Of a stretch of 64,000 nt of DNA, positions 1-64,000 are shown in pieces; within the stretch, counting starts at the first letter, position 1, and each line of letters starts with the position of its first letter. This stretch comes from Isoptericola luteus. GTDB lineage: Bacteria > Actinomycetota > Actinomycetes > Actinomycetales > Cellulomonadaceae. Location: NCBI RefSeq assembly GCF_020297055.1, contig NZ_JAIXCQ010000009.1, forward strand, positions 1 through 64,000, read 5' to 3'. Below the pieces are notes generated by a model that saw only the letters and a list, made by a program, of their open reading frames with translations, was not told where the DNA came from and searched no databases. A program made the translations under genes and the position numbers.

Positions 1-5
1 CCCCC

Positions 6-48
6 CCACCGCCGAGATAGAGAGCTACCACCGCCGAGATAGAGAGCT
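6..48. repeat. Tandem direct repeat, two 21-bp copies
   Basis: The segment at 6-26 (CCACCGCCGAGATAGAGAGC plus T) is repeated exactly at 28-48, a period of 22 bp. It lies just upstream of the AGE-isomerase gene and touches the left edge of the window, so more copies may exist outside. No function is evident. Confidence 0.7.
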
Positions 49-89
49 CAGGGTGCCGCCCGGGTGCCCTCGCTGGATAGGCTGCCCGG

Positions 90-1352
90 GTGAGTACGAC
101 GACCCCCCCCGACGGCCCCACGCAGGCGTGGCGTCGAGCCCACTTCTCCTCGCTGGCGGACCTCGCGGCCGTCGCCGTGCGGGACGACGGTGCCGCGTGG
201 TGGCTGGACGACGCCGGCCACCCGGTTACCGACCGCGCCGTCGAGACCTGGATCACCTGCCGCATGGCGCACGTGCTCGGGATGGCGCACCTGCTGGGAT
301 GTCCCGGGGCCGGTGACCACGCCGACCGTGCACTGTCCGGCCTGCGGTCCGTGCTGGCGGACGCGGAGCACGGCGGCTGGCTGGCGTCGCGGGGGCCGGG
401 TGCCGAGGACGTCGACGGCACGAAGGAGGCGTACGCGCACGCGTTCGTCGTCCTCGCCGCCGCGACGGGAACGATGGCCGGCCGCGCGGGCGCGCCCGAG
501 CTCCTGGCGCAGGCGCTCCGGGTGCTCGACGAGAGGTTCTGGGAGGCCGAGCACGGCCTTCACCTGGACACCCGCTCCCGCGACTGGAGCGTCGTGGACC
601 CGTACCGGGGCGTCAACGCCAACATGCACGGGGTCGAGGCCCTGCTCGCGGCTCACGACGCGACCGGTGAGCAGGAGTGGCTGGCCCGTGCCGCGGGGAT
701 CGCGGACCGCGTGGTCACCTGGGCCGAGGCGAACTCGTGGCGGATCCCCGAGCACTTCGGCACCGACTGGCGTCCGGAGCTCGAGTACAACGCGGACCGG
801 CCGAACGACCCGTTCAAGCCGTACGGCGCCACGCCGGGCCACGGTCTGGAGTGGGCACGCCTCCTGGTGCAGGTCGACGTCGCGGCGCAGACGCCCGGTC
901 AGCGCACCGTGAGCGCACAGGCCTTGTTCGACCGCGCCGTCCAGGACGGGTGGGACCCCGACGGCGGGTTCGTCTACACCACGGACTGGTCCGGGGAGCC
1001 CGTGGAGGCGCGCCGGTTCCACTGGGTGGCGGCGGAGGCTGTCGCGGCCGCCGACGTCCTCGGTCAGGTCACCGGCCAGGCTCGGTACGGCGAGCTCGCG
1101 GGCGGCTGGTGGGAGTGGATCGACGCCCACCTGATCGACCACCTGCAGGGCTCCTGGTTCCACGAGCTCGACACCGAGAACAACCCGTCGGGACGCACCT
1201 GGGTGGGCAAGCCGGACGTCTACCACGCCGCCCAGGCGACGATCCTTCCGCTGCTGCCCCTCACGGGCTCGTTCGGGGCGTCCGCCCGAGCGGCCGGCCC
1301 TGTCCTGGCCCCGGCCGCCGGGGTGGCTCCGGTGGCGAACGGCGCCCCATGA
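90..1352 (+). CDS. AGE family sugar epimerase/isomerase
   Basis: A 420-residue cytosolic protein of the N-acylglucosamine 2-epimerase (AGE) superfamily, whose members interconvert aldoses and ketoses or 2-epimers (for example mannose/fructose or sulfoquinovose/sulfofructose). The alpha/alpha barrel signatures are visible: a TCRMAHV segment near residue 52, NMHGVEA near 180, an EYNADRPNDPFKPYG loop with GHGLEW near 250 and FHWVAAEA near 310, carrying the conserved histidines used for proton transfer. Length matches bacterial mannose-isomerase-like members (about 400 residues). GTG is taken as the start. The stop overlaps the start of the Rrf2 gene (ATGA), so the two are probably co-transcribed. 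The exact sugar substrate cannot be told from sequence. Confidence 0.88.
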   Translation: MSTTTPPDGPTQAWRRAHFSSLADLAAVAVRDDGAAWWLDDAGHPVTDRAVETWITCRMAHVLGMAHLLGCPGAGDHADRALSGLRSVLADAEHGGWLASRGPGAEDVDGTKEAYAHAFVVLAAATGTMAGRAGAPELLAQALRVLDERFWEAEHGLHLDTRSRDWSVVDPYRGVNANMHGVEALLAAHDATGEQEWLARAAGIADRVVTWAEANSWRIPEHFGTDWRPELEYNADRPNDPFKPYGATPGHGLEWARLLVQVDVAAQTPGQRTVSAQALFDRAVQDGWDPDGGFVYTTDWSGEPVEARRFHWVAAEAVAAADVLGQVTGQARYGELAGGWWEWIDAHLIDHLQGSWFHELDTENNPSGRTWVGKPDVYHAAQATILPLLPLTGSFGASARAAGPVLAPAAGVAPVANGAP

Positions 1353-1807
1353 GGATCTCCGCCAAGGCGGACTACGCCGTGCGGGCCTCGGCCGAGCTGG
1401 CGGCGTCGACCGACGCGGGGCCGGTGCCCGCGGAGGCCCTGGCGCGGGCGCAGCAGATCCCGCACCGCTTCCTCGAGGCGATCCTCAGCGACCTGCGCCG
1501 CGAGGGGATCGTCGCCAGCCGCCGCGGGGCCGGCGGCGGGTACGTGCTGGCCCGGCCAGCGGACAAGGTGACGGTCGCGGACGTCGTGCGGGCCGTGGAC
1601 GGCCCGCTGGTCTTCGTGCGTGACGTCCGGCCCTCGGACCTCGAGTACGAGGGGGCCGCGGCGTCGCTTCTGCACGTCTGGGTGGCGCTGAGGGTCAACG
1701 TGCGCGCGGTGCTCGAGCAGGTGACTCTTGCGGACCTCGCGGCGGGAAACGTGCCGGACGCCGTCCGACGGCTCACGGACGACCAGGGAGCCTGGACAAG
1801 TCCCTGA
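1349..1807 (+). CDS. Rrf2 family transcriptional regulator
   Basis: A 152-residue winged-helix regulator. The N-terminus (MRISAKADYAVRA), the HTH region with IPHRFLEAILSDLRR and the wing RRGAGGGYVLARPA are diagnostic for Rrf2 proteins, as is the following VTVADVVRAVDGPL. The three cysteines that hold an Fe-S cluster in IscR/NsrR are absent; there is no cysteine in the effector half. It is therefore more like cluster-less CymR-type members that sense sulfur metabolites through protein or ligand contact. The ATG overlaps the stop of the upstream isomerase gene. It sits directly before a TauE/SafE exporter gene with a perfect palindrome between them, so it probably represses that exporter. Confidence 0.88.
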   Translation: MRISAKADYAVRASAELAASTDAGPVPAEALARAQQIPHRFLEAILSDLRREGIVASRRGAGGGYVLARPADKVTVADVVRAVDGPLVFVRDVRPSDLEYEGAAASLLHVWVALRVNVRAVLEQVTLADLAAGNVPDAVRRLTDDQGAWTSP

Positions 1808-1865
1808 CGGGCCGCGCTTGACGGGCCGAATCTCGGCCAGTGGACAGTTTCCGTCCGACCCTTGA

Positions 1866-1886
1866 ATCCGACCGAACTGGTCGGAT
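1866..1886. promoter_or_regulatory. Perfect palindrome, likely Rrf2 operator
   Basis: ATCCGACC (1866-1873) and GGTCGGAT (1879-1886) form perfect 8-bp arms around a 5-bp GAACT centre. The 21-bp site lies between the Rrf2 gene and the exporter start, downstream of a possible -35 TTGACG (1818-1823). Size and architecture fit Rrf2-family operators; assignment to the adjacent regulator is inference. Confidence 0.6.
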
Positions 1887-1940
1887 AACTTGGGCAAAGT
1901 CGCGGCGGACCCGCTGTCGCGCCGACGGAGGGAACCGCCC

Positions 1941-2858
1941 GTGCGGACACTCGTGCTCCTCGCTCTCGTGGGTCTTGGCGCCCAACTCGTCGACGGCAGC
2001 CTCGGGATGGCCTACGGCGTCACGTCGACGACGCTGCTGCTGGCGATCGGTACGAACCCCGCGGCCGCCTCCGCCACGGTCCATCTCGCGGAGATCGGCA
2101 CGACGTTGGCCTCCGGCGCCTCCCACTGGCGCTTCGGCAACGTGGACTGGAAGGTCGTCCTGCGGATCGGTATCCCCGGAGCCGTCGGTGCCTTTGCGGG
2201 CGCCACGTTCCTGTCGTGGCTCTCGACCGAGATCGCCAAGCCGCTCATGGCGATCCTCCTCCTGGCCCTCGGTACCTACGTGCTGATCAGGTTCACGTTC
2301 CGCGGCCTGAGGACCGACCGGCTCGGGCAGCCGCTGCGCAAGCGCTTCCTCACCCCGCTCGGCCTCGTCGCCGGCTTCATGGACGCGACGGGCGGGGGTG
2401 GCTGGGGGCCGGTGGGAACGCCCGCCATCCTCGCGAGCGGCCGGATGGAGCCGCGCAAGGTCATCGGCTCGATCGACACCAGCGAGTTCTTCGTGGCCGT
2501 CGCGGCGAGCCTCGGCTTCCTGGTGGGGCTCGGCTCAGCGGGGATCGACGCGGGCTGGGTGATCGCCCTGCTCGTCGGTGGCCTGATCGCGGCCCCCATC
2601 GCGGCGTGGCTGGTGCGTCTGGTGCCGCCGCGCGTGCTCGGCTCCGCGGTCGGCGGCGTCATCGTGCTGACGAACTCGCGGACGCTGATGAACGCGGACC
2701 TGCTGGCGGTGAGCCCCACGCTCCGCGTGGTCGTCTACGCCGTGATCTCGCTCGGCTGGGCGGCGGCGGTGGTCCACTCGTTCCGCGAGCACCGCAAGCA
2801 GGTCGCCGAGGAGGCCGAGCCGGCACGTCGGGAGGCGGCCGGGTCGACCGCAGCCTGA
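1941..2858 (+). CDS. Sulfite exporter TauE/SafE family membrane protein
   Basis: A 305-residue polytopic inner-membrane protein of the TauE/SafE (DUF81) family, which exports sulfite, sulfoacetate or related organic anions. About eight hydrophobic helices are visible, with the two internally related halves beginning at GLGAQLVDGSLGMAYGV (near residue 10) and GLVAGFMDATGGGGWGP (near 145), the conserved family signatures. GTG at 1941 is chosen because GGAGGGA lies 8 bases upstream; a TTG at 1890 would add 17 charged residues and overlap the operator region. Its neighbour is a cysteine-free Rrf2 regulator, suggesting control by sulfur status (inference). Confidence 0.85.
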   Translation: MRTLVLLALVGLGAQLVDGSLGMAYGVTSTTLLLAIGTNPAAASATVHLAEIGTTLASGASHWRFGNVDWKVVLRIGIPGAVGAFAGATFLSWLSTEIAKPLMAILLLALGTYVLIRFTFRGLRTDRLGQPLRKRFLTPLGLVAGFMDATGGGGWGPVGTPAILASGRMEPRKVIGSIDTSEFFVAVAASLGFLVGLGSAGIDAGWVIALLVGGLIAAPIAAWLVRLVPPRVLGSAVGGVIVLTNSRTLMNADLLAVSPTLRVVVYAVISLGWAAAVVHSFREHRKQVAEEAEPARREAAGSTAA

Positions 2859-2893
2859 TCGGGCCTGCACCGGGGGCGTACCCCGAGCGGTGT

Positions 2894-2934
2894 GAGCACC
2901 GCCACCGGCCTGGTGAGTCCCGGTGGCGGTGTTC
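2894..2934. terminator. Strong hairpin, probable terminator
   Basis: CACCGCCACCGG (2897-2908) pairs perfectly with CCGGTGGCGGTG (2920-2931) around an 11-nt loop and is followed by a short T-containing tail. It lies between the TauE-type exporter and the PAS-ANTAR gene, both on the plus strand. Confidence 0.7.
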
Positions 2935-3004
2935 TCGCGTCCCGGTAGCGTGGTGAACGCCCGCAGCGCGGGCCCGGCCAGGAACCAGGTGCGGGAGGGA
3001 TGCC

Positions 3005-3820
3005 ATGTCAGCGTCGACGTCGTCCGCCCACGGCGGCCCGCTGCGCCGCGAGCTGGTGGTGCTCGCCGAGCTGCTCGGCGCCGGCACCCAGCTCCTCGTG
3101 GGCCGCTACCGGGTCGACGCCGCGAACGGCGCCTGGTGGTGGTCCGACGAGGTGTTCATGATCTTCGGCCGGGAGGCCGGCAAGGTGGAGCCCGGGCCGG
3201 AGGTGCTGCGGGCGCACCTGCATCCCGACGACCGTGACCGGTTGTCGCGCACGGCGTCGGTCGCGCTCGCGTCCGGCAAACCGTTCGCCGGTGCGCACCG
3301 CATCGTCGACGACCACGGGCGGACCCGCACGGTCGTCATCACCGGGCAGGGGCGCCACGACGAGGACGGTCGCGTCACCCAGGTGGTCGGGTACGTGATC
3401 GACGCGAGCCCGGTGCCCAAGGACGCGCTCGACCGGGAGGCGCAGCGGGCCGTCTCGAGGGCCTTCGTCGCCGCCGCGGCCGCGGAGCGCGCCAAGGGAG
3501 CGATCATGGCGGTCTGCGGGGTGGACGAGTCCGTCGCGACAGAGGTGCTCGCCGACGCGGGAGCGCAGGCGGGCATCTCGGCGCAGACGGCGGGCGTGCA
3601 GATGATGGCCGCTCTCGCGCAGGGCGCCGTCGAGGAGGGCGAGCGGACGCGCGAGCACGAGGAGGACCTGGACGTCCCCCGGTCGATCGTCGGCGCCGCG
3701 CTGCCCGGCGAGGACGCTGCCGCCCGGCTCAGCCGGGCCCTGGCGACGGTCCACCCCGTCGACCGGCCGCACGGTCACGACGCCCAGCTCGCCCGGCGCC
3801 GTCCCCGGGCCGGTCGCTGA
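3005..3820 (+). CDS. PAS and ANTAR domain-containing protein
   Basis: A 271-residue soluble regulator. Residues about 35-135 form a PAS fold of the PAS_3 type (WWWSDEVFMIFG, HPDDRDRL, a C-terminal VVGYVIDAS strand). Residues about 150-205 form an ANTAR-like three-helix module with the AERAKGAIMAV motif, which in this family binds tandem RNA hairpins to prevent transcription termination. The last 65 residues are charged and low in structure. Actinobacterial PAS-ANTAR proteins couple a small-molecule or light/redox signal to antitermination; the signal and RNA target here are unknown. It stands alone, preceded by a terminator hairpin, with GGGAGGG upstream of the start. Confidence 0.83.
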   Translation: MSASTSSAHGGPLRRELVVLAELLGAGTQLLVGRYRVDAANGAWWWSDEVFMIFGREAGKVEPGPEVLRAHLHPDDRDRLSRTASVALASGKPFAGAHRIVDDHGRTRTVVITGQGRHDEDGRVTQVVGYVIDASPVPKDALDREAQRAVSRAFVAAAAAERAKGAIMAVCGVDESVATEVLADAGAQAGISAQTAGVQMMAALAQGAVEEGERTREHEEDLDVPRSIVGAALPGEDAAARLSRALATVHPVDRPHGHDAQLARRRPRAGR

Positions 3821-3865
3821 CCCGGCGCGCGTGCGGGCGCTCGTCGGATGCCGGTCGGGTGCTGA

Positions 3866-4126
3866 TCAGGCCCGGAAGCGCGCCCCGGCGCGGACGGCGC
3901 CCTGGCGTGCGAGCCGCTTGGCGAGCACCGCGACGCCACCGGAGACGGCCGCGAACGTCACGGCCTGGATGATCGACAGCTCGTCGTCGTCGACGTTGGT
4001 GGGAGCGAGGCTCCCCGTGGTCTTCTCCCAGACCACGCCCACGAGCTTCTGCGCGGCCCACCCGGCCGCCACCGTCAGCAGGACCGTACCGACCTTGACC
4101 GCCAGCGGCTGCTCGTCGTCTGCCAC
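3866..4126 (-). CDS. DUF4235 domain-containing small membrane protein
   Basis: An 86-residue protein starting at a GTG with AAGGAG 6-7 bases upstream. Two hydrophobic segments (around VGTVLLTVAAGWAAQKLVG and AVTFAAVSGGVAVLAKRLA) flank a polar loop containing VWEKTTGSLAP, the usual DUF4235 pattern of actinobacteria. The function is unknown; it is predicted to sit in the membrane. It is convergent with the PAS-ANTAR gene and divergent from the thiamine operon. Confidence 0.75.
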   Translation of the reverse strand: MADDEQPLAVKVGTVLLTVAAGWAAQKLVGVVWEKTTGSLAPTNVDDDELSIIQAVTFAAVSGGVAVLAKRLARQGAVRAGARFRA

Positions 4127-4277
4127 GAGGACTCCTTCTTCCTGCTCGAGTGACGACTCTGCCCGAGTGACACTTCGGTCGATAGCTTGCCGTCCGCGCA
4201 CGTCAGGACCGTGGGGCCCGGAGCGTGAGGGACGCCACCACCGTAGCGTGCCGCGCCTGTGTAGGCTCATGGTGAAA

Positions 4278-4363
4278 CGACAGGGGAGCGCCCTCGGGCG
4301 CTGAGAGTGCGGACCACCGCAGACCCTCGAACCTGACCCGGCTAGCACCGGTGGAGGAAGTCG
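4278..4363 (+). ncRNA. TPP riboswitch (THI element)
   Basis: The leader of thiB contains all conserved TPP aptamer blocks in order: a CGAC/GTCG closing helix (4278-4281 with 4360-4363), CAGGGGAGC, GCTGAGAGTGC, then ACCCTCGAACCTGACCCGG and CTAGCACCGGTGGAGGAAG. The CTGAGA loop and GAACCTGA block are the pyrimidine- and pyrophosphate-binding parts. It should reduce thiBPQ expression when thiamine pyrophosphate is abundant. About 95 nt separate it from the thiB start, where the expression platform must lie. The stretch 4127-4277 before it holds no recognisable gene. Confidence 0.95.
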
Positions 4364-4459
4364 GGCATCTCGACCCTGCGCTGCACGTCCGCACGCCCTC
4401 GGGGCCGCGGGCCGACGCGCCGGAGATCCCCTTCTCGACGTCTGAGGAGGAACCAGAGC

Positions 4460-5557
4460 ATGAGGAACAACAAGAGCCTGGGCACGGCGCGCCGGGACGT
4501 CCGGCGGAACACCAGGCCCGCGGCCGCGGTCGTCGCCGTCGGCCTGCTGCCGCTGCTGGCGGCGTGCGGGTCCGGTGAGCCGGGCGACGCCGCGGAGGAG
4601 GACGTGGTCACGCTCGTCACCCACGACTCGTTCGCGGTGTCGGACGAGGTGCTGGCAGCCTTCGAGAAGACCAGCGGGCTCACCGTGGAGCAGGTCGCCC
4701 CGGGCGACGCGGGCACGCTCGTCAACCAGCTCGTGCTCACCAAGGACTCGCCCCTCGGCGACGTCGTGTACGGCGTGGACAACTCGTTCGCCTCACGGGC
4801 GGTGGACGCGGGGGTGTTCGAGCCGTACCAGCCCGAGGGCCTGGCCCCTGAGGTCGCGGCCTACGCCCCCGACGACCTGGCCGGCACCCTCACACCCATC
4901 GACGTCGGCGACGTGTGCCTCAACCTCGACGACGGCTGGTTCGAGGAGCACGACGTGCCGCCGCCGACCACGCTCGACGACCTCACCGACCCCGCGTACG
5001 CCGACCTGACCGTCGTGACGAACCCGGCGACGTCGTCCCCCGGCCTCGCGTTCCTGCTGGCGACGGTGGGGGCATACGGCGAGGACGGCTTCGAGGCGTA
5101 CTGGGCGGACCTGCGGGACAACGGCCTCAAGGTCGCGGAGAGCTGGGAGGACGCGTACTACGTCGACTTCTCCGGTGCGGGCGAGGGCGGGCAGCGCCCG
5201 ATCGCGCTGTCGTACGCGACGTCGCCGGCGTTCACGGTGAGCGAGGACGGCGCGACGTCGAGCACCAGCGCGATGCTCGGCACCTGCTTCCGGCAGGTGG
5301 AGTACGCGGGCGTGCTCGCGGGGACGGACCACCCGGACGGCGCCCGCCAGCTCGTGGACTTCCTGGCGTCCGAGCCGTTCCAGGCCGACGTGCCCGGGCA
5401 GATGTACATGTACCCGGCCGACCCGGACGTCGAGCTCCCCGCCGACTGGCAGCAGTTCGCCCCGCTCGCGGACGAGCCCTACGAGGTGCCGCCGGCGCAG
5501 GTCGCCGAGCACCGTGACGACTGGATCGAGCGGTGGACGGCCACCGTCGTCGGCTGA
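4460..5557 (+). CDS. thiB: Thiamine ABC transporter substrate-binding lipoprotein
   Basis: A 365-residue periplasmic-type binding protein anchored as a lipoprotein: a basic N-terminus, a hydrophobic stretch and lipobox LLAAC with Cys36. The mature part begins VVTLVTHDSFAVSDEVLAAFEKTSG, typical of the TbpA/ThiB subfamily of iron/thiamine binding proteins, with GVDNSF, NPATSSPGLAFLLATV and AYYVDFSGAGEGG segments that line the thiamine site in E. coli TbpA. GAGGAACC upstream of the ATG gives a ribosome site. It follows a TPP riboswitch and precedes thiP and thiQ, which makes thiamine (or its phosphates) the likely cargo. Its stop codon lies inside the first copy of a 90-bp tandem repeat. Confidence 0.93.
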   Translation: MRNNKSLGTARRDVRRNTRPAAAVVAVGLLPLLAACGSGEPGDAAEEDVVTLVTHDSFAVSDEVLAAFEKTSGLTVEQVAPGDAGTLVNQLVLTKDSPLGDVVYGVDNSFASRAVDAGVFEPYQPEGLAPEVAAYAPDDLAGTLTPIDVGDVCLNLDDGWFEEHDVPPPTTLDDLTDPAYADLTVVTNPATSSPGLAFLLATVGAYGEDGFEAYWADLRDNGLKVAESWEDAYYVDFSGAGEGGQRPIALSYATSPAFTVSEDGATSSTSAMLGTCFRQVEYAGVLAGTDHPDGARQLVDFLASEPFQADVPGQMYMYPADPDVELPADWQQFAPLADEPYEVPPAQVAEHRDDWIERWTATVVG

Positions 5558-7485
5558 GGCGGAGGCGCAGCGGAGGGTGGGGGCCGAGGGACGAGGCACC
5601 CGCCCGCAGCGGAGCCGCAGACTCGGCCGACAACAAGTTCCGGCTGAGGCGGAGGCGCAGCGGAGGGTGGGGGTCGAGGGACGAGGCACCCGCCCGCAGC
5701 GGAGCCGCAGACTCGGCCGACAACAAGTTCCGGCTGAGGCGCGGAGCCGCGGGTCCGGCCGCCACGAAGCCGCGGCTGAGCGTCCGCCCGCGCTGGGCGA
5801 CGTGGCTGGGCTGGGGCCTGGCCGCGGGGCTGCCGCTCGTGTTCCTCGGGCTGTTCTTCGCCTGGCCGGTCACCGCGATCGTGGCGCAGGGCGTGCTGCC
5901 CGACGACGGCGCCGGTGGCCGGACGCTCGACCTGTCGGGCTTCGCCGAGGTGCTCGGCGACCCGCGCACCTGGCGGATCGTCGGTCAGACGCTCGGGCAG
6001 GCGACGGCGGGCACGCTGCTCGCCGTCGTGCTCGGGCTCCCGGGCGCGTACGTGCTCTACCGCTGCCGGTTCCGCGGCCGGACGCTGGTGCGCGGGCTCG
6101 TCACCGTGCCGTTCGTGCTCCCGAGCGTCGTGGTGGGTGTCGCGTTCCGCACCTTGTTCGCGCCGGGCGGGCCGCTCGGCTGGGCGGGCCTGGAGGAGAG
6201 CTTCGCCGGGATCGTGCTGGCGCTCGTGTTCTTCAACTACGCCGTGGTGGTGCGCACGGTCGGCGGGCTCTGGGAGCGCCTCGACCCGCGTGCGGAGCAG
6301 GCGGCGCGCGCCCTGGGCGCGACGCCGTGGCGGGCGTTCCGCACCGTGACCCTGCCCGCGCTGGGCCCCGCGATCGCGTCGGCCGCGGCCGTCGTGTTCC
6401 TCTTCTGCTCGACGGCGTTCGGCGTCGTCCTCGTGCTCGGCGGGATCCGCTACGGGACCATCGAGACGGAGATCTGGGTCCGCACCACGCAGTTCCTCGA
6501 CCTGCGCGCCGCGGCGGTGCTGTCGGTGCTCCAGCTCGTCGTCGTGGTGGCGGCGCTGCTGCTCGGCGCGCGGGCGCGGACCCGCCGGGAACGGGCGCTG
6601 CACCTGACGAGCGAGCGTGCGGCGGCCCACCGGCTGCGGCTGCGTTCCCGCCCGGACGGGAGCGACCTGGCGCCGGCCGTCGTCACGGCTTTCGTGGTCC
6701 TCGGGCTGCTGGCGCTGCCGATGGCCGGCCTGGTCGCGCGGTCCTTCCGCGCGCCGGACGGCTCGTGGGGGCTGGACAACTACGTGGCGCTCGGCACCAC
6801 GGGCGGCCGGAACGCCCTGTCCGTCACGGTGTGGGAGGCGACCGGCAACTCGCTGCGGACGGCCGCCCTCGCGGCGCTGATCGCCGTCGTCGTGGGAGCC
6901 CTGGTCGCCCTCGTCGTGTCGCGCCGGCCGCGCTCGACCGGCGCACGTCGTGCCGTCGGGACGCTGGACGCGCTGTTCATGCTGCCGCTCGGCGTCTCGG
7001 CCGTGACCGTGGGCTTCGGGTTCCTCATCACGCTGGACCGGCCGCTCGGGCTCGACCTCGACCTGCGCACCGCCGGGGTGCTGGTGCCGATCGCGCAGGC
7101 GGTGGTCGCGATCCCGCTCGTGGTCCGGACGGTGCTTCCCGTGCTCCGGGCGATCGACCCGCGGCTGCGGGAGGTGGCCGCCACCCTGGGGTCGGCGCCG
7201 GGCAGGGTGCTGCGGACCGTCGACGCGCCGATGGGCGCCCGGTCCCTCGGGCTGGCGGTGGGCTTCGCGTTCGCCGTCTCGCTCGGGGAGTTCGGCGCGA
7301 CGTCGTTCCTCGCGCGGCCCGACACCGCGACGCTGCCGGTGGTCATCTACCGGCTCATCGGTCGCCCCGGCGCCGAGAACTACGGCATGGCGCTCGCGGC
7401 GTCGGTCGTGCTCGCGGTGCTCACCGCGACCGTCATGATGGTGGCCGAACGCCTGCGCGGCGACCGGCCCGGAGGGGAGTTCTGA
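5533..7485 (+). CDS. thiP: Thiamine ABC transporter permease with repeat-encoded N-terminus
   Basis: A 650-residue membrane permease with two fused six-helix halves, as in ThiP. EAA-type loops that contact the ATPase are visible in both halves (AARALGATPWRAFRTVTLP near residue 257 and AATLGSAPGRVLRTVDAP near 550), followed by conserved GEFGATSFLARP. The only upstream start codon in frame is a GTG at 5533, overlapping thiB by 25 bp; from it the first 70 residues come from two copies of a 30-residue unit beginning RLRRRRSGGWG, encoded by the 90-bp tandem repeat, before the first membrane helix (about residue 88). I see no ATG, GTG or TTG between the repeats and that helix, so an N-terminal cytoplasmic extension is likely, unless a rare start is used. 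The gene ends in TGATG overlap with thiQ. Confidence 0.88.
   Translation: MDGHRRRLRRRRSGGWGPRDEAPARSGAADSADNKFRLRRRRSGGWGSRDEAPARSGAADSADNKFRLRRGAAGPAATKPRLSVRPRWATWLGWGLAAGLPLVFLGLFFAWPVTAIVAQGVLPDDGAGGRTLDLSGFAEVLGDPRTWRIVGQTLGQATAGTLLAVVLGLPGAYVLYRCRFRGRTLVRGLVTVPFVLPSVVVGVAFRTLFAPGGPLGWAGLEESFAGIVLALVFFNYAVVVRTVGGLWERLDPRAEQAARALGATPWRAFRTVTLPALGPAIASAAAVVFLFCSTAFGVVLVLGGIRYGTIETEIWVRTTQFLDLRAAAVLSVLQLVVVVAALLLGARARTRRERALHLTSERAAAHRLRLRSRPDGSDLAPAVVTAFVVLGLLALPMAGLVARSFRAPDGSWGLDNYVALGTTGGRNALSVTVWEATGNSLRTAALAALIAVVVGALVALVVSRRPRSTGARRAVGTLDALFMLPLGVSAVTVGFGFLITLDRPLGLDLDLRTAGVLVPIAQAVVAIPLVVRTVLPVLRAIDPRLREVAATLGSAPGRVLRTVDAPMGARSLGLAVGFAFAVSLGEFGATSFLARPDTATLPVVIYRLIGRPGAENYGMALAASVVLAVLTATVMMVAERLRGDRPGGEF
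5551..5742 (+). repeat. 90-bp tandem repeat (two full copies plus a stub)
   Basis: Copy one (5551-5640) and copy two (5641-5730) differ at a single base (C/T at their 34th position); a third start CGGCTGAGGCG follows at 5731. Each begins with the GGCTGA that supplies the thiB stop codon. The unit is a multiple of three and open in all forward frames, so it is read through by thiP. It is GC-rich and has no relatedness to thiB or thiP coding sequence. Confidence 0.95.
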
Positions 7486-8354
7486 TGGACCCGACCGTGG
7501 GGACTGCTGTGGACGGGCACCGCGGGGACGGTGCGCCCGGTGCGGTGCGCCCGGACGGCGCCTCGGGGCTCCAGGTGCGCGACGCCGTCGTGCGGTATGG
7601 GGCGGGTCGCCGCCGGCCCGGCTTCGTCGCGGTGGACCGCGTGTCGCTCGACGTCGCCCCGGGCGAGATCGTCGCTCTCCTCGGGCCCAGCGGCTGCGGC
7701 AAGTCGTCGTTGCTGCGGGCGGTGGCCGGGCTCGAGCCGCTGGCCGCGGGCAGGGTGCTATTCGACGGCGAGGACGTCGCGGGCGTGCCCGTGCACCGCC
7801 GTGGGTTCGGCCTCCTGTTCCAGGACGGCCAGCTCTTCCCGCACCGCGACGTCGCGGGGAACGTCGGCTACGGGCTCGAGGCCGCCCGGGTGCCGCGCCC
7901 CGAGCGCGAGGCGCGGGTCGCCGCGCTGCTCGAGGACGTGGGGCTCGCCGGGTACGGCGGGCGTGCGGTCGCGACGCTCTCGGGCGGCGAGAGGCAGCGC
8001 GTGGCGCTCGCCCGGGCGCTCGCACCCCGGCCGGGGCTGCTGCTGCTCGACGAGCCGTTGTCGGCCCTCGACCGCCGCCTGCGCGAGCGGTTGGCCGTCG
8101 ACGTGCGCGAGGCGCTCCGGGCCTCCGGCACCACGGCCGTCTTCGTGACGCACGACCACGACGAGGCCTTCACCGTGGCCGACCGCGTCGCCGTCATGGA
8201 CGCGGGGCGGATCCTGCAGGTCGACGCGCCGGACGTGCTGCTGCGCAGCCCCGCGTCGCCTCGGGTGGCCGAGTTCCTGGGGCGGGCGCCGGAGCATCCC
8301 CCCGGGGGCTCGCGCGACGGGGCGTCACGCGCGTCCCTGGCCGTCGAGAGCTGA
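7485..8354 (+). CDS. thiQ: Thiamine ABC transporter ATP-binding protein
   Basis: A 289-residue ABC ATPase. Walker A GPSGCGKSS is at residues 67-75, Q-loop QDGQLFPH near 113, signature LSGGERQ at 165-171, Walker B LLLLDEP at 184-190 and the switch His in VTHDHDE near 223. The ATG overlaps the thiP stop (TGATG), so translation is coupled. It energises ThiP for thiamine uptake under TPP riboswitch control. The first 30 residues, before the nucleotide-binding fold, and the last 30 are low-complexity extensions. A related reading as an iron or spermidine importer ATPase is less likely because of the riboswitch. Confidence 0.92.
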   Translation: MDPTVGTAVDGHRGDGAPGAVRPDGASGLQVRDAVVRYGAGRRRPGFVAVDRVSLDVAPGEIVALLGPSGCGKSSLLRAVAGLEPLAAGRVLFDGEDVAGVPVHRRGFGLLFQDGQLFPHRDVAGNVGYGLEAARVPRPEREARVAALLEDVGLAGYGGRAVATLSGGERQRVALARALAPRPGLLLLDEPLSALDRRLRERLAVDVREALRASGTTAVFVTHDHDEAFTVADRVAVMDAGRILQVDAPDVLLRSPASPRVAEFLGRAPEHPPGGSRDGASRASLAVES

Positions 8355-8361
8355 GCCGGGG

Positions 8362-9069
8362 TCAGTCGGCCCCGGCGTCGTGCACCAGGAGCGCCACCTG
8401 TGTGCGGTTCTCCAGGCCCAGCTTGTCCAGGAGGCTGGAGACGTGGGCCTTGACCGTGGGCACGCTGAGGTAGAGGCGCGCGGCGATGTCCGCGTTGGAC
8501 GCGCCCCGGCCGAGCTCGACGGCGACGTCGCGCTCGCGCACGGTGAGGGTGCCGAGCGCGTCCCGCGCCCGCTGCCGCGCGCCGCCGGACCCTGCCACCG
8601 CGTCCATGAGCCGGCGCGCGACGTCGGGGGCGAGCACCGGCTCGCCGGCGGCTGCGGAGCGCACGGCGGCCACGATGCGCGCCGGCGGCATGTCCTTGAG
8701 CAGGTAGCCCGCGGCGCCGGCACGCAGGGCGCCGCCCACCTCCTCAGCGGTGTCGAACGTGGTGAGCACGACGACGGCCGGTGCGGACGGTCGGGCGCGG
8801 ACCTGCCGGGTCGCGGTGATCCCGTCGATCCCTGGCATGCGCAGGTCCATGAGCACCACGTCGACGGGGTGCGCGTCGAGGGCGGCGGGCACCTGGGCGC
8901 CGTCGGCCGCCTCCGCGACGATGCTGATGCCCTCCGCGCCGTCGAGCATGAGGCGCAGCCCGGCGCGCACGAGCGCATCGTCGTCCACCAGGACGACGCG
9001 TACGGGGGTCGGCCCAGTGCCGGCGTCCGCGGTGGCGCCGTTGCCGCCCGGCTCGGAAAGACTCTGCAT
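8362..9069 (-). CDS. NarL/FixJ family response regulator
   Basis: A 235-residue response regulator. After a 20-residue flexible N-terminus, the receiver domain carries the acidic pair in VLVDDD (near 28-31), the phospho-acceptor Asp75 in VVLMDLRMPG, and the Lys in YLLKDM. The C-terminal LuxR-type HTH reads LTVRERDV...ASNADIAARLYLSVPTVKAH. Its ATG overlaps the stop of the histidine kinase gene (ATGA), so it is the cognate partner. The NarL-type pair lies divergently from a small membrane protein gene that may be a target; no stimulus can be inferred. It is convergent with thiQ at a 7-bp distance. Confidence 0.93.
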   Translation of the reverse strand: MQSLSEPGGNGATADAGTGPTPVRVVLVDDDALVRAGLRLMLDGAEGISIVAEAADGAQVPAALDAHPVDVVLMDLRMPGIDGITATRQVRARPSAPAVVVLTTFDTAEEVGGALRAGAAGYLLKDMPPARIVAAVRSAAAGEPVLAPDVARRLMDAVAGSGGARQRARDALGTLTVRERDVAVELGRGASNADIAARLYLSVPTVKAHVSSLLDKLGLENRTQVALLVHDAGAD

Positions 9070-10328
9070 CAGTCCCAGGGTAGCCAGGCCTCCAGCGCGA
9101 ACCCGCCGGACGCACGGGGGCCCGTCTCGACGCGTCCGCCGAGCAGCGTCGCGCGCTCCCGCAGGCCCACGAGCCCCGTCCCCGTGCCGGGGCCGGGCGG
9201 GCGCGCGTCGACGTCGCGGGCGCCGTCGTCGGTGACACGCACGCGGACGTCCCGGTCCCCGACGTGGACGGCCACCCGGACAGCGGCACCCGGTGCGTGC
9301 TTCCGGGCGTTGGTCAGGCCCTCCTGCACGACACGGTAGACGGCGACCGCGACCTGCGGCGGGAGCATGTCGCGGCCCGCCTCGTGGGCCGCGTCGTCGG
9401 CGGCCGGCGTGAGCTCGTAGCGCACGTCCCCGCCCGCCGCGCGGGCCTCGTCGACGAGCGTGGCGACGTCGTCGAGCCGTGGCGCAGGCCCCAGGTCGTC
9501 GGGCGCGGTGCGCAGCAGGCGGATCACCTGGCGCAGGTCCTCCAGGGCGTCGCTCACGCCTGCCCGCACCCGGCCCGCGGCCACGGCGAGCAGGGCGGGG
9601 TCGGCGTCCGGACGGTACTCGAGCGCGCCCGCCGTCGACGCCAGCAGCGAGAGCCGGTGCGCGAGGGTGTCGTGCATCTCGCGGGCGATCCGGGTGCGTT
9701 CGGCCGTGCGGGCCTCGGCGAGCCGCCGCTCCTGGTCCGCCTCCGCCCGCCGGGCGCGGTCCCGCAGCGACCAGATCACCGCCGCGCGCTCCTGCCAGTA
9801 CGCGCCCCAGCCCAGCAGCGCGGCGTGCACCGCGACGTCGCACAGCAGCCACCAGCCGAGCGGCAGGCTCACCGGGCGCCACAAGGCCTGCACCCCGTGT
9901 CCGACGACGCCGGCTACCGCGACCAGCAGGGCGGTGGGGACCGGGCGCCAGCGGGCGACCTGCAGCGTGGCGGCCGTCGCGGCGGGCGTCGCAGCGGGGG
10001 AGAGGGCCGCCAGCACGGCCAGGACCAGGGCCGCCGGCACGGGACGACGCGTCCACAACAACGGGTAGGCGGCCACCGCCGCGACGGCGACCGCGACGTC
10101 GAGACCCACCGTCCTGGCGCCCTCGTCGGCCGACGCCGCGAGCGTCGTCGCGGCCGCCAGCGCGGTGAGCACCGCGATGAGCACGGTCGTGACCACGGCG
10201 ACGCGGGTCGGCAGCAGAGGCGGCGCGGTGCGCGGGTCCGCGGCCCGGTCGCGCAGCGCGCCGCGGGTCGCGAGGACGGGCTGCGCGGTGGGCGGCGGGC
10301 AGTCCGCGGGAGTGGCGGGGAAGGTCAT
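9069..10328 (-). CDS. Sensor histidine kinase (HisKA_3 type)
   Basis: A 419-residue kinase. The N-terminal half holds about five to six hydrophobic helices (roughly residues 42-175), a membrane sensor with only short loops, so it likely senses within or at the membrane. The dimerisation/phospho-acceptor helix is TRIAREMHDTLAHRLS with His219; the HATPase domain follows with VVQEGLTNARKHAP (N box), VTDDGARD and GTGLVGLRERATLLGG (G boxes). It is translationally coupled to the response regulator. The first 40 residues are proline-rich and disordered in appearance. Confidence 0.93.
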   Translation of the reverse strand: MTFPATPADCPPPTAQPVLATRGALRDRAADPRTAPPLLPTRVAVVTTVLIAVLTALAAATTLAASADEGARTVGLDVAVAVAAVAAYPLLWTRRPVPAALVLAVLAALSPAATPAATAATLQVARWRPVPTALLVAVAGVVGHGVQALWRPVSLPLGWWLLCDVAVHAALLGWGAYWQERAAVIWSLRDRARRAEADQERRLAEARTAERTRIAREMHDTLAHRLSLLASTAGALEYRPDADPALLAVAAGRVRAGVSDALEDLRQVIRLLRTAPDDLGPAPRLDDVATLVDEARAAGGDVRYELTPAADDAAHEAGRDMLPPQVAVAVYRVVQEGLTNARKHAPGAAVRVAVHVGDRDVRVRVTDDGARDVDARPPGPGTGTGLVGLRERATLLGGRVETGPRASGGFALEAWLPWD

Positions 10329-10492
10329 GCGCCGACGCTAGGACCTGCGGACGCGCGGCCGACACCGACCAAGGTCGGGGGTGCGCCCGCCGGACGACCA
10401 GGTGACGACCGACTCCGGGAGGGCGCGGCGCGGCACACCCGTGCGACACCGTCGTCCTGTCGGCACCGCGCCGGCAGAAGGAGGGACGAGAC

Positions 10493-10954
10493 ATGTGGAC
10501 GACAGAAGCTTCGAGCGCACCGCGGACGACTTCGGGCGCCGGGGCGCCCCGGACGGCGCGCCGCCGACGGTGGTCCGGCCCGCGCGCCGTCGTGCCGGCG
10601 GCGATGCTCACGGGAGCGCTCGTGTTCCTCGTCGGCACGCTCGCCGGCGTCGACCCGCAGGTGCGGGCCGGGACGGGCACCCTCGAGGTCACCATCTCGC
10701 TGGTCCTCGGCGCGAGCCTCACCGCGGCGCTCGCGGGCTGGGGCGTCCGGTCGCTCCTGGCCCGCGCCAGCAACGGTGGGCGGCGGACCTGGCTGACGCT
10801 GTGCGCCGCCGTCCTGCTCGTGTCGCTGCTCGGCCCGCTGGGCGCGGCGAACGGCGGCGCGATGCTGCTCCTGGCCCTGGAGCACCTGACCGTCGGCACG
10901 GTGATCGCGCTCGGCCTCGCCGGGACGCACACCTGGGTGCCGCGACGGCGGTGA
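10493..10954 (+). CDS. DUF6069-like four-helix membrane protein
   Basis: A 153-residue protein with four predicted membrane helices (around residues 32-52, 62-82, 97-117 and 122-143) after a basic, serine-rich N-terminus. The arrangement and the closing ALEHLTVGTVIALGL segment resemble small DUF6069 family proteins of actinobacteria; the function is unknown. It is transcribed divergently from the histidine kinase/response regulator operon with a 164-bp gap, so it may be regulated by that system (inference). The ATG follows a purine-rich GGAGGGACG ribosome site. Confidence 0.7.
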   Translation: MWTTEASSAPRTTSGAGAPRTARRRRWSGPRAVVPAAMLTGALVFLVGTLAGVDPQVRAGTGTLEVTISLVLGASLTAALAGWGVRSLLARASNGGRRTWLTLCAAVLLVSLLGPLGAANGGAMLLLALEHLTVGTVIALGLAGTHTWVPRRR

Positions 10955-11057
10955 CCCGCGATGAGTTTCGGGCGCCCCGCGGTCTACAGGGGGAGGCGCG
11001 GCCCACCGTGACGGGCCGCACATGCCCGACATGCCCGCACCGACCGGAGGACGCACC

Positions 11058-11672
11058 ATGGCGACGCTCGTCTCCACCCTGTTCATCTCGCTCGACGGCG
11101 TGACCGAGATCGACGAGACCTGGCACTTCCCGTACTTCGACGACCACATGGCGGCCGCCGTCGACGACGACTACCAGGGCACCGACGTGCTGCTGATCGG
11201 GCGCGTCACCTACGACAGCTTCGCCGGGGCGTGGCCCGGCCGTGAGCTGGCCGGCGAGGAGGACGCCGGCTTCGCGAAGCGGCTCGGGGACATGCGCAAG
11301 GTCGTCGTGACGCGCGGCACCCAGGAGCTGGGCTGGCGCGCCGTCGAGCGGCTCGACGGCGACCTCGTGCCCGCGGTGACCGCGCTGAAGGCGGAGCCCG
11401 GGCTGGGCAAGATCCTCGTGCCGGGCTCCGTCTCGGTGGTGCGCCAGCTGCTCGCGGCCGGGCTGCTCGACGAGCTGCGCCTGCTGGTGCACCCCGTCGC
11501 CGCCCGCCGTGGTGGGCGGCTCTTCGACGAGGGCGAGGCGGTCTACCCGCTGCGGCTGCTGCGGTCCGAGTCGTTCCCCACGGGCGTCGTGCGGCTGATC
11601 TACGCCCCGGGCGAGCTGCCGAACGACGCGGGGTACGACGACGTCAAGGGCCAGGTGCCGAGCGCGGACTGA
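11058..11672 (+). CDS. Dihydrofolate reductase family protein (RibD C-terminal fold)
   Basis: A 204-residue protein with the RibD-C/DHFR-like fold: STLFISLDGVTEID at the start, LLIGRVTYDSFAGAWPG near 40, an NADPH-site-like ILVPGSVSVVRQLLAAGLLDELRLLVHPV near 115-145, and GGRLFDEGE near 155. Such stand-alone proteins (YyaP/YwjB type) are putative NADPH-dependent reductases without an established substrate and are not expected to replace FolA. The ATG at 11058 is favoured over one at 11022 because GGAGG lies 7 bases upstream of it. The gene is convergent with pgi across a strong hairpin. Confidence 0.86.
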   Translation: MATLVSTLFISLDGVTEIDETWHFPYFDDHMAAAVDDDYQGTDVLLIGRVTYDSFAGAWPGRELAGEEDAGFAKRLGDMRKVVVTRGTQELGWRAVERLDGDLVPAVTALKAEPGLGKILVPGSVSVVRQLLAAGLLDELRLLVHPVAARRGGRLFDEGEAVYPLRLLRSESFPTGVVRLIYAPGELPNDAGYDDVKGQVPSAD

Positions 11673-11694
11673 CGACGGCGCCCGGCACCCTGTG

Positions 11695-11718
11695 CCCCGG
11701 GCGCTGCGGCGCCCGGGG
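11695..11718. terminator. Bidirectional hairpin terminator
   Basis: CCCCGGGCGC (11695-11704) and GCGCCCGGGG (11709-11718) form a perfect 10-bp stem with a four-base loop between the convergent DHFR-like gene and pgi. Confidence 0.7.
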
Positions 11719-11732
11719 GAAGGTGCCGACCG

Positions 11733-13442
<1,710 letters not shown>

Positions 13443-13568
13443 GGTCCACACGGTAATGAATCCCGGGAGTGCCCGCCGCGGGCGACCGTGACCGGTGGCA
13501 CGTTGCGGCTCCGGTGCCAGGACGACGATCAGCCGGGGTGCGGCCCGGCCCGACGGGGAGGGGCCCAC

Positions 13569-13743
13569 GGCCTGGTCAAGATCATCGACCCCACGGTGGT
13601 GAGCTGGCCCGTCGGCGCGAAGAAGCCTCGGACGCAGGGGGAGCCCGACAGCACCGAGGTTCCACGGGGTCAAGGCGACGCTGGTGAGCACCGACCTGAC
13701 CGAGGCCGAGCGCGCGACGCTGCTGGAGACCTTCGGTCAGTGA
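13569..13743 (+). pseudogene. Remnant of a DUF1269 membrane protein gene
   Basis: Two fragments typical of DUF1269 proteins lie next to each other in different frames: [20 protein letters not shown] (from 13572), matching the family's conserved segment before its membrane helices, and [20 protein letters not shown] with a stop at 13741-13743, matching the family's extreme C-terminus. The 80-90 residues normally between them, including the transmembrane part, are missing, and no start codon with a sensible N-terminus precedes them. This is a deletion-decayed gene filling the space between pgi and the next gene. The rest of 13443-13774 shows no coding sequence. Confidence 0.62.
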
Positions 13744-13774
13744 CCTGACCGGAGGTCGTGGCCGCCCCAGGCGG

Positions 13775-14062
13775 TCAGGCCGGGTGCCAGTGGTGGCCCC
13801 AGCGCCGGGTGAGCTGCCCGCCGAAGGTGTCGGCCAGCACCTCGACACGGTCCCGGACGGCGTCGGCGACCCCGTGCGCCTCGTCGTCGGAGGCCGCCGT
13901 GAACCGCACGGTGATGCGCGCGCGGCCCCGGACGACGCCCACGTCCCAGGCCTCGACGGTGACGAGCTCGCGGGCGGCGCCCGCCGCCGCGGGCAGCACG
14001 TCGGCGGGGTCGACACCGGGTTGCAGCAGGCCGACGGCAAGGCTCACGCGGTACGAGGGCAC
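13775..14062 (-). CDS. Small hypothetical protein
   Basis: A 95-residue protein, GTG start, beginning VPSYRVSLAVGLLQPGVDPADVLPAAA. It alternates strands and helices (VTVEAWDVGVVRGRARITVRFTAASDDEAH is strongly beta/ferredoxin-like) and ends GGHHWHP-like with three His and two Trp. The pattern of a small alpha-beta sandwich with conserved VRFTA.DDEA suggests a stand-alone ACT/ferredoxin-like fold, but I do not recognise a named family. It is divergent from cutC with a 28-bp gap, so the two promoters must overlap. Codon use is normal for the window, which supports a real gene. Confidence 0.65.
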   Translation of the reverse strand: MPSYRVSLAVGLLQPGVDPADVLPAAAGAARELVTVEAWDVGVVRGRARITVRFTAASDDEAHGVADAVRDRVEVLADTFGGQLTRRWGHHWHPA

Positions 14063-14090
14063 CCCAGGATCCTGCCCTAGACTCGCGCGG

Positions 14091-14858
14091 GTGAGTAACG
14101 ACAGGGCACCGCAGGTGAGACTGGAGATCGCCGTCCAGGACGTCGCGGGGGCCCGTGTCGCGGCCGCCGGCGGCGCCGACCGCCTCGAGCTGTGCGCCGC
14201 GCTCGCCGGCACCGGCGGGGTCACGCCGTCCGCGGGCACCGTCGCCGCCGTCGTCGAGGCGCTGCGCGGCACCGGGGTCACGGTGCACGTGCTGGTCCGC
14301 GCGCGGCCGGGCGGGTTCCACTTCACCGCGGACGAGCTGGACGTCCAGGTGCGCGACGTGCGCTCGGTGCTCGAGGCGGGCGCGCACGGCGTCGTCGTCG
14401 GTGCCCTCACGTCCGACGGGACGGTGGACGACGGCGCGCTCCGTGCCCTGGTCGACGCCGCCGACGGCGCCGAGGTGACGTTCCACCGCGCGCTCGACCA
14501 GCTGGCCGACCCGGTCGCGGCGCTGCCCGCGCTCGGTGCGGCCGGGGTGCGCCGGGTCCTGACGTCGGGCGGGGCCGCCCGTGCGGGCGAGGGCCTGGGC
14601 GTGCTGGCGGCGCTGGCGGAGCACGGCCACCGGGCCGGGGTCGAGATCATGGCCGGCGGCGGCGTCCGGGTCGACGACGTCCCGGCCCTCGTCGCGGCCG
14701 GCGTCGACGCCGTGCACCTGTCGGCCAAGCGCACGGTCGCCGCGGACGGCGGCCCCGGCGGCGGAGGTGCCGGGGGCTACGACGCTACCGACCCGGCCGC
14801 GGTGGCCGCGGCGCGGTCCGCCCTCGACGCCGCTCTCGAGTCCACCCTCGCCGGATGA
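14091..14858 (+). CDS. cutC: CutC family protein
   Basis: A 255-residue TIM-barrel protein of the CutC family, historically linked to copper tolerance though its biochemical role is unproven. Diagnostic segments: LEIAVQDVAGARVAAAGGADRLELC at the N-terminus, HVLVRARPGGFHFT near 66, VEVTFHRALDQ-like EVTFHRALDQLADP near 125, RVLTSGGAARAGEG near 150 and EIMAGGGVRVDDV near 185. GTG start immediately after CGCGCGG. Its stop overlaps the ATG of the DedA gene (ATGA), indicating translational coupling. Confidence 0.9.
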   Translation: MSNDRAPQVRLEIAVQDVAGARVAAAGGADRLELCAALAGTGGVTPSAGTVAAVVEALRGTGVTVHVLVRARPGGFHFTADELDVQVRDVRSVLEAGAHGVVVGALTSDGTVDDGALRALVDAADGAEVTFHRALDQLADPVAALPALGAAGVRRVLTSGGAARAGEGLGVLAALAEHGHRAGVEIMAGGGVRVDDVPALVAAGVDAVHLSAKRTVAADGGPGGGGAGGYDATDPAAVAAARSALDAALESTLAG

Positions 14859-15547
14859 CCGGCGCGCTGCGCGCGGCCGGCGAGGCCGCCGGGTCCGCCG
14901 AGTACGAGGGCTTCATCGGCTGGGTGCTCGGGCTCATGGTGACGCTCGGCGAGGTCGGGGTGGGCGCCGCGGTGCTCATCGAGACGTTCGTGCCCCCCAT
15001 CCCGTCCGAGGCCGTGCTCCCCGGGGCGGGGTTCCTCGCCTACGCGGGGCAGATGAACGCCTGGGTGGCGATCTTCATGGCCACGCTGGGCGCCGTCGTC
15101 GGCGCGTGGGTCTGGTGGTACCTCGGTCTGCTCCTGGGCCGCGACCGGACGCGGGCCATCGTCGACCGGATCCCCCTCATGGACGGGTCCGACTTCGACC
15201 GGGCGGAGGCCTTCTTCGCCCGCTGGGGCAAGATCGCGGTGCTCGGCGGCCGGTGCGTGCCGCTGGTGCGCAGCTTCATCTCCATCCCGGCCGGGATCGA
15301 ACGCATGCCGTTCTGGTCGTTCACGCTGTACACGGTGATCGGCTCCGGGGTGTGGAACTCGATCTGGATCGGTCTGGGCTACGCCTTCGGGCCCGCCATC
15401 GAGCCGGTGCTCGCGCGCTGGAGCGGCGTGCTGTCCGACGCCGTGCTGGTGGTCATCGGCCTGCTCGTGCTCTGGTTCCTGGTGGTGCGGCTGCGCGCGC
15501 GCTACGCCGGCGGCGCCCCGCCGCGGCACGGTCGCCGCTCCGGCTAG
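14855..15547 (+). CDS. DedA family membrane protein
   Basis: A 230-residue inner-membrane protein of the DedA/SNARE-associated (VTT) family, thought to move polyprenyl phosphate or phospholipids across the membrane. The signature VLIETFVPPIPSEAVLPGAGFLA is near residue 40, GRCVPLVRSFISIPAGIERMPFWSF near 130 with the essential Arg and Pro residues, and there are about five hydrophobic helices. It is co-translated with cutC. It converges with the LacI regulator gene at a distance of 6 bp. Confidence 0.92.
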   Translation: MTGALRAAGEAAGSAEYEGFIGWVLGLMVTLGEVGVGAAVLIETFVPPIPSEAVLPGAGFLAYAGQMNAWVAIFMATLGAVVGAWVWWYLGLLLGRDRTRAIVDRIPLMDGSDFDRAEAFFARWGKIAVLGGRCVPLVRSFISIPAGIERMPFWSFTLYTVIGSGVWNSIWIGLGYAFGPAIEPVLARWSGVLSDAVLVVIGLLVLWFLVVRLRARYAGGAPPRHGRRSG

Positions 15548-15553
15548 CCGCAG

Positions 15554-16657
15554 CTAGCCGCGGGTCGGCGTCGCCCGGGCCGGGTCGTGGGCCGAGGGCG
15601 CCGGCGCCCCCTGCGGCGGGGCGGTGGTGGACCGCACGACGAGCGACGTCGGCAGGCGCAGGTGCTGCTCGCGCGGGCCGCCGTCGAGCAGGTCGAGGAG
15701 CATCCGCACCGCCTCCGCGCCCATGCGGTGCAGGGGCTGCGCGACCGTCGTCAGGGGCGGCGTGGTGCTCCAGGACTCCGGGATGTTGTCGAACCCGACG
15801 ACGGACAGGTCCTCGGGGACGCGCAGGCCGAGCTCCGCGGCGATGTCCATGAGGTGGATCGCGGAGGCGTCGTTGGCAGCGAAGACGGCGGTGGGCCGCT
15901 CGACCCCGGCGGGCTGGAGCAGCTCGCGGGCGGGCTGGTCGGCCAGGTCGGGCCGATACCCGCCGACGCGGACGAGCGCCGGGTCCACCTCGATGCCGGC
16001 GGCCTCGAGGGCCTGCCGGTAGCCCAGCTCGCGCAGGCGGGCGGACTCGAGGTCGGCGCGTCCGCCCAGGTGGGCGATGCGGCGGTGCCCGAGCGACAGG
16101 AGGTGCTCGACGGCCTCGCGGGCACCGGTCGTGTTGTCGGAGTCGACGGTGGGCGTGCCCTCGGGGCCGGTGTGCGGGTCGACGGCGACGACGGGCACCG
16201 GGACGTCGGTGGACATCACCATCGTGGGCGTCACGACGATCGCCGCGTCCACGAGCGTCCCGGCGAGGCGCGACAGGGACCGTCGTTCCCACCCGGCGGC
16301 GACGCCGCCGTCGGTGTGGCCGGCGTAGGCCAGGAGCTCGTACCCGGTGCCCTGGACTGCGGCCGAGATCCCCTTGAGCAGCTCGGTGGAGTACGGCTCG
16401 AACTCGGCGACGAGCACGCCGATCACGTTGGTGCTTCCCCGGCGCAGGCTGCGGGCGACGAGCGAGGACTCGTACCCGAGGTCCTCGACGACGGCGAGCA
16501 CGCGCGTGGCCGTCGCGGCCGCGACGCCGTAGCGGTTGTTCACGACCTTGGACACCGTGGCGACGGAGACGCCGGCGACGCGCGCGACGTCGGAGATGGT
16601 CACGCGGGACGGGGGCACAGGTCGCCCTGCGGCGGGGGGCTGGGCGGCGGTGCTCAC
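15554..16657 (-). CDS. LacI family transcriptional repressor
   Basis: A 367-residue regulator. The HTH (residues about 19-41, VTISDVARVAGVSVATVSKVV) and hinge helix are followed by a periplasmic-binding-protein-like effector domain (VIGVLVAEFEPYSTELLKGI, VVAVDPHTG, HLLSLGHRRIAHLGG, PTAVFAANDASAIHLMDIA, LSVVGFDNIPESW). It is divergent from an ABC sugar importer plus GH3 and GH35 genes, and a palindromic operator lies between them. It most likely represses that cluster and is released by an oligosaccharide brought in by the importer (inference). Confidence 0.95.
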   Translation of the reverse strand: MSTAAQPPAAGRPVPPSRVTISDVARVAGVSVATVSKVVNNRYGVAAATATRVLAVVEDLGYESSLVARSLRRGSTNVIGVLVAEFEPYSTELLKGISAAVQGTGYELLAYAGHTDGGVAAGWERRSLSRLAGTLVDAAIVVTPTMVMSTDVPVPVVAVDPHTGPEGTPTVDSDNTTGAREAVEHLLSLGHRRIAHLGGRADLESARLRELGYRQALEAAGIEVDPALVRVGGYRPDLADQPARELLQPAGVERPTAVFAANDASAIHLMDIAAELGLRVPEDLSVVGFDNIPESWSTTPPLTTVAQPLHRMGAEAVRMLLDLLDGGPREQHLRLPTSLVVRSTTAPPQGAPAPSAHDPARATPTRG

Positions 16658-16749
16658 GAGTCGACAGTATGCGCTATCCCCGGCGTTCCGTCCGGGTGTG
16701 TCGCCGGCCTTTCGGGGCAGGAGCGCCCCACCGGCCGCCGTCGTGCCGA

Positions 16750-16769
16750 AATCGTTATCGAAAACGATT
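16750..16769. promoter_or_regulatory. LacI-type operator over the importer promoter
   Basis: AATCGTT (16750-16756) and AACGATT (16763-16769) are perfect 7-bp arms of a 20-bp near-palindrome centred on CG, the size of LacI-family operators. The right arm runs into TTGACG (16768-16773), a good -35, with a weak CAGTCT (16792-16797) as -10. Repressor binding would block the promoter of the sugar importer; use by the adjacent LacI protein is inferred. Confidence 0.7.
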
Positions 16770-16864
16770 GACGGTCACCGGTCCCGGCTGCCAGTCTCAT
16801 GCCAGCACGATGATGACCACCCGCGGCAGCTGCCGCTCCCGTCGACGAAGACAAGGGATCCACG

Positions 16865-18178
16865 ATGACGAGGACAACGCGTGGCGCGACCATGGTCGCG
16901 CTCGGAGCGACCGTCGCCCTTCTCGCCACGGCCTGCGCCGGGCAGGGCACTGGCGGCCAGGGCGAGGAGGAGACCACCGAACCCGGTGCTCCCGTGACGA
17001 TCACCTGGTGGCACAACTCCAACACCGGTGACGGCAAGAAGTACTACGACAAGGTCGCCGCAGACTTCGAGGCGGCGAACGAGGGCGTGACCGTCGAGGT
17101 CAGCGCCATGCAGCACGAGGACATGCTCACCAAGCTGGACGCGGCCTTCCAGGCCGGCGACGCCCCCGACGTCTTCATGGAGCGTGGCGGCGGCGAGCTC
17201 GCGGCCCACGTCGAGGCGGGCCTGCTCAAGGACATCTCCGAGCCCGCTGCCGACACGATCTCGACGATCGAGCCGTACATGTCCGGCTTCCAGGTCGACG
17301 GCGCGTCCTACGCGCTGCCGTTCTCGATCGGCGTCGTCGGCTTCTGGTACAACAAGGCGATCTTCGAGGACGCCGGCATCGAGGGCACGCCCAGCACGAT
17401 GGACGGCCTCTACGACGTCTTCGACAAGCTGAAGGCGTCGGGCACCACGCCGCTGTCGGTCGGCGCCGGCGACAAGTGGCCCGCCGCGCACTACTGGTAC
17501 TACAACGTGATCCGCGAGTGCTCGTCCGAGACGCTGGCCGCGGCCATCGCCGACGTCGACTACTCCGACCCGTGCTTCGTCAAGGCCGGCGAGGACCTCG
17601 AGGAGCTCATCGACACCGAGCCCTTCAACAAGGGCTTCCTGAGCACGCCGGCGCAGTCCGGCGCCACCTCGGCCTCCGGCCTCCTTGCCACCGGCAAGGT
17701 CGCGATGGAGCTGGCGGGGCACTGGGAGCCCGGCGTCATGCAGGGCCTCACCGAGGACGGCACCGGCCTCGGCGACAACACGGGCTGGTTCCCGTACCCC
17801 TCCATCGAGGGCCAGCAGGGCACGGAGTTCGCGCAGATGGGTGGCGGTGACGCGTGGGCCGTGTCGAACAGCTCGCCCGACGCCGCGGTCGACTTCGCCG
17901 CGTACCTGATCTCGGACGAGGTCCAGCAGGGCTTCGCCGAGCTCGACATGGGTCTGCCGACCAACCCGACGGCCTCCGGTTCGGTCTCCGACCCGGCGCT
18001 GTCGGAGCTGCTCACGGTGCGTGACGGCGCGCCGGAGATCCAGCTCTACCTCGACACCCTGCTCGGGACGTCGATCGGTGGCGCCATGAACGACGAGATC
18101 GCGCTGCTGTTCGCCGGCAAGGCGACCCCGCAGGACGTCGTCGACGCGGTGCAGTCCGCGGCCGAAGCGGAGATGTGA
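16865..18178 (+). CDS. Sugar ABC transporter substrate-binding lipoprotein
   Basis: A 437-residue extracellular solute-binding protein, family 1 (MalE-like). The signal peptide ends at lipobox LLATAC with Cys24. The mature part begins VTITWWHNSNTGDGKKYYDKVAADFEAA and contains PDVFMERGGGELAAHV, LPFSIGVVGFWYNKAIFEDAGI and GHWEPGVM, with several Trp/Tyr that typically stack against sugars. GGGATCCACG precedes the ATG. First gene of an operon with two permeases and GH3/GH35 genes; no ATPase gene is present, so a shared MsiK-type ATPase elsewhere is expected, as is usual in actinobacteria. Confidence 0.94.
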   Translation: MTRTTRGATMVALGATVALLATACAGQGTGGQGEEETTEPGAPVTITWWHNSNTGDGKKYYDKVAADFEAANEGVTVEVSAMQHEDMLTKLDAAFQAGDAPDVFMERGGGELAAHVEAGLLKDISEPAADTISTIEPYMSGFQVDGASYALPFSIGVVGFWYNKAIFEDAGIEGTPSTMDGLYDVFDKLKASGTTPLSVGAGDKWPAAHYWYYNVIRECSSETLAAAIADVDYSDPCFVKAGEDLEELIDTEPFNKGFLSTPAQSGATSASGLLATGKVAMELAGHWEPGVMQGLTEDGTGLGDNTGWFPYPSIEGQQGTEFAQMGGGDAWAVSNSSPDAAVDFAAYLISDEVQQGFAELDMGLPTNPTASGSVSDPALSELLTVRDGAPEIQLYLDTLLGTSIGGAMNDEIALLFAGKATPQDVVDAVQSAAEAEM

Positions 18179-19224
18179 TCGACGTGGCGGACGACGTGAC
18201 CGCACCCGCGGCCGCCTCGTCCGCGACGTCCACCGTGGCCCGGTCCGCCGGTCGTGCTCATGCACGGCCGGCGGGCCGGCGCCCGGCTGGGCGCGCGGGC
18301 ACGGGGACCGGCTCGGACCCGGGCCGGCGGACACGCGGGGTGTGGCGCAAGCGGGCGGAGATCGCCTTCTTCGTGGCCCCCGCGCTCGCCCTGCTCGTGG
18401 CGTTCGTGGCGGTGCCCGTGGCGACCGCCGTGCAGATGTCGCTGTACCGGTGGAAGGGCTTCGGCCCCATGGTCGACTTCGTCGGCCTCGCGAACTACGT
18501 CTCGGTGCTGACGAACGACGTGTTCACCGACGCGCTCGTGCACAACCTCATCATCGTGGTCGGCTCGATCCTGCTGCAGCTCCCGCTGGGGCTCGCGATC
18601 GCGCTGCTGCTCAACCGCAAGATGTGGGGCCAGGGGCTGCTCCGCACGATCATCTTCGTGCCGTACGTGCTGGCCGAGGTCATCGCGGGCGTGGTCTGGT
18701 TCCAGCTGCTGCAGCCGCAGTACGGCGTCATCGACACGATGCTCGCCGCCGTCGGCCTCCAGGGCCCGGACCAGGGCTTCCTCGGCACGCCCGAGTACGC
18801 CCTGTGGACCGTGCTCGTCGTGCTGACCTGGAAGTACCTCGGCCTCGCCGTGATCCTCTTCCTCGCCGGCCTGCAGGGCGTGCCCGAGGAGCTCTACGAG
18901 GCCGCCCAGCTCGACGGCGCCTCCTGGTGGCAGGTGCAGCGGCGCATCACGATCCCGCTGCTCGGCCCGACCATGCGCACGTGGGGCTTCCTGTCGATGA
19001 TCGGCTCCCTCCAGCTCTTCGACATGGTGTGGATCCTCACCGGCGGCGGCCCGGCCAACGCCACGACGACGATGGCGACGTTCCTGGTCAACGAGGGCAC
19101 GAAGCGGCAGAACTTCGGCATCGCCGGCGCCGCCTCGGTGGTCCTGTTCGTCGTCGCGCTGGTGCTCGCCCTGGCGTACCAGCGATTCATCCTGAGCCGC
19201 GACTCGAAGGAGGACGAGGCATGA
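18175..19224 (+). CDS. Sugar ABC transporter permease (MalF-like)
   Basis: A 349-residue permease with a long (about 60 residues) basic and alanine-rich cytoplasmic N-terminus and six membrane helices. The EAA loop EELYEAAQLDGASWWQVQRRITIPLL is near residue 240 and is followed by GGGPANATTTMATFL, typical of carbohydrate uptake (CUT1) permeases. The GTG start overlaps the stop of the binding-protein gene (GTGA). It pairs with the next permease to form the membrane channel. Confidence 0.93.
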   Translation: MIDVADDVTAPAAASSATSTVARSAGRAHARPAGRRPAGRAGTGTGSDPGRRTRGVWRKRAEIAFFVAPALALLVAFVAVPVATAVQMSLYRWKGFGPMVDFVGLANYVSVLTNDVFTDALVHNLIIVVGSILLQLPLGLAIALLLNRKMWGQGLLRTIIFVPYVLAEVIAGVVWFQLLQPQYGVIDTMLAAVGLQGPDQGFLGTPEYALWTVLVVLTWKYLGLAVILFLAGLQGVPEELYEAAQLDGASWWQVQRRITIPLLGPTMRTWGFLSMIGSLQLFDMVWILTGGGPANATTTMATFLVNEGTKRQNFGIAGAASVVLFVVALVLALAYQRFILSRDSKEDEA

Positions 19225-20111
19225 GCGCCGCCACGATCCCCGCCCGCACGAAGCCCGCCCCGGCGGGTGCGCCGCGCCGCCGCAAGCGGTCGAACCCGGG
19301 CGGCAACGTGCTGGTCTACGCGATCTCCCTCGTGGTGGTGGCGGTGACCCTCGGGCCGGTGCTGTACGGCGTCCTCGGCGGCTTCCGCACCAACGCCCAG
19401 CTCGCGGAGAACCCGGCCGGCCTGCCCGACCCGTGGGTGCTGTCCAAGTACGCGGGCGTGCTCGCGGCGGACTCCCCGTTCTGGGGCTACTTCCTCAACT
19501 CGACGATCATCGCGGTCGTCACGACGGCCGTCGTCGTGGTGTTCGGGATCATGGCCGCCTACCCGCTGGCGCGGTACCGGTTCCGCGGGCGCGAGGCGCT
19601 GTTCCTCGTGTTCGTCATCGGGCTGCTGTTCCCGGCCACGGTGGCGATCATCCCGCTGTTCATCCTCATCACGCAGAACTACCAGCTCGGCAACACCTGG
19701 TGGGGCGTGGCGCTGCCGCAGGCCGCGTTCGCGCTGCCCATGACGGTGGTGATCCTGCGGCCGTTCCTGCAGGCCCTGCCCGCGGAGCTCGAGGAGGCCG
19801 CCCAGCTCGACGGCGCCAGCCGCATCGGGTTCTTCTGGCGGATCCTGCTGCCCCTGTCGGGGCCGGGCATGGTGACCGTCGGCGTGCTCGCGTTCGTCGG
19901 GTCCTGGAACGCCTACCTGCTGCCGCTGCTCCTGCTGCGCGGCGACATGCGGACGCTCCCCCTCGGCGTCGCCGACTTCTCCTCGGAGCACTCGGCCGAC
20001 ACGGCAGGCGTGTTCGCGTTCACGACGCTGGCGATGATCCCTGCGCTGGTGTTCTTCCTCGCGATGCAGAAGCGCATCGTCAACGGCCTGCAGGGCGCCG
20101 TGAAGGGCTGA
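19221..20111 (+). CDS. Sugar ABC transporter permease (MalG-like)
   Basis: A 296-residue CUT1 permease with six membrane helices; the EAA loop ELEEAAQLDGASRIGFFWRILLP is near residue 195 and the C-terminus ends MQKRIVNGLQGAVKG, the common MalG-type ending. The ATG overlaps the stop of the MalF-like gene (ATGA) and AAGGAGG precedes it. It completes the importer whose substrate is probably a di- or oligosaccharide cleaved by the downstream GH3 and GH35 enzymes. Confidence 0.94.
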   Translation: MSAATIPARTKPAPAGAPRRRKRSNPGGNVLVYAISLVVVAVTLGPVLYGVLGGFRTNAQLAENPAGLPDPWVLSKYAGVLAADSPFWGYFLNSTIIAVVTTAVVVVFGIMAAYPLARYRFRGREALFLVFVIGLLFPATVAIIPLFILITQNYQLGNTWWGVALPQAAFALPMTVVILRPFLQALPAELEEAAQLDGASRIGFFWRILLPLSGPGMVTVGVLAFVGSWNAYLLPLLLLRGDMRTLPLGVADFSSEHSADTAGVFAFTTLAMIPALVFFLAMQKRIVNGLQGAVKG

Positions 20112-20189
20112 GGACGGGCCGCCCGGCCGAGCCCGGGCGTCCGTCCCCACCCCGACCGTCCGTACGTCGCGTACGAAGGAGATCCCACC

Positions 20190-22607
20190 GTGACGCATGT
20201 TCTCCCTGCGATGCCGCAGGTGTCCGAGCGCGTGGCCGCGCTGCACTCGGCGATGACCCTCGACGAGAAGCTCGCGCAGCTCGTCGGCTACTGGCTCGAC
20301 AAGGGCGGTGACGTCGTCGCGCCCATGCAGGGCGAGATGGCGTCCGACGACGGGGCACGCCTCGACGAGGTCACCCGGCACGGCATCGGGCACTACACGC
20401 GCGTGTACGGCACCCGCCCGGTGGACCCGGTGGACCGGGCCCGCTGGCTGTGGGACGAGCAGCGCCGGCTGCGGGCCGAGACCCGCCTGGGCATCCCCGC
20501 GCTCGTGCACGAGGAGTGCCTCACGGGCCTCGCCGCCTGGAAGGCCGCGACGTTCCCGACGCCGCTCGCATGGGGGGCGTCGTTCGACCCGGACACGGTC
20601 GCGGAGATGGGCCGCCTCATCGGCGACTCGATGCGTGAGCTCGGCATCCACCAGGGCCTGGCGCCCGTGCTCGACGTCGTGCGCGACCCGCGCTGGGGCC
20701 GCGTCGACGAGTGCATCGGCGAGGACCCGTACCTGGTCGGCACGGTCGGCACCGCGTACGTGCGCGGGCTGCAGGATGCCGGGGTGCACGCGACGCTCAA
20801 GCACTTCGTGGGCTACTCCGGCTCGCGCGCGGGTCGCAACCACGCGCCCGTGTCGGCGGGCCCGCGCGAGATCGCGGACGTCTACCTCCCGCCGTTCGAG
20901 ATGGCGGTGCTCGACGGCGACGTGCGCTCGGTGATGGCGTCGTACGTGGACGTCGACGGCGTGCCCCTGCACGCGAGCCACGAGTACCTCACCGAGATCC
21001 TGCGGGAGCGGTGGGGCTTCGACGGGGTGGTCGTCGCGGACTACTTCGGCGTGGCGTTCCTGGAGGTCATGCACCGGGTCGCCGCCGACCGGGCGCAGGC
21101 CGCGGCACAGGCGCTGGAGGCCGGCCTCGACGTCGAGCTGCCCAGCGGCGACGCGTACCTCGAGCCGCTGGCGGCCGCCGTGCGCGCCGGCGACGTGGAC
21201 GAGGCGCTGGTGGACCGGGCCGTGCTGCGTGCCCTGCGGCAGAAGGAGCAGCTCGGGCTGCTCGACGACGACGCGTTCGAGGGCGACGCCCCCACCGCCG
21301 TCGACCTCGACCCCGCCGGGCACCGGGCCGTCGCCCGCCGGCTCGCCGACGAGTCCGTGGTGCTGCTGACGAACGACGGGCTGCTGCCGCTCAACGGGCT
21401 GGCCGCCGCTCCCGCGCGCGTGGCCGTCGTCGGGCCGAACGCGCACCGCAGCGACGCGCTGATGGGCTGCTACTCGTTCGCCAACCACGTGCTGGCGCAC
21501 CACCCGGACGTCCCCAAGGGCTTTGAGATCCCCACGGTGCTCGAGTCGCTGGCCGGGGCGTTCGAGGAGGCCGGGATGGCCCGGCCCGAGCTGGTGCACG
21601 CCGTCGGCTGCGACGTCGAGGGCGAGGACACCTCCGGGTTCGCCGCCGCGGTGGAGGCGGCCTCCGGCGCCGACCTCGCCGTCGTCGTCGTGGGCGACCA
21701 CGCGGGACTGTTCGGGCGCGGCACTGTCGGGGAGGGCAACGACGCCGAGTCGCTCGAGCTCCCCGGCGTGCAGCGGGCGCTCGTCGAGGCCGTCGTGGCC
21801 ACCGGCACGCCCGTGGCGATGGTCGTGCTCAGCGGCCGGCCGTACGCGATCGGGTGGGCGCTCGACGGCGACCGCGCGCCGGCGGCGGTGCTGCAGTCGT
21901 TCTTCCCCGGCGAGGAGGGCGGGCCCGCGCTGGCCGGCGTCCTCGCGGGCACGGTGAACCCCTCCGGGCGGCTCCCGGTCTCGCTGCCGCGGTCGGCGGG
22001 TGCGCAGCCGTACTCGTACCTGCACCCCGTGCTGGGCGGGCCGTCGGACGTGACGTCGACCGACTCCACGCCGCTGCGCCCGTTCGGCTTCGGGCTGTCG
22101 TACACCACGTTCGAGTACACGGGCCTCACGGTGGACGCCGACGTCGCGGCGGGCGGCACGTTCACCGCGTCGGTGCGGGTGACGAACACCGGCACCCGGG
22201 CCGGTGCCGACGTCGTGCAGCTCTACGCCCGCGACGTGGTGGGGTCGCTGCCGCGCCCGGTCGTGCAGCTCCTCGGCTACCGGCGGGTGGAGCTCGAGGC
22301 GGGGGAGTCCGTCGTGGCGACCTTCGAGGTGCCCACGACGCGGCTCGCGTTCAGCGACCGGCGGATGGTGCGCGTCGTCGAGCCCGGCGACGTCGAGGTC
22401 TGGGCCGGGTCGCACGCCGCCGCGACCGCGGAGGTCGCCCCCGACGACGTCCAGGAGACGACGGGCGGGGCGATCACCAGCGCACGTCCGGCGGAGAAGC
22501 GCGACGTGCCCGGTACGGCGACGGCGCGTGCCACGATCGCCGTCACCGGCGACGTGCACGAGGTCACGACGGCCGACCCGCGGATGGTGACGTCGACCGT
22601 CGCGTGA
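20190..22607 (+). CDS. Glycoside hydrolase family 3 (beta-glucosidase/xylosidase type)
   Basis: An 805-residue enzyme without signal peptide, so it acts in the cytoplasm on imported oligosaccharides. GH3 architecture: TIM-barrel domain (residues about 15-330) with GLAPVLDVVRDPRWGRVDECIGEDPYL, KHFVGYS and nucleophile Asp284 in VVVADYFGV; an alpha/beta sandwich domain (about 370-590) with VVVVGDHAGLFGRGTVGEGNDAESLELP; and a C-terminal Fn3-like domain (about 640-720) with FGFGLSYTTFEY. The last 60 residues are a hydrophilic tail rich in Ala/Thr. Strong GAAGGAG site. Motif details do not settle glucosidase versus xylosidase. It lies 78 bp after the permeases in the same direction. Confidence 0.93.
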   Translation: MTHVLPAMPQVSERVAALHSAMTLDEKLAQLVGYWLDKGGDVVAPMQGEMASDDGARLDEVTRHGIGHYTRVYGTRPVDPVDRARWLWDEQRRLRAETRLGIPALVHEECLTGLAAWKAATFPTPLAWGASFDPDTVAEMGRLIGDSMRELGIHQGLAPVLDVVRDPRWGRVDECIGEDPYLVGTVGTAYVRGLQDAGVHATLKHFVGYSGSRAGRNHAPVSAGPREIADVYLPPFEMAVLDGDVRSVMASYVDVDGVPLHASHEYLTEILRERWGFDGVVVADYFGVAFLEVMHRVAADRAQAAAQALEAGLDVELPSGDAYLEPLAAAVRAGDVDEALVDRAVLRALRQKEQLGLLDDDAFEGDAPTAVDLDPAGHRAVARRLADESVVLLTNDGLLPLNGLAAAPARVAVVGPNAHRSDALMGCYSFANHVLAHHPDVPKGFEIPTVLESLAGAFEEAGMARPELVHAVGCDVEGEDTSGFAAAVEAASGADLAVVVVGDHAGLFGRGTVGEGNDAESLELPGVQRALVEAVVATGTPVAMVVLSGRPYAIGWALDGDRAPAAVLQSFFPGEEGGPALAGVLAGTVNPSGRLPVSLPRSAGAQPYSYLHPVLGGPSDVTSTDSTPLRPFGFGLSYTTFEYTGLTVDADVAAGGTFTASVRVTNTGTRAGADVVQLYARDVVGSLPRPVVQLLGYRRVELEAGESVVATFEVPTTRLAFSDRRMVRVVEPGDVEVWAGSHAAATAEVAPDDVQETTGGAITSARPAEKRDVPGTATARATIAVTGDVHEVTTADPRMVTSTVA

Positions 22608-22729
22608 CCGAGCGGCCGGCACCCGTCCCGGGGTGGGGTGGTGCCGAACAGCGCGGGTGGTGCGGCTGCTCCTGCTCTCGAGGGCCTAGGTTCGTGCGGG
22701 CACCGCCCCACCGCCGACGAGAGGACCCC

Positions 22730-25135
22730 ATGCACGCCGACGCCCTCACCCGGGAGATCCGGGTGACCCGCAGGCACCTGGAGCGTGACGGGCAACCGTG
22801 GTTCCCCGTCACCGGCGAGGTGCACTACGCCCGCATCCCGCGCGAGCGGTGGTCGGAGGTACTGGGGCACGCGAGGGCGGGCGGGCTGGACTCGGTGGCG
22901 ACGTACGTGTTCTGGCAGGCGCACGAGCCCGGTCCCGGGAACTTCTGCTGGGACGGGAACCTCGACCTGCGTGCGTTCGTCGAGCTGGCGGGCACGCACG
23001 GGCTGGACGTGGTGGTGCGGATGGGGCCGTGGGCGCACGGGGAGGCGCGGCACGGCGGGTTCCCGGACTGGCTCGTCGAGCGCGGCCTCGACACGCGGAC
23101 GAACGACCCGGCCTACCTGGAGCTCGTCCGCGCATTCTTCGGGCAGACGGTGGCACAGCTCACCGGTCTGACCCACGCCGAGGGCGGGCCGGTGATCGGC
23201 GCGCAGATGGAGAACGAGCTGTACGACCAGCCGGAGCACCTGGCCGCCCTGCGCAGGATCGCCGAGGAGGCGGGGTTGCGGGTGCCGGTCTGGACCGCGA
23301 CCGGCTGGGGTGGGGCGCAGGTGCCGCCCACCCTGCTGCCGGTGTACAGCGCGTACGCGGACGGGTTCTGGGAGGACGCCGAGACCGAGTGGCCGGCGTT
23401 CTCGCCCGTGCACTTCCGGTACAGCACGGTGCGCGACGACCTGTCGGTGGGAGCGGACCTGCGCGAGTCGCTCGACGGGATCGTGCTCGAACACTCCGGC
23501 GACGGCGCCGGCGACGGCGTCGCGCCGACGGACGACGACGCGCTGCCGTACGCGACGTGCGAGCTGGGCGGCGGGATGCACGTGGCCTACCACCGGCGCC
23601 CGCTCGTGACGCCGCAGGACGTGGCGGCGCTGGCGCTGGCGAAGATCGGCAGCGGCTCGGTGTGGCAGGGGTACTACATGTACGCGGGCGGCACCCAGCG
23701 CACCGGGCCGCACGGCACCGAGCAGGAGTCGCACGCCACGGGGTACCCGAACGACGTGCCCACGCGCACGTACGACTTCGGGGCACCGGTCGGCGAGCAC
23801 GGGCAGGTGCGGCTGCACCACCACCTGCTGCGGCGCCAGCACCTGTGGCTCCAGCACGACGGCGCGGGGTTGTCGGCCATGACCACGACGGTGGGTGGCG
23901 GCAGCGACGACTCCGGCGTCGTGGACGACCAGGGCGACCTGCGCTGGTCGGTGCGCTCCGACGGGTGTCGCGGGTACGTCTTCCTCACCACCTACCAGCC
24001 CGCCCGCCGCCCGCTGCCTCCGCAGCCGGGGGTACAGCTCGCCGTCGCGCTCGACGACGCGACCGTCACCGTGCCGTCGAGACCGGTAGACCTGCCCGCC
24101 GGCGTCTCGGTGGCGTGGCCGGTGCGGTACCCGCTCGCCGACGGACTGGTGCTGCGCAGCGCGACGGCGCAGCTGCTCACGCGGATCGCCGTCGACGGCA
24201 CCGCCGGCGACGACCGTCCTGACCGTGAGGTCGTCGTGCTGGTCGCGACCGACGGCGTCCGGGTCGAGCTGGTGCTCGAGGGTGACGTCGCCGCGAACGG
24301 CCCGGTCACCGCCCGGCGCGAGGCCGGCACGACGGTCCTCGACCTGACCGCCGCTCCCGGCACCGACACGGTGGTGGGCCTGCGCGGTTCGTCCGGAGAG
24401 GTCGACGTCCTCGTGCTCGACGAGGCGTCGGCGAACCGGCTCTACCGGCTCGACGTCCTCGGCCGCGACCGGCTGGTGCTGTCCGACGCCCCGGTGCTCT
24501 CGCTCGACGGCGCGCTCGTCACGCACACCGACGCCCCGGCGACGACGGTGTCCCTGCTGCCCGCGCCCCCGTCCCTGACGGCGTCGACCGACGCGGCGGC
24601 CGTCACCACCGCCCAGCGCGAGGGCGCGCTCTGGTCCACGTGGACGCTGTCCGTCCCGGGCGCCGGCCCTCACCGGGTCGCGACGGGCCTGCACCCGACG
24701 GCCCCGGCCCCGCCGGGTGCGACCACGGGCGGCCCGATGGACCGGCTCAGCGCGCCGACCGACTTCTCGGGCGCCGCCCGCGTGCACCTCGACGTGCCCG
24801 CCGACGCGCTGGACGGCGTCGACCGCGTCCTGCTGCGCGTCTCCTGGACCGGCGACGTCGGCCGCGCGCTGGTCCACCACGACGGGCGCGAGGAGGTCGT
24901 GAGCGACCACTTCTGGCACGGCCGCGACTGGGACGTCGACCTCACCCCTTGGCGCGACGACGTCGTCCGCGACGGCGTGACGCTCGTGCTGCTGCCGTGG
25001 CGCCGCGACACCGGCGTCTGGGTCGACCCGTCCGTGCGCGACCTGCCCGACGGGATCGCCGTCGCGGCGGTGGACGTCGTGCGGGTCGCCCGCGTGAGGC
25101 TCGCCGCGGCCACCGACGACCCGCCGACCGCCTAG
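22730..25135 (+). CDS. Glycoside hydrolase family 35-like beta-galactosidase
   Basis: An 801-residue cytoplasmic enzyme (no signal). The N-terminal barrel has the GH35 hallmarks: GEVHYARIPRERW near 25, SVATYVFWQAHEPGPGNF near 52, VVVRMGPWAHGEARHGGFPDWL near 90, GAQMENELYD with proton donor Glu163, and CELGGGM with the presumed nucleophile Glu278. The C-terminal 450 residues form beta-rich accessory domains; the last part (VHLDVPADALDGVDRVLLRVSWTGDVGRA onward) looks like a galactose-binding jelly roll. Together with GH3 and the importer it suggests use of galactosylated plant oligosaccharides. The proton donor region has NELYD rather than the commoner NEYG, so exact specificity is open. Confidence 0.88.
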   Translation: MHADALTREIRVTRRHLERDGQPWFPVTGEVHYARIPRERWSEVLGHARAGGLDSVATYVFWQAHEPGPGNFCWDGNLDLRAFVELAGTHGLDVVVRMGPWAHGEARHGGFPDWLVERGLDTRTNDPAYLELVRAFFGQTVAQLTGLTHAEGGPVIGAQMENELYDQPEHLAALRRIAEEAGLRVPVWTATGWGGAQVPPTLLPVYSAYADGFWEDAETEWPAFSPVHFRYSTVRDDLSVGADLRESLDGIVLEHSGDGAGDGVAPTDDDALPYATCELGGGMHVAYHRRPLVTPQDVAALALAKIGSGSVWQGYYMYAGGTQRTGPHGTEQESHATGYPNDVPTRTYDFGAPVGEHGQVRLHHHLLRRQHLWLQHDGAGLSAMTTTVGGGSDDSGVVDDQGDLRWSVRSDGCRGYVFLTTYQPARRPLPPQPGVQLAVALDDATVTVPSRPVDLPAGVSVAWPVRYPLADGLVLRSATAQLLTRIAVDGTAGDDRPDREVVVLVATDGVRVELVLEGDVAANGPVTARREAGTTVLDLTAAPGTDTVVGLRGSSGEVDVLVLDEASANRLYRLDVLGRDRLVLSDAPVLSLDGALVTHTDAPATTVSLLPAPPSLTASTDAAAVTTAQREGALWSTWTLSVPGAGPHRVATGLHPTAPAPPGATTGGPMDRLSAPTDFSGAARVHLDVPADALDGVDRVLLRVSWTGDVGRALVHHDGREEVVSDHFWHGRDWDVDLTPWRDDVVRDGVTLVLLPWRRDTGVWVDPSVRDLPDGIAVAAVDVVRVARVRLAAATDDPPTA

Positions 25136-25189
25136 GCTCGTGGTCCCGCATTCTCGGCAGCCCTCCACCCTCGTGACGGCCCTCGCGCG

Positions 25190-25484
25190 CGCCGCAACGC
25201 CCTGGTCGCGCTGTTCTTCCTGAAGGCGGTTCGTGGGTCGTCTTCGTCGACCAGCCGAGGGTGGCCGCCGCCGCGGCGTCCTGTGGGGCCTGGGCGCCTC
25301 GCTCGGGTTCCCGTCGCGATCTCGGCATCCGGTGACTCCGGAGAGAACCCTGCCGCCCGCGTGTCCCTCGTCGCGACCCTCGGCTACGTCGCCTTCTCGT
25401 GGGCCCATCGCCGCGGCCGCGTTCCTGGCGCCTGCGGCCCGTCCGCCGCAGCGGGCGGAAGCTTGGGTCGCCGAGCGCGTCTGA
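25190..25484 (+). pseudogene. Decayed MFS transporter gene
   Basis: Fragments in shifting plus-strand frames match the order of a YbjJ-like major-facilitator transporter: RNALVALFFL (about 25197-25230, N-terminus), VLWGLGASLGFP (25278-25313), then one base out of frame VAISASGDSGENPAARVSLV and LGYVAF (25313-25396), then VGPS in the third frame (25399), then AAFLAPAARPP near 25425-25457. These are the N-terminal helix, the helix 10-11 signature and the C-terminal helix; the parts between are deleted. This accounts for the otherwise empty 395 bp between the GH35 gene and the convergent transporter gene. Confidence 0.68.
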
Positions 25485-25531
25485 GGCCAAGGCCGCACGT
25501 TCGGGCGAGGACCCGCCACCCCGCCACCCGC

Positions 25532-26835
25532 TCAGATCAGCAGCGGCGCCAGCCCGAACCCGATGGCGACCGCGGCCGTGACGGACACCAGCCCCGGCAC
25601 CATGAACGAGTGGTTGAACAGGTACTTCCCGATCCGGGTGGTGCCGGTGTCGTCGAGCTCGATGGCCGCGACGACGGTGGTGTACGTCGGCAGGAGGAAC
25701 AGCCCTGTGACGGCAGGGAAGGACGCGACGAGCGTCGTCGCGCCCACCCCCATCCCGGCGGCGACGGGCATGAGCGCGATCGTGGTCGCGGCCTGCGAGT
25801 AGAGCAGGGCGGACGCGAGCAGCAGCACGACGGCGAGCATCCACGGGTAGTCGCGGATGAGGGTGCCGCCCAGCTCCTCGATGGTGTCGGTGTGTCCCTG
25901 CACGAAGGTGTTGCCCAGCCAGGCGACGCCGATGATGCACACGGCCGCGCTCATGCCGCTGCGGAACGTCTGCTGCGTGATGACGGTGCCGACGTCGATC
26001 CTGCACAGGACGGCGATGAGCAGCCCGGCCAGCAGCATGAACGTCATGATGGCGCCGCTGCGGGTGATGGTGGGGTTCTCGATGAGGGCGACGGAGTCCG
26101 AGACGGCCGTGGAGTAGAGCACCACGACGACCAGCGCGACGGCGAAGATGACCAGCGACAGCAGCGCCCGCGGCTTGGCGACGAACTCGGTGCGCTCGCG
26201 CTTGCGCACGAGCCCTTTCGCGAGCCGGTCCTGGTAGACGGGGTCGTCCTGCAGCTCGACGCCCTGTCGTGTCGCGACGAGGGCGCCGAGCAGGCAGCCC
26301 ACCAGCGTGGAGACGCCCGCGACCGTCAGCATCGTGAGGTAGTCGACGCCGAGCGGCTCGACGACGGCCGCCATCGCCACGACCGCGGCGGAGATCGGCG
26401 ACGCCACGATCGCCATCTGCGACGCGACCACCGCGATCGACAGCGGCCGGGACGGCCGCACGTTCGACTCCTTCGCCACCTCGGCGATCACCGGCAGGGT
26501 GGAGAACGCGACCTGCCCGGTGCCGGCGAACACCGTCATGAAGTAGGTGACGAGCGGCGCGAGGAACGTGATGTTGCGCGGCCGGGCACGCAGCAGCACC
26601 TCCGTCCTCGCGACCAGGAGGTCAAGTCCGCCGGCGGACTGCATCGCGGCGATCGCCGCGATGACGCACATGATGATGCCCAGCACGTCCCAGGGGACGC
26701 CCGTCGCGGGGTCGACCTCCAGGCCCAGCAGGCCGAGGACGATGACCCCCGCGCCGCCCGCGAGCCCGATCCCGATCCCCCCGAGGCGGGCCCCGATGAA
26801 GACGAAGACCAGGACGACCGCGAACTGGACGAGGA

Positions 26836-26839
<4 letters not shown>
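25532..26839 (-). CDS. Dcu family anaerobic C4-dicarboxylate transporter
   Basis: A 435-residue polytopic protein of the DcuA/DcuB family, which exchanges fumarate, aspartate or malate for succinate. Signatures: a hydrophobic N-terminus [40 protein letters not shown] near 105, [23 protein letters not shown] near 130, and the C-terminal [10 protein letters not shown]-like [16 protein letters not shown]. About ten to twelve helices. The GTG start overlaps the stop of aspA (GTGA), so the ammonia lyase and its substrate/product carrier are co-translated: aspartate would be imported, deaminated to fumarate, and fumarate or succinate exported. Confidence 0.93.
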
Positions 26840-28422
<1,583 letters not shown>

Positions 28423-28481
28423 GGGACAGACGCTAGCAACGGTCGCGTCGCGCCACCTATCGGGCGTGAGAGGCTGAGCCC

Positions 28482-28844
28482 GTGCGGGCGGACGTGTGGC
28501 TGTGGGCGGTGCGGCTCTTCAAGAGCCGGTCGTCGTCCGCTGCGCTGCTGCGTTCCGGCCGGGTGCGGGTCAACGACGTCGTGGCCAAGCCGGCGACGTC
28601 GGTGGCCGTGGGGGACACCATCACCTGGCGCGACCCGCTGCGGGACCGCAAGGTCGTCGTCGTGGAGCTGCTGCCCAAGCGCGTGGGCGCACCCCTCGCG
28701 GTGAAGGCCTACCGGGACGAGAGCCCGCCCGTGCCCTCCCGCGAGGAGCGGGCGGCCGTGGGCCTGCGCGACCGCGGCGCCGGGCGTCCGACCAAGCGCG
28801 AGCGGCGCGAGATCGACAGGCTGCGCGGCACGCGCCGCGACTGA
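28482..28844 (+). CDS. S4 domain RNA-binding protein (Hsp15-like)
   Basis: A 120-residue protein. Residues 1-60 form an S4 RNA-binding motif ([44 protein letters not shown]), close to the E. coli Hsp15 type that rescues stalled 50S subunits by binding peptidyl-tRNA complexes. The C-terminal half is strongly basic and ends in a charged helix ([14 protein letters not shown]). GTG start, divergent from aspA with a 59-bp gap. Alone in its transcript as far as can be seen. Confidence 0.88.
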
Positions 28845-28862
28845 CCCGCGCACTCCCCGACC

Positions 28863-28965
28863 TGTCAGGGCGACGTGCATGTTTGCGTGCACCTCGTCCT
28901 GACAACTCGCGGGCTCCCTGACCTGTCAGGACGACGTGCATGTTTGCGTGCACCTCGTCCTGACA
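28863..28965. repeat. Two tandem copies of a 42-nt palindromic element
   Basis: Copy one (28863-28904) and copy two (28924-28965) are 42 nt each, start with TGTCAGG and end with CCTGACA, and are spaced by 61 bp. Each folds into a long hairpin: TGTCAGGACGACGTGCA pairs with TGCACCTCGTCCTGACA around TGTTTGCG. The copies differ at one base. They fill the gap between the S4-domain gene and the dipeptidase gene. Related elements with the same length and ends lie at 47735-47776 and 47796-47837. Confidence 0.9.
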
Positions 28966-28999
28966 ACTCGGGCTCCGGGGCGGCGGGTAGCGTGCGGGG

Positions 29000-30195
<1,196 letters not shown>

Positions 30196-30202
<7 letters not shown>

Positions 30203-30215
30203 CGGGCGTCAGGCG
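30196..30215. terminator. Short bidirectional hairpin
   Basis: CGCCTGAC (30196-30203) and GTCAGGCG (30208-30215) form an 8-bp stem with a four-base loop spanning the stop codons of the two convergent genes. Confidence 0.5.
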
Positions 30216-30469
30216 GTGAGGGAGCGCCGCGACCAGCTCACGCCGAGCGTGCGGAGCACGTCCTGCGGGTCGCGCTGCGTCGCGTCGGAGTACGCGCGCA
30301 GGGACATCACCGACGCGGTGAGCATCGTCGTGATGACCTCCCGCGCCAGGCGCTGGTCCTCGCTCGCCTCGTCGAGCAGCTGCTGGACGATGCTCGACCG
30401 GATGCCCAGGTCGGGCTCCGTGCACGCCGTCAGCAACGCGATGGTCAACGACCCGGCATCCGTGTTCAT
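30209..30469 (-). CDS. Small hypothetical protein
   Basis: An 86-residue mostly helical protein beginning MNTDAGSLTIALLTACTEPD and ending LGVSWSRRSLTA, with a strong GGAGGGG site before the ATG, which supports real translation. No membrane segment or recognised motif; the central RLAREVITTMLTASVMSLRAYSDATQ helix is amphipathic. Family unknown to me. Convergent with the dipeptidase gene. Confidence 0.62.
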   Translation of the reverse strand: MNTDAGSLTIALLTACTEPDLGIRSSIVQQLLDEASEDQRLAREVITTMLTASVMSLRAYSDATQRDPQDVLRTLGVSWSRRSLTA

Positions 30470-30564
30470 GACAGCCCCCTCCGCATGACCCGATGTCCCG
30501 GTCTATCGCACGCGGCGGCGTCGCGCATGCCGAGACCGGTGTGCGGGCGGTCGGCGAGCTCCGG

Positions 30565-31116
30565 TCAGTCGTGCAGGATCCGTTGGAAGAGCACGTGATC
30601 CTGCCAGCTCCCCGCGATGCGGAGGTAGCGCGGCGCGACGCCGATCCGCTCGAACCCGGTGCGCTCGAGCACCTGCTGGGACGCGGCGTTGTGCAGCAGC
30701 GTGGCGGCCTGCACCCGGTGGAGCCCCAGGGCGTCCCGCGCGTGCGCGCACGCGGCGTCGACGGCGTCCGTCATGAGCCCGCGGCCCGCGAGCCGCCCGT
30801 CGATCCAGTAGCCCAGGTGGGTGTTGCAGAAGGCGCCGCGCACGATGTCGGACAGGTTGACGCGCCCGACGATCTCGCCGCCACGCTCCAGGACGAGCGG
30901 TTCCGAGCGCCCCGACGACCGCTCCAGGATCTGCACGGGGATCTGACGCGCGTGGTACTCGGCGGTGTAGAACGCGGCGGGCCGGGCGGGCTCCCACGGC
31001 TCGAGGTGGTCGCGGTTGCGCTCGTACGCGGCGGCCATCGCGGGGCCGTCGTCGCGGGTCAGCGAACGCAGGACGACGTCGCTGGTCAGGGGGATGTTCA
31101 CGGGGGTGTCGGGCAC
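30565..31116 (-). CDS. GNAT family N-acetyltransferase (RimJ/RimL type)
   Basis: A 183-residue acetyltransferase. The order VVLRSLTRDDGPAMAAAYERNRDHLEPWEP, GGEIVGRVNLSDI, HLGYWIDGRLAGRGLMTDAV (acetyl-CoA pyrophosphate loop, motif A) and ASQQVLERTGFERIGV is that of RimJ/RimL-like enzymes, which acetylate N-terminal alpha-amino groups of ribosomal proteins or small amines. GTG start. Followed on the same strand, in the upstream direction, by the acyltransferase gene after 51 bp. Confidence 0.9.
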   Translation of the reverse strand: MPDTPVNIPLTSDVVLRSLTRDDGPAMAAAYERNRDHLEPWEPARPAAFYTAEYHARQIPVQILERSSGRSEPLVLERGGEIVGRVNLSDIVRGAFCNTHLGYWIDGRLAGRGLMTDAVDAACAHARDALGLHRVQAATLLHNAASQQVLERTGFERIGVAPRYLRIAGSWQDHVLFQRILHD

Positions 31117-31167
31117 CCGGCGAGCCTATCCACCCCGGAGGCGTCCGGCCCCCACCGAAGGGCCCCG

Positions 31168-31770
31168 TCAGGAGTCGGCGGGTGCCTCGCCGTCGGGCGC
31201 GTCCTCGCCGCGCAGGCGGGGCTCGGTGCGCTTGTCCGGGTGGAAGCCCGCCTTGTCGGCGTAGAAGGCACGGACCGCGTCCATGTCGGTCCGGACGTCG
31301 CCGGTGAGGCGCAGGGTGAGCCCGAGGCCGGTCGTCATGGTCGTGCGGTCGACGTAGCCGAGGGTGACCGGGAGGTCGGCCGCCCGCGCGATGCGGTAGA
31401 AGCCGGACTTCCAGCCGTCTCCCGAGCGGGTGCCTTCGGGTGTGACGACGAGGTGGAAGACCTCGCCGCGCTGCATCCGGGCGAGCACGTCCTCCACGAC
31501 GCTGCTCGGGTCACGACGGTCTACCGGGATGCCGCCCAGGGCGCGCATGAGCGGCCCGCGCCAGCCGGTGAAGAGCGTGTGCTTGCCGAGCCAGCGGATG
31601 TCGAGGCCGAGCCGCCACGCGATGCCGAGCATGAGGACGAAGTCCCAGTTCGACGTGTGCGGGGCGCCGATGAGGATGCCCGTCTCCGTCGGTGCGGGCC
31701 GGCTGCGAAGGGTCCAGCGGCTGAGGCGCCAGTACACGCGAGCGAGGGCCCGCCGGAGTCTCCTGAGCAT
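31168..31770 (-). CDS. 1-acylglycerol-3-phosphate acyltransferase family protein
   Basis: A 200-residue PlsC-family acyltransferase. The catalytic HX4D motif is HTSNWD near residue 38, the substrate-binding block is VTPEGTRSGDGWKSGFYRIA near 108, and GGIPVDRR near 80 corresponds to motif II. No signal peptide and only weak membrane association, similar to short actinobacterial PlsC-like proteins of unknown acceptor. The C-terminal 25 residues are acidic and probably disordered. Same orientation as the acetyltransferase gene, possibly co-transcribed. Confidence 0.88.
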   Translation of the reverse strand: MLRRLRRALARVYWRLSRWTLRSRPAPTETGILIGAPHTSNWDFVLMLGIAWRLGLDIRWLGKHTLFTGWRGPLMRALGGIPVDRRDPSSVVEDVLARMQRGEVFHLVVTPEGTRSGDGWKSGFYRIARAADLPVTLGYVDRTTMTTGLGLTLRLTGDVRTDMDAVRAFYADKAGFHPDKRTEPRLRGEDAPDGEAPADS

Positions 31771-31873
31771 CGTGCGATCCTACCGGCCAGACAGGCCGCG
31801 GCCGGCGTCGGCGCCGTGGGCGGCCGGCGGGGGCTGTCGGAGGGCTGTCGGAGGGCAGGGGGATGCTGCCGGG

Positions 31874-32254
31874 ATGAGCCAGCACACGCACGGCATCCAT
31901 CACACCGTCGACTACCTCGAGCTCCCCGTGACCGACCTCGCGGCGGCGCAGGCGTTCTACGGCGCCGCGTTCGGGTGGGAGTTCGTCCCGTACGGCCCGC
32001 AGTACGCGGGCGTCCGCACGGCCGCGGAGCAGGCGCCCGCCGAGGCGGGCGGCCTGCGCCTCGCCGAGGCCTCCGAGATCGCCCGCGGCGGCCCGTTCGT
32101 CCTGCTGTACTCCGACGACCTCGACGCGACGCTCGCCGCGGTGACGGCCGCAGGCGGGCAGGTGGTGGACGGCCCGTACGAGTTCCCGGGCGGGCGGCGC
32201 TTCCACTTCCTCGACCCGAGCGGCAACGAGCTGGGGGTGTGGGCGACGTCCTGA
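31874..32254 (+). CDS. VOC family protein (glyoxalase-like)
   Basis: A 126-residue single-module vicinal-oxygen-chelate protein with two beta-alpha-beta-beta-beta units: VDYLELPVTDLAAAQAFYGAAFGWEF at the start and FHFLDPSGNELGVW at the end. The potential metal ligands His10, and the Glu in ELGVW, are present. Such proteins include glyoxalases, dioxygenases and antibiotic-binding proteins; the substrate is unknown. Divergent from the acyltransferase gene. Confidence 0.88.
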   Translation: MSQHTHGIHHTVDYLELPVTDLAAAQAFYGAAFGWEFVPYGPQYAGVRTAAEQAPAEAGGLRLAEASEIARGGPFVLLYSDDLDATLAAVTAAGGQVVDGPYEFPGGRRFHFLDPSGNELGVWATS

Positions 32255-32275
32255 CCTGCGCGGTCCCGGCGGGGG

Positions 32276-32600
32276 CTACTGCTCCGGCATCCAGACGCGC
32301 ATGGTCGAGGGGCCGCGGTTGCCCCACGCCTGGTAGCGCCCCATGTCCAGCGGGGGTGCGCCATGGGCAGGTCGAGCACGACCTCCTGGCCCGCGGCGGT
32401 CGCCCGCACGGGCGACGCGGCCCTCGCGCGGGTACTCCGTCGCCACCTCGAGCACGACGTCGCCGCCGGCCAGCGCGGGCGGACCGTCGGCGCAGGTCTC
32501 GGAGCAGGACCGGTCCGAGGGCAGCTCCCCGGCCGGCGCCGAAGGACTCGCCCTCGTGGTGCGCGCCCATGCCGCCGGTGAGGTAGGGCGACGGGCCAGG
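32276..32600 (-). pseudogene. Frameshifted remnant of an unidentified gene
   Basis: On the minus strand, protein-like segments follow one another in three frames: PYLTGGMGAHHEGESFGAG, then ELPSDRSCSETCADGPPALA and GGDVVLEVATEYPREGR, then TAAGQEVVLDLPMAHPR, then LDMGRYQAWGNRGPSTMRVW ending MPEQ and a stop at 32276-32278. Each switch needs a frameshift. I do not recognise the family; the ordered ending and the conserved-looking motifs indicate the C-terminal part of a once functional protein, not random sequence. It explains the 409 bp between the VOC gene and the next gene. Confidence 0.5.
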
Positions 32601-32663
32601 CTGGTCAGGGCCTGGCGGGGGGCACGACCGCAGGACGCGGAGCACGACCGGGCGAGGAGTCGG

Positions 32664-34085
32664 TCACCCGAACGCCGGGCCGCTGCCGATCTCGGCACCG
32701 TTGGCGCCGAACCAGGTGAGGACGGCGCCCTCCCACGGGTCGCCCCCGTCCGCGGGGTCGTCCTCGGCGTCACCATCGCCCCCGGCGGGGAGGTCCGCTC
32801 CCCAGGCCACCCAGTGGCCGTCGACGAGGTCCGCCTCGATCCTGGCGCCGGCGGCCGTCGTGACCTGGACCCGGCCGACGTTCGTCCCGGCGACCCCCAC
32901 GAGCGCCGCCGCCGGGCCGGAGGCACCGCCGACCACCGCGGTCGCCTCGGCCGGTGCCGGGCGCCCGGCGGGCAGCCGGCCGGACGTCTCCACGAGCCTG
33001 CCGTACGGGGCGTCGGCCTCCTGGAGGCACAGCACGAACTGGCGGGACCCGGGCGAGACGAGGAACGTCACGCCGTGGTCGCCGCGTCGCACCTCCAGGA
33101 CGGGGCGGCTCCCGGCCGTGCCCGCACCCGGCGCGCAGGCGGCGCGCCGGGCGTCCGCGAGCGCGCTGGTGCCCGTGCTCGTGCCCGAATCGGCGTCCGC
33201 CCAGGCGGCGTCGAGGGGGAACGACCGGGTCGAGCCGTCCGCGAGCCTCGCGACGAGGGTCACCACGGCGTCCTCCGGCAGGTCACCGGGGCCGAAGAAC
33301 GCGGACCAGTAGCCGTCGTCGGTCAGGCGGGCCTCGGCCTGCATCCCCTGGGTGCTCGTCACCGAGCCGTCCGGGTCGTCGCTCCACTCGGCGGTCACCT
33401 CGACCGCGTCGACCTCCGCGCCCGCCGTGCCCCACAGCGCGGACCACTCCCCGAGCTCCGTGCCCCGTGGGACGACCTCCTGGGGTCCGGATGCGGCGGG
33501 GGCCGTTCCCGACCAGACGGCGGTCGTGCTCGTCCCCTCGCCGAGCGCGCAGAATCCCGCGATCCTGCCGTCCGCGAGGGACAGGAGCGTGAGGTCGGCC
33601 GCCGACCACCGCTCGTGCGCGATCGTGCGCCACTGCGGCTCGGCGACGAGCCCGCCCGGGATCGCCTCCGCCGTGAGCAGGTCCGCGCACGTCTGGACCG
33701 GCGACGCCGGGGTCAGGTCGGGCCCGGCCGGGGAGACGAGGAGCACCCCGGCGGCCACCACGCCGACCCCCGCAGCGGCAGCGCCCAGCACGGCGCCGCG
33801 GTGCCGGGCGGTGTGATGCCGGGTCGTGCGGCGGCGGCCGTCCTCCGCGTGGTCCACGAGGTCCACCCGCACCCGGTCGTCCACGAGGTCGACGACGTGG
33901 GCCCCACCGCCCGCCGGTCCGCGCGGGCCCGCGGAGCCGTCGTGGTCGATCGCGGCCTGGAGCGCGGTACGGGCTGCCGCGAGCCTGGCCGGGTCGGGGG
34001 CCTCGGCCGGGGCGAGCCGGCCGAGCCGCTGCTCGAGCCGTTGGCCGTGCCGCTGTCCGGTGGTGTCGGCGCCGTCGTCGGTCAT
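32664..34085 (-). CDS. Membrane protein linked to an ECF sigma factor (putative anti-sigma)
   Basis: A 473-residue protein: a cytoplasmic N-terminal part of about 110 residues (LEQRLGRLAPAEAPDPARLAAARTALQAAI), one membrane helix (AVLGAAAAGVGVVAAGVLLV near 120) and an extracellular beta-rich part of about 340 residues with scattered cysteines. It has no zinc-finger motif. Its ATG overlaps the stop of an ECF sigma factor gene (ATGA), so it is probably the partner that regulates it, as the topology of anti-sigma factors suggests (inference). No named domain is visible in the outer part. Confidence 0.8.
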   Translation of the reverse strand: MTDDGADTTGQRHGQRLEQRLGRLAPAEAPDPARLAAARTALQAAIDHDGSAGPRGPAGGGAHVVDLVDDRVRVDLVDHAEDGRRRTTRHHTARHRGAVLGAAAAGVGVVAAGVLLVSPAGPDLTPASPVQTCADLLTAEAIPGGLVAEPQWRTIAHERWSAADLTLLSLADGRIAGFCALGEGTSTTAVWSGTAPAASGPQEVVPRGTELGEWSALWGTAGAEVDAVEVTAEWSDDPDGSVTSTQGMQAEARLTDDGYWSAFFGPGDLPEDAVVTLVARLADGSTRSFPLDAAWADADSGTSTGTSALADARRAACAPGAGTAGSRPVLEVRRGDHGVTFLVSPGSRQFVLCLQEADAPYGRLVETSGRLPAGRPAPAEATAVVGGASGPAAALVGVAGTNVGRVQVTTAAGARIEADLVDGHWVAWGADLPAGGDGDAEDDPADGGDPWEGAVLTWFGANGAEIGSGPAFG

Positions 34086-34648
34086 GCGGACCTCCTCGCG
34101 GACGTGGCGGGCCTGGACGGGCGCCCGGCCGCCGGGGCGGTGCCGACGTCCGCAGCGGAGGCGAGCCGACGACGGGCGCGATGCAGCCGGACGTGGAACG
34201 CCGCCGTCGTGCAGTCGGCGACGTCGGCCGCCTCGGCGGGGGCCAGGCCGTCCCAGGCGACCAGCAGGATCGCCTCGCGCTCGCGGGCCGTCAGGCGGGC
34301 CAGGCCGCGCAGCAGCACGTCACGCTCGGCGGCCAGCGACTCGGGCGCGCCGTCGGGCAGCGGGGACGAAGCCTCCAGCAGGGTGAGCTCGTCGGTGAGG
34401 ACCCGCCGACGCCGGGCGGACCGCCGCGCGGTGCGCACGTGGTTGCGCGCCACGACCAGCAGCCACGGCAGCGCCGGGTCGGGCACGTCGGCGATGCGGC
34501 GCCAGGCGACGAGGAACGTCTCGGACACCACGTCCTGCGCGGTGTCGGGGTCGGTGTGGCGCAACGCGTACGCCTGGACGCGGACGGCGTGGTCGTCCCA
34601 CAGCGCGGCCAGCCGGGCGCGCGGCGACACCTCGTCGGGGATGCTCAC
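34082..34648 (-). CDS. ECF-type RNA polymerase sigma factor
   Basis: A 188-residue sigma-70 family protein with only regions 2 and 4. Region 2: ARLAALWDDHAVRVQAYALRHTDPDTAQDVVSETFLVAWRRIADVP; region 4: LTAREREAILLVAWDGLAPAEAADVADCTTAAFHVRLHRARRRL, the latter a helix-turn-helix for -35 recognition. GTG start giving VSIPDEVSPRARL. Translationally coupled to the downstream membrane protein, its presumed anti-sigma. Resembles the SigK/SigE-like actinobacterial ECFs; the regulon cannot be told. Confidence 0.9.
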   Translation of the reverse strand: MSIPDEVSPRARLAALWDDHAVRVQAYALRHTDPDTAQDVVSETFLVAWRRIADVPDPALPWLLVVARNHVRTARRSARRRRVLTDELTLLEASSPLPDGAPESLAAERDVLLRGLARLTAREREAILLVAWDGLAPAEAADVADCTTAAFHVRLHRARRRLASAADVGTAPAAGRPSRPATSARRSA

Positions 34649-34726
34649 ACCACGTAGTGTCCCCGCGGCGGCCGGACTTACGCGCGACCGCCCACCCGGT
34701 GACGCGCGGTGTGCCACCATGCCCGC

Positions 34727-35203
34727 ATGACGACGGTGACGCTGCGGCCGATGACGCCCGCCGAGTTCGAGCGGTGGCAGGTCGTGCTCACGGAGGACTA
34801 CGCGCGGGAGCAGGTCGCCTCGGGCCGGTGGCCCCGCGAGGGAGCGGTGCAGCGCGCGCGGGAGGAGAACGCGGGCATGCTGCCCCAGGGCATCGACACG
34901 CCGCGCATGCTCGTCCTGCGGGGCGAGGACGCCGACGGCGAGGACGTCGGCCGGGCGTGGGTCGCCCTGGACGGCCCCCGCGGGATGACGGGCAGCGCGT
35001 TCCTCTACGACATCGAGGTCGTCGAGGGGCGCAGGGGCCGCGGGTACGGGCGCGCGCTCCTCGCCGCGGTCGAGGACGCCGCACGGCAGGCCGGTGCCAC
35101 CACCCTGGAGCTCAACGTCTTCGGGCAGAACCGCACGGCCGTCGCCCTGTACGACTCGGCCGGGTACGCCGTCGTCACCCAGCAGATGCGCAAGCAGCTC
35201 TGA
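34727..35203 (+). CDS. GNAT family N-acetyltransferase
   Basis: A 158-residue acetyltransferase starting MTTVTLRPMTPAEFERWQ. The acetyl-CoA site is visible in LYDIEVVEGRRGRGYGRALLAAVEDAARQAGATTLELNVFGQNRTAVALYDSAGY, which reads as motifs A and B. The N-terminal REEN.GMLPQG block is shared by a common actinobacterial GNAT subgroup. Substrate unknown. Divergent from the ECF sigma factor gene (78 bp). Confidence 0.9.
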   Translation: MTTVTLRPMTPAEFERWQVVLTEDYAREQVASGRWPREGAVQRAREENAGMLPQGIDTPRMLVLRGEDADGEDVGRAWVALDGPRGMTGSAFLYDIEVVEGRRGRGYGRALLAAVEDAARQAGATTLELNVFGQNRTAVALYDSAGYAVVTQQMRKQL

Positions 35204-35241
35204 CGACGCCCGGGCGGCGGCGGGTCTGGAACCCTGGGGGC

Positions 35242-35904
35242 ATGCGACTCCTCCTGCTGCGCCACGGCCAGACCCCGGCGAACGTGGCCGGGCTGCTCGA
35301 CACGGGTGCCCCCGGGCCCGCGCTGACCGCCGTCGGCGAGCGGCAGGCCGCCGCCGTCCCCCTCGCGCTGCGCGACCGGCCGATCGGGGCGCTCGCGGTC
35401 TCCTCGCTCCTGCGGACATCGCTCACCGTCGCGCCGCTGGCCCATGACCGTGGCGTCCGGCCGCTGATGCTCGCGGGGCTGAACGAGATCGAGGCGGGGG
35501 ACCTGGAGATGTCGGCGGACCACGCCGACCACTACGTCTACCTGGGGACGGTGTTCGCCTGGGCGCGCGGGGAACACGACCGCCGCATGCCGGGCGGCCC
35601 GGACGGGCGTGCGTTCCTCGGGCGTTTCGACCGCGCGGTGGAGCGGCTCGCGGGCCTCGGGGAGGACGTCGTCCTCGCGGTGTCCCACGGTGCGGCGATC
35701 CGCTCGTGGGCGAGCGCGCGCGTCCGGGGTCTCGACGTCGACGAGGTCGAGCACACGCCACTGGCCAACACGGGCCTCATCGAGGCCGAGGGCGACCCTG
35801 ACGCCGGGTGGCGGCTGGTCGACTGGCAGCGCGAGCCCGTCGGCGGCGCGCACCTCGAGCCCGTCGTCGCGGACGACCCCACGGGCGAGCCCATCGACGA
35901 GTGA
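35242..35904 (+). CDS. Histidine phosphatase family protein
   Basis: A 220-residue phosphoglycerate-mutase-like phosphatase: [20 protein letters not shown] holds the catalytic His of the RHG motif near residue 8, [11 protein letters not shown] near 54 the phosphate-binding Arg, [10 protein letters not shown] near 80 the proton donor Glu, and [17 protein letters not shown] near 142 the second His. The substrate is not clear. It follows the acetyltransferase gene by 38 bp in the same direction. Confidence 0.9.
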
Positions 35905-36005
35905 GCGACCGGGCGGAGGCCGGCGGACGTCGTCCGTGGCGGCTCGCACCGAGCTCGTCGGGGACACTGGATGACAGCACACGTCGCCCACTGAAGGAGT
36001 CCACG

Positions 36006-36956
36006 GTGACCCAGGGAATTGTCCGATGGTTCGACGCCGACCGAGGGTTCGGGTTCATCGACCTCGGGAACGAGGCCGAGGACCTGTTCGTCCACGCGTC
36101 CGAGATCGTCGGCGACGACGGGCCGAAGCTGCTCCGCGAGGGGCAGGTCGTCGAGTTCGAGGTGGGCGAGGGGGACCGGGGCCCGCAGGCGCGCCGCGTC
36201 CGTGTCACGGGCGACCTGGCCGCCGACGCGACCGTGGGCGTGCTCGGCACCGTCGCCTGGTACGAGCCGGCCAAGGGATACGGCTTCGTCACGCCCGACG
36301 ACGCCCGCGGCGAGATCTTCGTGCACAGCTCGGCCATCGTCACCGGCGGCGTGATCACGGAGGGGCAGCGGGTGGCATTCCTCGTCGTCGAGGGGGAGAA
36401 GGGGCCGCAGGCGGACCACCTGCTGCCGCTCGCGGCGGAGCCCGCACGGCCCGCGTCCGACGGCGCGGACGGCACCGTCTCCTGGTACGACGACGTCAAG
36501 GGCTTCGGGTTCATCGCCCCCGACACGGGCGGCGAGGACGTGTTCGTCCACGTCAAGGCGCTCGGCCCGGGGCTGTCCGAGCTCTCCGAGGGGGCGCGGG
36601 TCACGTACGACGTCGTCGACGGCGACAAGGGGCCGAACGCCCGCCACGTGCAGCTCGTCCGGGGCTCCGGGGGCGCTCGCGGGGGCACCCGTGGGGGCAC
36701 GGACCGCACGGACCGCGGCCGGCCGGGCCGTGCCGCGGCGTCCGACGGGCCCGTACGGGGCGGAGTGGGCACGGTCGCGCGCTACGACGCGGACCGGGGC
36801 TTCGGCTTCATCACCCCCGACGCCGGGGGTGCGGACCTGTTCGTGCACGTGTCGGTCGTGCGGGACGCCGAGTTCCTGGAGGAGGGTGACCGGGTCCGCT
36901 TCAAGGTGCGGCAGAGCGACCGGGGCCCGCAGGCCGACGGCGTCGAGCTGATCTGA
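36006..36956 (+). CDS. Protein with four tandem cold-shock domains
   Basis: A 316-residue protein of four cold-shock (CSD) beta-barrels: residues 2-68 ([16 protein letters not shown]...DLFVHAS), about 79-143 ([16 protein letters not shown]...EIFVHSS), about 155-218 ([16 protein letters not shown]...DVFVHVK) and 254-316 ([16 protein letters not shown]...LFVHVS). Each has the RNP1 (KGFGF) and RNP2 (FVH) RNA/ssDNA-binding motifs. A basic RG-rich linker (219-253) separates domains three and four. Bacterial CspA proteins normally have one 65-70 residue domain; four in one chain recall eukaryotic CSDE1/UNR. GTG start with AAGGAG 5-6 bases upstream. Likely an RNA chaperone or translation regulator (inference). 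It lies 259 bp before dnaK. Confidence 0.93.
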
Positions 36957-37083
36957 GCGGGGCCGCCGGCCTGGGAAGGCTTCGTCGTGTGTCGTCGGGG
37001 TGCGAGGCGCCTGCTGAGGTTCGGCAGTTCGCTCCTGGTGAACGGTGCCCTTGGCCTGCGGGAACAACCGCCGCGCGAACGAG

Positions 37084-37104
37084 GTTGAGCCAAGCAGACT
37101 CAAC
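37084..37104. promoter_or_regulatory. Upstream HAIR-like box (HspR operator)
   Basis: GTTGAGC-N7-ACTCAAC, close to the HAIR consensus CTTGAGT-N7-ACTCAAG. It lies about 60 bp upstream of the second box, before the dnaK promoter. The stretch 36957-37083 before it shows no gene. Confidence 0.7.
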
Positions 37105-37119
37105 TTGGGCCGCTGTGGC

Positions 37120-37148
37120 TTGCACCTCGTGCCGCCGCGACTTACCTT
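37120..37148 (+). promoter_or_regulatory. Putative dnaK promoter
   Basis: TTGCAC (37120-37125) and TACCTT (37143-37148) are spaced by 17 bp; the -10 overlaps the downstream HAIR box, so HspR would exclude RNA polymerase. Confidence 0.45.
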
Positions 37149-37166
37149 GAGTGCAGACGACTCAAC
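37146..37166. promoter_or_regulatory. HAIR box (HspR operator) of the dnaK operon
   Basis: CTTGAGT-N7-ACTCAAC matches the HAIR consensus at 13 of 14 arm positions. HspR, encoded by the last gene of the operon, binds such sites with DnaK as corepressor in Streptomyces and Mycobacterium; heat frees the site. Confidence 0.88.
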
Positions 37167-37215
37167 CTCAGTGCCTCGGGACCCGGGGCGCGTCCACGAC
37201 ATGGAGGCAGCACAC

Positions 37216-39087
37216 ATGGCTCGAGCAGTCGGTATCGACCTCGGAACCACGAACTCGGTGGTCACCGTCCTGGAGGGCGGCGAGCCCACCGTCATCGCCA
37301 ACGCGGAGGGCTCGCGCACGACGCCGTCCGTCGTCGCGTTCTCGAAGACGGGCGAGGTGCTCGTCGGCGAGGTCGCCAAGCGCCAGGCCGTCACCAACGT
37401 CGACCGCACCATCAGCTCGGTGAAGCGCCACATGGGCACCGACTGGTCGGTGGAGATCGACGACAAGAAGTACACCGCGCAGGAGATCAGCGCCCGCGTG
37501 CTCGGCAAGCTCAAGCGCGACGCCGAGGAGTACCTGGGCGAGCCCGTCACCGACGCGGTCATCACCGTCCCGGCGTACTTCAACGACGCCGAGCGCCAGG
37601 CCACGAAGGACGCCGGCCAGATCGCCGGCCTGAACGTCACCCGCATCGTCAACGAGCCCACCGCCGCCGCTCTCGCCTACGGGCTGGAGAAGGGCAAGGA
37701 GGACGAGCTCATCCTCGTCTTCGACCTCGGTGGCGGCACGTTCGACGTCTCCCTGCTCGAGGTGGGCAAGGACGAGGACGACTTCTCGACCATCCAGGTG
37801 CGCGCCACCTCCGGCGACAACCGCCTCGGTGGCGACGACTGGGACCAGCGCGTCGTCGAGCACCTCATCAAGCAGGTGAAGAACAACTCGGGCGTCGACC
37901 TGTCCAAGGACAAGATCGCGCTGCAGCGCCTGCGTGAGGCGTCGGAGCAGGCGAAGAAGGAGCTCTCCTCCGCGACGAGCACCAACATCTCGATGCAGTA
38001 CCTGTCGATGAGCGAGAACGGCCCCATCCACCTGGACGAGAAGCTCACGCGGGCGCAGTTCCAGCAGATGACGCAGGACCTCATCGACCGGACCAAGGAG
38101 CCCTTCCACGCCGTCATCCGCGACGCGGGCATCTCCATCTCCGACATTGACCACGTCGTGCTCGTGGGTGGCTCCACCCGCATGCCGGCCGTGACCGAGG
38201 TCGTCAAGGAGCTCACCGGTGGCCGCGAGCCCAACAAGGGCGTGAACCCGGACGAGGTCGTCGCCGTCGGCGCCGCCCTGCAGGCCGGTGTCATCGGCGG
38301 TGAGCGCAAGGACGTGCTGCTCATCGACGTCACCCCGCTCTCCCTCGGCATCGAGACCAAGGGCGGCGTGATGACCAAGCTGATCGAGCGCAACACGGCC
38401 ATCCCGACCAAGCGCAGCGAGATCTTCTCGACGGCCGAGGACAACCAGCCGTCCGTCGCGATCCAGGTGTTCCAGGGCGAGCGCGAGTTCACCCGGGACA
38501 ACAAGCCGCTGGGCACGTTCGAGCTCACCGGCATCGCGCCGGCGCCGCGCGGCATGCCGCAGATCGAGGTCACGTTCGACATCGACGCGAACGGCATCGT
38601 GCACGTGTCCGCCAAGGACCGCGGCACGGGCACCGAGCAGTCGATGAAGATCACCGGCGGCTCCGCCCTCCCCAAGGAGGACATCGACCGCATGGTCAAG
38701 GACGCCGAGGAGCACGCGGCCGAGGACAAGAAGCGTCGCGAGGAGGCGGAGACCCGCAACCAGGCCGAGGCCTTCGCGTACTCGATGGAGAAGCAGATCG
38801 CGGACAACCGCGACAAGCTCCCCGCCGACGTCGTGACCGAGGTCGAGGCGGACGTCGCCGGCGTGAAGACCGCGCTCGAGGGCGAGGACGCCGATGCCGT
38901 GAAGACCGCGTACGAGAAGCTCGGCGCGTCCTCGCAGAAGATCGGCCAGGCGCTGTACGCGTCGGAGCAGGCCTCCGGCGACGCCCCGCAGGGTGACGCC
39001 GGTGACGCGGCGGGCTCCGGCTCGACGTCCTCCGACGAGGACGTCGTCGACGCCGAGATCGTCGACGACGAGGACGAGCGCAAGTGA
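37216..39087 (+). CDS. dnaK: Molecular chaperone DnaK (Hsp70)
   Basis: A 623-residue Hsp70. ATPase domain blocks are intact ([18 protein letters not shown] at the start, [62 protein letters not shown]), as are the linker [16 protein letters not shown] and the substrate domain, ending in an acidic tail [14 protein letters not shown]. It lacks the 24-residue insertion of Gram-negative DnaK, as in other Gram-positive bacteria. ATG at 37216 follows GGAGGCA. It is first in dnaK-grpE-dnaJ-hspR, controlled by two HAIR boxes. Confidence 0.98.
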
Positions 39088-39731
39088 CCACGCAGCCGCA
39101 GGGGACCCCCGAGCCCGAGCGCTCGGGGGACGCCCCCTTCCAGTTCACCGACAAGCGCAAGGTCGACCCCGCGACGGGAGAGGCCAGGCACGAGGACCAG
39201 CCGGCCGAGCCGGAGCCCGCCGGGCCCGGCGACGCGGACGGCGGCACCGACCCGCTCGAGGCGCTCGACTTCGAGCCCGCGGGCGACGGGGCCGAGAGCG
39301 CGGAGGTCATGGCCGCCAAGGCCGAGGCCGCGGCGCACCTCGACGCGCTGCAGCGGGAGCGGGCGTCCTTCACGAACTATCGCAACCGCTCGCTGCGCGA
39401 CCAGGAGGCCGCACGCTCGCAGGGCGTCCAGGACGTCCTCACCGGGCTGCTGCCCGTGCTCGACGACATCGAGCGCGCCAAGCAGCACGGCGAGCTGGAG
39501 GGCCCGATGGCGGCGATCGCGGAGAAGCTCGACGCGTCGCTGGCGAAGTTCGGCATCGAGCGGTTCGGTGCCGTGGGGGAGGAGTTCGACCCCACGGTGC
39601 ACGACGCGCTCATGCACAACGTCGACGCCGACGCCACGTCGACGACGGTGAACCTCGTCGTCGAGCCGGGCTACCGCATCGGCGAGAGGGTGGTGCGGGC
39701 GGCCCGCGTCGGGGTGGTCGGACCCGAGTGA
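39084..39731 (+). CDS. grpE: Nucleotide exchange factor GrpE
   Basis: A 215-residue GrpE that releases ADP from DnaK. An acidic, disordered N-terminus of about 75 residues is followed by the coiled-coil helix ([38 protein letters not shown]) and the beta-domain ([44 protein letters not shown]). The GTG overlaps the stop of dnaK (GTGA). Its stop is followed within three bases by a very long hairpin. Confidence 0.96.
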
Positions 39732-39733
39732 CG

Positions 39734-39820
39734 ACGTCGGTGGGGCCGGACCCTGTGCGCTCGAATGATTCGCTCGTTCCTCGCTCGGCTCTCGCGCACA
39801 GGGCCCGGCCCCACCGACGT
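39734..39820 (+). other. 27-bp near-perfect hairpin between grpE and dnaJ
   Basis: The arm 39734-39760 (starting ACGTCGGTGGGGCCGG) is complementary to 39794-39820 at 26 of 27 positions, with a 33-nt loop that contains the CGCTCGTTCCTCGCTCG motif. It starts three bases after the grpE stop and ends 56 bases before dnaJ. It lacks a T-tract, so it is more likely an mRNA processing, stability or partial termination element than a simple terminator. Confidence 0.85.
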
Positions 39821-39821
39821 A

Positions 39822-39850
39822 CCCGCCCGCGCGCACTCCGTGCGGGCGGG
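39822..39850 (+). other. Second hairpin upstream of dnaJ
   Basis: CCCGCCCGC (39822-39830) pairs with GCGGGCGGG (39842-39850) around an 11-nt loop, just two bases after the larger hairpin and about 27 bases before the dnaJ start, leaving the AAAGGAGG ribosome site free. Confidence 0.7.
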
Positions 39851-39876
39851 ATGATGAGAGGACGAAAGGAGGCGTC

Positions 39877-40884
39877 GTGACCGGTCAGGACTGGATCGAG
39901 AAGGACTTCTACGCCGCGCTCGGCGTCCCCAAGGACGCGGACGACGCGGCCATCAAGAAGGCGTACCGCAAGCTGGCCCGCCAGTACCACCCGGACCACA
40001 ACCCGGGTGATGCCGCTGCGGAGTCCAAGTTCAAGGAGATCGGCGAGGCGTACGCCGTGCTGTCGGACACGGAGCAGCGCCAGCAGTACGACGCCGTGCG
40101 CGCGATGGGCGGCGGTGGCGCGCGGTTCAACGCCGGCCCCGGCGGCGCGGGCGGAGGCTTCGAGGACGTGTTCAGCTCCATGTTCGGTGGGGGCGGCGCC
40201 GGTCCGAACGTCCGGTACGGCGGGCAGAGCGGGTACGGGCAGCAGCAGTCCGCCGGCTTCGAGGACCTGCTCAGCCAGATGCTCGGTGGCCAGGGCGCGC
40301 CCCGGCAGCGTGCCGGGTTCGGTGCGCCGCCGCGCAGCCGCGGCGCCGACGTGGCCGCGCGCGCGACCCTCCCGTTCCGTGCTGCGGTGGAGGGGTCGAC
40401 CGTCGAGCTGACCGTCGACGGCCGCAAGCTCACGGTCCGCATCCCCCCGGGCGTGGTCGACGGCAAGAAGATCCGGGTCCGGGGCCGTGGCCGTCCTGGC
40501 ACCGGCGGCGCCGAGGCGGGCGACCTCGTGGTCACCGTCCACGTGGAGCCTCACCCCGTCTACTCGATCGACGGCTCCGACCTGCGCATCACCGTGCCGG
40601 TGACGTTCGCGGAGGCTGCGCTGGGCACCACGGTCGAGGTCCCGACCCTGGACGGGCAGAGCGTGCGCGCCAAGGTCCCCGCGGGGACGCCGTCCGGCCG
40701 CGTGCTGCGGGTCCGTGGGCGGGGAGTGCCGGGCAAGAAGGGCGCGGGCGACCTGCTGGTCACGGTGCAGGTCGTGGTGCCGCAGAAGCTGAGCCGCAAG
40801 GCCAAGGAGGCGCTCGAGGAGTTCGCCGCCGCCAGCGACCACCAGGACGTCCGCGCCGATCTCGCGAGGCGCGCCGCGCAATGA
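39877..40884 (+). CDS. dnaJ: DnaJ family chaperone lacking the zinc-finger domain
   Basis: A 335-residue J-domain protein. J domain residues about 8-75 with the HPD motif (RQYHPDHNPGD), a Gly/Phe-rich region (about 85-150, GGGGARF, SSMFGGGGAG, MLGGQGAP) and a C-terminal substrate domain (about 160-320, ADVAARATLPFRAAVEGSTVELTV, GRGRPG, LRITVPVTFAEAALGTTVEVPTL). The four CxxCxGxG zinc repeats of classical DnaJ are absent, so it is of the CbpA/type II kind. GTG start with AAAGGAGG. Its place in the HspR operon makes it the heat-induced partner of DnaK. Confidence 0.95.
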   Translation: MTGQDWIEKDFYAALGVPKDADDAAIKKAYRKLARQYHPDHNPGDAAAESKFKEIGEAYAVLSDTEQRQQYDAVRAMGGGGARFNAGPGGAGGGFEDVFSSMFGGGGAGPNVRYGGQSGYGQQQSAGFEDLLSQMLGGQGAPRQRAGFGAPPRSRGADVAARATLPFRAAVEGSTVELTVDGRKLTVRIPPGVVDGKKIRVRGRGRPGTGGAEAGDLVVTVHVEPHPVYSIDGSDLRITVPVTFAEAALGTTVEVPTLDGQSVRAKVPAGTPSGRVLRVRGRGVPGKKGAGDLLVTVQVVVPQKLSRKAKEALEEFAAASDHQDVRADLARRAAQ

Positions 40885-40885
40885 C

Positions 40886-40920
40886 CCGTGCCCCGGTCGC
40901 CCACGGCGGCCGGGGCACGG
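40886..40920 (+). other. Hairpin between dnaJ and hspR
   Basis: CCGTGCCCCGG (40886-40896) and CCGGGGCACGG (40910-40920) form a perfect 11-bp stem with a 13-nt loop in the 55-bp dnaJ-hspR gap. It may lower read-through into hspR or mark an RNA end. Confidence 0.75.
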
Positions 40921-40939
40921 CCACGACCGAAGGAGCGGT

Positions 40940-41395
40940 ATGACCAACGACGACGCGCCGGTCCTGACCGTCTCGCAGGCCGCGCAGCTCGCGGGCATGC
41001 ACCCTCAGACGCTGCGGCAGTACGACCGGCTCGGGCTGGTCACGCCGCGCCGCACGGTCGGTCGCGGGCGCCGCTACTCGCGCCGCGACGTCGCGCGACT
41101 GCTGGACATCCAGCGGATGGCGCAGGGCGAGGGGATCAATCTCGCGGGGATCAAACGGATCCTCGATCTCGAGCAGCACGTCGTGGTGCTCGAGCACCGG
41201 CTCGCCCAGCTCGTGGGAATCCTGTCCGAGCGGGACCAGGCGCACGGGCGCGTGTTCGCGGCCGGCACGACGGGCGACGTCGTGGTGGTGCCCCGCGGAC
41301 GTCGCGTGCGGCGCGCTGACCTGCGCATCGACGTCGACGCCCAGCGCGACTCCGGTGCGCTGGTGCTCTGGCGACCTGCTCCGCGCCGCGACTGA
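40940..41395 (+). CDS. hspR: Heat shock repressor HspR (MerR family)
   Basis: A 151-residue MerR-type regulator. The winged helix is PVLTVSQAAQLAGMHPQTLRQYDRLGLVTPRRTVGRGRRYSRRDVARL, and the dimerisation helix follows (GINLAGIKRILDLEQHVVVLEHRLAQLV). The HPQTLRQYDRLGL signature is that of HspR. Short hydrophobic C-terminus (LVLWRPAPRRD) resembles the tail through which HspR contacts DnaK. GAAGGAG site before the ATG. As the last gene of the operon it provides feedback through the HAIR boxes before dnaK. Confidence 0.95.
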   Translation: MTNDDAPVLTVSQAAQLAGMHPQTLRQYDRLGLVTPRRTVGRGRRYSRRDVARLLDIQRMAQGEGINLAGIKRILDLEQHVVVLEHRLAQLVGILSERDQAHGRVFAAGTTGDVVVVPRGRRVRRADLRIDVDAQRDSGALVLWRPAPRRD

Positions 41396-41442
41396 GAAGC
41401 ATTTCGGCAACGTCATTCTTGCCTATATCGAGCGGGGTGCGG

Positions 41443-41456
41443 TAAGGCTTTCCTTA
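41443..41456. promoter_or_regulatory. TAAGG-N4-CCTTA palindrome in an AT-rich upstream region
   Basis: TAAGG (41443-41447) and CCTTA (41452-41456) lie about 100 bp before the DUF1540 gene in a stretch (41400-41520) that is far more AT-rich than the rest of the window. It recalls the core of metal-repressor (DtxR/IdeR-like) boxes, but is too short to be sure. Confidence 0.4.
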
Positions 41457-41554
41457 GTCATATGGAATTCGATATCGCTGTGCATTTCGCGGCAAAAGGA
41501 ATACCGTGGTGGGCAGAAGGGCCGGCGCCGGTCCGGCCGTCGAAGGAGCCAGCG

Positions 41555-41863
41555 ATGAGCACACTGATGGAGCTGCCCGAGGTCGTCGAGTGCTCGGTGG
41601 ACGGCTGCGGCTACAACCACGAGCACGGCTGCCACGCGGGCGCCGTGACGATCGCCGGCCACACGGGCGACGCTGCCTGCGCGACGTTCATCCCGCTCAG
41701 CGCCAAGGGCGGCCTGGAGAAGGTCGTGGCGCACGTCGGCGCGTGCCAGCGCGGTGAGTGCGTCCACAACAGCGAGCTCGAGTGCGGCGCCGCGTCGATC
41801 CGCGTCGGTGCGGGCCCGGACGACGCGAGCCACGCCGACTGCCTCACGTTCGAGACGCGCTGA
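41555..41863 (+). CDS. DUF1540 domain protein with two cysteine-rich repeats
   Basis: A 102-residue protein containing two DUF1540 modules: residues 12-45 (VVECSVDGCGYNHEHGCHAGAVTI...C) and 62-98 (VGACQRGECVHNSELECGAASIRV...DCLTF). Each has four cysteines in a C-x(n)-C-x(n)-C-x(n)-C arrangement suggesting a small metal-binding (zinc or iron) knuckle. Soluble, no signal. The family is common in actinobacteria and of unknown function. GAAGGAGCC is a good ribosome site. It follows hspR after 159 bp of AT-rich sequence and probably has its own promoter. Confidence 0.85.
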   Translation: MSTLMELPEVVECSVDGCGYNHEHGCHAGAVTIAGHTGDAACATFIPLSAKGGLEKVVAHVGACQRGECVHNSELECGAASIRVGAGPDDASHADCLTFETR

Positions 41864-41894
41864 GCGGCGGGCGCCCGGGGCCGCCCCCGGGGCT

Positions 41895-42665
41895 TCAGCG
41901 CCCGAGGTTGCGCAGCAGCTCCACGGCCGCCTGGTGCGTGGCGGGGAGGCGCTCGACCCACACCCGGGTCGGGCGCCTCAGGGTGTCCCCGAGGCCCAGC
42001 ACCTCGGCGTTGCGTTCCACGATGCCCCGCGTGGCGCGGGCGACCTCGGCGATGGTGGGGCGCCGCTCGCTCAGCACCGCGAACACGCCGTCGGACAGCG
42101 ACGCCATGGGGAACCCGTCGCCGAACACGTGCTCCAGCGCCCGGCCGACCGCGGCGGAGCGCGCCGCGCGCTGCCAGGGGTCGAGGCCGTCCACGGCGAC
42201 GTCCACCACGACGAGGCAGTGGCTCAGGGACACGTCGGCGCTCGACAGGACTGCGGCGCCGTAGGTCTCGCGGAGCCGCTCGCTCAGGTAGTCGAGGGTG
42301 GGCAGGCCCGTCGCCGGGTCGCGGACGCCCGTGAGCACCGAGTTCCGCTCCCGCGCGTGGACCCATCCCACGGCCGCGGGGCGGACGGCGGCGAGGTCGG
42401 GCTCCAGGTCGACGACGCGGAACGCGCACGCCAGGTCGTCGAGCGTCTCCTCCAGGCCGATGCCCGCGGTGCCGCGGGCGAGACCGAGACGGTGCGCGGC
42501 AGCGTGCGTGGAACGGCCCTCTTCGATCGCCTCGACGACGGCGTCGATGGCAGGGTGGTACCAGTCGCCAGGGCGCAGCCATACCTCCGCCAGGCTCGTG
42601 GAGCGCCAGCGGGCGCGGACACCGGACCCGTGCTCGGGCAGCGGGTCACTCGGTGACGAACTCAT
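41895..42665 (-). CDS. Degenerate GGDEF-like regulatory protein
   Basis: A 256-residue soluble protein. The N-terminal half contains a short helical segment with HTH-like SLAEVWLRPGDWYHPAIDAVVEAIEEGRSTHAAAHRLGLARG. The C-terminal half begins with GVRDPATGLPTLDYLSERLRETY, which matches the DxLTGLxNR entry helix of GGDEF domains, followed by HCLVVVDVAVDGLDPWQ and LEHVFGDGFPMASLSDGVFAVL, corresponding to its strands; the catalytic GGDEF/GGEEF motif itself is missing, so no diguanylate cyclase activity is expected. It may bind a nucleotide or act as a regulator. It is divergent from the giant sigma-factor fusion gene (about 190 bp between starts). Confidence 0.7.
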   Translation of the reverse strand: MSSSPSDPLPEHGSGVRARWRSTSLAEVWLRPGDWYHPAIDAVVEAIEEGRSTHAAAHRLGLARGTAGIGLEETLDDLACAFRVVDLEPDLAAVRPAAVGWVHARERNSVLTGVRDPATGLPTLDYLSERLRETYGAAVLSSADVSLSHCLVVVDVAVDGLDPWQRAARSAAVGRALEHVFGDGFPMASLSDGVFAVLSERRPTIAEVARATRGIVERNAEVLGLGDTLRRPTRVWVERLPATHQAAVELLRNLGR

Positions 42666-42859
42666 ATAGATGGGACTCCCACGGGCACCAATCATGACGC
42701 AGAAGTCGTGAATTTTCTCGCCCGATGGGTTCGAGGTCCCAAACAGCCGCCGGATCGAGGGGTTTTCGGGCCGGATTTCACCCTCGCCCGCCTTGAACGG
42801 GCGCGTACAGTATCGGAGGCTGCGTGTTTGCGCAGTCGGAGAACCGGGATTGGTGGGCC

Positions 42860-45800
42860 GTGACGGACGTCTATCAAGTGCCAGGGGAGTCGGCCCGCAG
42901 TGACGCGGAGCTGATCCTCGAGGTGCGCGGTGGCGACCTCGAAGCCTACGGAGCGCTCTACGAGCGGCATGCCGGGGCTGCGCGCTCCATCGCACGGCAG
43001 TACGTGCGCTCGTCCGCCGACGCGGACGACGTCGTGGCGGAGGCGTTCCACCGTGTGCTCGACGTGCTGCAGCACGGTGGCGGACCGGACGCCACCTTCC
43101 GTGCCTACCTGCTCACCGTCGTCCGACGCCTGGCCGCCGACCTGGCCAAGGGCGTGCAGCGCACCCGGCCCACCGCCGACGAGACGGTCCTCGAGGCCGC
43201 GTTGGACATCGTGTCGTCGACGGAGGCGCCCGCTCTGGCGGGTTTCGAGCGCTCGGTCGTGCGGAACGCGTACGAGGCGCTCCCCGAGCGCTGGCAGGCC
43301 GTGCTCTGGTACACGGAGGTGGAGCAGCGCAGCCCCGCGGAGATCGCACCCATCCTGGGGCTGACACCGAACGGCGTCTCCGCGCTCGCCTACCGCGCCC
43401 GGGAAGGGTTGCGCGTCGGTTACCTGCAGGAGCACCTGACCGCGGCGCCGTCCGACGGCTGCCGGGCGGTCAACCCGCTGCTGGGTTCGTACGTGCGCGG
43501 CGGTCTGGCTCGCCGCGAGGTCAGCAAGGTCGACGAGCACGTCAAGGACTGCGCCGAGTGCCGCAGCCTCGTGCTGGAGCTGGCAGACGTCGCCCACGGC
43601 ATGCGCGCGGTGGTCGCGCCCCTGGTGGTGGGTGCTGCGGGAATGGCGGTGCTGGGAGCGCTCCCACTGGGCGGGCTGCTGACGGGTAGCGGTCTCGCCT
43701 GGCTCGGCGGCGGCACCGCGGGTCTGGCCGGCAGCGCCGGTGCGGGCGGGTCCGCGGCCGGTGCCGCGGGCTCGGCGGGCACGGCGCTGGGGACGGCGGG
43801 CACCACGGGTGCGGCGGGGACTGCGGGCGCTGCCGGGTCGGTGGGTGTCGCCGGGTCGGCGTCGGCGGGTGCCGCCGGGTCGGTGGGTGTCGCTGGGTCG
43901 GCCGGAGTCGCCGGCTCCACGGGCGCCGTCGGCGCCGGTGCGGCGGGAGCGGGTGCCGGTGCTGCGGGTGCAGGGAGCGGCGCGGCCGCGGCGGCAGGGG
44001 CCGCCGGAGCGGCAGGGTCAGCAGCGGCCGGGTCCGCAGGAGCGGCCGTCGCCGTCGCGTCCGGGACGGCCGTGGTCAGCGGTGCCGGGGTCGTCGCCGC
44101 GGCGGGAGCGGTCGCCGTCGCGACCGTCGGGGTCGTCACCGTGCTCACGGCGCTGAACCCGGCGGAGCCCACCGTCGTCGAGCCCCCCGTCATCGCGGCG
44201 TCCGCCGCCCCCTGGGAGACGCTGGACGACGAGAAGCTCGACCTGGAGGAGATCGTCTCGGCGGAGGACACCGATCCGGCGGACGACCCCGCCTCTCCCA
44301 CGAACCTGGCGGTGGCGCCGCCGTTGGCCCTGCCCACACCGGCATCGCTCGAGGCCGTCCCCACGTCGGCCGCCGCGCTCCAGCCACGCGTCGCCCAGCA
44401 CGTGTCGGTGACCGTCACGAACTCCGGGCAGCAGGCGGCGCAGGGCGCGTACATCGAGATCACCCTGCCCGCGGGGATGGAGCTGGCCAGCACGCCGTCG
44501 CCGATCGGCGCCGGGGCGCCCGTGCCGCCGTCGACCGCCGCCCCCTCCGCGGGGCCCACCGTCGACACCACGTCGACGGGCGGCACGTCGAGCACGACCA
44601 CCACCCCGGACGCGTCGTCGTCGAGCCTCCCGCTCGGACCTGCGTCGAGCGCGCTCGCCTGCGGCCCCACGGGGGAGAGCGGACGGCAGGTGCAGTGCGC
44701 GCTCGGCGTGATCCCCGCCGGGGAGTCGCGCAGCGGCTACGTCGCGGTGATGGCGCGGTCCGGCGGCAGCTACCCGATCACCGCCGAGGTGTGGGCCGAG
44801 GGCCTCCAGCGCGTCGCGCTCGACCTGCCGCCCACCACGGTGCTGCCCTACGGCGCCGAGCTGACGGCCGGCGTCACGGGCGGGGCCGTCGCGAACCCCG
44901 GTGCCACCTGGGTCCCCGTCACGGTGCGCAACACCGGGGACAGCGTCGCGGCGGGCAGCTGGTCCGTGCTGGTGACCGTGCCCGACGGGCTGCGGCCCGT
45001 CGCCGGCGACGGTGACCTGGCGTGCGGCCCCCGGTCTGAGGGCGGTGCCTGGTCGTGCAGCCCGCGGCAGGGAGCGGCGCCGCTCGAGGCGGGGGAGTCG
45101 CGCAGCGCGAGGATCCGCGTCGTCGCCGACGGCGACACGGCGGCCGGCTCCGCGACCGTCGGCGCCTCGCCGGTGCTGCCGGGGTCCACGAACGTGGTCG
45201 GGGCCTCGGGAGCCGTCGACGTGGCGGCGCCCTGGGCGGGCGCGACCTCCGGGGCCGGCACCATCGCCGCCGTGTGCTCGGCGACGGGAGGCGTCGGCAC
45301 GGCTCGGGCCGTGGTCGAGGCCGCCTATACCAACCGGACCACGCAGCCCTTGACGCTGCGGCTGGACGCCGCGGGCGAGAGCCGCACGGCCGAGGCGGTC
45401 CTCTCCCCAGGGGGCAGCACCACGGTCCGCGTCCCCGACGGCATGCGCGTCCCCGGCGGCGCGGCCACCTGGACCCTGAGCACGACCGTCGCCGGTGAGA
45501 CCTTCCGCACCACGGTGCCCGCGGGTTCGTTCGGCGGGGCGGACTGCTACGACCCGTCGTGGGACGTCACCACGTCCGCCACGACGGTCAACGTCGACGG
45601 CAAGGTCGTGGTGCGCGGCAAGATCACGAACGCCACGTCCGAGCCGATGCAGGTCGGGATGTCGGCCGCCGGATCGAACGCCGACGCCGTGCTGCTGGCG
45701 GCGGGCTCCTCGACGACGCTGTCCGTCGCGACCGGTCGGCACGAGGTCGCCGCGGGCGACGCCGTGTTCTCGCTGTACCGATGGGTGGCTGACACGGACG

Positions 45801-47017
45801 GCGACGAGCCGTCGCAGGGCGTCGTCCCGTCCGTCGCGCCCCGCGCTCCCTTCGAGGCCGCCACGATCGCCCCGGCGACGTCCCCGGCGGTCGCCGCGGG
45901 CGAATGCCGCTACGACGCCGACGCCGAGAGCTCACGGCGCCTGTACTCCGTCCCCCTGGACAACGGGGGCTCCACGCTGCCCGTGACGTTCGTCGTACGG
46001 GCCGGGGACCGGTCCGAGACCGTCACGCTGGCACCGGGCGCCTCGACGACCGTCGATATCGACGTGCCGTGGAGCGCCGGTACCGGGACGGTCACGGCGG
46101 ACGGTCGCCGGATCGCCACCCTCGAGGTCGGGTTCGACTCCTGCGCCGGCGCGCTGGTGTGGCCCGCCGAGGTCGAGGTCGAGGCGGCCCCGCGCTGCGA
46201 GGGCGGCGTCGCGTCGCTGGTGGTGGACGTCGCGAACGGCGGGGCACGGTCCTGGCACGCCGAGCTGGTCCGCCGCGGCACGGTGGTGGGCAGCCAGGAC
46301 GTGGCGGCCTCGTCGTCGGCACGGATCGTCGTCGACGAGGGCTCGTGGCGCCTGCGGTCCGGTACGGCGACCCTCCGCCTGACGCGAACCGTCGAGGGCA
46401 CCGTCCGGACGGTCGAGCAGGACGTCGCCTACGAGGGCATCCGCTGCGTGGTGCGCGCCCCCTCGGCCACGCTCGACCTCGGCGCGGTCGAGATGGACCG
46501 CCACGGCAGCTATGTGACGTCGTGGCGCACCGCGCGGGTGGTGCTCGACAACACCGGGTCGACCGTCCCCGTGAAGTTCCACGTCGAGGGGCCGCAGGGC
46601 CGTGACCGGCACGTCACCGTCCCCGCCGGGGAGACGTCGTCGCTCAAGGCCCGGCGGGTCGACGGTCGCCTCGGCCACACGTGGTCGGTGAGCGCCCGCC
46701 GCTGGTCGACGACCCTGACGGTGGACCGCTTCACCGCCGCGGAGGCCGGCTGGTGCGGCGAGCGCGTCGCCTGGGGCGAGAAGTACAGCGTGGGCGACGT
46801 CCGCTCCTGGAACGGGTTCGCCTTCACGTACGTCGGGCGGGCCTCGGACGGTGAGGGCCACGGCGCTGACGTCGCAGGGCGTGGCGGACGGGGGGCCGAC
46901 AGCAGGAACGCCGCGGCCGACCGTGGCGGCCACCGCGACCACAGCGACCACAGCCACGGTGGCTGGACCGGTCGCTGGTCGCACTGGGAGAAGATCGGCC
47001 TGTGCGAGTACGCCTGA
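42860..47017 (+). CDS. ECF sigma factor fused to zinc-finger anti-sigma, membrane and Ig-like modules
   Basis: A 1385-residue fusion. Sigma region 2 at about residues 20-95 (LEAYGALYERHAGAARSIARQY...VVAEAFHRVLDVL) and region 4 at 135-190 (LPERWQAVLWYTEVEQRSPAEI, GVSALAYRAREGL). Next a zinc-finger anti-sigma motif, Cys201-x25-His227-x3-Cys231-x2-Cys234. A hydrophobic helix (about 250-280) leads to a 130-residue Gly/Ala/Ser repeat and another hydrophobic stretch (about 395-425). The remaining 900 residues are beta-rich, with DUF11-like modules and four to five repeats of the form NxGSTxPVxFxVxxG, and end in a His-rich segment. I infer a membrane-tethered sigma factor that senses an extracellular cue. 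GTG at 42860 is preferred; GTG at 42824 would add 12 residues. Confidence 0.88.
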   Translation: MTDVYQVPGESARSDAELILEVRGGDLEAYGALYERHAGAARSIARQYVRSSADADDVVAEAFHRVLDVLQHGGGPDATFRAYLLTVVRRLAADLAKGVQRTRPTADETVLEAALDIVSSTEAPALAGFERSVVRNAYEALPERWQAVLWYTEVEQRSPAEIAPILGLTPNGVSALAYRAREGLRVGYLQEHLTAAPSDGCRAVNPLLGSYVRGGLARREVSKVDEHVKDCAECRSLVLELADVAHGMRAVVAPLVVGAAGMAVLGALPLGGLLTGSGLAWLGGGTAGLAGSAGAGGSAAGAAGSAGTALGTAGTTGAAGTAGAAGSVGVAGSASAGAAGSVGVAGSAGVAGSTGAVGAGAAGAGAGAAGAGSGAAAAAGAAGAAGSAAAGSAGAAVAVASGTAVVSGAGVVAAAGAVAVATVGVVTVLTALNPAEPTVVEPPVIAASAAPWETLDDEKLDLEEIVSAEDTDPADDPASPTNLAVAPPLALPTPASLEAVPTSAAALQPRVAQHVSVTVTNSGQQAAQGAYIEITLPAGMELASTPSPIGAGAPVPPSTAAPSAGPTVDTTSTGGTSSTTTTPDASSSSLPLGPASSALACGPTGESGRQVQCALGVIPAGESRSGYVAVMARSGGSYPITAEVWAEGLQRVALDLPPTTVLPYGAELTAGVTGGAVANPGATWVPVTVRNTGDSVAAGSWSVLVTVPDGLRPVAGDGDLACGPRSEGGAWSCSPRQGAAPLEAGESRSARIRVVADGDTAAGSATVGASPVLPGSTNVVGASGAVDVAAPWAGATSGAGTIAAVCSATGGVGTARAVVEAAYTNRTTQPLTLRLDAAGESRTAEAVLSPGGSTTVRVPDGMRVPGGAATWTLSTTVAGETFRTTVPAGSFGGADCYDPSWDVTTSATTVNVDGKVVVRGKITNATSEPMQVGMSAAGSNADAVLLAAGSSTTLSVATGRHEVAAGDAVFSLYRWVADTDGDEPSQGVVPSVAPRAPFEAATIAPATSPAVAAGECRYDADAESSRRLYSVPLDNGGSTLPVTFVVRAGDRSETVTLAPGASTTVDIDVPWSAGTGTVTADGRRIATLEVGFDSCAGALVWPAEVEVEAAPRCEGGVASLVVDVANGGARSWHAELVRRGTVVGSQDVAASSSARIVVDEGSWRLRSGTATLRLTRTVEGTVRTVEQDVAYEGIRCVVRAPSATLDLGAVEMDRHGSYVTSWRTARVVLDNTGSTVPVKFHVEGPQGRDRHVTVPAGETSSLKARRVDGRLGHTWSVSARRWSTTLTVDRFTAAEAGWCGERVAWGEKYSVGDVRSWNGFAFTYVGRASDGEGHGADVAGRGGRGADSRNAAADRGGHRDHSDHSHGGWTGRWSHWEKIGLCEYA
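43720..44080 (+). repeat. Gly/Ala/Ser codon repeat in the fusion gene
   Basis: A low-complexity stretch encoding repeats such as GSVGVAGSA, GAAGTAGAAG and AAAAAGAAGAAGS. Imperfect 9- to 15-base units (GGGTCGGTGGGTGTCGC and variants) recur, giving a flexible linker between two hydrophobic segments. Copy number may vary between strains. Confidence 0.75.
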
Positions 47018-47059
47018 GCCGGTAGGGCCGGGTCGCTCGAGCGACGCCGGGGGCCTGCG

Positions 47060-47695
47060 TCAGACGATGCCGTAGAGGCGGTCCCCGGCGTCGCCCAGGC
47101 CGGGCACGATGTACTTGTTCTCGTCGAGGCGCTCGTCGACGGACGCCACGACGACCTGCACGTCGGCGCGGGACCCCACGGCCTCCTCGACGACCTTGAG
47201 GCCCTCGGGGGCGGCGAGCAGGCACACCGCGGTGACGTCGCGGGCGCCGCGCTGCAGCACGTAGTCGATGGCCGCGACGAGCGTGCCGCCCGTGGCGAGC
47301 ATGGGGTCGAGCAGGAACACCTGGCGGCCGTCGAGGTCGTCGGGCAGCCGCTCGGCGTACGTGACGGCCTCGTAGGTGGTCTCGTCGCGCTGCAGCCCCA
47401 GGAACCCGACCTCCGCCGTCGGGAGCAGCCGCGTCATGCCGTCGAGCATGCCCAGCCCCGCGCGCAGGATCGGGATGACGATCGGGCTGGGGGAGCTGAG
47501 CTGCACGCCGGTGGTCGTGGTGACCGGGGTGCGGATCTCCTTGGGCTGCGTGCGCACGTGGCGGGTCGCCTCGTAGGCCAGGAGGGTGACGAGCTCGTCC
47601 ACCAGCTGACGGAACGTCGCCGACGGGGTGGACTCGTCGCGCAGGACGGAGAGCTTGTGGGCCACCAGCGGGTGGTCGGCGACGTGGAGATGCAT
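47060..47695 (-). CDS. upp: Uracil phosphoribosyltransferase
   Basis: A 211-residue enzyme making UMP from uracil and PRPP in pyrimidine salvage. The N-terminus [20 protein letters not shown], the PRPP loop [21 protein letters not shown] near 128, and the uracil-specific [16 protein letters not shown] at the C-terminus are intact. It converges with the giant fusion gene (42 bp) and diverges from tadA across two 42-nt palindromes. Confidence 0.97.
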
Positions 47696-47734
47696 GGGGC
47701 CAACGGTACCTGCGCGCCGTCGGCCGCCAGCAGT

Positions 47735-47776
47735 TGTCAGGCCCTCGTGCACGGATACGCGCGTGTGGTGCTGACA
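47735..47776. repeat. 42-nt palindromic element, copy C
   Basis: Begins TGTCAGG and ends CTGACA with exactly the 42-nt length of the elements at 28863-28965; flanking A and T extend the arms to AGTTGTCAG/CTGACAACT (47732-47779). The interior shares CGTG and ACGC blocks with the other copies. It lies upstream of upp, between divergent genes, so it is not a terminator. Confidence 0.8.
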
Positions 47777-47795
47777 ACTGGGGGCGGGTGGGAGT

Positions 47796-47837
47796 TGTCA
47801 GGGCCACGTGTCTCTATACGCTGTCGTGAGCCTGACA
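47796..47837. repeat. 42-nt palindromic element, copy D
   Basis: TGTCAGG (47796-47802) and CCTGACA (47831-47837), again 42 nt, ending 16 bases before the tadA start codon. Interior blocks GCCACGTG and TATACGC resemble copies A-C. Its position overlaps the expected tadA promoter or leader. Confidence 0.8.
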
Positions 47838-47853
47838 CGTGTGGAGGGGTGTG

Positions 47854-48393
47854 ATGGGGGTCGACGACGGCGGTGCCGCGCGTGGCCTGGGCCTGCCCTG
47901 GGCGCAGGGCGAGTTCCCGCCCGCCACCGTGAGCGGGCGCCGCCAGGTGTGGGAGTCCCTCATGGGGCTGGCGCTGCACGAGGCGTCGCACGCGCTGGCC
48001 AGCGACGACGTCCCGGTGGGCGCGCTCGTCGTCGACGCGGACGGCCGCCTCGTCGGCACGGGCCGCAACCGGCGGGAGGAGACGGGCGACCCGACGGCGC
48101 ACGCCGAGGTGCTGGCCCTGCGCCAGGCCGCGGCGACGCGCGGCGAGTGGCGGCTCGAGGGGTGCACGCTGGTCGTCACGCTGGAGCCGTGCGTCATGTG
48201 CGCGGGGGCGCTCGTCGCGGCGCGCGTGCGGCGGCTGGTCATCGGCGCCTGGGACCCCAAGGCGGGCGCCACCGGCTCCGTCTGGGACCTCGTGCGCGAC
48301 CAGCGCGCGAACCACGCCGTCGAGGTCGTCGCCGGAATTCGTGAGGACGAGTGCGGGCAGATCCTGCGAGACTTCTTCGAGTCCCGCCGCTGA
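47854..48393 (+). CDS. tadA: tRNA adenosine(34) deaminase / nucleoside deaminase
   Basis: A 179-residue cytidine-deaminase-fold enzyme that makes inosine at the wobble position of tRNA-Arg(ACG). The zinc site is intact: His and Glu in PTAHAEVLALRQAA near 80 and the two cysteines in TLEPCVMCAGALVAARV near 112. C-terminal KAGATGSVWDLV..ANHAVEV is TadA-like. The first 30 residues (GVDDGGAARGLGLPWAQGEF) extend beyond the catalytic fold. GGAGGGG lies only four bases before the ATG at 47854, so the GTG at 47851 or an internal start are possible. Separated from upp by two palindromic repeats. Confidence 0.92.
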   Translation: MGVDDGGAARGLGLPWAQGEFPPATVSGRRQVWESLMGLALHEASHALASDDVPVGALVVDADGRLVGTGRNRREETGDPTAHAEVLALRQAAATRGEWRLEGCTLVVTLEPCVMCAGALVAARVRRLVIGAWDPKAGATGSVWDLVRDQRANHAVEVVAGIREDECGQILRDFFESRR

Positions 48394-48421
48394 CCCGGCA
48401 TCCGCCCACGAACGGACGACG

Positions 48422-49399
48422 ATGACCGCTCCCACGCTCGACGACTACGCCCGGCAGAGCCACTACTCCGACCCGGGCGCGCACCAGGACCTGCTGCGCG
48501 CCGTCGCTCCCACCCCCGCGGCCACGGGCGCCGCCGCCTGCGCGACGATCGTGCACTACCGCGCCGACGCCCCCACCCTCACCGAGGCGCAGCGCGTCGA
48601 CATCGACCAGCGGTGGCTCGCGACGATCCTGGACACCGCCGTCACGCGCAGGCCCGGGCCGCTCGACGCGCCCCGCGACCTGCCGGAGCAGGTCGCCGGC
48701 TGCTGCCGTGACCACACGCTCTTCTCGCTGGGCGTGCTGCGCGCCCACGGCGTGCCGGCGCGGTCGCGCATCGGGTTCGCCGGCTACTTCAACCCGCCGT
48801 TCTTCAACGACCACGTCGTCGTCGAGCACTGGGACTCACGTGCCGCGCGCTGGGTGCGCTGGGACCCGGAGCTGACCCCGGACGGCACGTGGGACTTCGA
48901 CGTCCGTGACATGCCCACCGGGTCGGCGTCGCCGTTCCCCACCGCCGCCGAGGTGTGGCGGTCGATCCGCGCCGGGGAGGTGGACCCGGCGTCCTACGGC
49001 GTCTCCCCGGAGTGGCCCGAGCTGGGTGGCAAGGCCTTCGTGCGCAGCTACGTCATGCTCGAGGTGGCGCACCGGATGCGCGACGAGGTGCTGCTCTGGG
49101 ACGTCTGGGGAGCGCTGCCGGACCACCCGGGCCTCGTGGCACTCGCGGCCGGGTCGCCGCCTGGCCACGTGCCCCTGGTCCCCATGTCCGACGACGCCTG
49201 GGACGCCCTCGCCGACGCGCTCGCCGCCCTGCTCGTGGCCGCGGACGCGGGGGACTCCGACGCCGAGGCCACGCTGGCGGAGCGCTACGCCGCCGGTCTC
49301 GGTCCGCGCGGCTCCGTGGCGACGCTGTCGCCCATGGGCCGGATCGGGATCACGGACCTGCGCGAGCGGAGCACGCGCTGGGCGAGCACGCCCGCCTGA
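48422..49399 (+). CDS. Transglutaminase-like domain protein
   Basis: A 325-residue soluble protein with a transglutaminase-like cysteine-protease core: the catalytic Cys in EQVAGCCRDHTLFSLGVLRAHGVPARSRIGFAGYF (near residue 100), His in NDHVVVEHWD near 138 and Asp in WVRWDPEL near 150. The remaining 150 residues are helical and lack a recognised domain. The C-R-D-H-T-L-F-S block is common in prokaryotic transglutaminase-like proteins; the substrate is unknown. It starts 28 bp after tadA in the same direction, so they may be co-transcribed. Confidence 0.85.
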   Translation: MTAPTLDDYARQSHYSDPGAHQDLLRAVAPTPAATGAAACATIVHYRADAPTLTEAQRVDIDQRWLATILDTAVTRRPGPLDAPRDLPEQVAGCCRDHTLFSLGVLRAHGVPARSRIGFAGYFNPPFFNDHVVVEHWDSRAARWVRWDPELTPDGTWDFDVRDMPTGSASPFPTAAEVWRSIRAGEVDPASYGVSPEWPELGGKAFVRSYVMLEVAHRMRDEVLLWDVWGALPDHPGLVALAAGSPPGHVPLVPMSDDAWDALADALAALLVAADAGDSDAEATLAERYAAGLGPRGSVATLSPMGRIGITDLRERSTRWASTPA

Positions 49400-49425
49400 T
49401 CGCCGTCCCGCGCCCGGACCACGCG

Positions 49426-50928
49426 TCAGAGGGCAGCGACGCGGACGCCGAACACCTCGCGCAGCGCCCGCCGGGCGGCGTGCCAGCCGCTCATGCCGTG
49501 CACGCCCGGCCCCGGGGCGGTGGACGACGAGCACAGGTACACCCCGCCCGCGCCGACGCGGTACGGGTTCGCCGTCGGGGTGGGGCGGGCGACGATCTGC
49601 CACAGCGTCGCGGCGCCGGCCGCGATGTCGCCGCCCACGTAGTTCTCGTCGTGCTGCGCCATCTGCGCGGCGGGGATGCCGCGGGCACCGACGACGACGT
49701 CCTGGAAGCCGGGTGCGTAGCGCTCGATCTGGGCGGTGACGGCCTCGGTGGGGTCGACGGTCGAGCCCGCCGGGACGTGCGCGTACGTCCACAGGGGCCG
49801 CAGCTCGCCGTCGCCGGTCGTGCGCCGGCGGGTCTCGTCGGTCACGCTCGGGTCGCTCACCAGGCACATCGGCCGTTCGGCGTGCCGCCCGGCGGCGACG
49901 GCCGCCTCGGCGGCCGCCATCTCGGCGCGGGTGCCGCCCACGTGCACGGTGCCGGCCCGCCCTACCTCCGGGTCGGCCCACGGGACCGGCCCGGAGAGCA
50001 CGAAGTCGACCTTGGCGGCGGCGTTGCCGTACCGGAACCGGCCCAGGCCGCGGCGTACCGACGGCGACAGCGACGGCCCGACGACGTCGAGCAGCGTGCG
50101 CGGGCTGGTGTCGAACAGGACGGCGCGAGCGGGCGGGAGGTCGGCGCGGGTGCGGACCCGGTGGTTCGCCACGACGGTGCCGCCGTGCGCCTCGAGGTCC
50201 GCACGGAGCGCGGCGATGATCGCGCCGGAGCCGCCGCGGGGGACCGGCCAGCCGCCGTCGAACCCGCCCGACCCCGCCGAGATCGAGGTACCCGTCGCCG
50301 ACAGCGACGGCAGCCTGGTGATGGTGTGCGCGGCGACGCCGGTGAGCAGCGCCCCGCCGTCGCCGGTGAACCGGGCGTCCCACGCGCCCGTGCCCTGCTC
50401 GACCATGCCGAGGGCGAACCGGGCCGCCGCCACCGCGGCGCGCACAGGGAAGCGTGCGTCGAGCACGCCGGGCGGCAGCGAGCGCTTGTCACCCAGGGCG
50501 GCGGCGACCACCGCCTCCCACTGCTCGGCGAGCGGGCCGAGCAGCGACCGCCATGCCGCACCGTCCGGGCCGAGCCGGTCGGCCGTGCGAACCAGGTCCC
50601 GGTACGCGACGGCGGCGCGTCCCCCCGGCAGGGGCTGGGCGTACGACACCTCGGGGGTGAGCAGCTCCACGCCGTGCGCGGGCAGGTCGAACGCGCGGAA
50701 GAACGGCGACGCCCAGGCCATCGGGTGGACGCCGGAGCAGACGTCGTGGGGGAGGTCGCCGGGGAGCCCGGCGAGGAGGTCGCCGTCGTCCCCGGCGTGC
50801 AGCGTGCGGGCGCCCCCGCCGGCAGTCCCGTTCGCCTCCAGCACCGTGACCGACAGGCCGGCGCGGGCCAGCGTCACGGCTGCCGCCAGGCCGTTCGGCC
50901 CGGAGCCGACCACCACGGCGTCGTCCAC
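49426..50928 (-). CDS. Phytoene dehydrogenase-like FAD-dependent oxidoreductase
   Basis: A 500-residue flavoprotein. The N-terminal dinucleotide fold AVVVGSGPNGLAAAVTLARAGLSVTVLEAN has the GxGxxG motif and the terminal Glu for FAD ribose, and a second FAD block GGVYLCSSSTAPGPGVHGMSGWHAARRAL is at the C-terminus. Family: CrtI/amine-oxidase-like. No carotenoid genes are nearby, so it may act on another substrate, as many actinobacterial CrtI-like proteins do. GTG start with GGGAGG. Convergent with the transglutaminase-like gene. Confidence 0.9.
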   Translation of the reverse strand: MDDAVVVGSGPNGLAAAVTLARAGLSVTVLEANGTAGGGARTLHAGDDGDLLAGLPGDLPHDVCSGVHPMAWASPFFRAFDLPAHGVELLTPEVSYAQPLPGGRAAVAYRDLVRTADRLGPDGAAWRSLLGPLAEQWEAVVAAALGDKRSLPPGVLDARFPVRAAVAAARFALGMVEQGTGAWDARFTGDGGALLTGVAAHTITRLPSLSATGTSISAGSGGFDGGWPVPRGGSGAIIAALRADLEAHGGTVVANHRVRTRADLPPARAVLFDTSPRTLLDVVGPSLSPSVRRGLGRFRYGNAAAKVDFVLSGPVPWADPEVGRAGTVHVGGTRAEMAAAEAAVAAGRHAERPMCLVSDPSVTDETRRRTTGDGELRPLWTYAHVPAGSTVDPTEAVTAQIERYAPGFQDVVVGARGIPAAQMAQHDENYVGGDIAAGAATLWQIVARPTPTANPYRVGAGGVYLCSSSTAPGPGVHGMSGWHAARRALREVFGVRVAAL

Positions 50929-51143
50929 CGGGACCTCCCTCGTTCGTGCGGGCTCCGGACGGCGTCGTGCTGCGCGCAGGCGTCGCCCCGTCCTGTCACT
51001 CTGGCACAGCCCGGCGCGTCGGCAGGCCCGATCCGGTGCTCGGCCGGGTGGGGCGACGGTGGCTTCGGTCGGGTGATCCCTACCCGCATCTCGTGGGCAA
51101 CCTTCCTGCCGCGAGCGGTGCCCCGCGGCCTAGGGTCGATGAC

Positions 51144-52565
51144 GTGACCACCAGTCCCGCCTCCAGTCTCGAGGCCACCATCGCCCCCGCGCTCGTCGTA
51201 CCGGGTGCGCTCCGGCGTGCACCGCTCGCCCCGGCGACGGCGTCGGCATGGGCGCAGGCCGCCACCGCCTGGGTGTGGCTCCTGTGCGTCAGCATCGTCA
51301 CCTGGATCGCCGTCCCGTTGTCCGCGGGGTTCGTGCTCGTCTTCGGGATCGGCCTGCTCGGCCTCGTCGTGTGCCTGCTCGCCGCCCGCGGGTTCGCCGC
51401 GGCGGAGCGCTCGCGGATCGCGCTGCAGACCGGCGCGGTGATCCCCTCGCCGGAGCCGCGCCGCCTGCCGGCGCGGGACCCGGAGTCCGGCAGGCGCCGG
51501 TTCTGGGCATCCCTGGGGAGCGTCCTGGGCGACGCACGGGCCTGGGCGGCGGTGGCGTACGCCGTCGTCGGCGCGCTGTTCGCCTCCCTCGTCCTGACGC
51601 TCGCGGCGGCCTGCGCGGGCGGCGCGATCGCGGCGGTGATCTTCGCCGTCGTCGGCCACGAGAGCAGCTTCGCCGCGAACGCGCTCCAGGCGGTGCCGTG
51701 GCCGCTCGTCGTGGCCGGGAGCCTCCTGGTCGCGGTCGTGATGGTCTGGGCCTCCGCCCTCGTGGTGCAGGGCGGCACGCTGCTCCAGGTCCGTCTGGCC
51801 GGCGCGCTCCTCGGGCCGTCGTCGGCGGCGCGGGCCCGAGCCCGGGCCCAGGCCGCGGAGCAGGAGGCCCGGGTGGCCGAGCGGGACGCGCGCTCCGCCC
51901 GCGAGCGCGCGGTCGTGCTCACCCAGACGCGCTCGCAGGCCGTCAGCGCGGCCGACACCGAGCGCCGTCGCATCGAACGTGACCTGCACGACGGCGCCCA
52001 GCAGCGTCTCGTCGCGCTCGGCGTCGAGCTCGGGGTGGCGCGCCGTGCCGCGGACCGGGACCCCGCCGCCGCGGCGGCCGCGCTGGAGCACGCGCACGGC
52101 GAGGTCAAGGAGACCCTTGCCGAGCTGCGCGACCTCGTGCGCGGCATCCACCCGGCCGTGCTGTCCGACCGCGGGCTGGACGCGGCGCTCTCGGCGCTCG
52201 CCGCCCGCAGCCCGGTGCCCGTGCAGGTCGAGGCGGACGACGGGCTGGAGGCGGCCGACCCGGCCGCGCAGGCCGCCGCCTACTTCGTCGTCGCCGAGGC
52301 CCTGACCAACGTGGCCAAGCACGCAGAGGCGACGTCCGTCCACGTGCACGCCTCGATCGTCGAGAGGGCCGAGGCCGGGGCCGTCGACGGAGCCCGCCTG
52401 CGGGTCGTCGTCACCGACGACGGTCGCGGCGGCGCGGAGCCTGCCCCGGGCAGCGGCCTCGCCGGCCTGCGCGGCCGAGTGGCCGCGCTCGACGGATCCT
52501 TCGACCTCACCAGCCCGCCCGGCGCGGGCACCCGACTCACCGTGGAGGTGCCGTGCGCATCGTGA
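51144..52565 (+). CDS. Sensor histidine kinase (HisKA_3 type)
   Basis: A 473-residue kinase. Residues about 35-80 and 130-195 contain four membrane helices, followed by an Arg/Glu/Ala-rich coiled coil (ARARARAQAAEQEARVAERDARSARER). Phospho-acceptor His282 lies in RRRIERDLHDGAQQRL, a hallmark of LiaS/NarX-like kinases; HATPase blocks follow (VVAEALTNVAKHAEA, VVTDDGRGG, GSGLAGLRGRVAALDG). GTG start after a clear leader. Its 3' end overlaps the response-regulator gene by 13 bp. Confidence 0.92.
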   Translation: MTTSPASSLEATIAPALVVPGALRRAPLAPATASAWAQAATAWVWLLCVSIVTWIAVPLSAGFVLVFGIGLLGLVVCLLAARGFAAAERSRIALQTGAVIPSPEPRRLPARDPESGRRRFWASLGSVLGDARAWAAVAYAVVGALFASLVLTLAAACAGGAIAAVIFAVVGHESSFAANALQAVPWPLVVAGSLLVAVVMVWASALVVQGGTLLQVRLAGALLGPSSAARARARAQAAEQEARVAERDARSARERAVVLTQTRSQAVSAADTERRRIERDLHDGAQQRLVALGVELGVARRAADRDPAAAAAALEHAHGEVKETLAELRDLVRGIHPAVLSDRGLDAALSALAARSPVPVQVEADDGLEAADPAAQAAAYFVVAEALTNVAKHAEATSVHVHASIVERAEAGAVDGARLRVVVTDDGRGGAEPAPGSGLAGLRGRVAALDGSFDLTSPPGAGTRLTVEVPCAS

Positions 52566-53215
52566 TCGCGGAGGATTCCGTCCTCCTCCTGGACGGCCTG
52601 TCCCGGCTGCTGGCCGCCGAAGGGCACCAGGTGACGGGCTACCGCACCGCCGACGCCCTGGTCGCGGCGATGTCCCGGCCGGGCGCCGAGATCCCGGACC
52701 TGCTCGTGACCGACGTGCGGATGCCGCCGTCGCACACCGACGAGGGTCTGCGGGCCGCGCTGCACCTGCGCAGCGTGCACCCGGACCTGCCGGTGCTCGT
52801 GCTCTCCCAGTACGTGGAGCAGCGGTACGCGTCCGAGCTCCTCGCGCGGGGGGCCAGCGGGCTCGGGTACGTCCTCAAGGACAGGATCGCCGACGTCGAC
52901 ACCTTCCTCGACGCGGTCGAGCGTGTCGCCGGTGGCGGCACCGTCGTCGACCCGGAGGTGGTCACGCAGGTCATCGCCCGCAGCCGCCGCACCGACCTCG
53001 ACGACCTCACCCGGCGTGAGCGCGAGGTGCTGGCGCTCATGGCCGAGGGGCGCTCGAACACCGCCATCGCGGACCGTCTCGTCGTCGGGATGGCCGCCGT
53101 CGAGAAGCACGTCACCAGCATTCTGACCAAGCTCGGGCTGCCGCCCGACGCCGACGCCAACCGCCGCGTCCTCGCGGTGCTGCGTTGGCTTGACGAGAAC
53201 GGAGCTCGATCATGA
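52553..53215 (+). CDS. LuxR-family response regulator
   Basis: A 220-residue response regulator: acidic pair in VIAEDSVLLLDG, phospho-acceptor Asp54 in LLVTDVRMPP, Lys in YVLKDRI near 105 and the C-terminal HTH (LTRREREVLALMAEGRSNTAIADRLVVGMAAVEKHVTSIL). It overlaps the kinase gene and its own stop overlaps the DUF4097 gene, so all three are translated together. The output is probably related to the envelope, given the third gene (inference). Confidence 0.93.
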   Translation: MRIVIAEDSVLLLDGLSRLLAAEGHQVTGYRTADALVAAMSRPGAEIPDLLVTDVRMPPSHTDEGLRAALHLRSVHPDLPVLVLSQYVEQRYASELLARGASGLGYVLKDRIADVDTFLDAVERVAGGGTVVDPEVVTQVIARSRRTDLDDLTRREREVLALMAEGRSNTAIADRLVVGMAAVEKHVTSILTKLGLPPDADANRRVLAVLRWLDENGARS

Positions 53216-54141
53216 CCACCACCGAGAGTGGCTACCAGCAGGCCGCCCCCGAGCCGGGTGCCGCGCCCCCGCCGCGATCGGGGCGCAGCGCGACCGCCCG
53301 GGCGCTGATGGTGATCGGCATCGTGCTGGCCGCCCTCGTCGTCCTGCGGGTCGCGGTGCTCCTCATCGACCTCTCGCTGGTCCGCACGACGACGACGCAC
53401 GCGTCGTACGACGCCGTCGGCGTCGTCGAGCTCGTGGCCGACGACGACGTGACCGTCCGGGTGGCGGACGGCGCGGGCACCGTCGAGGTCGACAAGGTCG
53501 CGCGGGGCGGGTTGACCAGCCCGGTGTACCGCGTGCAGGAGTCGGGTGACCGGCTCGTCGTGACGCACGAGTGCGGCCGGTGGACCTGGTTCACGGAGTG
53601 CGGCGGCGGCCTCGACGTCACCCTGCCCGCCGACACGGAGCTGGTGGTCCGGTCCTCGAACGGGGACGTCCGGGCGTCCGGCGTCGCGGGGGACGTCGAC
53701 CTGACGTCGTCCAACGGCGACGTGGAGGCCGCGTCGATCGGCGGGCGGCTGGACGTGTACTCCAGCAACGGCGATGTCGTCGTCGACCAGGCCGGCGGCG
53801 ACACCGAGGCGCGGTCGTCCAACGGCGACGTCGAGGTGTCCGACGTGGGCGGGTCGCTCGTGGTCGACTCGAGCAACGGGCGCGTCGATGTCGTGAGCGT
53901 GGCGGGGTCGGTGGTCGCGGAGTCCAGCAACGGCCGGGTCGACGTCGCCGACGCGGCCGGGGACGTGCGCGCGACCTCGAGCAACGGGGACGTCACCGTG
54001 ACCGGCGACGGGGAGCCGGTGCGGCTCCTCATCAACACGTCGAACGGGAACCAGACGATCGAGGGCGCCACCGACCCCGACGCCGACCGCACCGTCGAGA
54101 TCCGCTCGTCGAACGGGGACGTGTCCTACCTGGTCCGCTGA
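53212..54141 (+). CDS. DUF4097 membrane protein with SSNGD beta repeats
   Basis: A 309-residue protein: a short cytoplasmic N-terminus, one membrane helix (about 30-52) and an extracellular beta-helix. From residue 138 the motif SSNGDV or SSNGRV recurs about every 18 residues, nine or more times, giving the rungs of a parallel beta-solenoid of the DUF4097/LiaF-like family. Such proteins accompany LiaRS-type systems and may modulate the kinase. ATGA overlap with the response regulator gene supports a three-protein module. The regular repeat is unusually uniform. Confidence 0.85.
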   Translation: MTTTESGYQQAAPEPGAAPPPRSGRSATARALMVIGIVLAALVVLRVAVLLIDLSLVRTTTTHASYDAVGVVELVADDDVTVRVADGAGTVEVDKVARGGLTSPVYRVQESGDRLVVTHECGRWTWFTECGGGLDVTLPADTELVVRSSNGDVRASGVAGDVDLTSSNGDVEAASIGGRLDVYSSNGDVVVDQAGGDTEARSSNGDVEVSDVGGSLVVDSSNGRVDVVSVAGSVVAESSNGRVDVADAAGDVRATSSNGDVTVTGDGEPVRLLINTSNGNQTIEGATDPDADRTVEIRSSNGDVSYLVR

Positions 54142-54156
54142 CCCGCCTCACCTCGT

Positions 54157-54220
54157 GTGCCGAGCACGCGGCCGGCGTCGCCATGGCTCCCCATGGTGAC
54201 GCCGGCCGCGCGTTCGGCAC
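54157..54220. terminator. 60-nt hairpin between convergent genes
   Basis: The arm 54157-54186 and the arm 54191-54220 are complementary at 27 of 30 positions, with the rest G-U capable, and a four-base CTCC loop. It sits between the DUF4097 gene and the sirtuin gene and should terminate both. Confidence 0.8.
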
Positions 54221-54221
54221 G

Positions 54222-54251
54222 GGTGCGCTCAGGTGCGCTCAGGTGCGCTCA
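54222..54251. repeat. Three tandem copies of a 10-bp unit
   Basis: GGTGCGCTCA is repeated three times without interruption immediately after the large hairpin, ending inside the last codons of the sirtuin gene on the other strand. Confidence 0.8.
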
Positions 54252-55157
54252 GAGCCGGTCGGCCAGGGTGGACAGCGTGGCGGAGACGCCGTCGTCGATC
54301 TTGAGGGTGGCCAGCGGGTCGCCGCGCGTCTCGCCGCGGTTGACGATGACGACGGGCTTGCCCGCCTTGGCGGCGTGCCGCACGAACCGCAGCCCGCTCA
54401 GCACGGTGAGCGACGTGCCCGCGACGAGCAGGGCGTCGGCGTCGTCGACCAGCGCATAGGCGCGTGCCACGCGCTCGCGCGGCACGTTCTCGCCGAAGTA
54501 GACGATCTCCGGCTTGAGCACCCCGCCGCAGAACTCGCACGGCGCCGGGCGGAAGTGCGCCGTCTGCGAGATGACGGCGTCGGCGTCCGGCGCCGTCTCG
54601 ATGTCGGCCACCGTGGCGCCCTCGGCGAGCACCGAGTCGACGAAGCCGGGGTTGAGCGCGTCCAGCCGCTCGGCGAGGTGCGCACGGGAGACGACGCGGC
54701 CGCACTGCAGGCAGATGACCCGGTCGTAGCGGCCGTGCAGGTCGATGACGTGGCGCGAGCCGGCGTCCTCGTGCAGCAGGTCGACGTTCTGCGTGATGAC
54801 GCCCCGCACGATGCCGCGGTCCTCGAGCGCGACGAGCGCCCGGTGGCCCGCGTTCGGGTGCGTGCGGTGCACCCGCTGCCAGCCCACGTGGTTGCGGGCC
54901 CAGTAGTGCCGCCGGAACGCCTCGTCCGCGACGAACTGCTGGTACGTCATCGGCGCGCGCGGGGGAGCGTCCGGGCTGCGGTAGTCCGGGATGCCCGAGT
55001 CGGTGGAGATCCCCGCGCCCGTGAGCGCGGTGATCGTGCGGCCCGCCAGGAGCCGGACGGCGTCGTCCGCCGAGCCGTGGTGCACCACCGCGTCCGGCGG
55101 GAGCTCCCAGCGGCGGTCCTGGTACGTGGGTGCCAGCGGTCGGGGAACGGGTTGCAC
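54249..55157 (-). CDS. Sir2 family NAD-dependent protein deacylase
   Basis: A 302-residue sirtuin. NAD-binding Rossmann motifs ALTGAGISTDSGIPDYRSPD (near residue 45) and GVITQNVDLLHEDAG (near 118) precede the catalytic His in IDLHGR; the zinc-binding cysteines are CLQCGRVV and CEFCGGVLKP, and VVIVNRGETRGDPLA gives the C-terminal nucleotide contact. It removes acyl groups from lysines using NAD. GTG start. Overlaps the end of the repeats at its 3' end. Confidence 0.93.
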   Translation of the reverse strand: MQPVPRPLAPTYQDRRWELPPDAVVHHGSADDAVRLLAGRTITALTGAGISTDSGIPDYRSPDAPPRAPMTYQQFVADEAFRRHYWARNHVGWQRVHRTHPNAGHRALVALEDRGIVRGVITQNVDLLHEDAGSRHVIDLHGRYDRVICLQCGRVVSRAHLAERLDALNPGFVDSVLAEGATVADIETAPDADAVISQTAHFRPAPCEFCGGVLKPEIVYFGENVPRERVARAYALVDDADALLVAGTSLTVLSGLRFVRHAAKAGKPVVIVNRGETRGDPLATLKIDDGVSATLSTLADRL

Positions 55158-55285
55158 CCGTCGAGCCTACGACCGCCGCCCCGGTCGCGGCGGGGCGGCC
55201 GCAAACGAAGCCTGGACAGGTCACGAAACCGCATCGATCACCCGGGCATATAGGCACGACCCGCGCATCCTGGGAATATCGCGAC

Positions 55286-56773
55286 GTGACAAGACGCCTT
55301 CGTGCCATGGTCGCCGGGATCGCGACCGCAGCCCTCCTCCTCGTGGGGCTCGTCGCGCCCGCGGGCTCGGCCACGGCCGCGGACAACACCGGCTCGTCGT
55401 CGCTCTCCTCGATCGGCCTGAAGGTCTCGTACTCGATGGACGACGTCGTCACCGGCAACCGGCCGCGCGTGGCACGGGCGTCGTTCACCTTCGACCACCC
55501 GCGGAGCACCCTCAGCCTGCGTGGTCTGCGCAGCAGCAGCGCCTACATCGTCGGTCCGGGTTCTCGGTCGGCCCAGCGCGTCCACCTCGTCAAGGACTCC
55601 GAGCACCGTGCGCACGCCGACTTCCTCCTCGACGCCAGCGACCCGGCCGGGACGTACTACCTGGCGATCGAGATCAACACGACGGTCGACGGTCAGGCGT
55701 ACACGATCTTCAAGGACAGGGGCCTCAAGTTCTCGGTGAAGCGGGCCACGACGGCCACCGCGTCGTCGAAGCGCTCGGGGAGCAAGACGGTCGTGTCGGG
55801 CAGCGTCACGCGATCGCAGGCGGTGGACTATCAGACGGCCGTCGCGACGCGGCCCTTCGCCCGGGTGAAGGTCAAGCTCTACTTCGACCCCCAGGGTGCC
55901 CAGGGTGCCCGGTACAAGGCCACGGTGACGACCGGCTCGGACGGCAGGTACCGCAAGACGCTCACGTACCCGGGCAAGGGACGGTGGATCGCGAAGTACG
56001 CCGGGAGCTCGCAGTACGCGCCCTCCGGTGTCAGGACGGCCGGCGCCCGCGAGCCCGCCGTGAAGCGCACGTACATCACGAGCGACACCGCGCTCGGCAC
56101 GAAGGTCACGATGAAGGTGGTCTCCCAGAACGTCGTCGCCGGCTCCCGGGGGAAGAAGATGCGGGTCGACGTCTCCTTCGCCACGAGCGGCCCTGGTTCC
56201 CTGGTGACGAGCGACCTGCATACGGTGTGCGCCACGAGCCGGATCGGCCACTACGACTGGTACTGCAGCGACCTCGTCCGGGACAGCGCGACGAGACTGC
56301 ACGCGGACTTCTGGTTCGGTCCCTCCGACCCGGCCAGCGTGTACGACCTGGAGGTCTGGGGTGACCTCTGGGTCCGCGCCTCGGGGGAACGCGACTCGGT
56401 GGAGCCCCGGATGGCGCAGACGGGGAGCTTCCGCGTCACCAAGAGCACGCGGACGACGGTGCGCCTGAGCGATGCGTCGGTGCGCAAGGGCGCCACGGTG
56501 AAGGTCAAGGGGACTCTCGCGAAGCCGTCGGCGACGGACGCGAACAACGGACAGGGATGGCGCCCCACCCGCGGGCAGAGCGTGAAGATCTACTTCGACC
56601 CGAAGGGATCGGCCAAGGCCGCCTACCGGGGCACGGTCAGGGTCAGCTCGAAGGGCACGTTCAGCAAGAACTTCCGTGTGACGCGGTCCGGCACGTGGAT
56701 CGTGAAGTACCCCGGGTCGGACGCCGTGCACCTGCGGGCGTCCAGCGCGAAGGTGTCCATGTCCGTCCGCTGA
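55286..56773 (+). CDS. Secreted protein with repeated beta-sandwich modules
   Basis: A 495-residue exported protein. Signal peptide: basic start, VAGIATAALLLVGLVAPAGSATA (cleavage after ATA near residue 31). The mature part is beta-rich and contains two copies of a module with VKVKLYFDPQG...GRWIAKYAGSSQYAPS (about residues 190-250) and VKIYFDPKG...GTWIVKYPGSDAVHLRAS (about 430-490), resembling bacterial Ig-like or Big_3-type repeats. No catalytic motif seen. Probably a cell-surface or secreted binding protein. Divergent from the sirtuin gene. Confidence 0.78.
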   Translation: MTRRLRAMVAGIATAALLLVGLVAPAGSATAADNTGSSSLSSIGLKVSYSMDDVVTGNRPRVARASFTFDHPRSTLSLRGLRSSSAYIVGPGSRSAQRVHLVKDSEHRAHADFLLDASDPAGTYYLAIEINTTVDGQAYTIFKDRGLKFSVKRATTATASSKRSGSKTVVSGSVTRSQAVDYQTAVATRPFARVKVKLYFDPQGAQGARYKATVTTGSDGRYRKTLTYPGKGRWIAKYAGSSQYAPSGVRTAGAREPAVKRTYITSDTALGTKVTMKVVSQNVVAGSRGKKMRVDVSFATSGPGSLVTSDLHTVCATSRIGHYDWYCSDLVRDSATRLHADFWFGPSDPASVYDLEVWGDLWVRASGERDSVEPRMAQTGSFRVTKSTRTTVRLSDASVRKGATVKVKGTLAKPSATDANNGQGWRPTRGQSVKIYFDPKGSAKAAYRGTVRVSSKGTFSKNFRVTRSGTWIVKYPGSDAVHLRASSAKVSMSVR

Positions 56774-56824
56774 CGCACGGCCCCCACGAGGTGCACGGCA
56801 CCTCGCGGGGGTCGCGCCGCCTCG

Positions 56825-58537
56825 TCAGGCTGCGTCGTCGTCGGTGGTGGTCGTGCCCGACGGCACCCGGCCGCCGGCCCCCGGGCCGCGCCCGCCCGAC
56901 CCGGCGCCCATGCCGCCGGCCGTGGCCACGCCCGCGGTGGCCGTGCCGACCTCGACGCCGTCGGCGTTCAGCGTGTACGGCGCGTCGTCAGTGATGCCGG
57001 GCCCGCTGTAGACGACGGACGCCGCCTGCTTCGTCAGCGTCCACGACGCGACGACGGTGCCGTCGGCGTCGGTGAGCGCGATGTCCGTGCCGGGCTCCAG
57101 GGTGGCGTCGACAGTCGCGGCGACCCAGCCCTGGGTCGACGCGTCGTCCGGTGACTCGGCCATGCCGGTCGACCCGACGGCGAGCAGCGTGCCGCCGGAG
57201 ACCGTGGTGCCGCCCGCGGAGTCGAGCGCTCCGTTCCCGCTGGTGCTCGGCCCCTCGACGACGATCTCGCCGCCGCTGATGACCGTGACGCCGTTCGAGT
57301 CCAGGCCGTCGCCCTGCGCGTCCACGTGCAGCGTGCCACCGGTGACGGTCAGCGACGCGCCCTCCTCGGCAGCCATGTCGCCGCGCATCCCGCCGCCCCC
57401 CTGGGGCGCCGCGCCGTCCGCGGGCGGCGCGGGCATCTCGCCGTCGCCCGAAGCCTCGGGCACCTGCCCGTCGCCGGACGTCGCGTCGTCCTCGGTCGCG
57501 TCCCCGGTGGCGGTGTCGGTCTCGGCCTCCTTGACGGTGGCGTTCAACCCGTCGTCGATGGAGGTGATGTCGACGTCGCCGCCGGACTGCACGACGGTCG
57601 CCGCCTCGATGCCCTCCTCGGAACCGGTGACGGTCAGCGTCCCGCCGGTGACGGCGACGTCCGTGAATCCCTGGACGCCGTCCGACCCCGCCTCGACGGT
57701 CACCTCGCCGCCGGTGAGCGCGACGTACCCGGCGGTCTCGTCGTCGTCGGCGTCGGACTTGAGCCCGTCGCCGCCGGCCTCGACGTCGATCACACCGCCG
57801 GCGACGACGAGGTAGTCCTTGCCGCGCACGGCGTCGTCGGCGGCCTGGACGGTGATGTCGCCGGCGGCGATGACGAGCCCGTCCTTGCCGGTGATGCCGT
57901 CGTTCGCGTTGCCGACCACCTCGAGCGCGCCGTCTCCGGAGAGCGCCAGGTCGGCGGTGGAGTAGAGCGCTGCGTTGGCCGCGTTGTCGGACGTCGTGTC
58001 GGCGTAGGTGTCGGCGTCCTCCAGTCGGTTGGTGGACCCGCCGGCGAGGACGACGGACACCTGGTCGGCGTCCTGCACGTCGATCGCCGCGCCGGTCGAG
58101 CTCGTGATGTCCGCGCCGTCGAGCACGAGCCGCACCACGCCGTCGGCGGGTGATGCGACGACCAGCCCGCCGTCGTCGAGCGTGCCGGAGACGCGGTACG
58201 TGCCGGGCCGGGTGATGGTCACCGTGGTGCCGTCGACGGTGACGCCGTTGCCGGAGGCCGTGGCGGTGTCGCCCTCGAGGGTGATCGCGACCTCCTCCGA
58301 GGCCTCCCAGGTGGCGTCGGCCAGCGCCGCCGTCTCGGCCGACGAGAGGTTCTCGGCGAGCACCTCCTCGGCGCCGAGGCCGGAGTTGTCGATCGCGACG
58401 GTCGAGGACGACGCCTCGCCGGACGACGTGCCGGACGTGCCGGCGTCGCACGCGGCGACGGCGCCGACGACCAGGGTGCCGGCGGCCGCGAGCGCGAGGG
58501 CTCGGGCCCTCAGGGTGCGGGTGGGGAAGATGCGCAT
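56825..58537 (-). CDS. Cthe_2159-like (DUF4353) lipoprotein
   Basis: A 570-residue secreted lipoprotein (lipobox VGAVAAC, Cys30). The central part is a right-handed beta-helix of Asp/Gly repeats (DGVVRLVLDGADITSSTG, NDGITGKDGLVIAAGDI, GDGLKSDADDDE, SDGVQGFTDVAV), as in Cthe_2159, a polygalacturonate/cellulose-binding family. Calcium-binding Asp-rich loops repeat every 20-25 residues. Two insertions rich in Gly, Ala, Asp and Pro (around 340-400) and a Gly-rich tail are extra. Third gene of the DUF4956-VTC operon; it may bind polysaccharide at the surface. AAAGGA site. Confidence 0.85.
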   Translation of the reverse strand: MRIFPTRTLRARALALAAAGTLVVGAVAACDAGTSGTSSGEASSSTVAIDNSGLGAEEVLAENLSSAETAALADATWEASEEVAITLEGDTATASGNGVTVDGTTVTITRPGTYRVSGTLDDGGLVVASPADGVVRLVLDGADITSSTGAAIDVQDADQVSVVLAGGSTNRLEDADTYADTTSDNAANAALYSTADLALSGDGALEVVGNANDGITGKDGLVIAAGDITVQAADDAVRGKDYLVVAGGVIDVEAGGDGLKSDADDDETAGYVALTGGEVTVEAGSDGVQGFTDVAVTGGTLTVTGSEEGIEAATVVQSGGDVDITSIDDGLNATVKEAETDTATGDATEDDATSGDGQVPEASGDGEMPAPPADGAAPQGGGGMRGDMAAEEGASLTVTGGTLHVDAQGDGLDSNGVTVISGGEIVVEGPSTSGNGALDSAGGTTVSGGTLLAVGSTGMAESPDDASTQGWVAATVDATLEPGTDIALTDADGTVVASWTLTKQAASVVYSGPGITDDAPYTLNADGVEVGTATAGVATAGGMGAGSGGRGPGAGGRVPSGTTTTDDDAA

Positions 58538-58574
58538 GGGTGGTCCTTTCGGGTGGTGACGTGTGGCGGGGGTG

Positions 58575-59372
58575 TCAGGCCGCGGCGCACAGGCGCTCGC
58601 GGCGCAGCCGGCGCCAGGGATGGTCGGGCAGGTCGGGCCGCAGCGTGGCGAGCCCGGTGGCGTACTTGGAGATGCGGTCGGGCCGGTGCCCGGCCCGCCA
58701 CAGGGCGCGGTCGGCGGACGACGGCGCGGTCCCGGCCTTCGTCTCGACGACGACGAGATTGCCGACGTGGGCGTCCGCGTCCCCTCCGGGGTGCGTGGTC
58801 GCGTGCCGCCACTGCAGCCCGGTGTCGAGGGTCATGCGGGCGTCGGGCAGCAGCACGGTGGTGCGGCGGTAGCGCGAGCGGAGCACGGGCGCGAGCTGGG
58901 CGGACGGCGGGACGTCGAGCCCTGCGGCCGCGAGCCGGCCGTCGACGAACTCGGCGCCGTCGTCCGCCAGGGGCGCCGCGAGCGCCCAGGGGCACCGCTC
59001 CTTGACGGTGACCCCGCGGGCCGCGCGCGTCTTGACCTCGAGGAACGTGGTGCCGCCGGTGTCGACGTAGGTGCGCGTGCGCACCTTGAACCGGCGCCGT
59101 CGGCGCAGCGCGGCCAGGCGGAACGTCAGCAGGTCGGGCGTGTCGTAGTAGGTCGAGGCGTAGGTGAACGCACGGTCGCCGTCGATCTCCAGGACGCGGG
59201 CCGGGCCCTGCGTGGTGAGCGTCGTCAGCAGCGCCGTGACCTCGTCGGGGGTGAGCACGTACTTGCGGTCCACCCGGGTCTGCAGGGCGGCGGTGGCGTC
59301 GAGCTCGGCGAGGTCGACGGACCCGCTCCCGGCCAGGCCGCGCGCGACGACGTGCTCGGCGAGGGCGCTCAT
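58575..59372 (-). CDS. VTC domain polyphosphate polymerase
   Basis: A 265-residue protein with a VTC catalytic domain: the tunnel-fold family that makes or binds inorganic polyphosphate. N-terminal TRVDRKYVLTPDEVTALL holds the basic residues of the tunnel wall, RRRRRFKVRTRTYVDTGGTTFLEVKTR is the metal- and phosphate-binding strand pair, and ADAHVGNLVVVETKAGTAP gives the final acidic/basic strands. In yeast VTC uses ATP to make polyP. The ATG overlaps the DUF4956 stop (ATGA). Cytoplasmic, no membrane helix. Confidence 0.88.
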   Translation of the reverse strand: MSALAEHVVARGLAGSGSVDLAELDATAALQTRVDRKYVLTPDEVTALLTTLTTQGPARVLEIDGDRAFTYASTYYDTPDLLTFRLAALRRRRRFKVRTRTYVDTGGTTFLEVKTRAARGVTVKERCPWALAAPLADDGAEFVDGRLAAAGLDVPPSAQLAPVLRSRYRRTTVLLPDARMTLDTGLQWRHATTHPGGDADAHVGNLVVVETKAGTAPSSADRALWRAGHRPDRISKYATGLATLRPDLPDHPWRRLRRERLCAAA

Positions 59373-59974
59373 CGGGCCACCGCCAGGGCGGGCGCCTGCG
59401 CGGCGGGCGCGGGCGAGGTGCGGGAGGCGTCGCGCGGCAGCTCGTAGCGCACCTCGACGCGGGTGGTGTCGTCCGCGAGGTCCAGCTCCTGCACGCTCAC
59501 GGCGCGCACGCGGCCGCCGAGCAGCTCCTCGAGCCAGGTGGTGAGCTCGGCGCGGTCGGTGACCGCGCGGTCGAGGACGATCGTCTGGCTGGCGTGCCGG
59601 GCGAGAAGGCGGGGGTGGTCGGCGACGGCGATGACGGCGAGGATGAGCGCGGACCCGGCGAGGCCGAGCCAGCCGGCCGACGTGCCGAGCCCGCCCAGGA
59701 GACCGAGGGCCAGGGCCGCGAAGTAGTACGCGACCTCGCGCTGCGAGAGCTCGTTGGACCGCAGCCGGATGATCGACAGCACGCCGAAGAGCCCGAGGCC
59801 GAGCCCCGCGGCGATCGAGCCGGCCGACAGGACCGCGGACACGGCGAGGACGCCGACGTTGACCCCGAGGTAGGCGACGACGAGGTCGCGCCGACGGTGG
59901 CGGGGGAAGTAGAGGGCGAAGGTCAGGATCGACACGGCGACGAGGTCGACGGCGTAGAGGACGACGGGCGGCAT
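59369..59974 (-). CDS. DUF4956 membrane protein
   Basis: A 201-residue protein with four to five N-terminal membrane helices (VVLYAVDLVAVSILTFALYF, LGVNVGVLAVSAVLSAG, LGLGLFGVLSIIRLRSNELSQREVAYYFAALALGLLGG, GSALILAVIAVADHP) and a C-terminal soluble domain of about 75 residues ending in a Pro/Ala tail. The LRSNELSQREVAYYF block is the family signature. It is co-translated with the VTC polymerase, implying a polyphosphate transport or membrane-anchoring role (inference). Confidence 0.85.
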   Translation of the reverse strand: MPPVVLYAVDLVAVSILTFALYFPRHRRRDLVVAYLGVNVGVLAVSAVLSAGSIAAGLGLGLFGVLSIIRLRSNELSQREVAYYFAALALGLLGGLGTSAGWLGLAGSALILAVIAVADHPRLLARHASQTIVLDRAVTDRAELTTWLEELLGGRVRAVSVQELDLADDTTRVEVRYELPRDASRTSPAPAAQAPALAVAR

Positions 59975-60214
59975 GAGGGCTCCGGGGTGTGGTGGCCGTC
60001 CTGGTGCTGCGAGACGGCGGTGCGATCGGTGGGCCCCTAGTGGACATCTGTTGTTTACCGAATCGCTGGGGTACGCCTGGGGCTTGCCTGGGACCGGGAG
60101 CGCGCGGCGAGGTTGCCGGGTCTGGTCCGACGTGCCTGCTCACGGTATTGTGCAGGAGCCCGTACAAACCGGTCCCGGGTGCGCCGCACCCGGAGGAAGC
60201 AACGAGGCTCCTCC

Positions 60215-61951
60215 ATGAGACACCGACCCGCCCGACCCGCCCACCTCCGACCGGCCGCGGCCACCACGGCCACCGTGGCCGTCGTCGCGGCCGCCGCGCT
60301 CGCCCTCTCGGCAGGGACCGCCGTCGCCACGCCCGACGACGCGAGCCCGGCCCCCGACGCCGACGGCGTCAACGGCTACACGACGCTCGGCTACTTCCCC
60401 GCCTGGGGACCCGGCGACACGCACGACTACGAGGTCGCCGACCTCCACCGGACCGGCGCCGCCGCAGACCTCACGCACCTCACCTACGCGTTCGGCAACG
60501 TCACGTCCGACCTCGTGTGCGACATCACCGACGCCACCGGGCCGGAAGGACCCGAGGGCGACCCGGAGAACGACTACCTCCGCCTCGTCGGGGCACAGGA
60601 CTCCGTCGACGGCGTCGCCGACACCGCCGACCAGGCGCTCGCCGGCAACTTCAACCAGCTGCGCAAGCTCAAGGAGCTCCACCCCGACCTGTCGGTGATG
60701 ATCTCGCTCGGCGGCTGGACCTGGTCCGACAACTTCGCCGAGGCCACGCTCACCCCCGAGCGTCGCGAGCGCCTCGTCGAGTCGTGCGTGGACCTCTACC
60801 TCGACGGCAACCTGCCCGTCGTGGGCGAGCAGGGCGGGGCCGGCGCCGCCGCCGGGATCTTCGACGGCTTCGACATCGACTGGGAGTGGCCCGCGGCGAC
60901 CGGCGAGCACCCGGCACCGCACCCCGACGTGGAGAAGGAGAACTTCCTCGCGTTCATGGAGCTGCTGCGCGCCGAGCTCGACGAACGCACCGCCGCCACC
61001 GGCGACGAATACCTGCTCACCGGCTTCGCCCCCGCGGGCTGGGCGCCCCGCACCGACGGCGGCTGGGTCGACCCGCGGCTCGCCGCCGTCGTCGACTTCC
61101 TCAACGTGCAGGGATACGACTACCACGGCACGTGGGTGACGGACCGCACCGGCCACCAGGGCAACCTGCACCCCTACTCCTGGCCCGACGCGCCCGACCA
61201 GGACGCCAACTGGGGCCTCGCCGCCGACGGCCTGCTCGGCGCCTACCGCGCCGCCGGCTACCGCGACGACCAGCTCGTGCTCGGCCTCGCGGCCTACGGG
61301 CAGGGCTGGTCCGGCGTCGACGACCCGACCCCCGGCGCGCCGGCCGAGGCCGCCGTCGGGATCAAGAACTACTCCGAGCTGCGCACCCTGGGCACCGAGT
61401 ACTACGACGAGACCGCTGTCGCCGGCTACCGCTGGGACGGCGACCAGTGGTGGAGCCTCGACACCCCGCGCTCCGTGACCGCCAAGGCCGAGTGGGTCGC
61501 CCAGAACGGGTACGGCGGCGCCTACTTCTGGGACATCGCCGGCGACTACCGCAACGAGCTCGGGTCGGCGCTCGCGGACACGCTGCGCGCGGCCGCGCCC
61601 GGCCCCCTCGTCGAGGGTGACGGGGCCGACCCCTGGTACGCGTCGGGCGTCTACACGTCCGGCGACGTCGTCGCGCACGACGGCGTGGAGTACCGCGCCC
61701 GGTGGTGGACCCGGAACCAGGAGCCGGGCGACCGGCACGGACCGTGGCAGGAGATCGGTCCGCGCGGCACCGAGCCCGCCGGCGCGGCGGCCGAGTGCGG
61801 CCCGTCGTGGTCCGCGGACGCCGTCTACCGCACGGGAGACGTCGTCTCCCGGGCCGGGGTGAACCACACGGCAATGTGGCACTCCCGGGGCGGCAGCCTG
61901 CCCGGCGTCACCACCTGGGACGCCTGGGACGCGGGGGCGCCCTGCGCCTGA
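60215..61951 (+). CDS. GH18 chitinase with two chitin-binding modules
   Basis: A 578-residue secreted enzyme. Signal peptide of about 40 residues (RPAAATTATVAVVAAAALALSAGTAVA). GH18 domain about 55-480: LGYFPAWGPGD, MISLGGWTWSDNF, and the catalytic DGFDIDWEWP with proton donor Glu224. Two C-terminal CBM5/12 modules follow: WYASGVYTSGDVVAHDGVEY (residues about 475-515) and WSADAVYRTGDVVSRAGVNH (about 530-575), with the Trp/Tyr needed for chitin. It cleaves chitin outside the cell. ATG follows GAGGAAGC. The 240 bp upstream hold no gene, only promoter space shared with the divergent DUF4956 operon. Confidence 0.94.
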   Translation: MRHRPARPAHLRPAAATTATVAVVAAAALALSAGTAVATPDDASPAPDADGVNGYTTLGYFPAWGPGDTHDYEVADLHRTGAAADLTHLTYAFGNVTSDLVCDITDATGPEGPEGDPENDYLRLVGAQDSVDGVADTADQALAGNFNQLRKLKELHPDLSVMISLGGWTWSDNFAEATLTPERRERLVESCVDLYLDGNLPVVGEQGGAGAAAGIFDGFDIDWEWPAATGEHPAPHPDVEKENFLAFMELLRAELDERTAATGDEYLLTGFAPAGWAPRTDGGWVDPRLAAVVDFLNVQGYDYHGTWVTDRTGHQGNLHPYSWPDAPDQDANWGLAADGLLGAYRAAGYRDDQLVLGLAAYGQGWSGVDDPTPGAPAEAAVGIKNYSELRTLGTEYYDETAVAGYRWDGDQWWSLDTPRSVTAKAEWVAQNGYGGAYFWDIAGDYRNELGSALADTLRAAAPGPLVEGDGADPWYASGVYTSGDVVAHDGVEYRARWWTRNQEPGDRHGPWQEIGPRGTEPAGAAAECGPSWSADAVYRTGDVVSRAGVNHTAMWHSRGGSLPGVTTWDAWDAGAPCA

Positions 61952-61970
61952 GCCCGCTGACCGGCACGAC

Positions 61971-62018
61971 GCACGACGAAGCCCGTCCCTCGGCCGCGAG
62001 GGGCGGGCGTCGTCGTGC
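61971..62018 (+). terminator. Terminator hairpin after the chitinase gene
   Basis: GCACGACGA (61971-61979) pairs with TCGTCGTGC (62010-62018), with further pairing inside (GCCCGTCCCTCG with CGAGGGGCGGGC), giving a long stem just downstream of the chitinase stop. Confidence 0.75.
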
Positions 62019-62084
62019 CGCGGGGGACGATTTCGAGTCTGCCGTTCCATTGGGTATCCTCGGACGGCCGGTTCCTCCGGCAGA

Positions 62085-62174
62085 GGTAGCGTGTCCGAGC
62101 GGCCTAAGGAGCACGCCTCGAAAGCGTGTGTGGGTGAAAGTCCACCGTGGGTTCAAATCCCACCGCTACCGCCA
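62085..62174 (+). tRNA. tRNA-Ser(CGA)
   Basis: A complete tRNA: acceptor stem GGTAGCG/CGCTACC, anticodon loop CTCGAAA with anticodon CGA (62119-62121) for UCG codons, a long variable arm as in tRNA-Ser, the TTCAAAT T-loop, and an encoded CCA after discriminator G. The CCA end and the 3' half are the likely attachment site of the neighbouring integrase. Confidence 0.95.
62120..62174 (+). other. Probable attL site of an integrated element
   Basis: The 3' half of tRNA-Ser(CGA) is followed directly by a terminator and then, pointing towards it, by a tyrosine recombinase gene. This is the common layout of elements that integrate in tRNA genes and restore the 3' end. The matching second copy would lie beyond the right edge of the window; its exact core cannot be set here. 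Confidence 0.55.
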
Positions 62175-62177
62175 CCC

Positions 62178-62228
62178 GAAGGGCCCCACCCGCAGAATCA
62201 TGCGGCTGTGGGGTCCTTCGTCGTTTCC
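62178..62228 (+). terminator. Terminator after tRNA-Ser
   Basis: GAAGGGCCCCAC (62178-62189) and GTGGGGTCCTTC (62208-62219) form a 12-bp stem with one G-U pair, followed by CGTCGTTT. Confidence 0.75.
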
Positions 62229-62240
62229 CGTACTCCCTTT

Positions 62241-63458
62241 TCACTCCGTTTTCCCTTCCGGGACGCCCGGCGTCGACGCCTGGGTGACGAGCTGGTCGAT
62301 CACCGTCCGCAGGTCCGGGGCGACGTGGGTCCGCTTCACGTAGTGCCGCACCGTGGTGCCCTCATCGGCGTGGCCGAGCAGCGCGGTCGCGTTGGCGATG
62401 GTGGTCGAGTTGGCGACCTGGGTGGCGACGGTGCGGCGGAAGTCGTGCGGCATGACCTTGGTGCCGATGGCGGCCTGGGCGTCGCGGAGCTGGTCGCGGA
62501 TACGGCTCGGTGCGCGCGGCGTGGCATTGGTCGACGGGAACACGAGGTCGTCGGGTCCGCCGTCGAGCCCGAGGTCCAGCGCCTCGGTGAGGGCGGCGAC
62601 GACGAAGGCCGGCAGTGTGATGGTGCGCCTCGACGTGTCCGACTTGGGCTTGGACTGCCGCAGCAGCCGGCCCTCGACGCGGACGATGGTGCCCGTCACG
62701 GTGAGCGTCGGGATCAGAGCCTCGAGGTCGAGGTCCGCCTCCCGCAGCGCCAGGCACTCACCGATGCGCAGGCCGGTACCGAGCATCGTGTCCACGATCT
62801 GCGGCAGCAGCGTGATGTTGCGCCGACCGCGGGGGAGCGCGGGACGGTCCTCCCACTCCCGGACGGCTTTCCGCAGCAGGGCGATGTCCTCCAGCCCAAG
62901 GGCACGGACCTCCTCCCGACGCGGCTTGCGCACCGTCACGGCGTCCCGCACCGGGTTGAACGGCGCCGCCCCGTAACGGACGCACATCATCATCACCTGC
63001 GACAGCACGTTCCGGGCCTGCCGGGCGGTGTCGAACTTCCGCGCCGCGCTCAGCGCCATGAGCACCCGATTCACCGCGACCGGAGTCACCTCCCGCACCC
63101 GCAGCGCGCCGAACGCCGGACGCAGGTCCCGCTCCAGCACCCCGAGATACGTCGCGAGCGACTGCGGCGTGATCTGCCCCTCGACCCGCTTCTCTGACAC
63201 CCACTGGTCGAAGACGACCGTCATCCGGGACTCCTGCGTGATGGCGGCGCCACCGCTGGTCGTACCGTCCGTGCTCGAACGGTGCAGCTTGTCCTCCAAG
63301 CGACGTTGCGCAGCAGCACCGGACGGCCCGCGGGCCTCGTACTTGTGGAGCACGCCCGCAAAGTCGCGGTACAGCGCCTGCGCCCGCCAGACGCCGGGGG
63401 AGATCTCACGGCGGCGGATCTGCCCCCAGCGTCCTGGCTCGATGGGCTTGCGAGGCAT
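62241..63458 (-). CDS. int: Tyrosine-type site-specific integrase
   Basis: A 405-residue phage/ICE integrase. N-terminal arm-binding domain (residues 10-70, GVWRAQALYRDFAGVLHKYEARG), core-binding SAM-like domain (80-165) and catalytic domain with Arg231 (TGLRIGECLALR), Lys272, His338-x2-Arg341 (MPHDFRRTVATQ), His363 (LLGHADEGTTV) and nucleophile Tyr373. All are intact, so it should be active. Its 3' end faces tRNA-Ser 67 bp away, and its start is 3 bp from the excisionase stop. Likely mediates integration into that tRNA gene. Confidence 0.93.
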   Translation of the reverse strand: MPRKPIEPGRWGQIRRREISPGVWRAQALYRDFAGVLHKYEARGPSGAAAQRRLEDKLHRSSTDGTTSGGAAITQESRMTVVFDQWVSEKRVEGQITPQSLATYLGVLERDLRPAFGALRVREVTPVAVNRVLMALSAARKFDTARQARNVLSQVMMMCVRYGAAPFNPVRDAVTVRKPRREEVRALGLEDIALLRKAVREWEDRPALPRGRRNITLLPQIVDTMLGTGLRIGECLALREADLDLEALIPTLTVTGTIVRVEGRLLRQSKPKSDTSRRTITLPAFVVAALTEALDLGLDGGPDDLVFPSTNATPRAPSRIRDQLRDAQAAIGTKVMPHDFRRTVATQVANSTTIANATALLGHADEGTTVRHYVKRTHVAPDLRTVIDQLVTQASTPGVPEGKTE

Positions 63459-63461
63459 CGG

Positions 63462-63689
63462 TCAGCCCGCCGCATGGTCGTCGGTGACGCGATCCAGCCA
63501 CGCCTCGACGTCGTCGGGGCGGTATCGCAGCCGGGCGCCGACGCGGACCACGTTCGGCCCACCGCCGCGGCTCGACCACGCGTACACGCAGTGCAGGCTC
63601 ACGCCCAGGTACTCGGCCAGCTCGTCCGGCGTCATCAGGCGACGCCGGTTGGTCGTCCGGTCCATCGGGTTCACGCTCGTGGTGCTCAT
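63462..63689 (-). CDS. xis: Excisionase (AlpA/Xis-like HTH protein)
   Basis: A 75-residue MerR-like winged-helix protein (LMTPDELAEYLGVSLHCVYAWSSRGGGPNVVRVGARLRYRPDDVEAWLD), the standard form of excisionase/AlpA genes found beside actinomycete integrases. The ATG at 63689 follows GGAGGG; the upstream reading frame would extend it without a site. It probably directs the integrase towards excision. Confidence 0.88.
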   Translation of the reverse strand: MSTTSVNPMDRTTNRRRLMTPDELAEYLGVSLHCVYAWSSRGGGPNVVRVGARLRYRPDDVEAWLDRVTDDHAAG

Positions 63690-63735
63690 TGCAGTTCCCT
63701 CCCGTGTCCGTTCTTCTGTCCCTCGTCGTTGTGGG

Positions 63736-64000
63736 TCATGCGGTACGGCTTGCCTTCCACTGTGCGTACTCGCGGGCACGGGCGGCAGCGGCGTCGGCGA
63801 GGGCCTTGTCCCCGGGGTTGGTCCAGCCGGTGCCTGCGTAGGTCCAGTGCCCGATGACGAGCGTGGTGTCTTCGTCGTCGGCGAGCAGGCGGTTCTCGAG
63901 GTCGGCGGTGTCCATCGCGGTGCCGTCGCGGTCCGCGTCGGTCTTGAGCTTCTGGAACCTGGCGCGGGCTCGGCGGAGCCTGCCGAGGGGGATGGAGTAG
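63736..64000 (-). CDS. C-terminal part of a RepSA-like replication initiator (partial)
   Basis: A gene running off the right edge on the minus strand, of which 88 codons are visible. The C-terminal part reads YSIPLGRLRRARARFQKLKT, then DDEDTTLVIGHWTYAGTGWT and NPGDKALADAAAARAREYAQWKAS. This is the typical ending of RepSA-family plasmid/ICE replication initiators (the YSTTF.ALR...GRGYT pattern). The stop is at 63736-63738, 46 bp before the excisionase start. It identifies the element as an actinomycete integrative element that replicates after excision. Family assignment is moderate because only the C-terminus is present. Confidence 0.65.
   Translation of the reverse strand, partial: YSIPLGRLRRARARFQKLKTDADRDGTAMDTADLENRLLADDEDTTLVIGHWTYAGTGWTNPGDKALADAAAARAREYAQWKASRTA

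Follow-up and report, generated by a model that had tools for sequence, protein, structure and literature searches.

The gene at positions 42860-47017 of the window, the whole 64,000-nucleotide stretch of Isoptericola luteus DNA that was analysed, encodes a single polypeptide of 1385 residues. ECF sigma regions 2 and 4 are followed by a zinc anti-sigma domain, a hydrophobic segment, a Gly/Ala-rich spacer and a transmembrane segment; the remaining residues, about 950, are mostly repeated beta-sandwich modules. A divergent gene for a GGDEF-like protein adjoins it, and this pairing is maintained in many actinobacteria. We favor a reading in which the fused protein is a one-protein, single-pass, self-inhibited sigma switch that would be freed by an outside signal, probably through proteolysis, and modulated by the GGDEF-like partner; we regard this as the probable, though by no means certain, account. 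The domain order, the conserved zinc ligands, 12 conserved outer cysteines and the fact that the two genes are linked were established directly. The features are located as follows.

41895-42665, minus strand: divergent partner, a GGDEF-like protein of 256 residues without the catalytic signature (profile match, linkage).
42666-42859: intergenic stretch separating the two start codons; it contains a conserved box at 42689-42701 on the minus strand.
42860-47017, plus strand: fused ECF sigma, zinc anti-sigma, membrane and exoplasmic Ig-chain gene (open frame, profiles, orthologues).
42956-43156, plus strand: sigma region 2, residues 33-99 (Pfam PF04542 Sigma70_r2, 6.4e-11; model helices).
43259-43405, plus strand: sigma region 4, residues 134-182 (Pfam PF08281 Sigma70_r4_2, 1.1e-5, 0.2 bits below cut-off).
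43460-43564, plus strand: zinc anti-sigma domain, residues 201-235, with C201, H227, C231 and C234 (Pfam PF13490 zf-HC2, 1.1e-6, above cut-off).
43607-43663, plus strand: hydrophobic segment 1, residues 250-268 (hydropathy).
43664-44089, plus strand: Gly/Ala-rich spacer without a charged residue, 142 residues between the hydrophobic segments (composition).
44090-44146, plus strand: transmembrane segment, residues 411-429 (hydropathy 2.42).
44147-44359, plus strand: linker rich in Pro and acidic residues, residues 430-500; the model shows disorder from residue 440 on (mean pLDDT 35-41, residues 440-489).
44357-45244, plus strand: two DUF11-like beta-sandwich modules, residues 500-795 (DUF11 matches, model, profile comparison).
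45245-46789, plus strand: further beta-sandwich modules, residues 796-1310 (model, profile comparison).
46745-47014, plus strand: C-terminal piece bounded by C1299 and C1382; within it, positions 46841-46966 form a variable insert rich in Gly and His.

The mechanical open reading frame begins at GTG 42824, upstream of 42860. We prefer 42860 as the start because a (V/M)(T/A)DVY start is conserved in all eight complete orthologues from the same genus. These eight share the layout, with 1307-1385 codons from stop to stop, and together with further fused relatives they rule out a frameshift or assembly artefact, the first of two outcomes named in advance as fatal to the original prediction. That prediction, of a sigma factor, zinc anti-sigma domain, membrane part and Ig-like chain in one polypeptide, is borne out by profiles in one frame and by the orthologues, and its further reading as a membrane-held sigma factor agrees with the layout. 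In a wider set, a span and an outer part follow the sigma part in 74 of 78 complete rows. When the entire window protein was used to scan genome contigs, no relative was confirmed; most of the query patterns came from its fast-evolving part. The pair at 32664-34648, cited for comparison as a sigma factor with a separate anti-sigma gene, has sigma profiles in one half, while the other half matches no Pfam family at 0.001.

The second fatal outcome, absence of a sigma-family profile, is set aside by clear matches. Of the families proposed for searching, Sigma70_r2, Sigma70_r4 and zf-HC2 were found, with region 4 marginally under its threshold as listed, and NCBIfam sigma70-ECF matches at 8.1e-20. 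Pfam lists no further sigma region, so that regions 2 and 4 stand without 1 and 3 as in ECF sigma factors, and the nearest folds of the sigma part are ECF sigma structures (1or7_A, 6.5e-5; 6dv9_F, 1.5e-4). Class I zinc anti-sigma factors carry the motif H/C-x24-25-H-x3-C-x2-C in a small helical domain. The window protein has C-x25-H-x3-C-x2-C within such a domain, with helices modelled at residues 199-212 and 218-230 and a long one at 232-266. The four ligands are invariant in 43 of 43 aligned sequences; C-x24-30-H-x3-C-x2-C is present in 82 of 86 rows (absent in L025, L032, L034 and L040), and the zinc-domain profile reaches PDB 3hug_B at 8.7e-4. The predicted model of the sigma and anti-sigma parts has a low pTM of 0.37 and does not resolve docking in cis.

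We propose that the zinc anti-sigma domain inhibits, in cis, the ECF sigma factor that lies N-terminal to it. The single span would place about 950 residues outside, mostly Ig-like modules that are probably stabilised by disulphides. The trigger may be a change in the outer chain or in its ligand, such as cell wall, surface polymer or substrate, upon which the sigma part would be released, most likely by stepwise proteolysis as in other membrane anti-sigma factors. The GGDEF-like partner would belong to the same system. Its probable place of action is the cytoplasm, where its target may be the sigma/anti-sigma part or the expression of that part, and it might serve as an adaptor that responds to nucleotides. 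The analysis turned up no protease site, ligand or regulon.

Activation could instead proceed without cleavage, if force or ligand on the outer chain were passed through the span and spacer to loosen the zinc domain, leaving the sigma factor to work at the membrane. A long uncharged spacer could let the tethered sigma part reach DNA, and excerpts of PMC5826349 name conformational change beside proteolysis. However, IutY, a fused sigma/anti-sigma protein of tested mechanism, is cleaved (PMC8999054, in part), and the spacer varies freely in length, from 81 to 135 residues in the genus (residues 271-405; 40% identity, 28% gaps), so that no exact lever arm is conserved. We consider this route a minority possibility, to be kept in view. 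In the wider set 0-142 residues separate the hydrophobic segments. The low-complexity spacer had been called striking; it is indeed there, but it is not rare, being common among relatives and variable in length.

The topology, previously left open, can be narrowed, mainly from relatives, to a protein that probably has a single span and its C-terminus outside. Residues 406-432 are gap-free in nine same-genus rows. Were both hydrophobic segments to cross the membrane, the spacer would lie outside and the Ig chain in the cytoplasm. Segment 1 has a hydropathy of 2.23 in the window protein, and excerpts of PMC8999054 state one to two spans for the ECF48, ECF52 and ECF53 groups, but this segment scores below 1.6 in a number of relatives and is modelled as the end of the long helix begun at the zinc domain, a helix of low confidence at its end. 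It lies in a well-kept stretch (residues 246-270, 79% mean pairwise identity in the genus). Several tested relatives carry outer surface-protein domains, one of them ending with an LPXTG sorting signal, an element that works outside the membrane, and among the 74 outer parts, which are related rather than independent rows, 69 have an even number of cysteines (12 of the 69 having none). Two spans are thus improbable. In these same related rows, the 20 residues after the span carry on average 2.19 negative charges versus 0.43 before it, and 37 of the 74 have more positive charges ahead of the span than behind it, 14 have fewer and 23 have equal numbers. The 20 residues that precede the span are uncharged in the window protein and in its closest kin, so little can be read from the charge rule for this particular protein.

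The outer chain is built from repeated modules, as had been claimed: profile comparison with hhalign gives probabilities of 96.6 for M1-M2, 96.7 for M3-M4, 94.6 for M4-M6 and 97.4 for M5-M7. A proposed DUF11/CARDB search gave weak values in the window protein itself (0.0067 and 0.41, below cut-offs), and DUF11 was recovered at E up to 1 in all nine same-genus outer regions (best 1.3e-8). The 12 cysteines that follow the zinc site are conserved without exception in the nine same-genus rows, which again are related rather than independent. The His-rich end, noted earlier as a feature, is not conserved and proves to be an insert close to the C-terminus that varies in length and has low confidence. 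The C-terminal W/Y/G pattern seemed to resemble a CBM5/12-like chitin-binding motif; we do not claim such a domain, as the C-terminal profile matches nothing among PDB sequences up to an E of 10 and Pfam lists no such family. A sensor built from the modules of its own target genes was rejected, residues 796-1310 having no second copy at E up to 0.01 among 27 candidates scored in the window's genome. Foldseek gave TM-scores of at most 0.22 by query length among the 50 matches listed, long chains of ciliary, mastigoneme, alpha-2-macroglobulin-type and complement structures, and the outer chain is therefore without an informative structural relative.

Scanning the outer parts of ten relatives revealed NPCBM in three, a pilin with an LPXTG anchor in one and a bacterial Ig domain in one. 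The pilin belongs to Arthrobacter alkaliphilus, where the same front end is fused to a whole sortase-type pilin with an LPXTG signal. Pilus genes adjoin this fused gene. No sigma-pilin fusion was found in the literature searched, which did not include the main ECF classification paper. That this outer part is a whole pilin, and that the outer chain in general is large and adhesin-like, might suggest a surface or wall-binding protein with a vestigial sigma part, yet we think this very improbable, as no other large part of the chain is as well conserved as the sigma and zinc regions (mean pairwise identity in the genus of 77% for region 2, 85% for region 4 and 71% for the zinc region, versus 43-55% for the outer modules), which differ from L111 mainly at third codon positions (0.11, 0.07 and 0.34).

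The comparison of gene neighbors that had been suggested linked the fused gene to the divergent GGDEF-like gene. The original prediction did not mention this partner. It was found in 46 of 97 loci, every time beside the fused gene. In an order-level sample of 149 whole genomes, 24 contain the partner (E up to 1e-12), and in all 24 it lies head to head with the fused sigma gene; 45 of the 69 fused-sigma matches have no partner alongside, so that it is not required for the general scheme. Phylum-wide, fused sigma matches at 1e-25 occur in 6 of 119 genomes, the window's own counted, and weak partner matches (8e-9 to 8e-7) in 17 of 118 besides the window's own. These weak partner matches cover chiefly the GGDEF half and in most cases lie in long frames, and we take them as putative ordinary GGDEF proteins. 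These whole-genome searches scored about 20 candidates per genome, so misses are possible.

By profile similarity the partner appears to have a GGDEF fold. A profile built from 44 partners finds GGDEF structures, with 7e6g at 1.6e-6, the match on which the putative kinship rests, FimX at 8.2e-5 and TpbB at 1.1e-4. With the E-value limit set at 5, the profile finds 14 PDB sequences, 8 of them at 0.01 or below. Twelve of the 14 bear the name GGDEF, diguanylate cyclase or FimX; the others are a WspR fusion and a designed protein. The profile is shared with GGDEF domains, but the diguanylate cyclase motif GG[DE][EF]F occurs in none of the 44 partners, and GG[DE] anywhere in the sequence in 12. Pfam finds GGDEF_2 in two (best 1.2e-5) and GGDEF in two (best 0.028), the window copy being in neither group. 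Profile comparison revealed no relation between partner and sigma part, a PHROGs search with the partner returned nothing, and a housekeeping promoter scan over 42500-47200 found none. The sigma/GGDEF-like pair was also not found described in the literature searched, again with the main ECF classification paper outside the search.

Little work has been done so far on ECF sigma factors fused to membrane anti-sigma parts, and the linked gene provides a concrete second component of the system. Should its product act on the sigma part, this would be a route for a degenerate GGDEF domain to control an ECF sigma factor. The Arthrobacter fusion indicates that an outer sensor can derive from a surface structure encoded next door, a hint at what outer sensors read. 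More speculatively, and with the balance tipped against it, the fused sigma factor and the catalytically lost GGDEF domain might form a two-gene module whose age matches that of a large actinobacterial clade; in it the GGDEF protein would gate a tethered sigma factor and connect a surface signal from outside with one in the cytoplasm, perhaps cyclic-dinucleotide or GTP; the Arthrobacter front end with its captured sortase pilin could then wire sigma into the neighboring pilus.

We compared the window protein to known systems. Its zinc domain resembles zf-HC2 of class I anti-sigma factors, and differs in lying in cis after the sigma factor instead of in a separate gene; the zinc motif occurs in about 56% of class I anti-sigma domains, according to excerpts of PMC7406223. 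The architecture had been thought striking. The layout stands, but its novelty was overstated: fusion of sigma factor, zinc anti-sigma and membrane parts is described for actinobacterial ECF48, ECF52 and ECF53, and proteolytic release was already proposed for ECF52, in excerpts of PMC8999054 and PMC5826349. ECF48 and ECF53, compared here by description, share fusion to a zinc anti-sigma part with one to two spans (PMC8999054, in part), and published extensions reach 400 residues versus about 1190 in the window protein. The layout also resembles that of ECF52, of which SCO4117 from Streptomyces coelicolor is called the first characterised member in a published abstract, and which likewise places sigma, zf-HC2, span, low-complexity linker and outer module in one chain. 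The Streptomyces relatives tested share both the ECF52 layout and a gene neighbor: NPCBM is found in L059, L064 and L079 (3.7e-31 to 2.3e-29), and a TetR gene lies just upstream in all three tested for it (L064, L067 and L079), as atrA does for SCO4117 (PMC5826349, in part). The window protein departs from ECF52 in several respects. Its linker is Gly/Ala-rich and then Pro/acid-rich, not simply Pro-rich; it has no NPCBM or other CBM above cut-off (NPCBM_assoc weak, 0.35; CBM_2 in two of nine same-genus outer parts, best 0.0049); and it is 1385 residues long versus mostly 575-690. In a quick tree that lacks SCO4117 itself, it falls outside a 23-row, mostly Streptomyces clade (support 99), in no locus of which the GGDEF-like partner was found. 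Within this known kind of fused ECF sigma factor, the window protein represents a branch of much greater size and different construction.

The frame at 42860-47017 (+) encodes 1385 residues and combines sigma, zinc anti-sigma, hydrophobic segments and a beta-rich chain in one polypeptide, as the original prediction had it. This is indicated by hydropathy together with Pfam and NCBIfam matches (sigma70-ECF, 8.1e-20), and the profile search placed both sigma regions and zf-HC2 in frame.

Residues 33-99, sigma region 2 (Pfam)
Residues 134-182, sigma region 4 (Pfam)
Residues 201-235, zf-HC2, the zinc anti-sigma domain (Pfam)
Residues 250-268, hydrophobic segment 1 (hydropathy)
Residues 411-429, second hydrophobic segment, the span (hydropathy)

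The 142 residues separating the two segments, a Gly/Ala-rich spacer, contain no charged residue. Segment 1 was modelled as the tail of a helix (residues 232-266) that continues the zinc domain and is of low confidence at its end. A Pro/acid-rich linker, disordered in the model, follows residue 429, and after it comes a chain of beta-sandwich modules (numbered M1-M8 below); the AlphaFold model of residues 440-1385 is almost entirely beta, with a mean pLDDT of 76.1. The predicted repetition of modules was borne out by profile comparison, which paired M1-M2, M3-M4, M4-M6 and M5-M7 at 94.6-97.4% probability. M3 and M4 were drawn with 10 residues in common, but they align over 60 columns (33% identity); scores for M6-M7 and M7-M8 were discounted as due to shared ends.

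Among 17 other genomes examined, 11 are of the same genus, and nine of these hold an orthologue with 71-85% identity across the first 267 residues. None at that level was found in G005 and G006, the other two same-genus genomes, the G006 assembly being 74% complete. Eight orthologues are complete, at 1307-1385 codons stop to stop, on which ground we rejected an artefactual frame, and one is broken off at a contig end. Mean pairwise identity over the nine same-genus rows is 77% in region 2, 85% in region 4, 71% in the zinc domain, 79% in segment 1 and 68% in the span, compared with 40% in the spacer (28% gaps) and 43-55% in the outer modules. Thus, the switch end is conserved (71-85%), whereas the spacer and outer chain (40-55%) evolve fast. 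All 12 cysteines beyond the zinc site are invariant in these rows and would be expected to form six disulphides outside, a pairing we infer from sequence.

A profile of the sigma-zinc part identified at least 350 confirmed relatives among the stored genomes; 80 of these, five from plasmid records and the window protein gave 86 rows. Eight rows end at contig ends, and 74 of the 78 complete rows carry a span (hydropathy 1.6 or more) with an outer part of more than 30 residues, which the same criterion did not find in L057, L058, L080 and L081. Pfam scans of the whole proteins of 10 relatives gave, in the outer parts, NPCBM in three, pilin domains in one, bacterial Ig in one and weak DUF11 in three (0.0002-0.002), with no domain in two. 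The window's own genome also contains a 509-residue frame (L123:9611-11140, contig C2) with a sigma-region-4-like stretch, zinc motif, span and Pro/Ser-rich outer part, and no recognisable region 2; all was read by eye, except a zf-HC2 profile match. Similar frames occur in L124, L125 and further rows of the comparison with the 17 other genomes.

The pilin case is L044:9950-12541 from Arthrobacter alkaliphilus where, as assembled, ECF sigma, zinc anti-sigma and span are followed by an entire sortase-type pilin, with GramPos_pilinD1, pilinBB, SpaA and an LPXTG anchor. Its residues 416-860 align over 446 columns, sorting signal included, with a pilin two genes downstream, at 80% identity. In L002, L004 and L005 the fused sigma gene lies near annotated LPXTG pilin, sortase or sortase-dependent surface-protein genes, the LPXTG pilins being in L002 and L005, and L037 has nearby frames with pilin-like sorting signals. 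The L044 fusion and the pilin or sorting-signal genes in L002, L005 and L037 suggest that certain of these sensors monitor the state of surface structures made from neighbouring genes. A search of the window's own genome, with 27 candidates scored, found no second copy of residues 796-1310 of its outer chain at E up to 0.01.

The original prediction had left the topology of the outer part open. When the 20 residues on either side of the span are compared in the 74 rows, positive charges are more frequent on the N-terminal side in 37 rows, less frequent in 14 and tied in 23; negative charges average 0.43 on the N-terminal side and 2.19 on the C-terminal side. The outer-part cysteine count is even in 69 of the 74 (zero in 12 of the 69). 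Together with the L044 sorting signal, the flanking charges and even cysteine numbers favour one membrane span and an outside C-terminus. No charged residue stands in the 20 positions preceding the window protein's span, and its own topology is therefore read from its relatives.

Comparison of gene neighbours revealed a strictly linked divergent partner that the original prediction had missed. This gene, 41895-42665 (-), encodes 256 residues; 194 bases separate its start from the sigma gene, and it points away. A tblastn search placed it head to head with the fused gene in all nine same-genus stretches with an orthologue (L111-L119) and did not detect it in three paralogue stretches (L120-L122). 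When 10,368 frames, from 97 loci and 30 kb of the window, were searched with an iterated profile, 47 matched (46 loci plus the window), each adjoining a fused sigma gene; L006 and L111 are one place, leaving at most 45 distinct partner loci. The arrangement is divergent in 43 of the 46. The partner is upstream in the same direction in L002 and L056, and downstream and convergent in L037; in L025, L039 and L040 it is upstream, its apparent downstream position being due to overlapping stop-to-stop frames.

Since the 97 loci had been picked by their sigma gene, whole genomes were also tested. The partner was present at E up to 1e-12 in 24 of 149 order-level genomes (the window's included), and every one of the 24 copies faces a fused sigma match head to head, 200-675 bases apart between matched parts (median 289). 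At 1e-25 there are 69 fused sigma matches, spread over 50 of these genomes, at least two being pieces of one gene, and 45 of the 69 have no adjoining partner. Median sigma open frames are 1122 residues with a partner versus 656 without. When 96 sigma-zinc parts were placed on a quick tree, one 55-row part (SH-aLRT 84, not strong) took in 44 of the 45 partner-linked rows, and a 23-row, mostly Streptomyces clade took in none. The partner label requires 10 changes versus 32 in shuffles, six of the 10 being forced by well-supported branches. A possible history that fits this pattern is one gain with several losses.

A DUF1540 gene (41462-41863 (+), 7.9e-13) lies between MerR and the partner, and the order DnaJ-MerR-DUF1540-partner-sigma-upp is conserved in all eight complete same-genus stretches. 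Four same-genus genomes (L115, L117, L118, L119) have a surface protein of about 570-614 residues with a sorting signal between upp, the neighbour of the fused sigma gene, and tadA; the window has none at this site.

Compared with GGDEF structures, the 44-row partner profile was closest to 7e6g (1.6e-6), with FimX and TpbB next. Pfam found GGDEF_2 in two of the 44 partners (best 1.2e-5), GGDEF in two (best 0.028) and neither in the window copy, which has a weak NCBIfam match (0.037) far below cut-off. GG[DE] occurs in 12 of the 44, counted at any position in the protein. The GG[DE][EF]F motif occurs in none of them, so that c-di-GMP synthesis is not expected of the partner. Ahead of a DPxTGL stretch, the first ~110 residues have no clear family match; RsbRD_N, a name from sigma-B regulators, scored 0.023 in two of the 44, too weak for use.

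The intergenic DNA contains TGACGC (GCGTCA on the partner strand) in 16 of 16 aligned regions from the same genus, Cellulosimicrobium, Cellulomonas and Demequina. With up to one mismatch allowed, the 64-kb window holds a single copy of the extended form of this box, TGCGTCATGATNG, and it lies in the sigma/partner intergenic region (0.14 expected by chance; at least one occurrence in 14 of 100 shuffles). The box could serve the partner as a promoter element. By eye, an inverted repeat, GGGTGAATC...GATTCACCC, lies between the divergent genes in L115 and L118, is nearly present in L119 and is degenerate in the window (42666-42859).

At 32664-34648 (-), taken originally for a separate sigma/anti-sigma pair, a stand-alone ECF sigma gene (34082-34648) was confirmed, overlapping by 4 bases a 473-residue gene that has no Pfam family at 0.001.

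Finally, we compared the window protein with known fused groups. ECF48, ECF52 and ECF53 are described as zinc anti-sigma fusions whose extensions reach up to 400 residues and for which activation by proteolysis is expected (PMC8999054), and carbohydrate-binding and glycosyl hydrolase domains are predicted in some ECF52/53 proteins (PMC10766802). The ECF52 member SCO4117 of Streptomyces coelicolor has sigma, zinc finger, span, Pro-rich linker and a smart00776 (NPCBM) domain, adjoins atrA, and is discussed as a target of protease excision (PMC5826349). NPCBM is present in three of three Streptomyces relatives tested for it, and an upstream TetR gene in three of three tested for that. Most Streptomyces rows share the window protein's plan, with 40-44% identity in the best segment of the sigma-zinc part, the query being an alignment led by the window sequence. 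However, the window protein lacks the NPCBM feature and lies outside the 23-row clade, and on these grounds we class it as a variant among fused ECF proteins and not as a member of ECF52. The fused layout is of a kind already known from ECF48/52/53; what is new, as far as the searches went, is how large the outer chain is and how it is built and, most of all, the strictly linked GGDEF-like partner.
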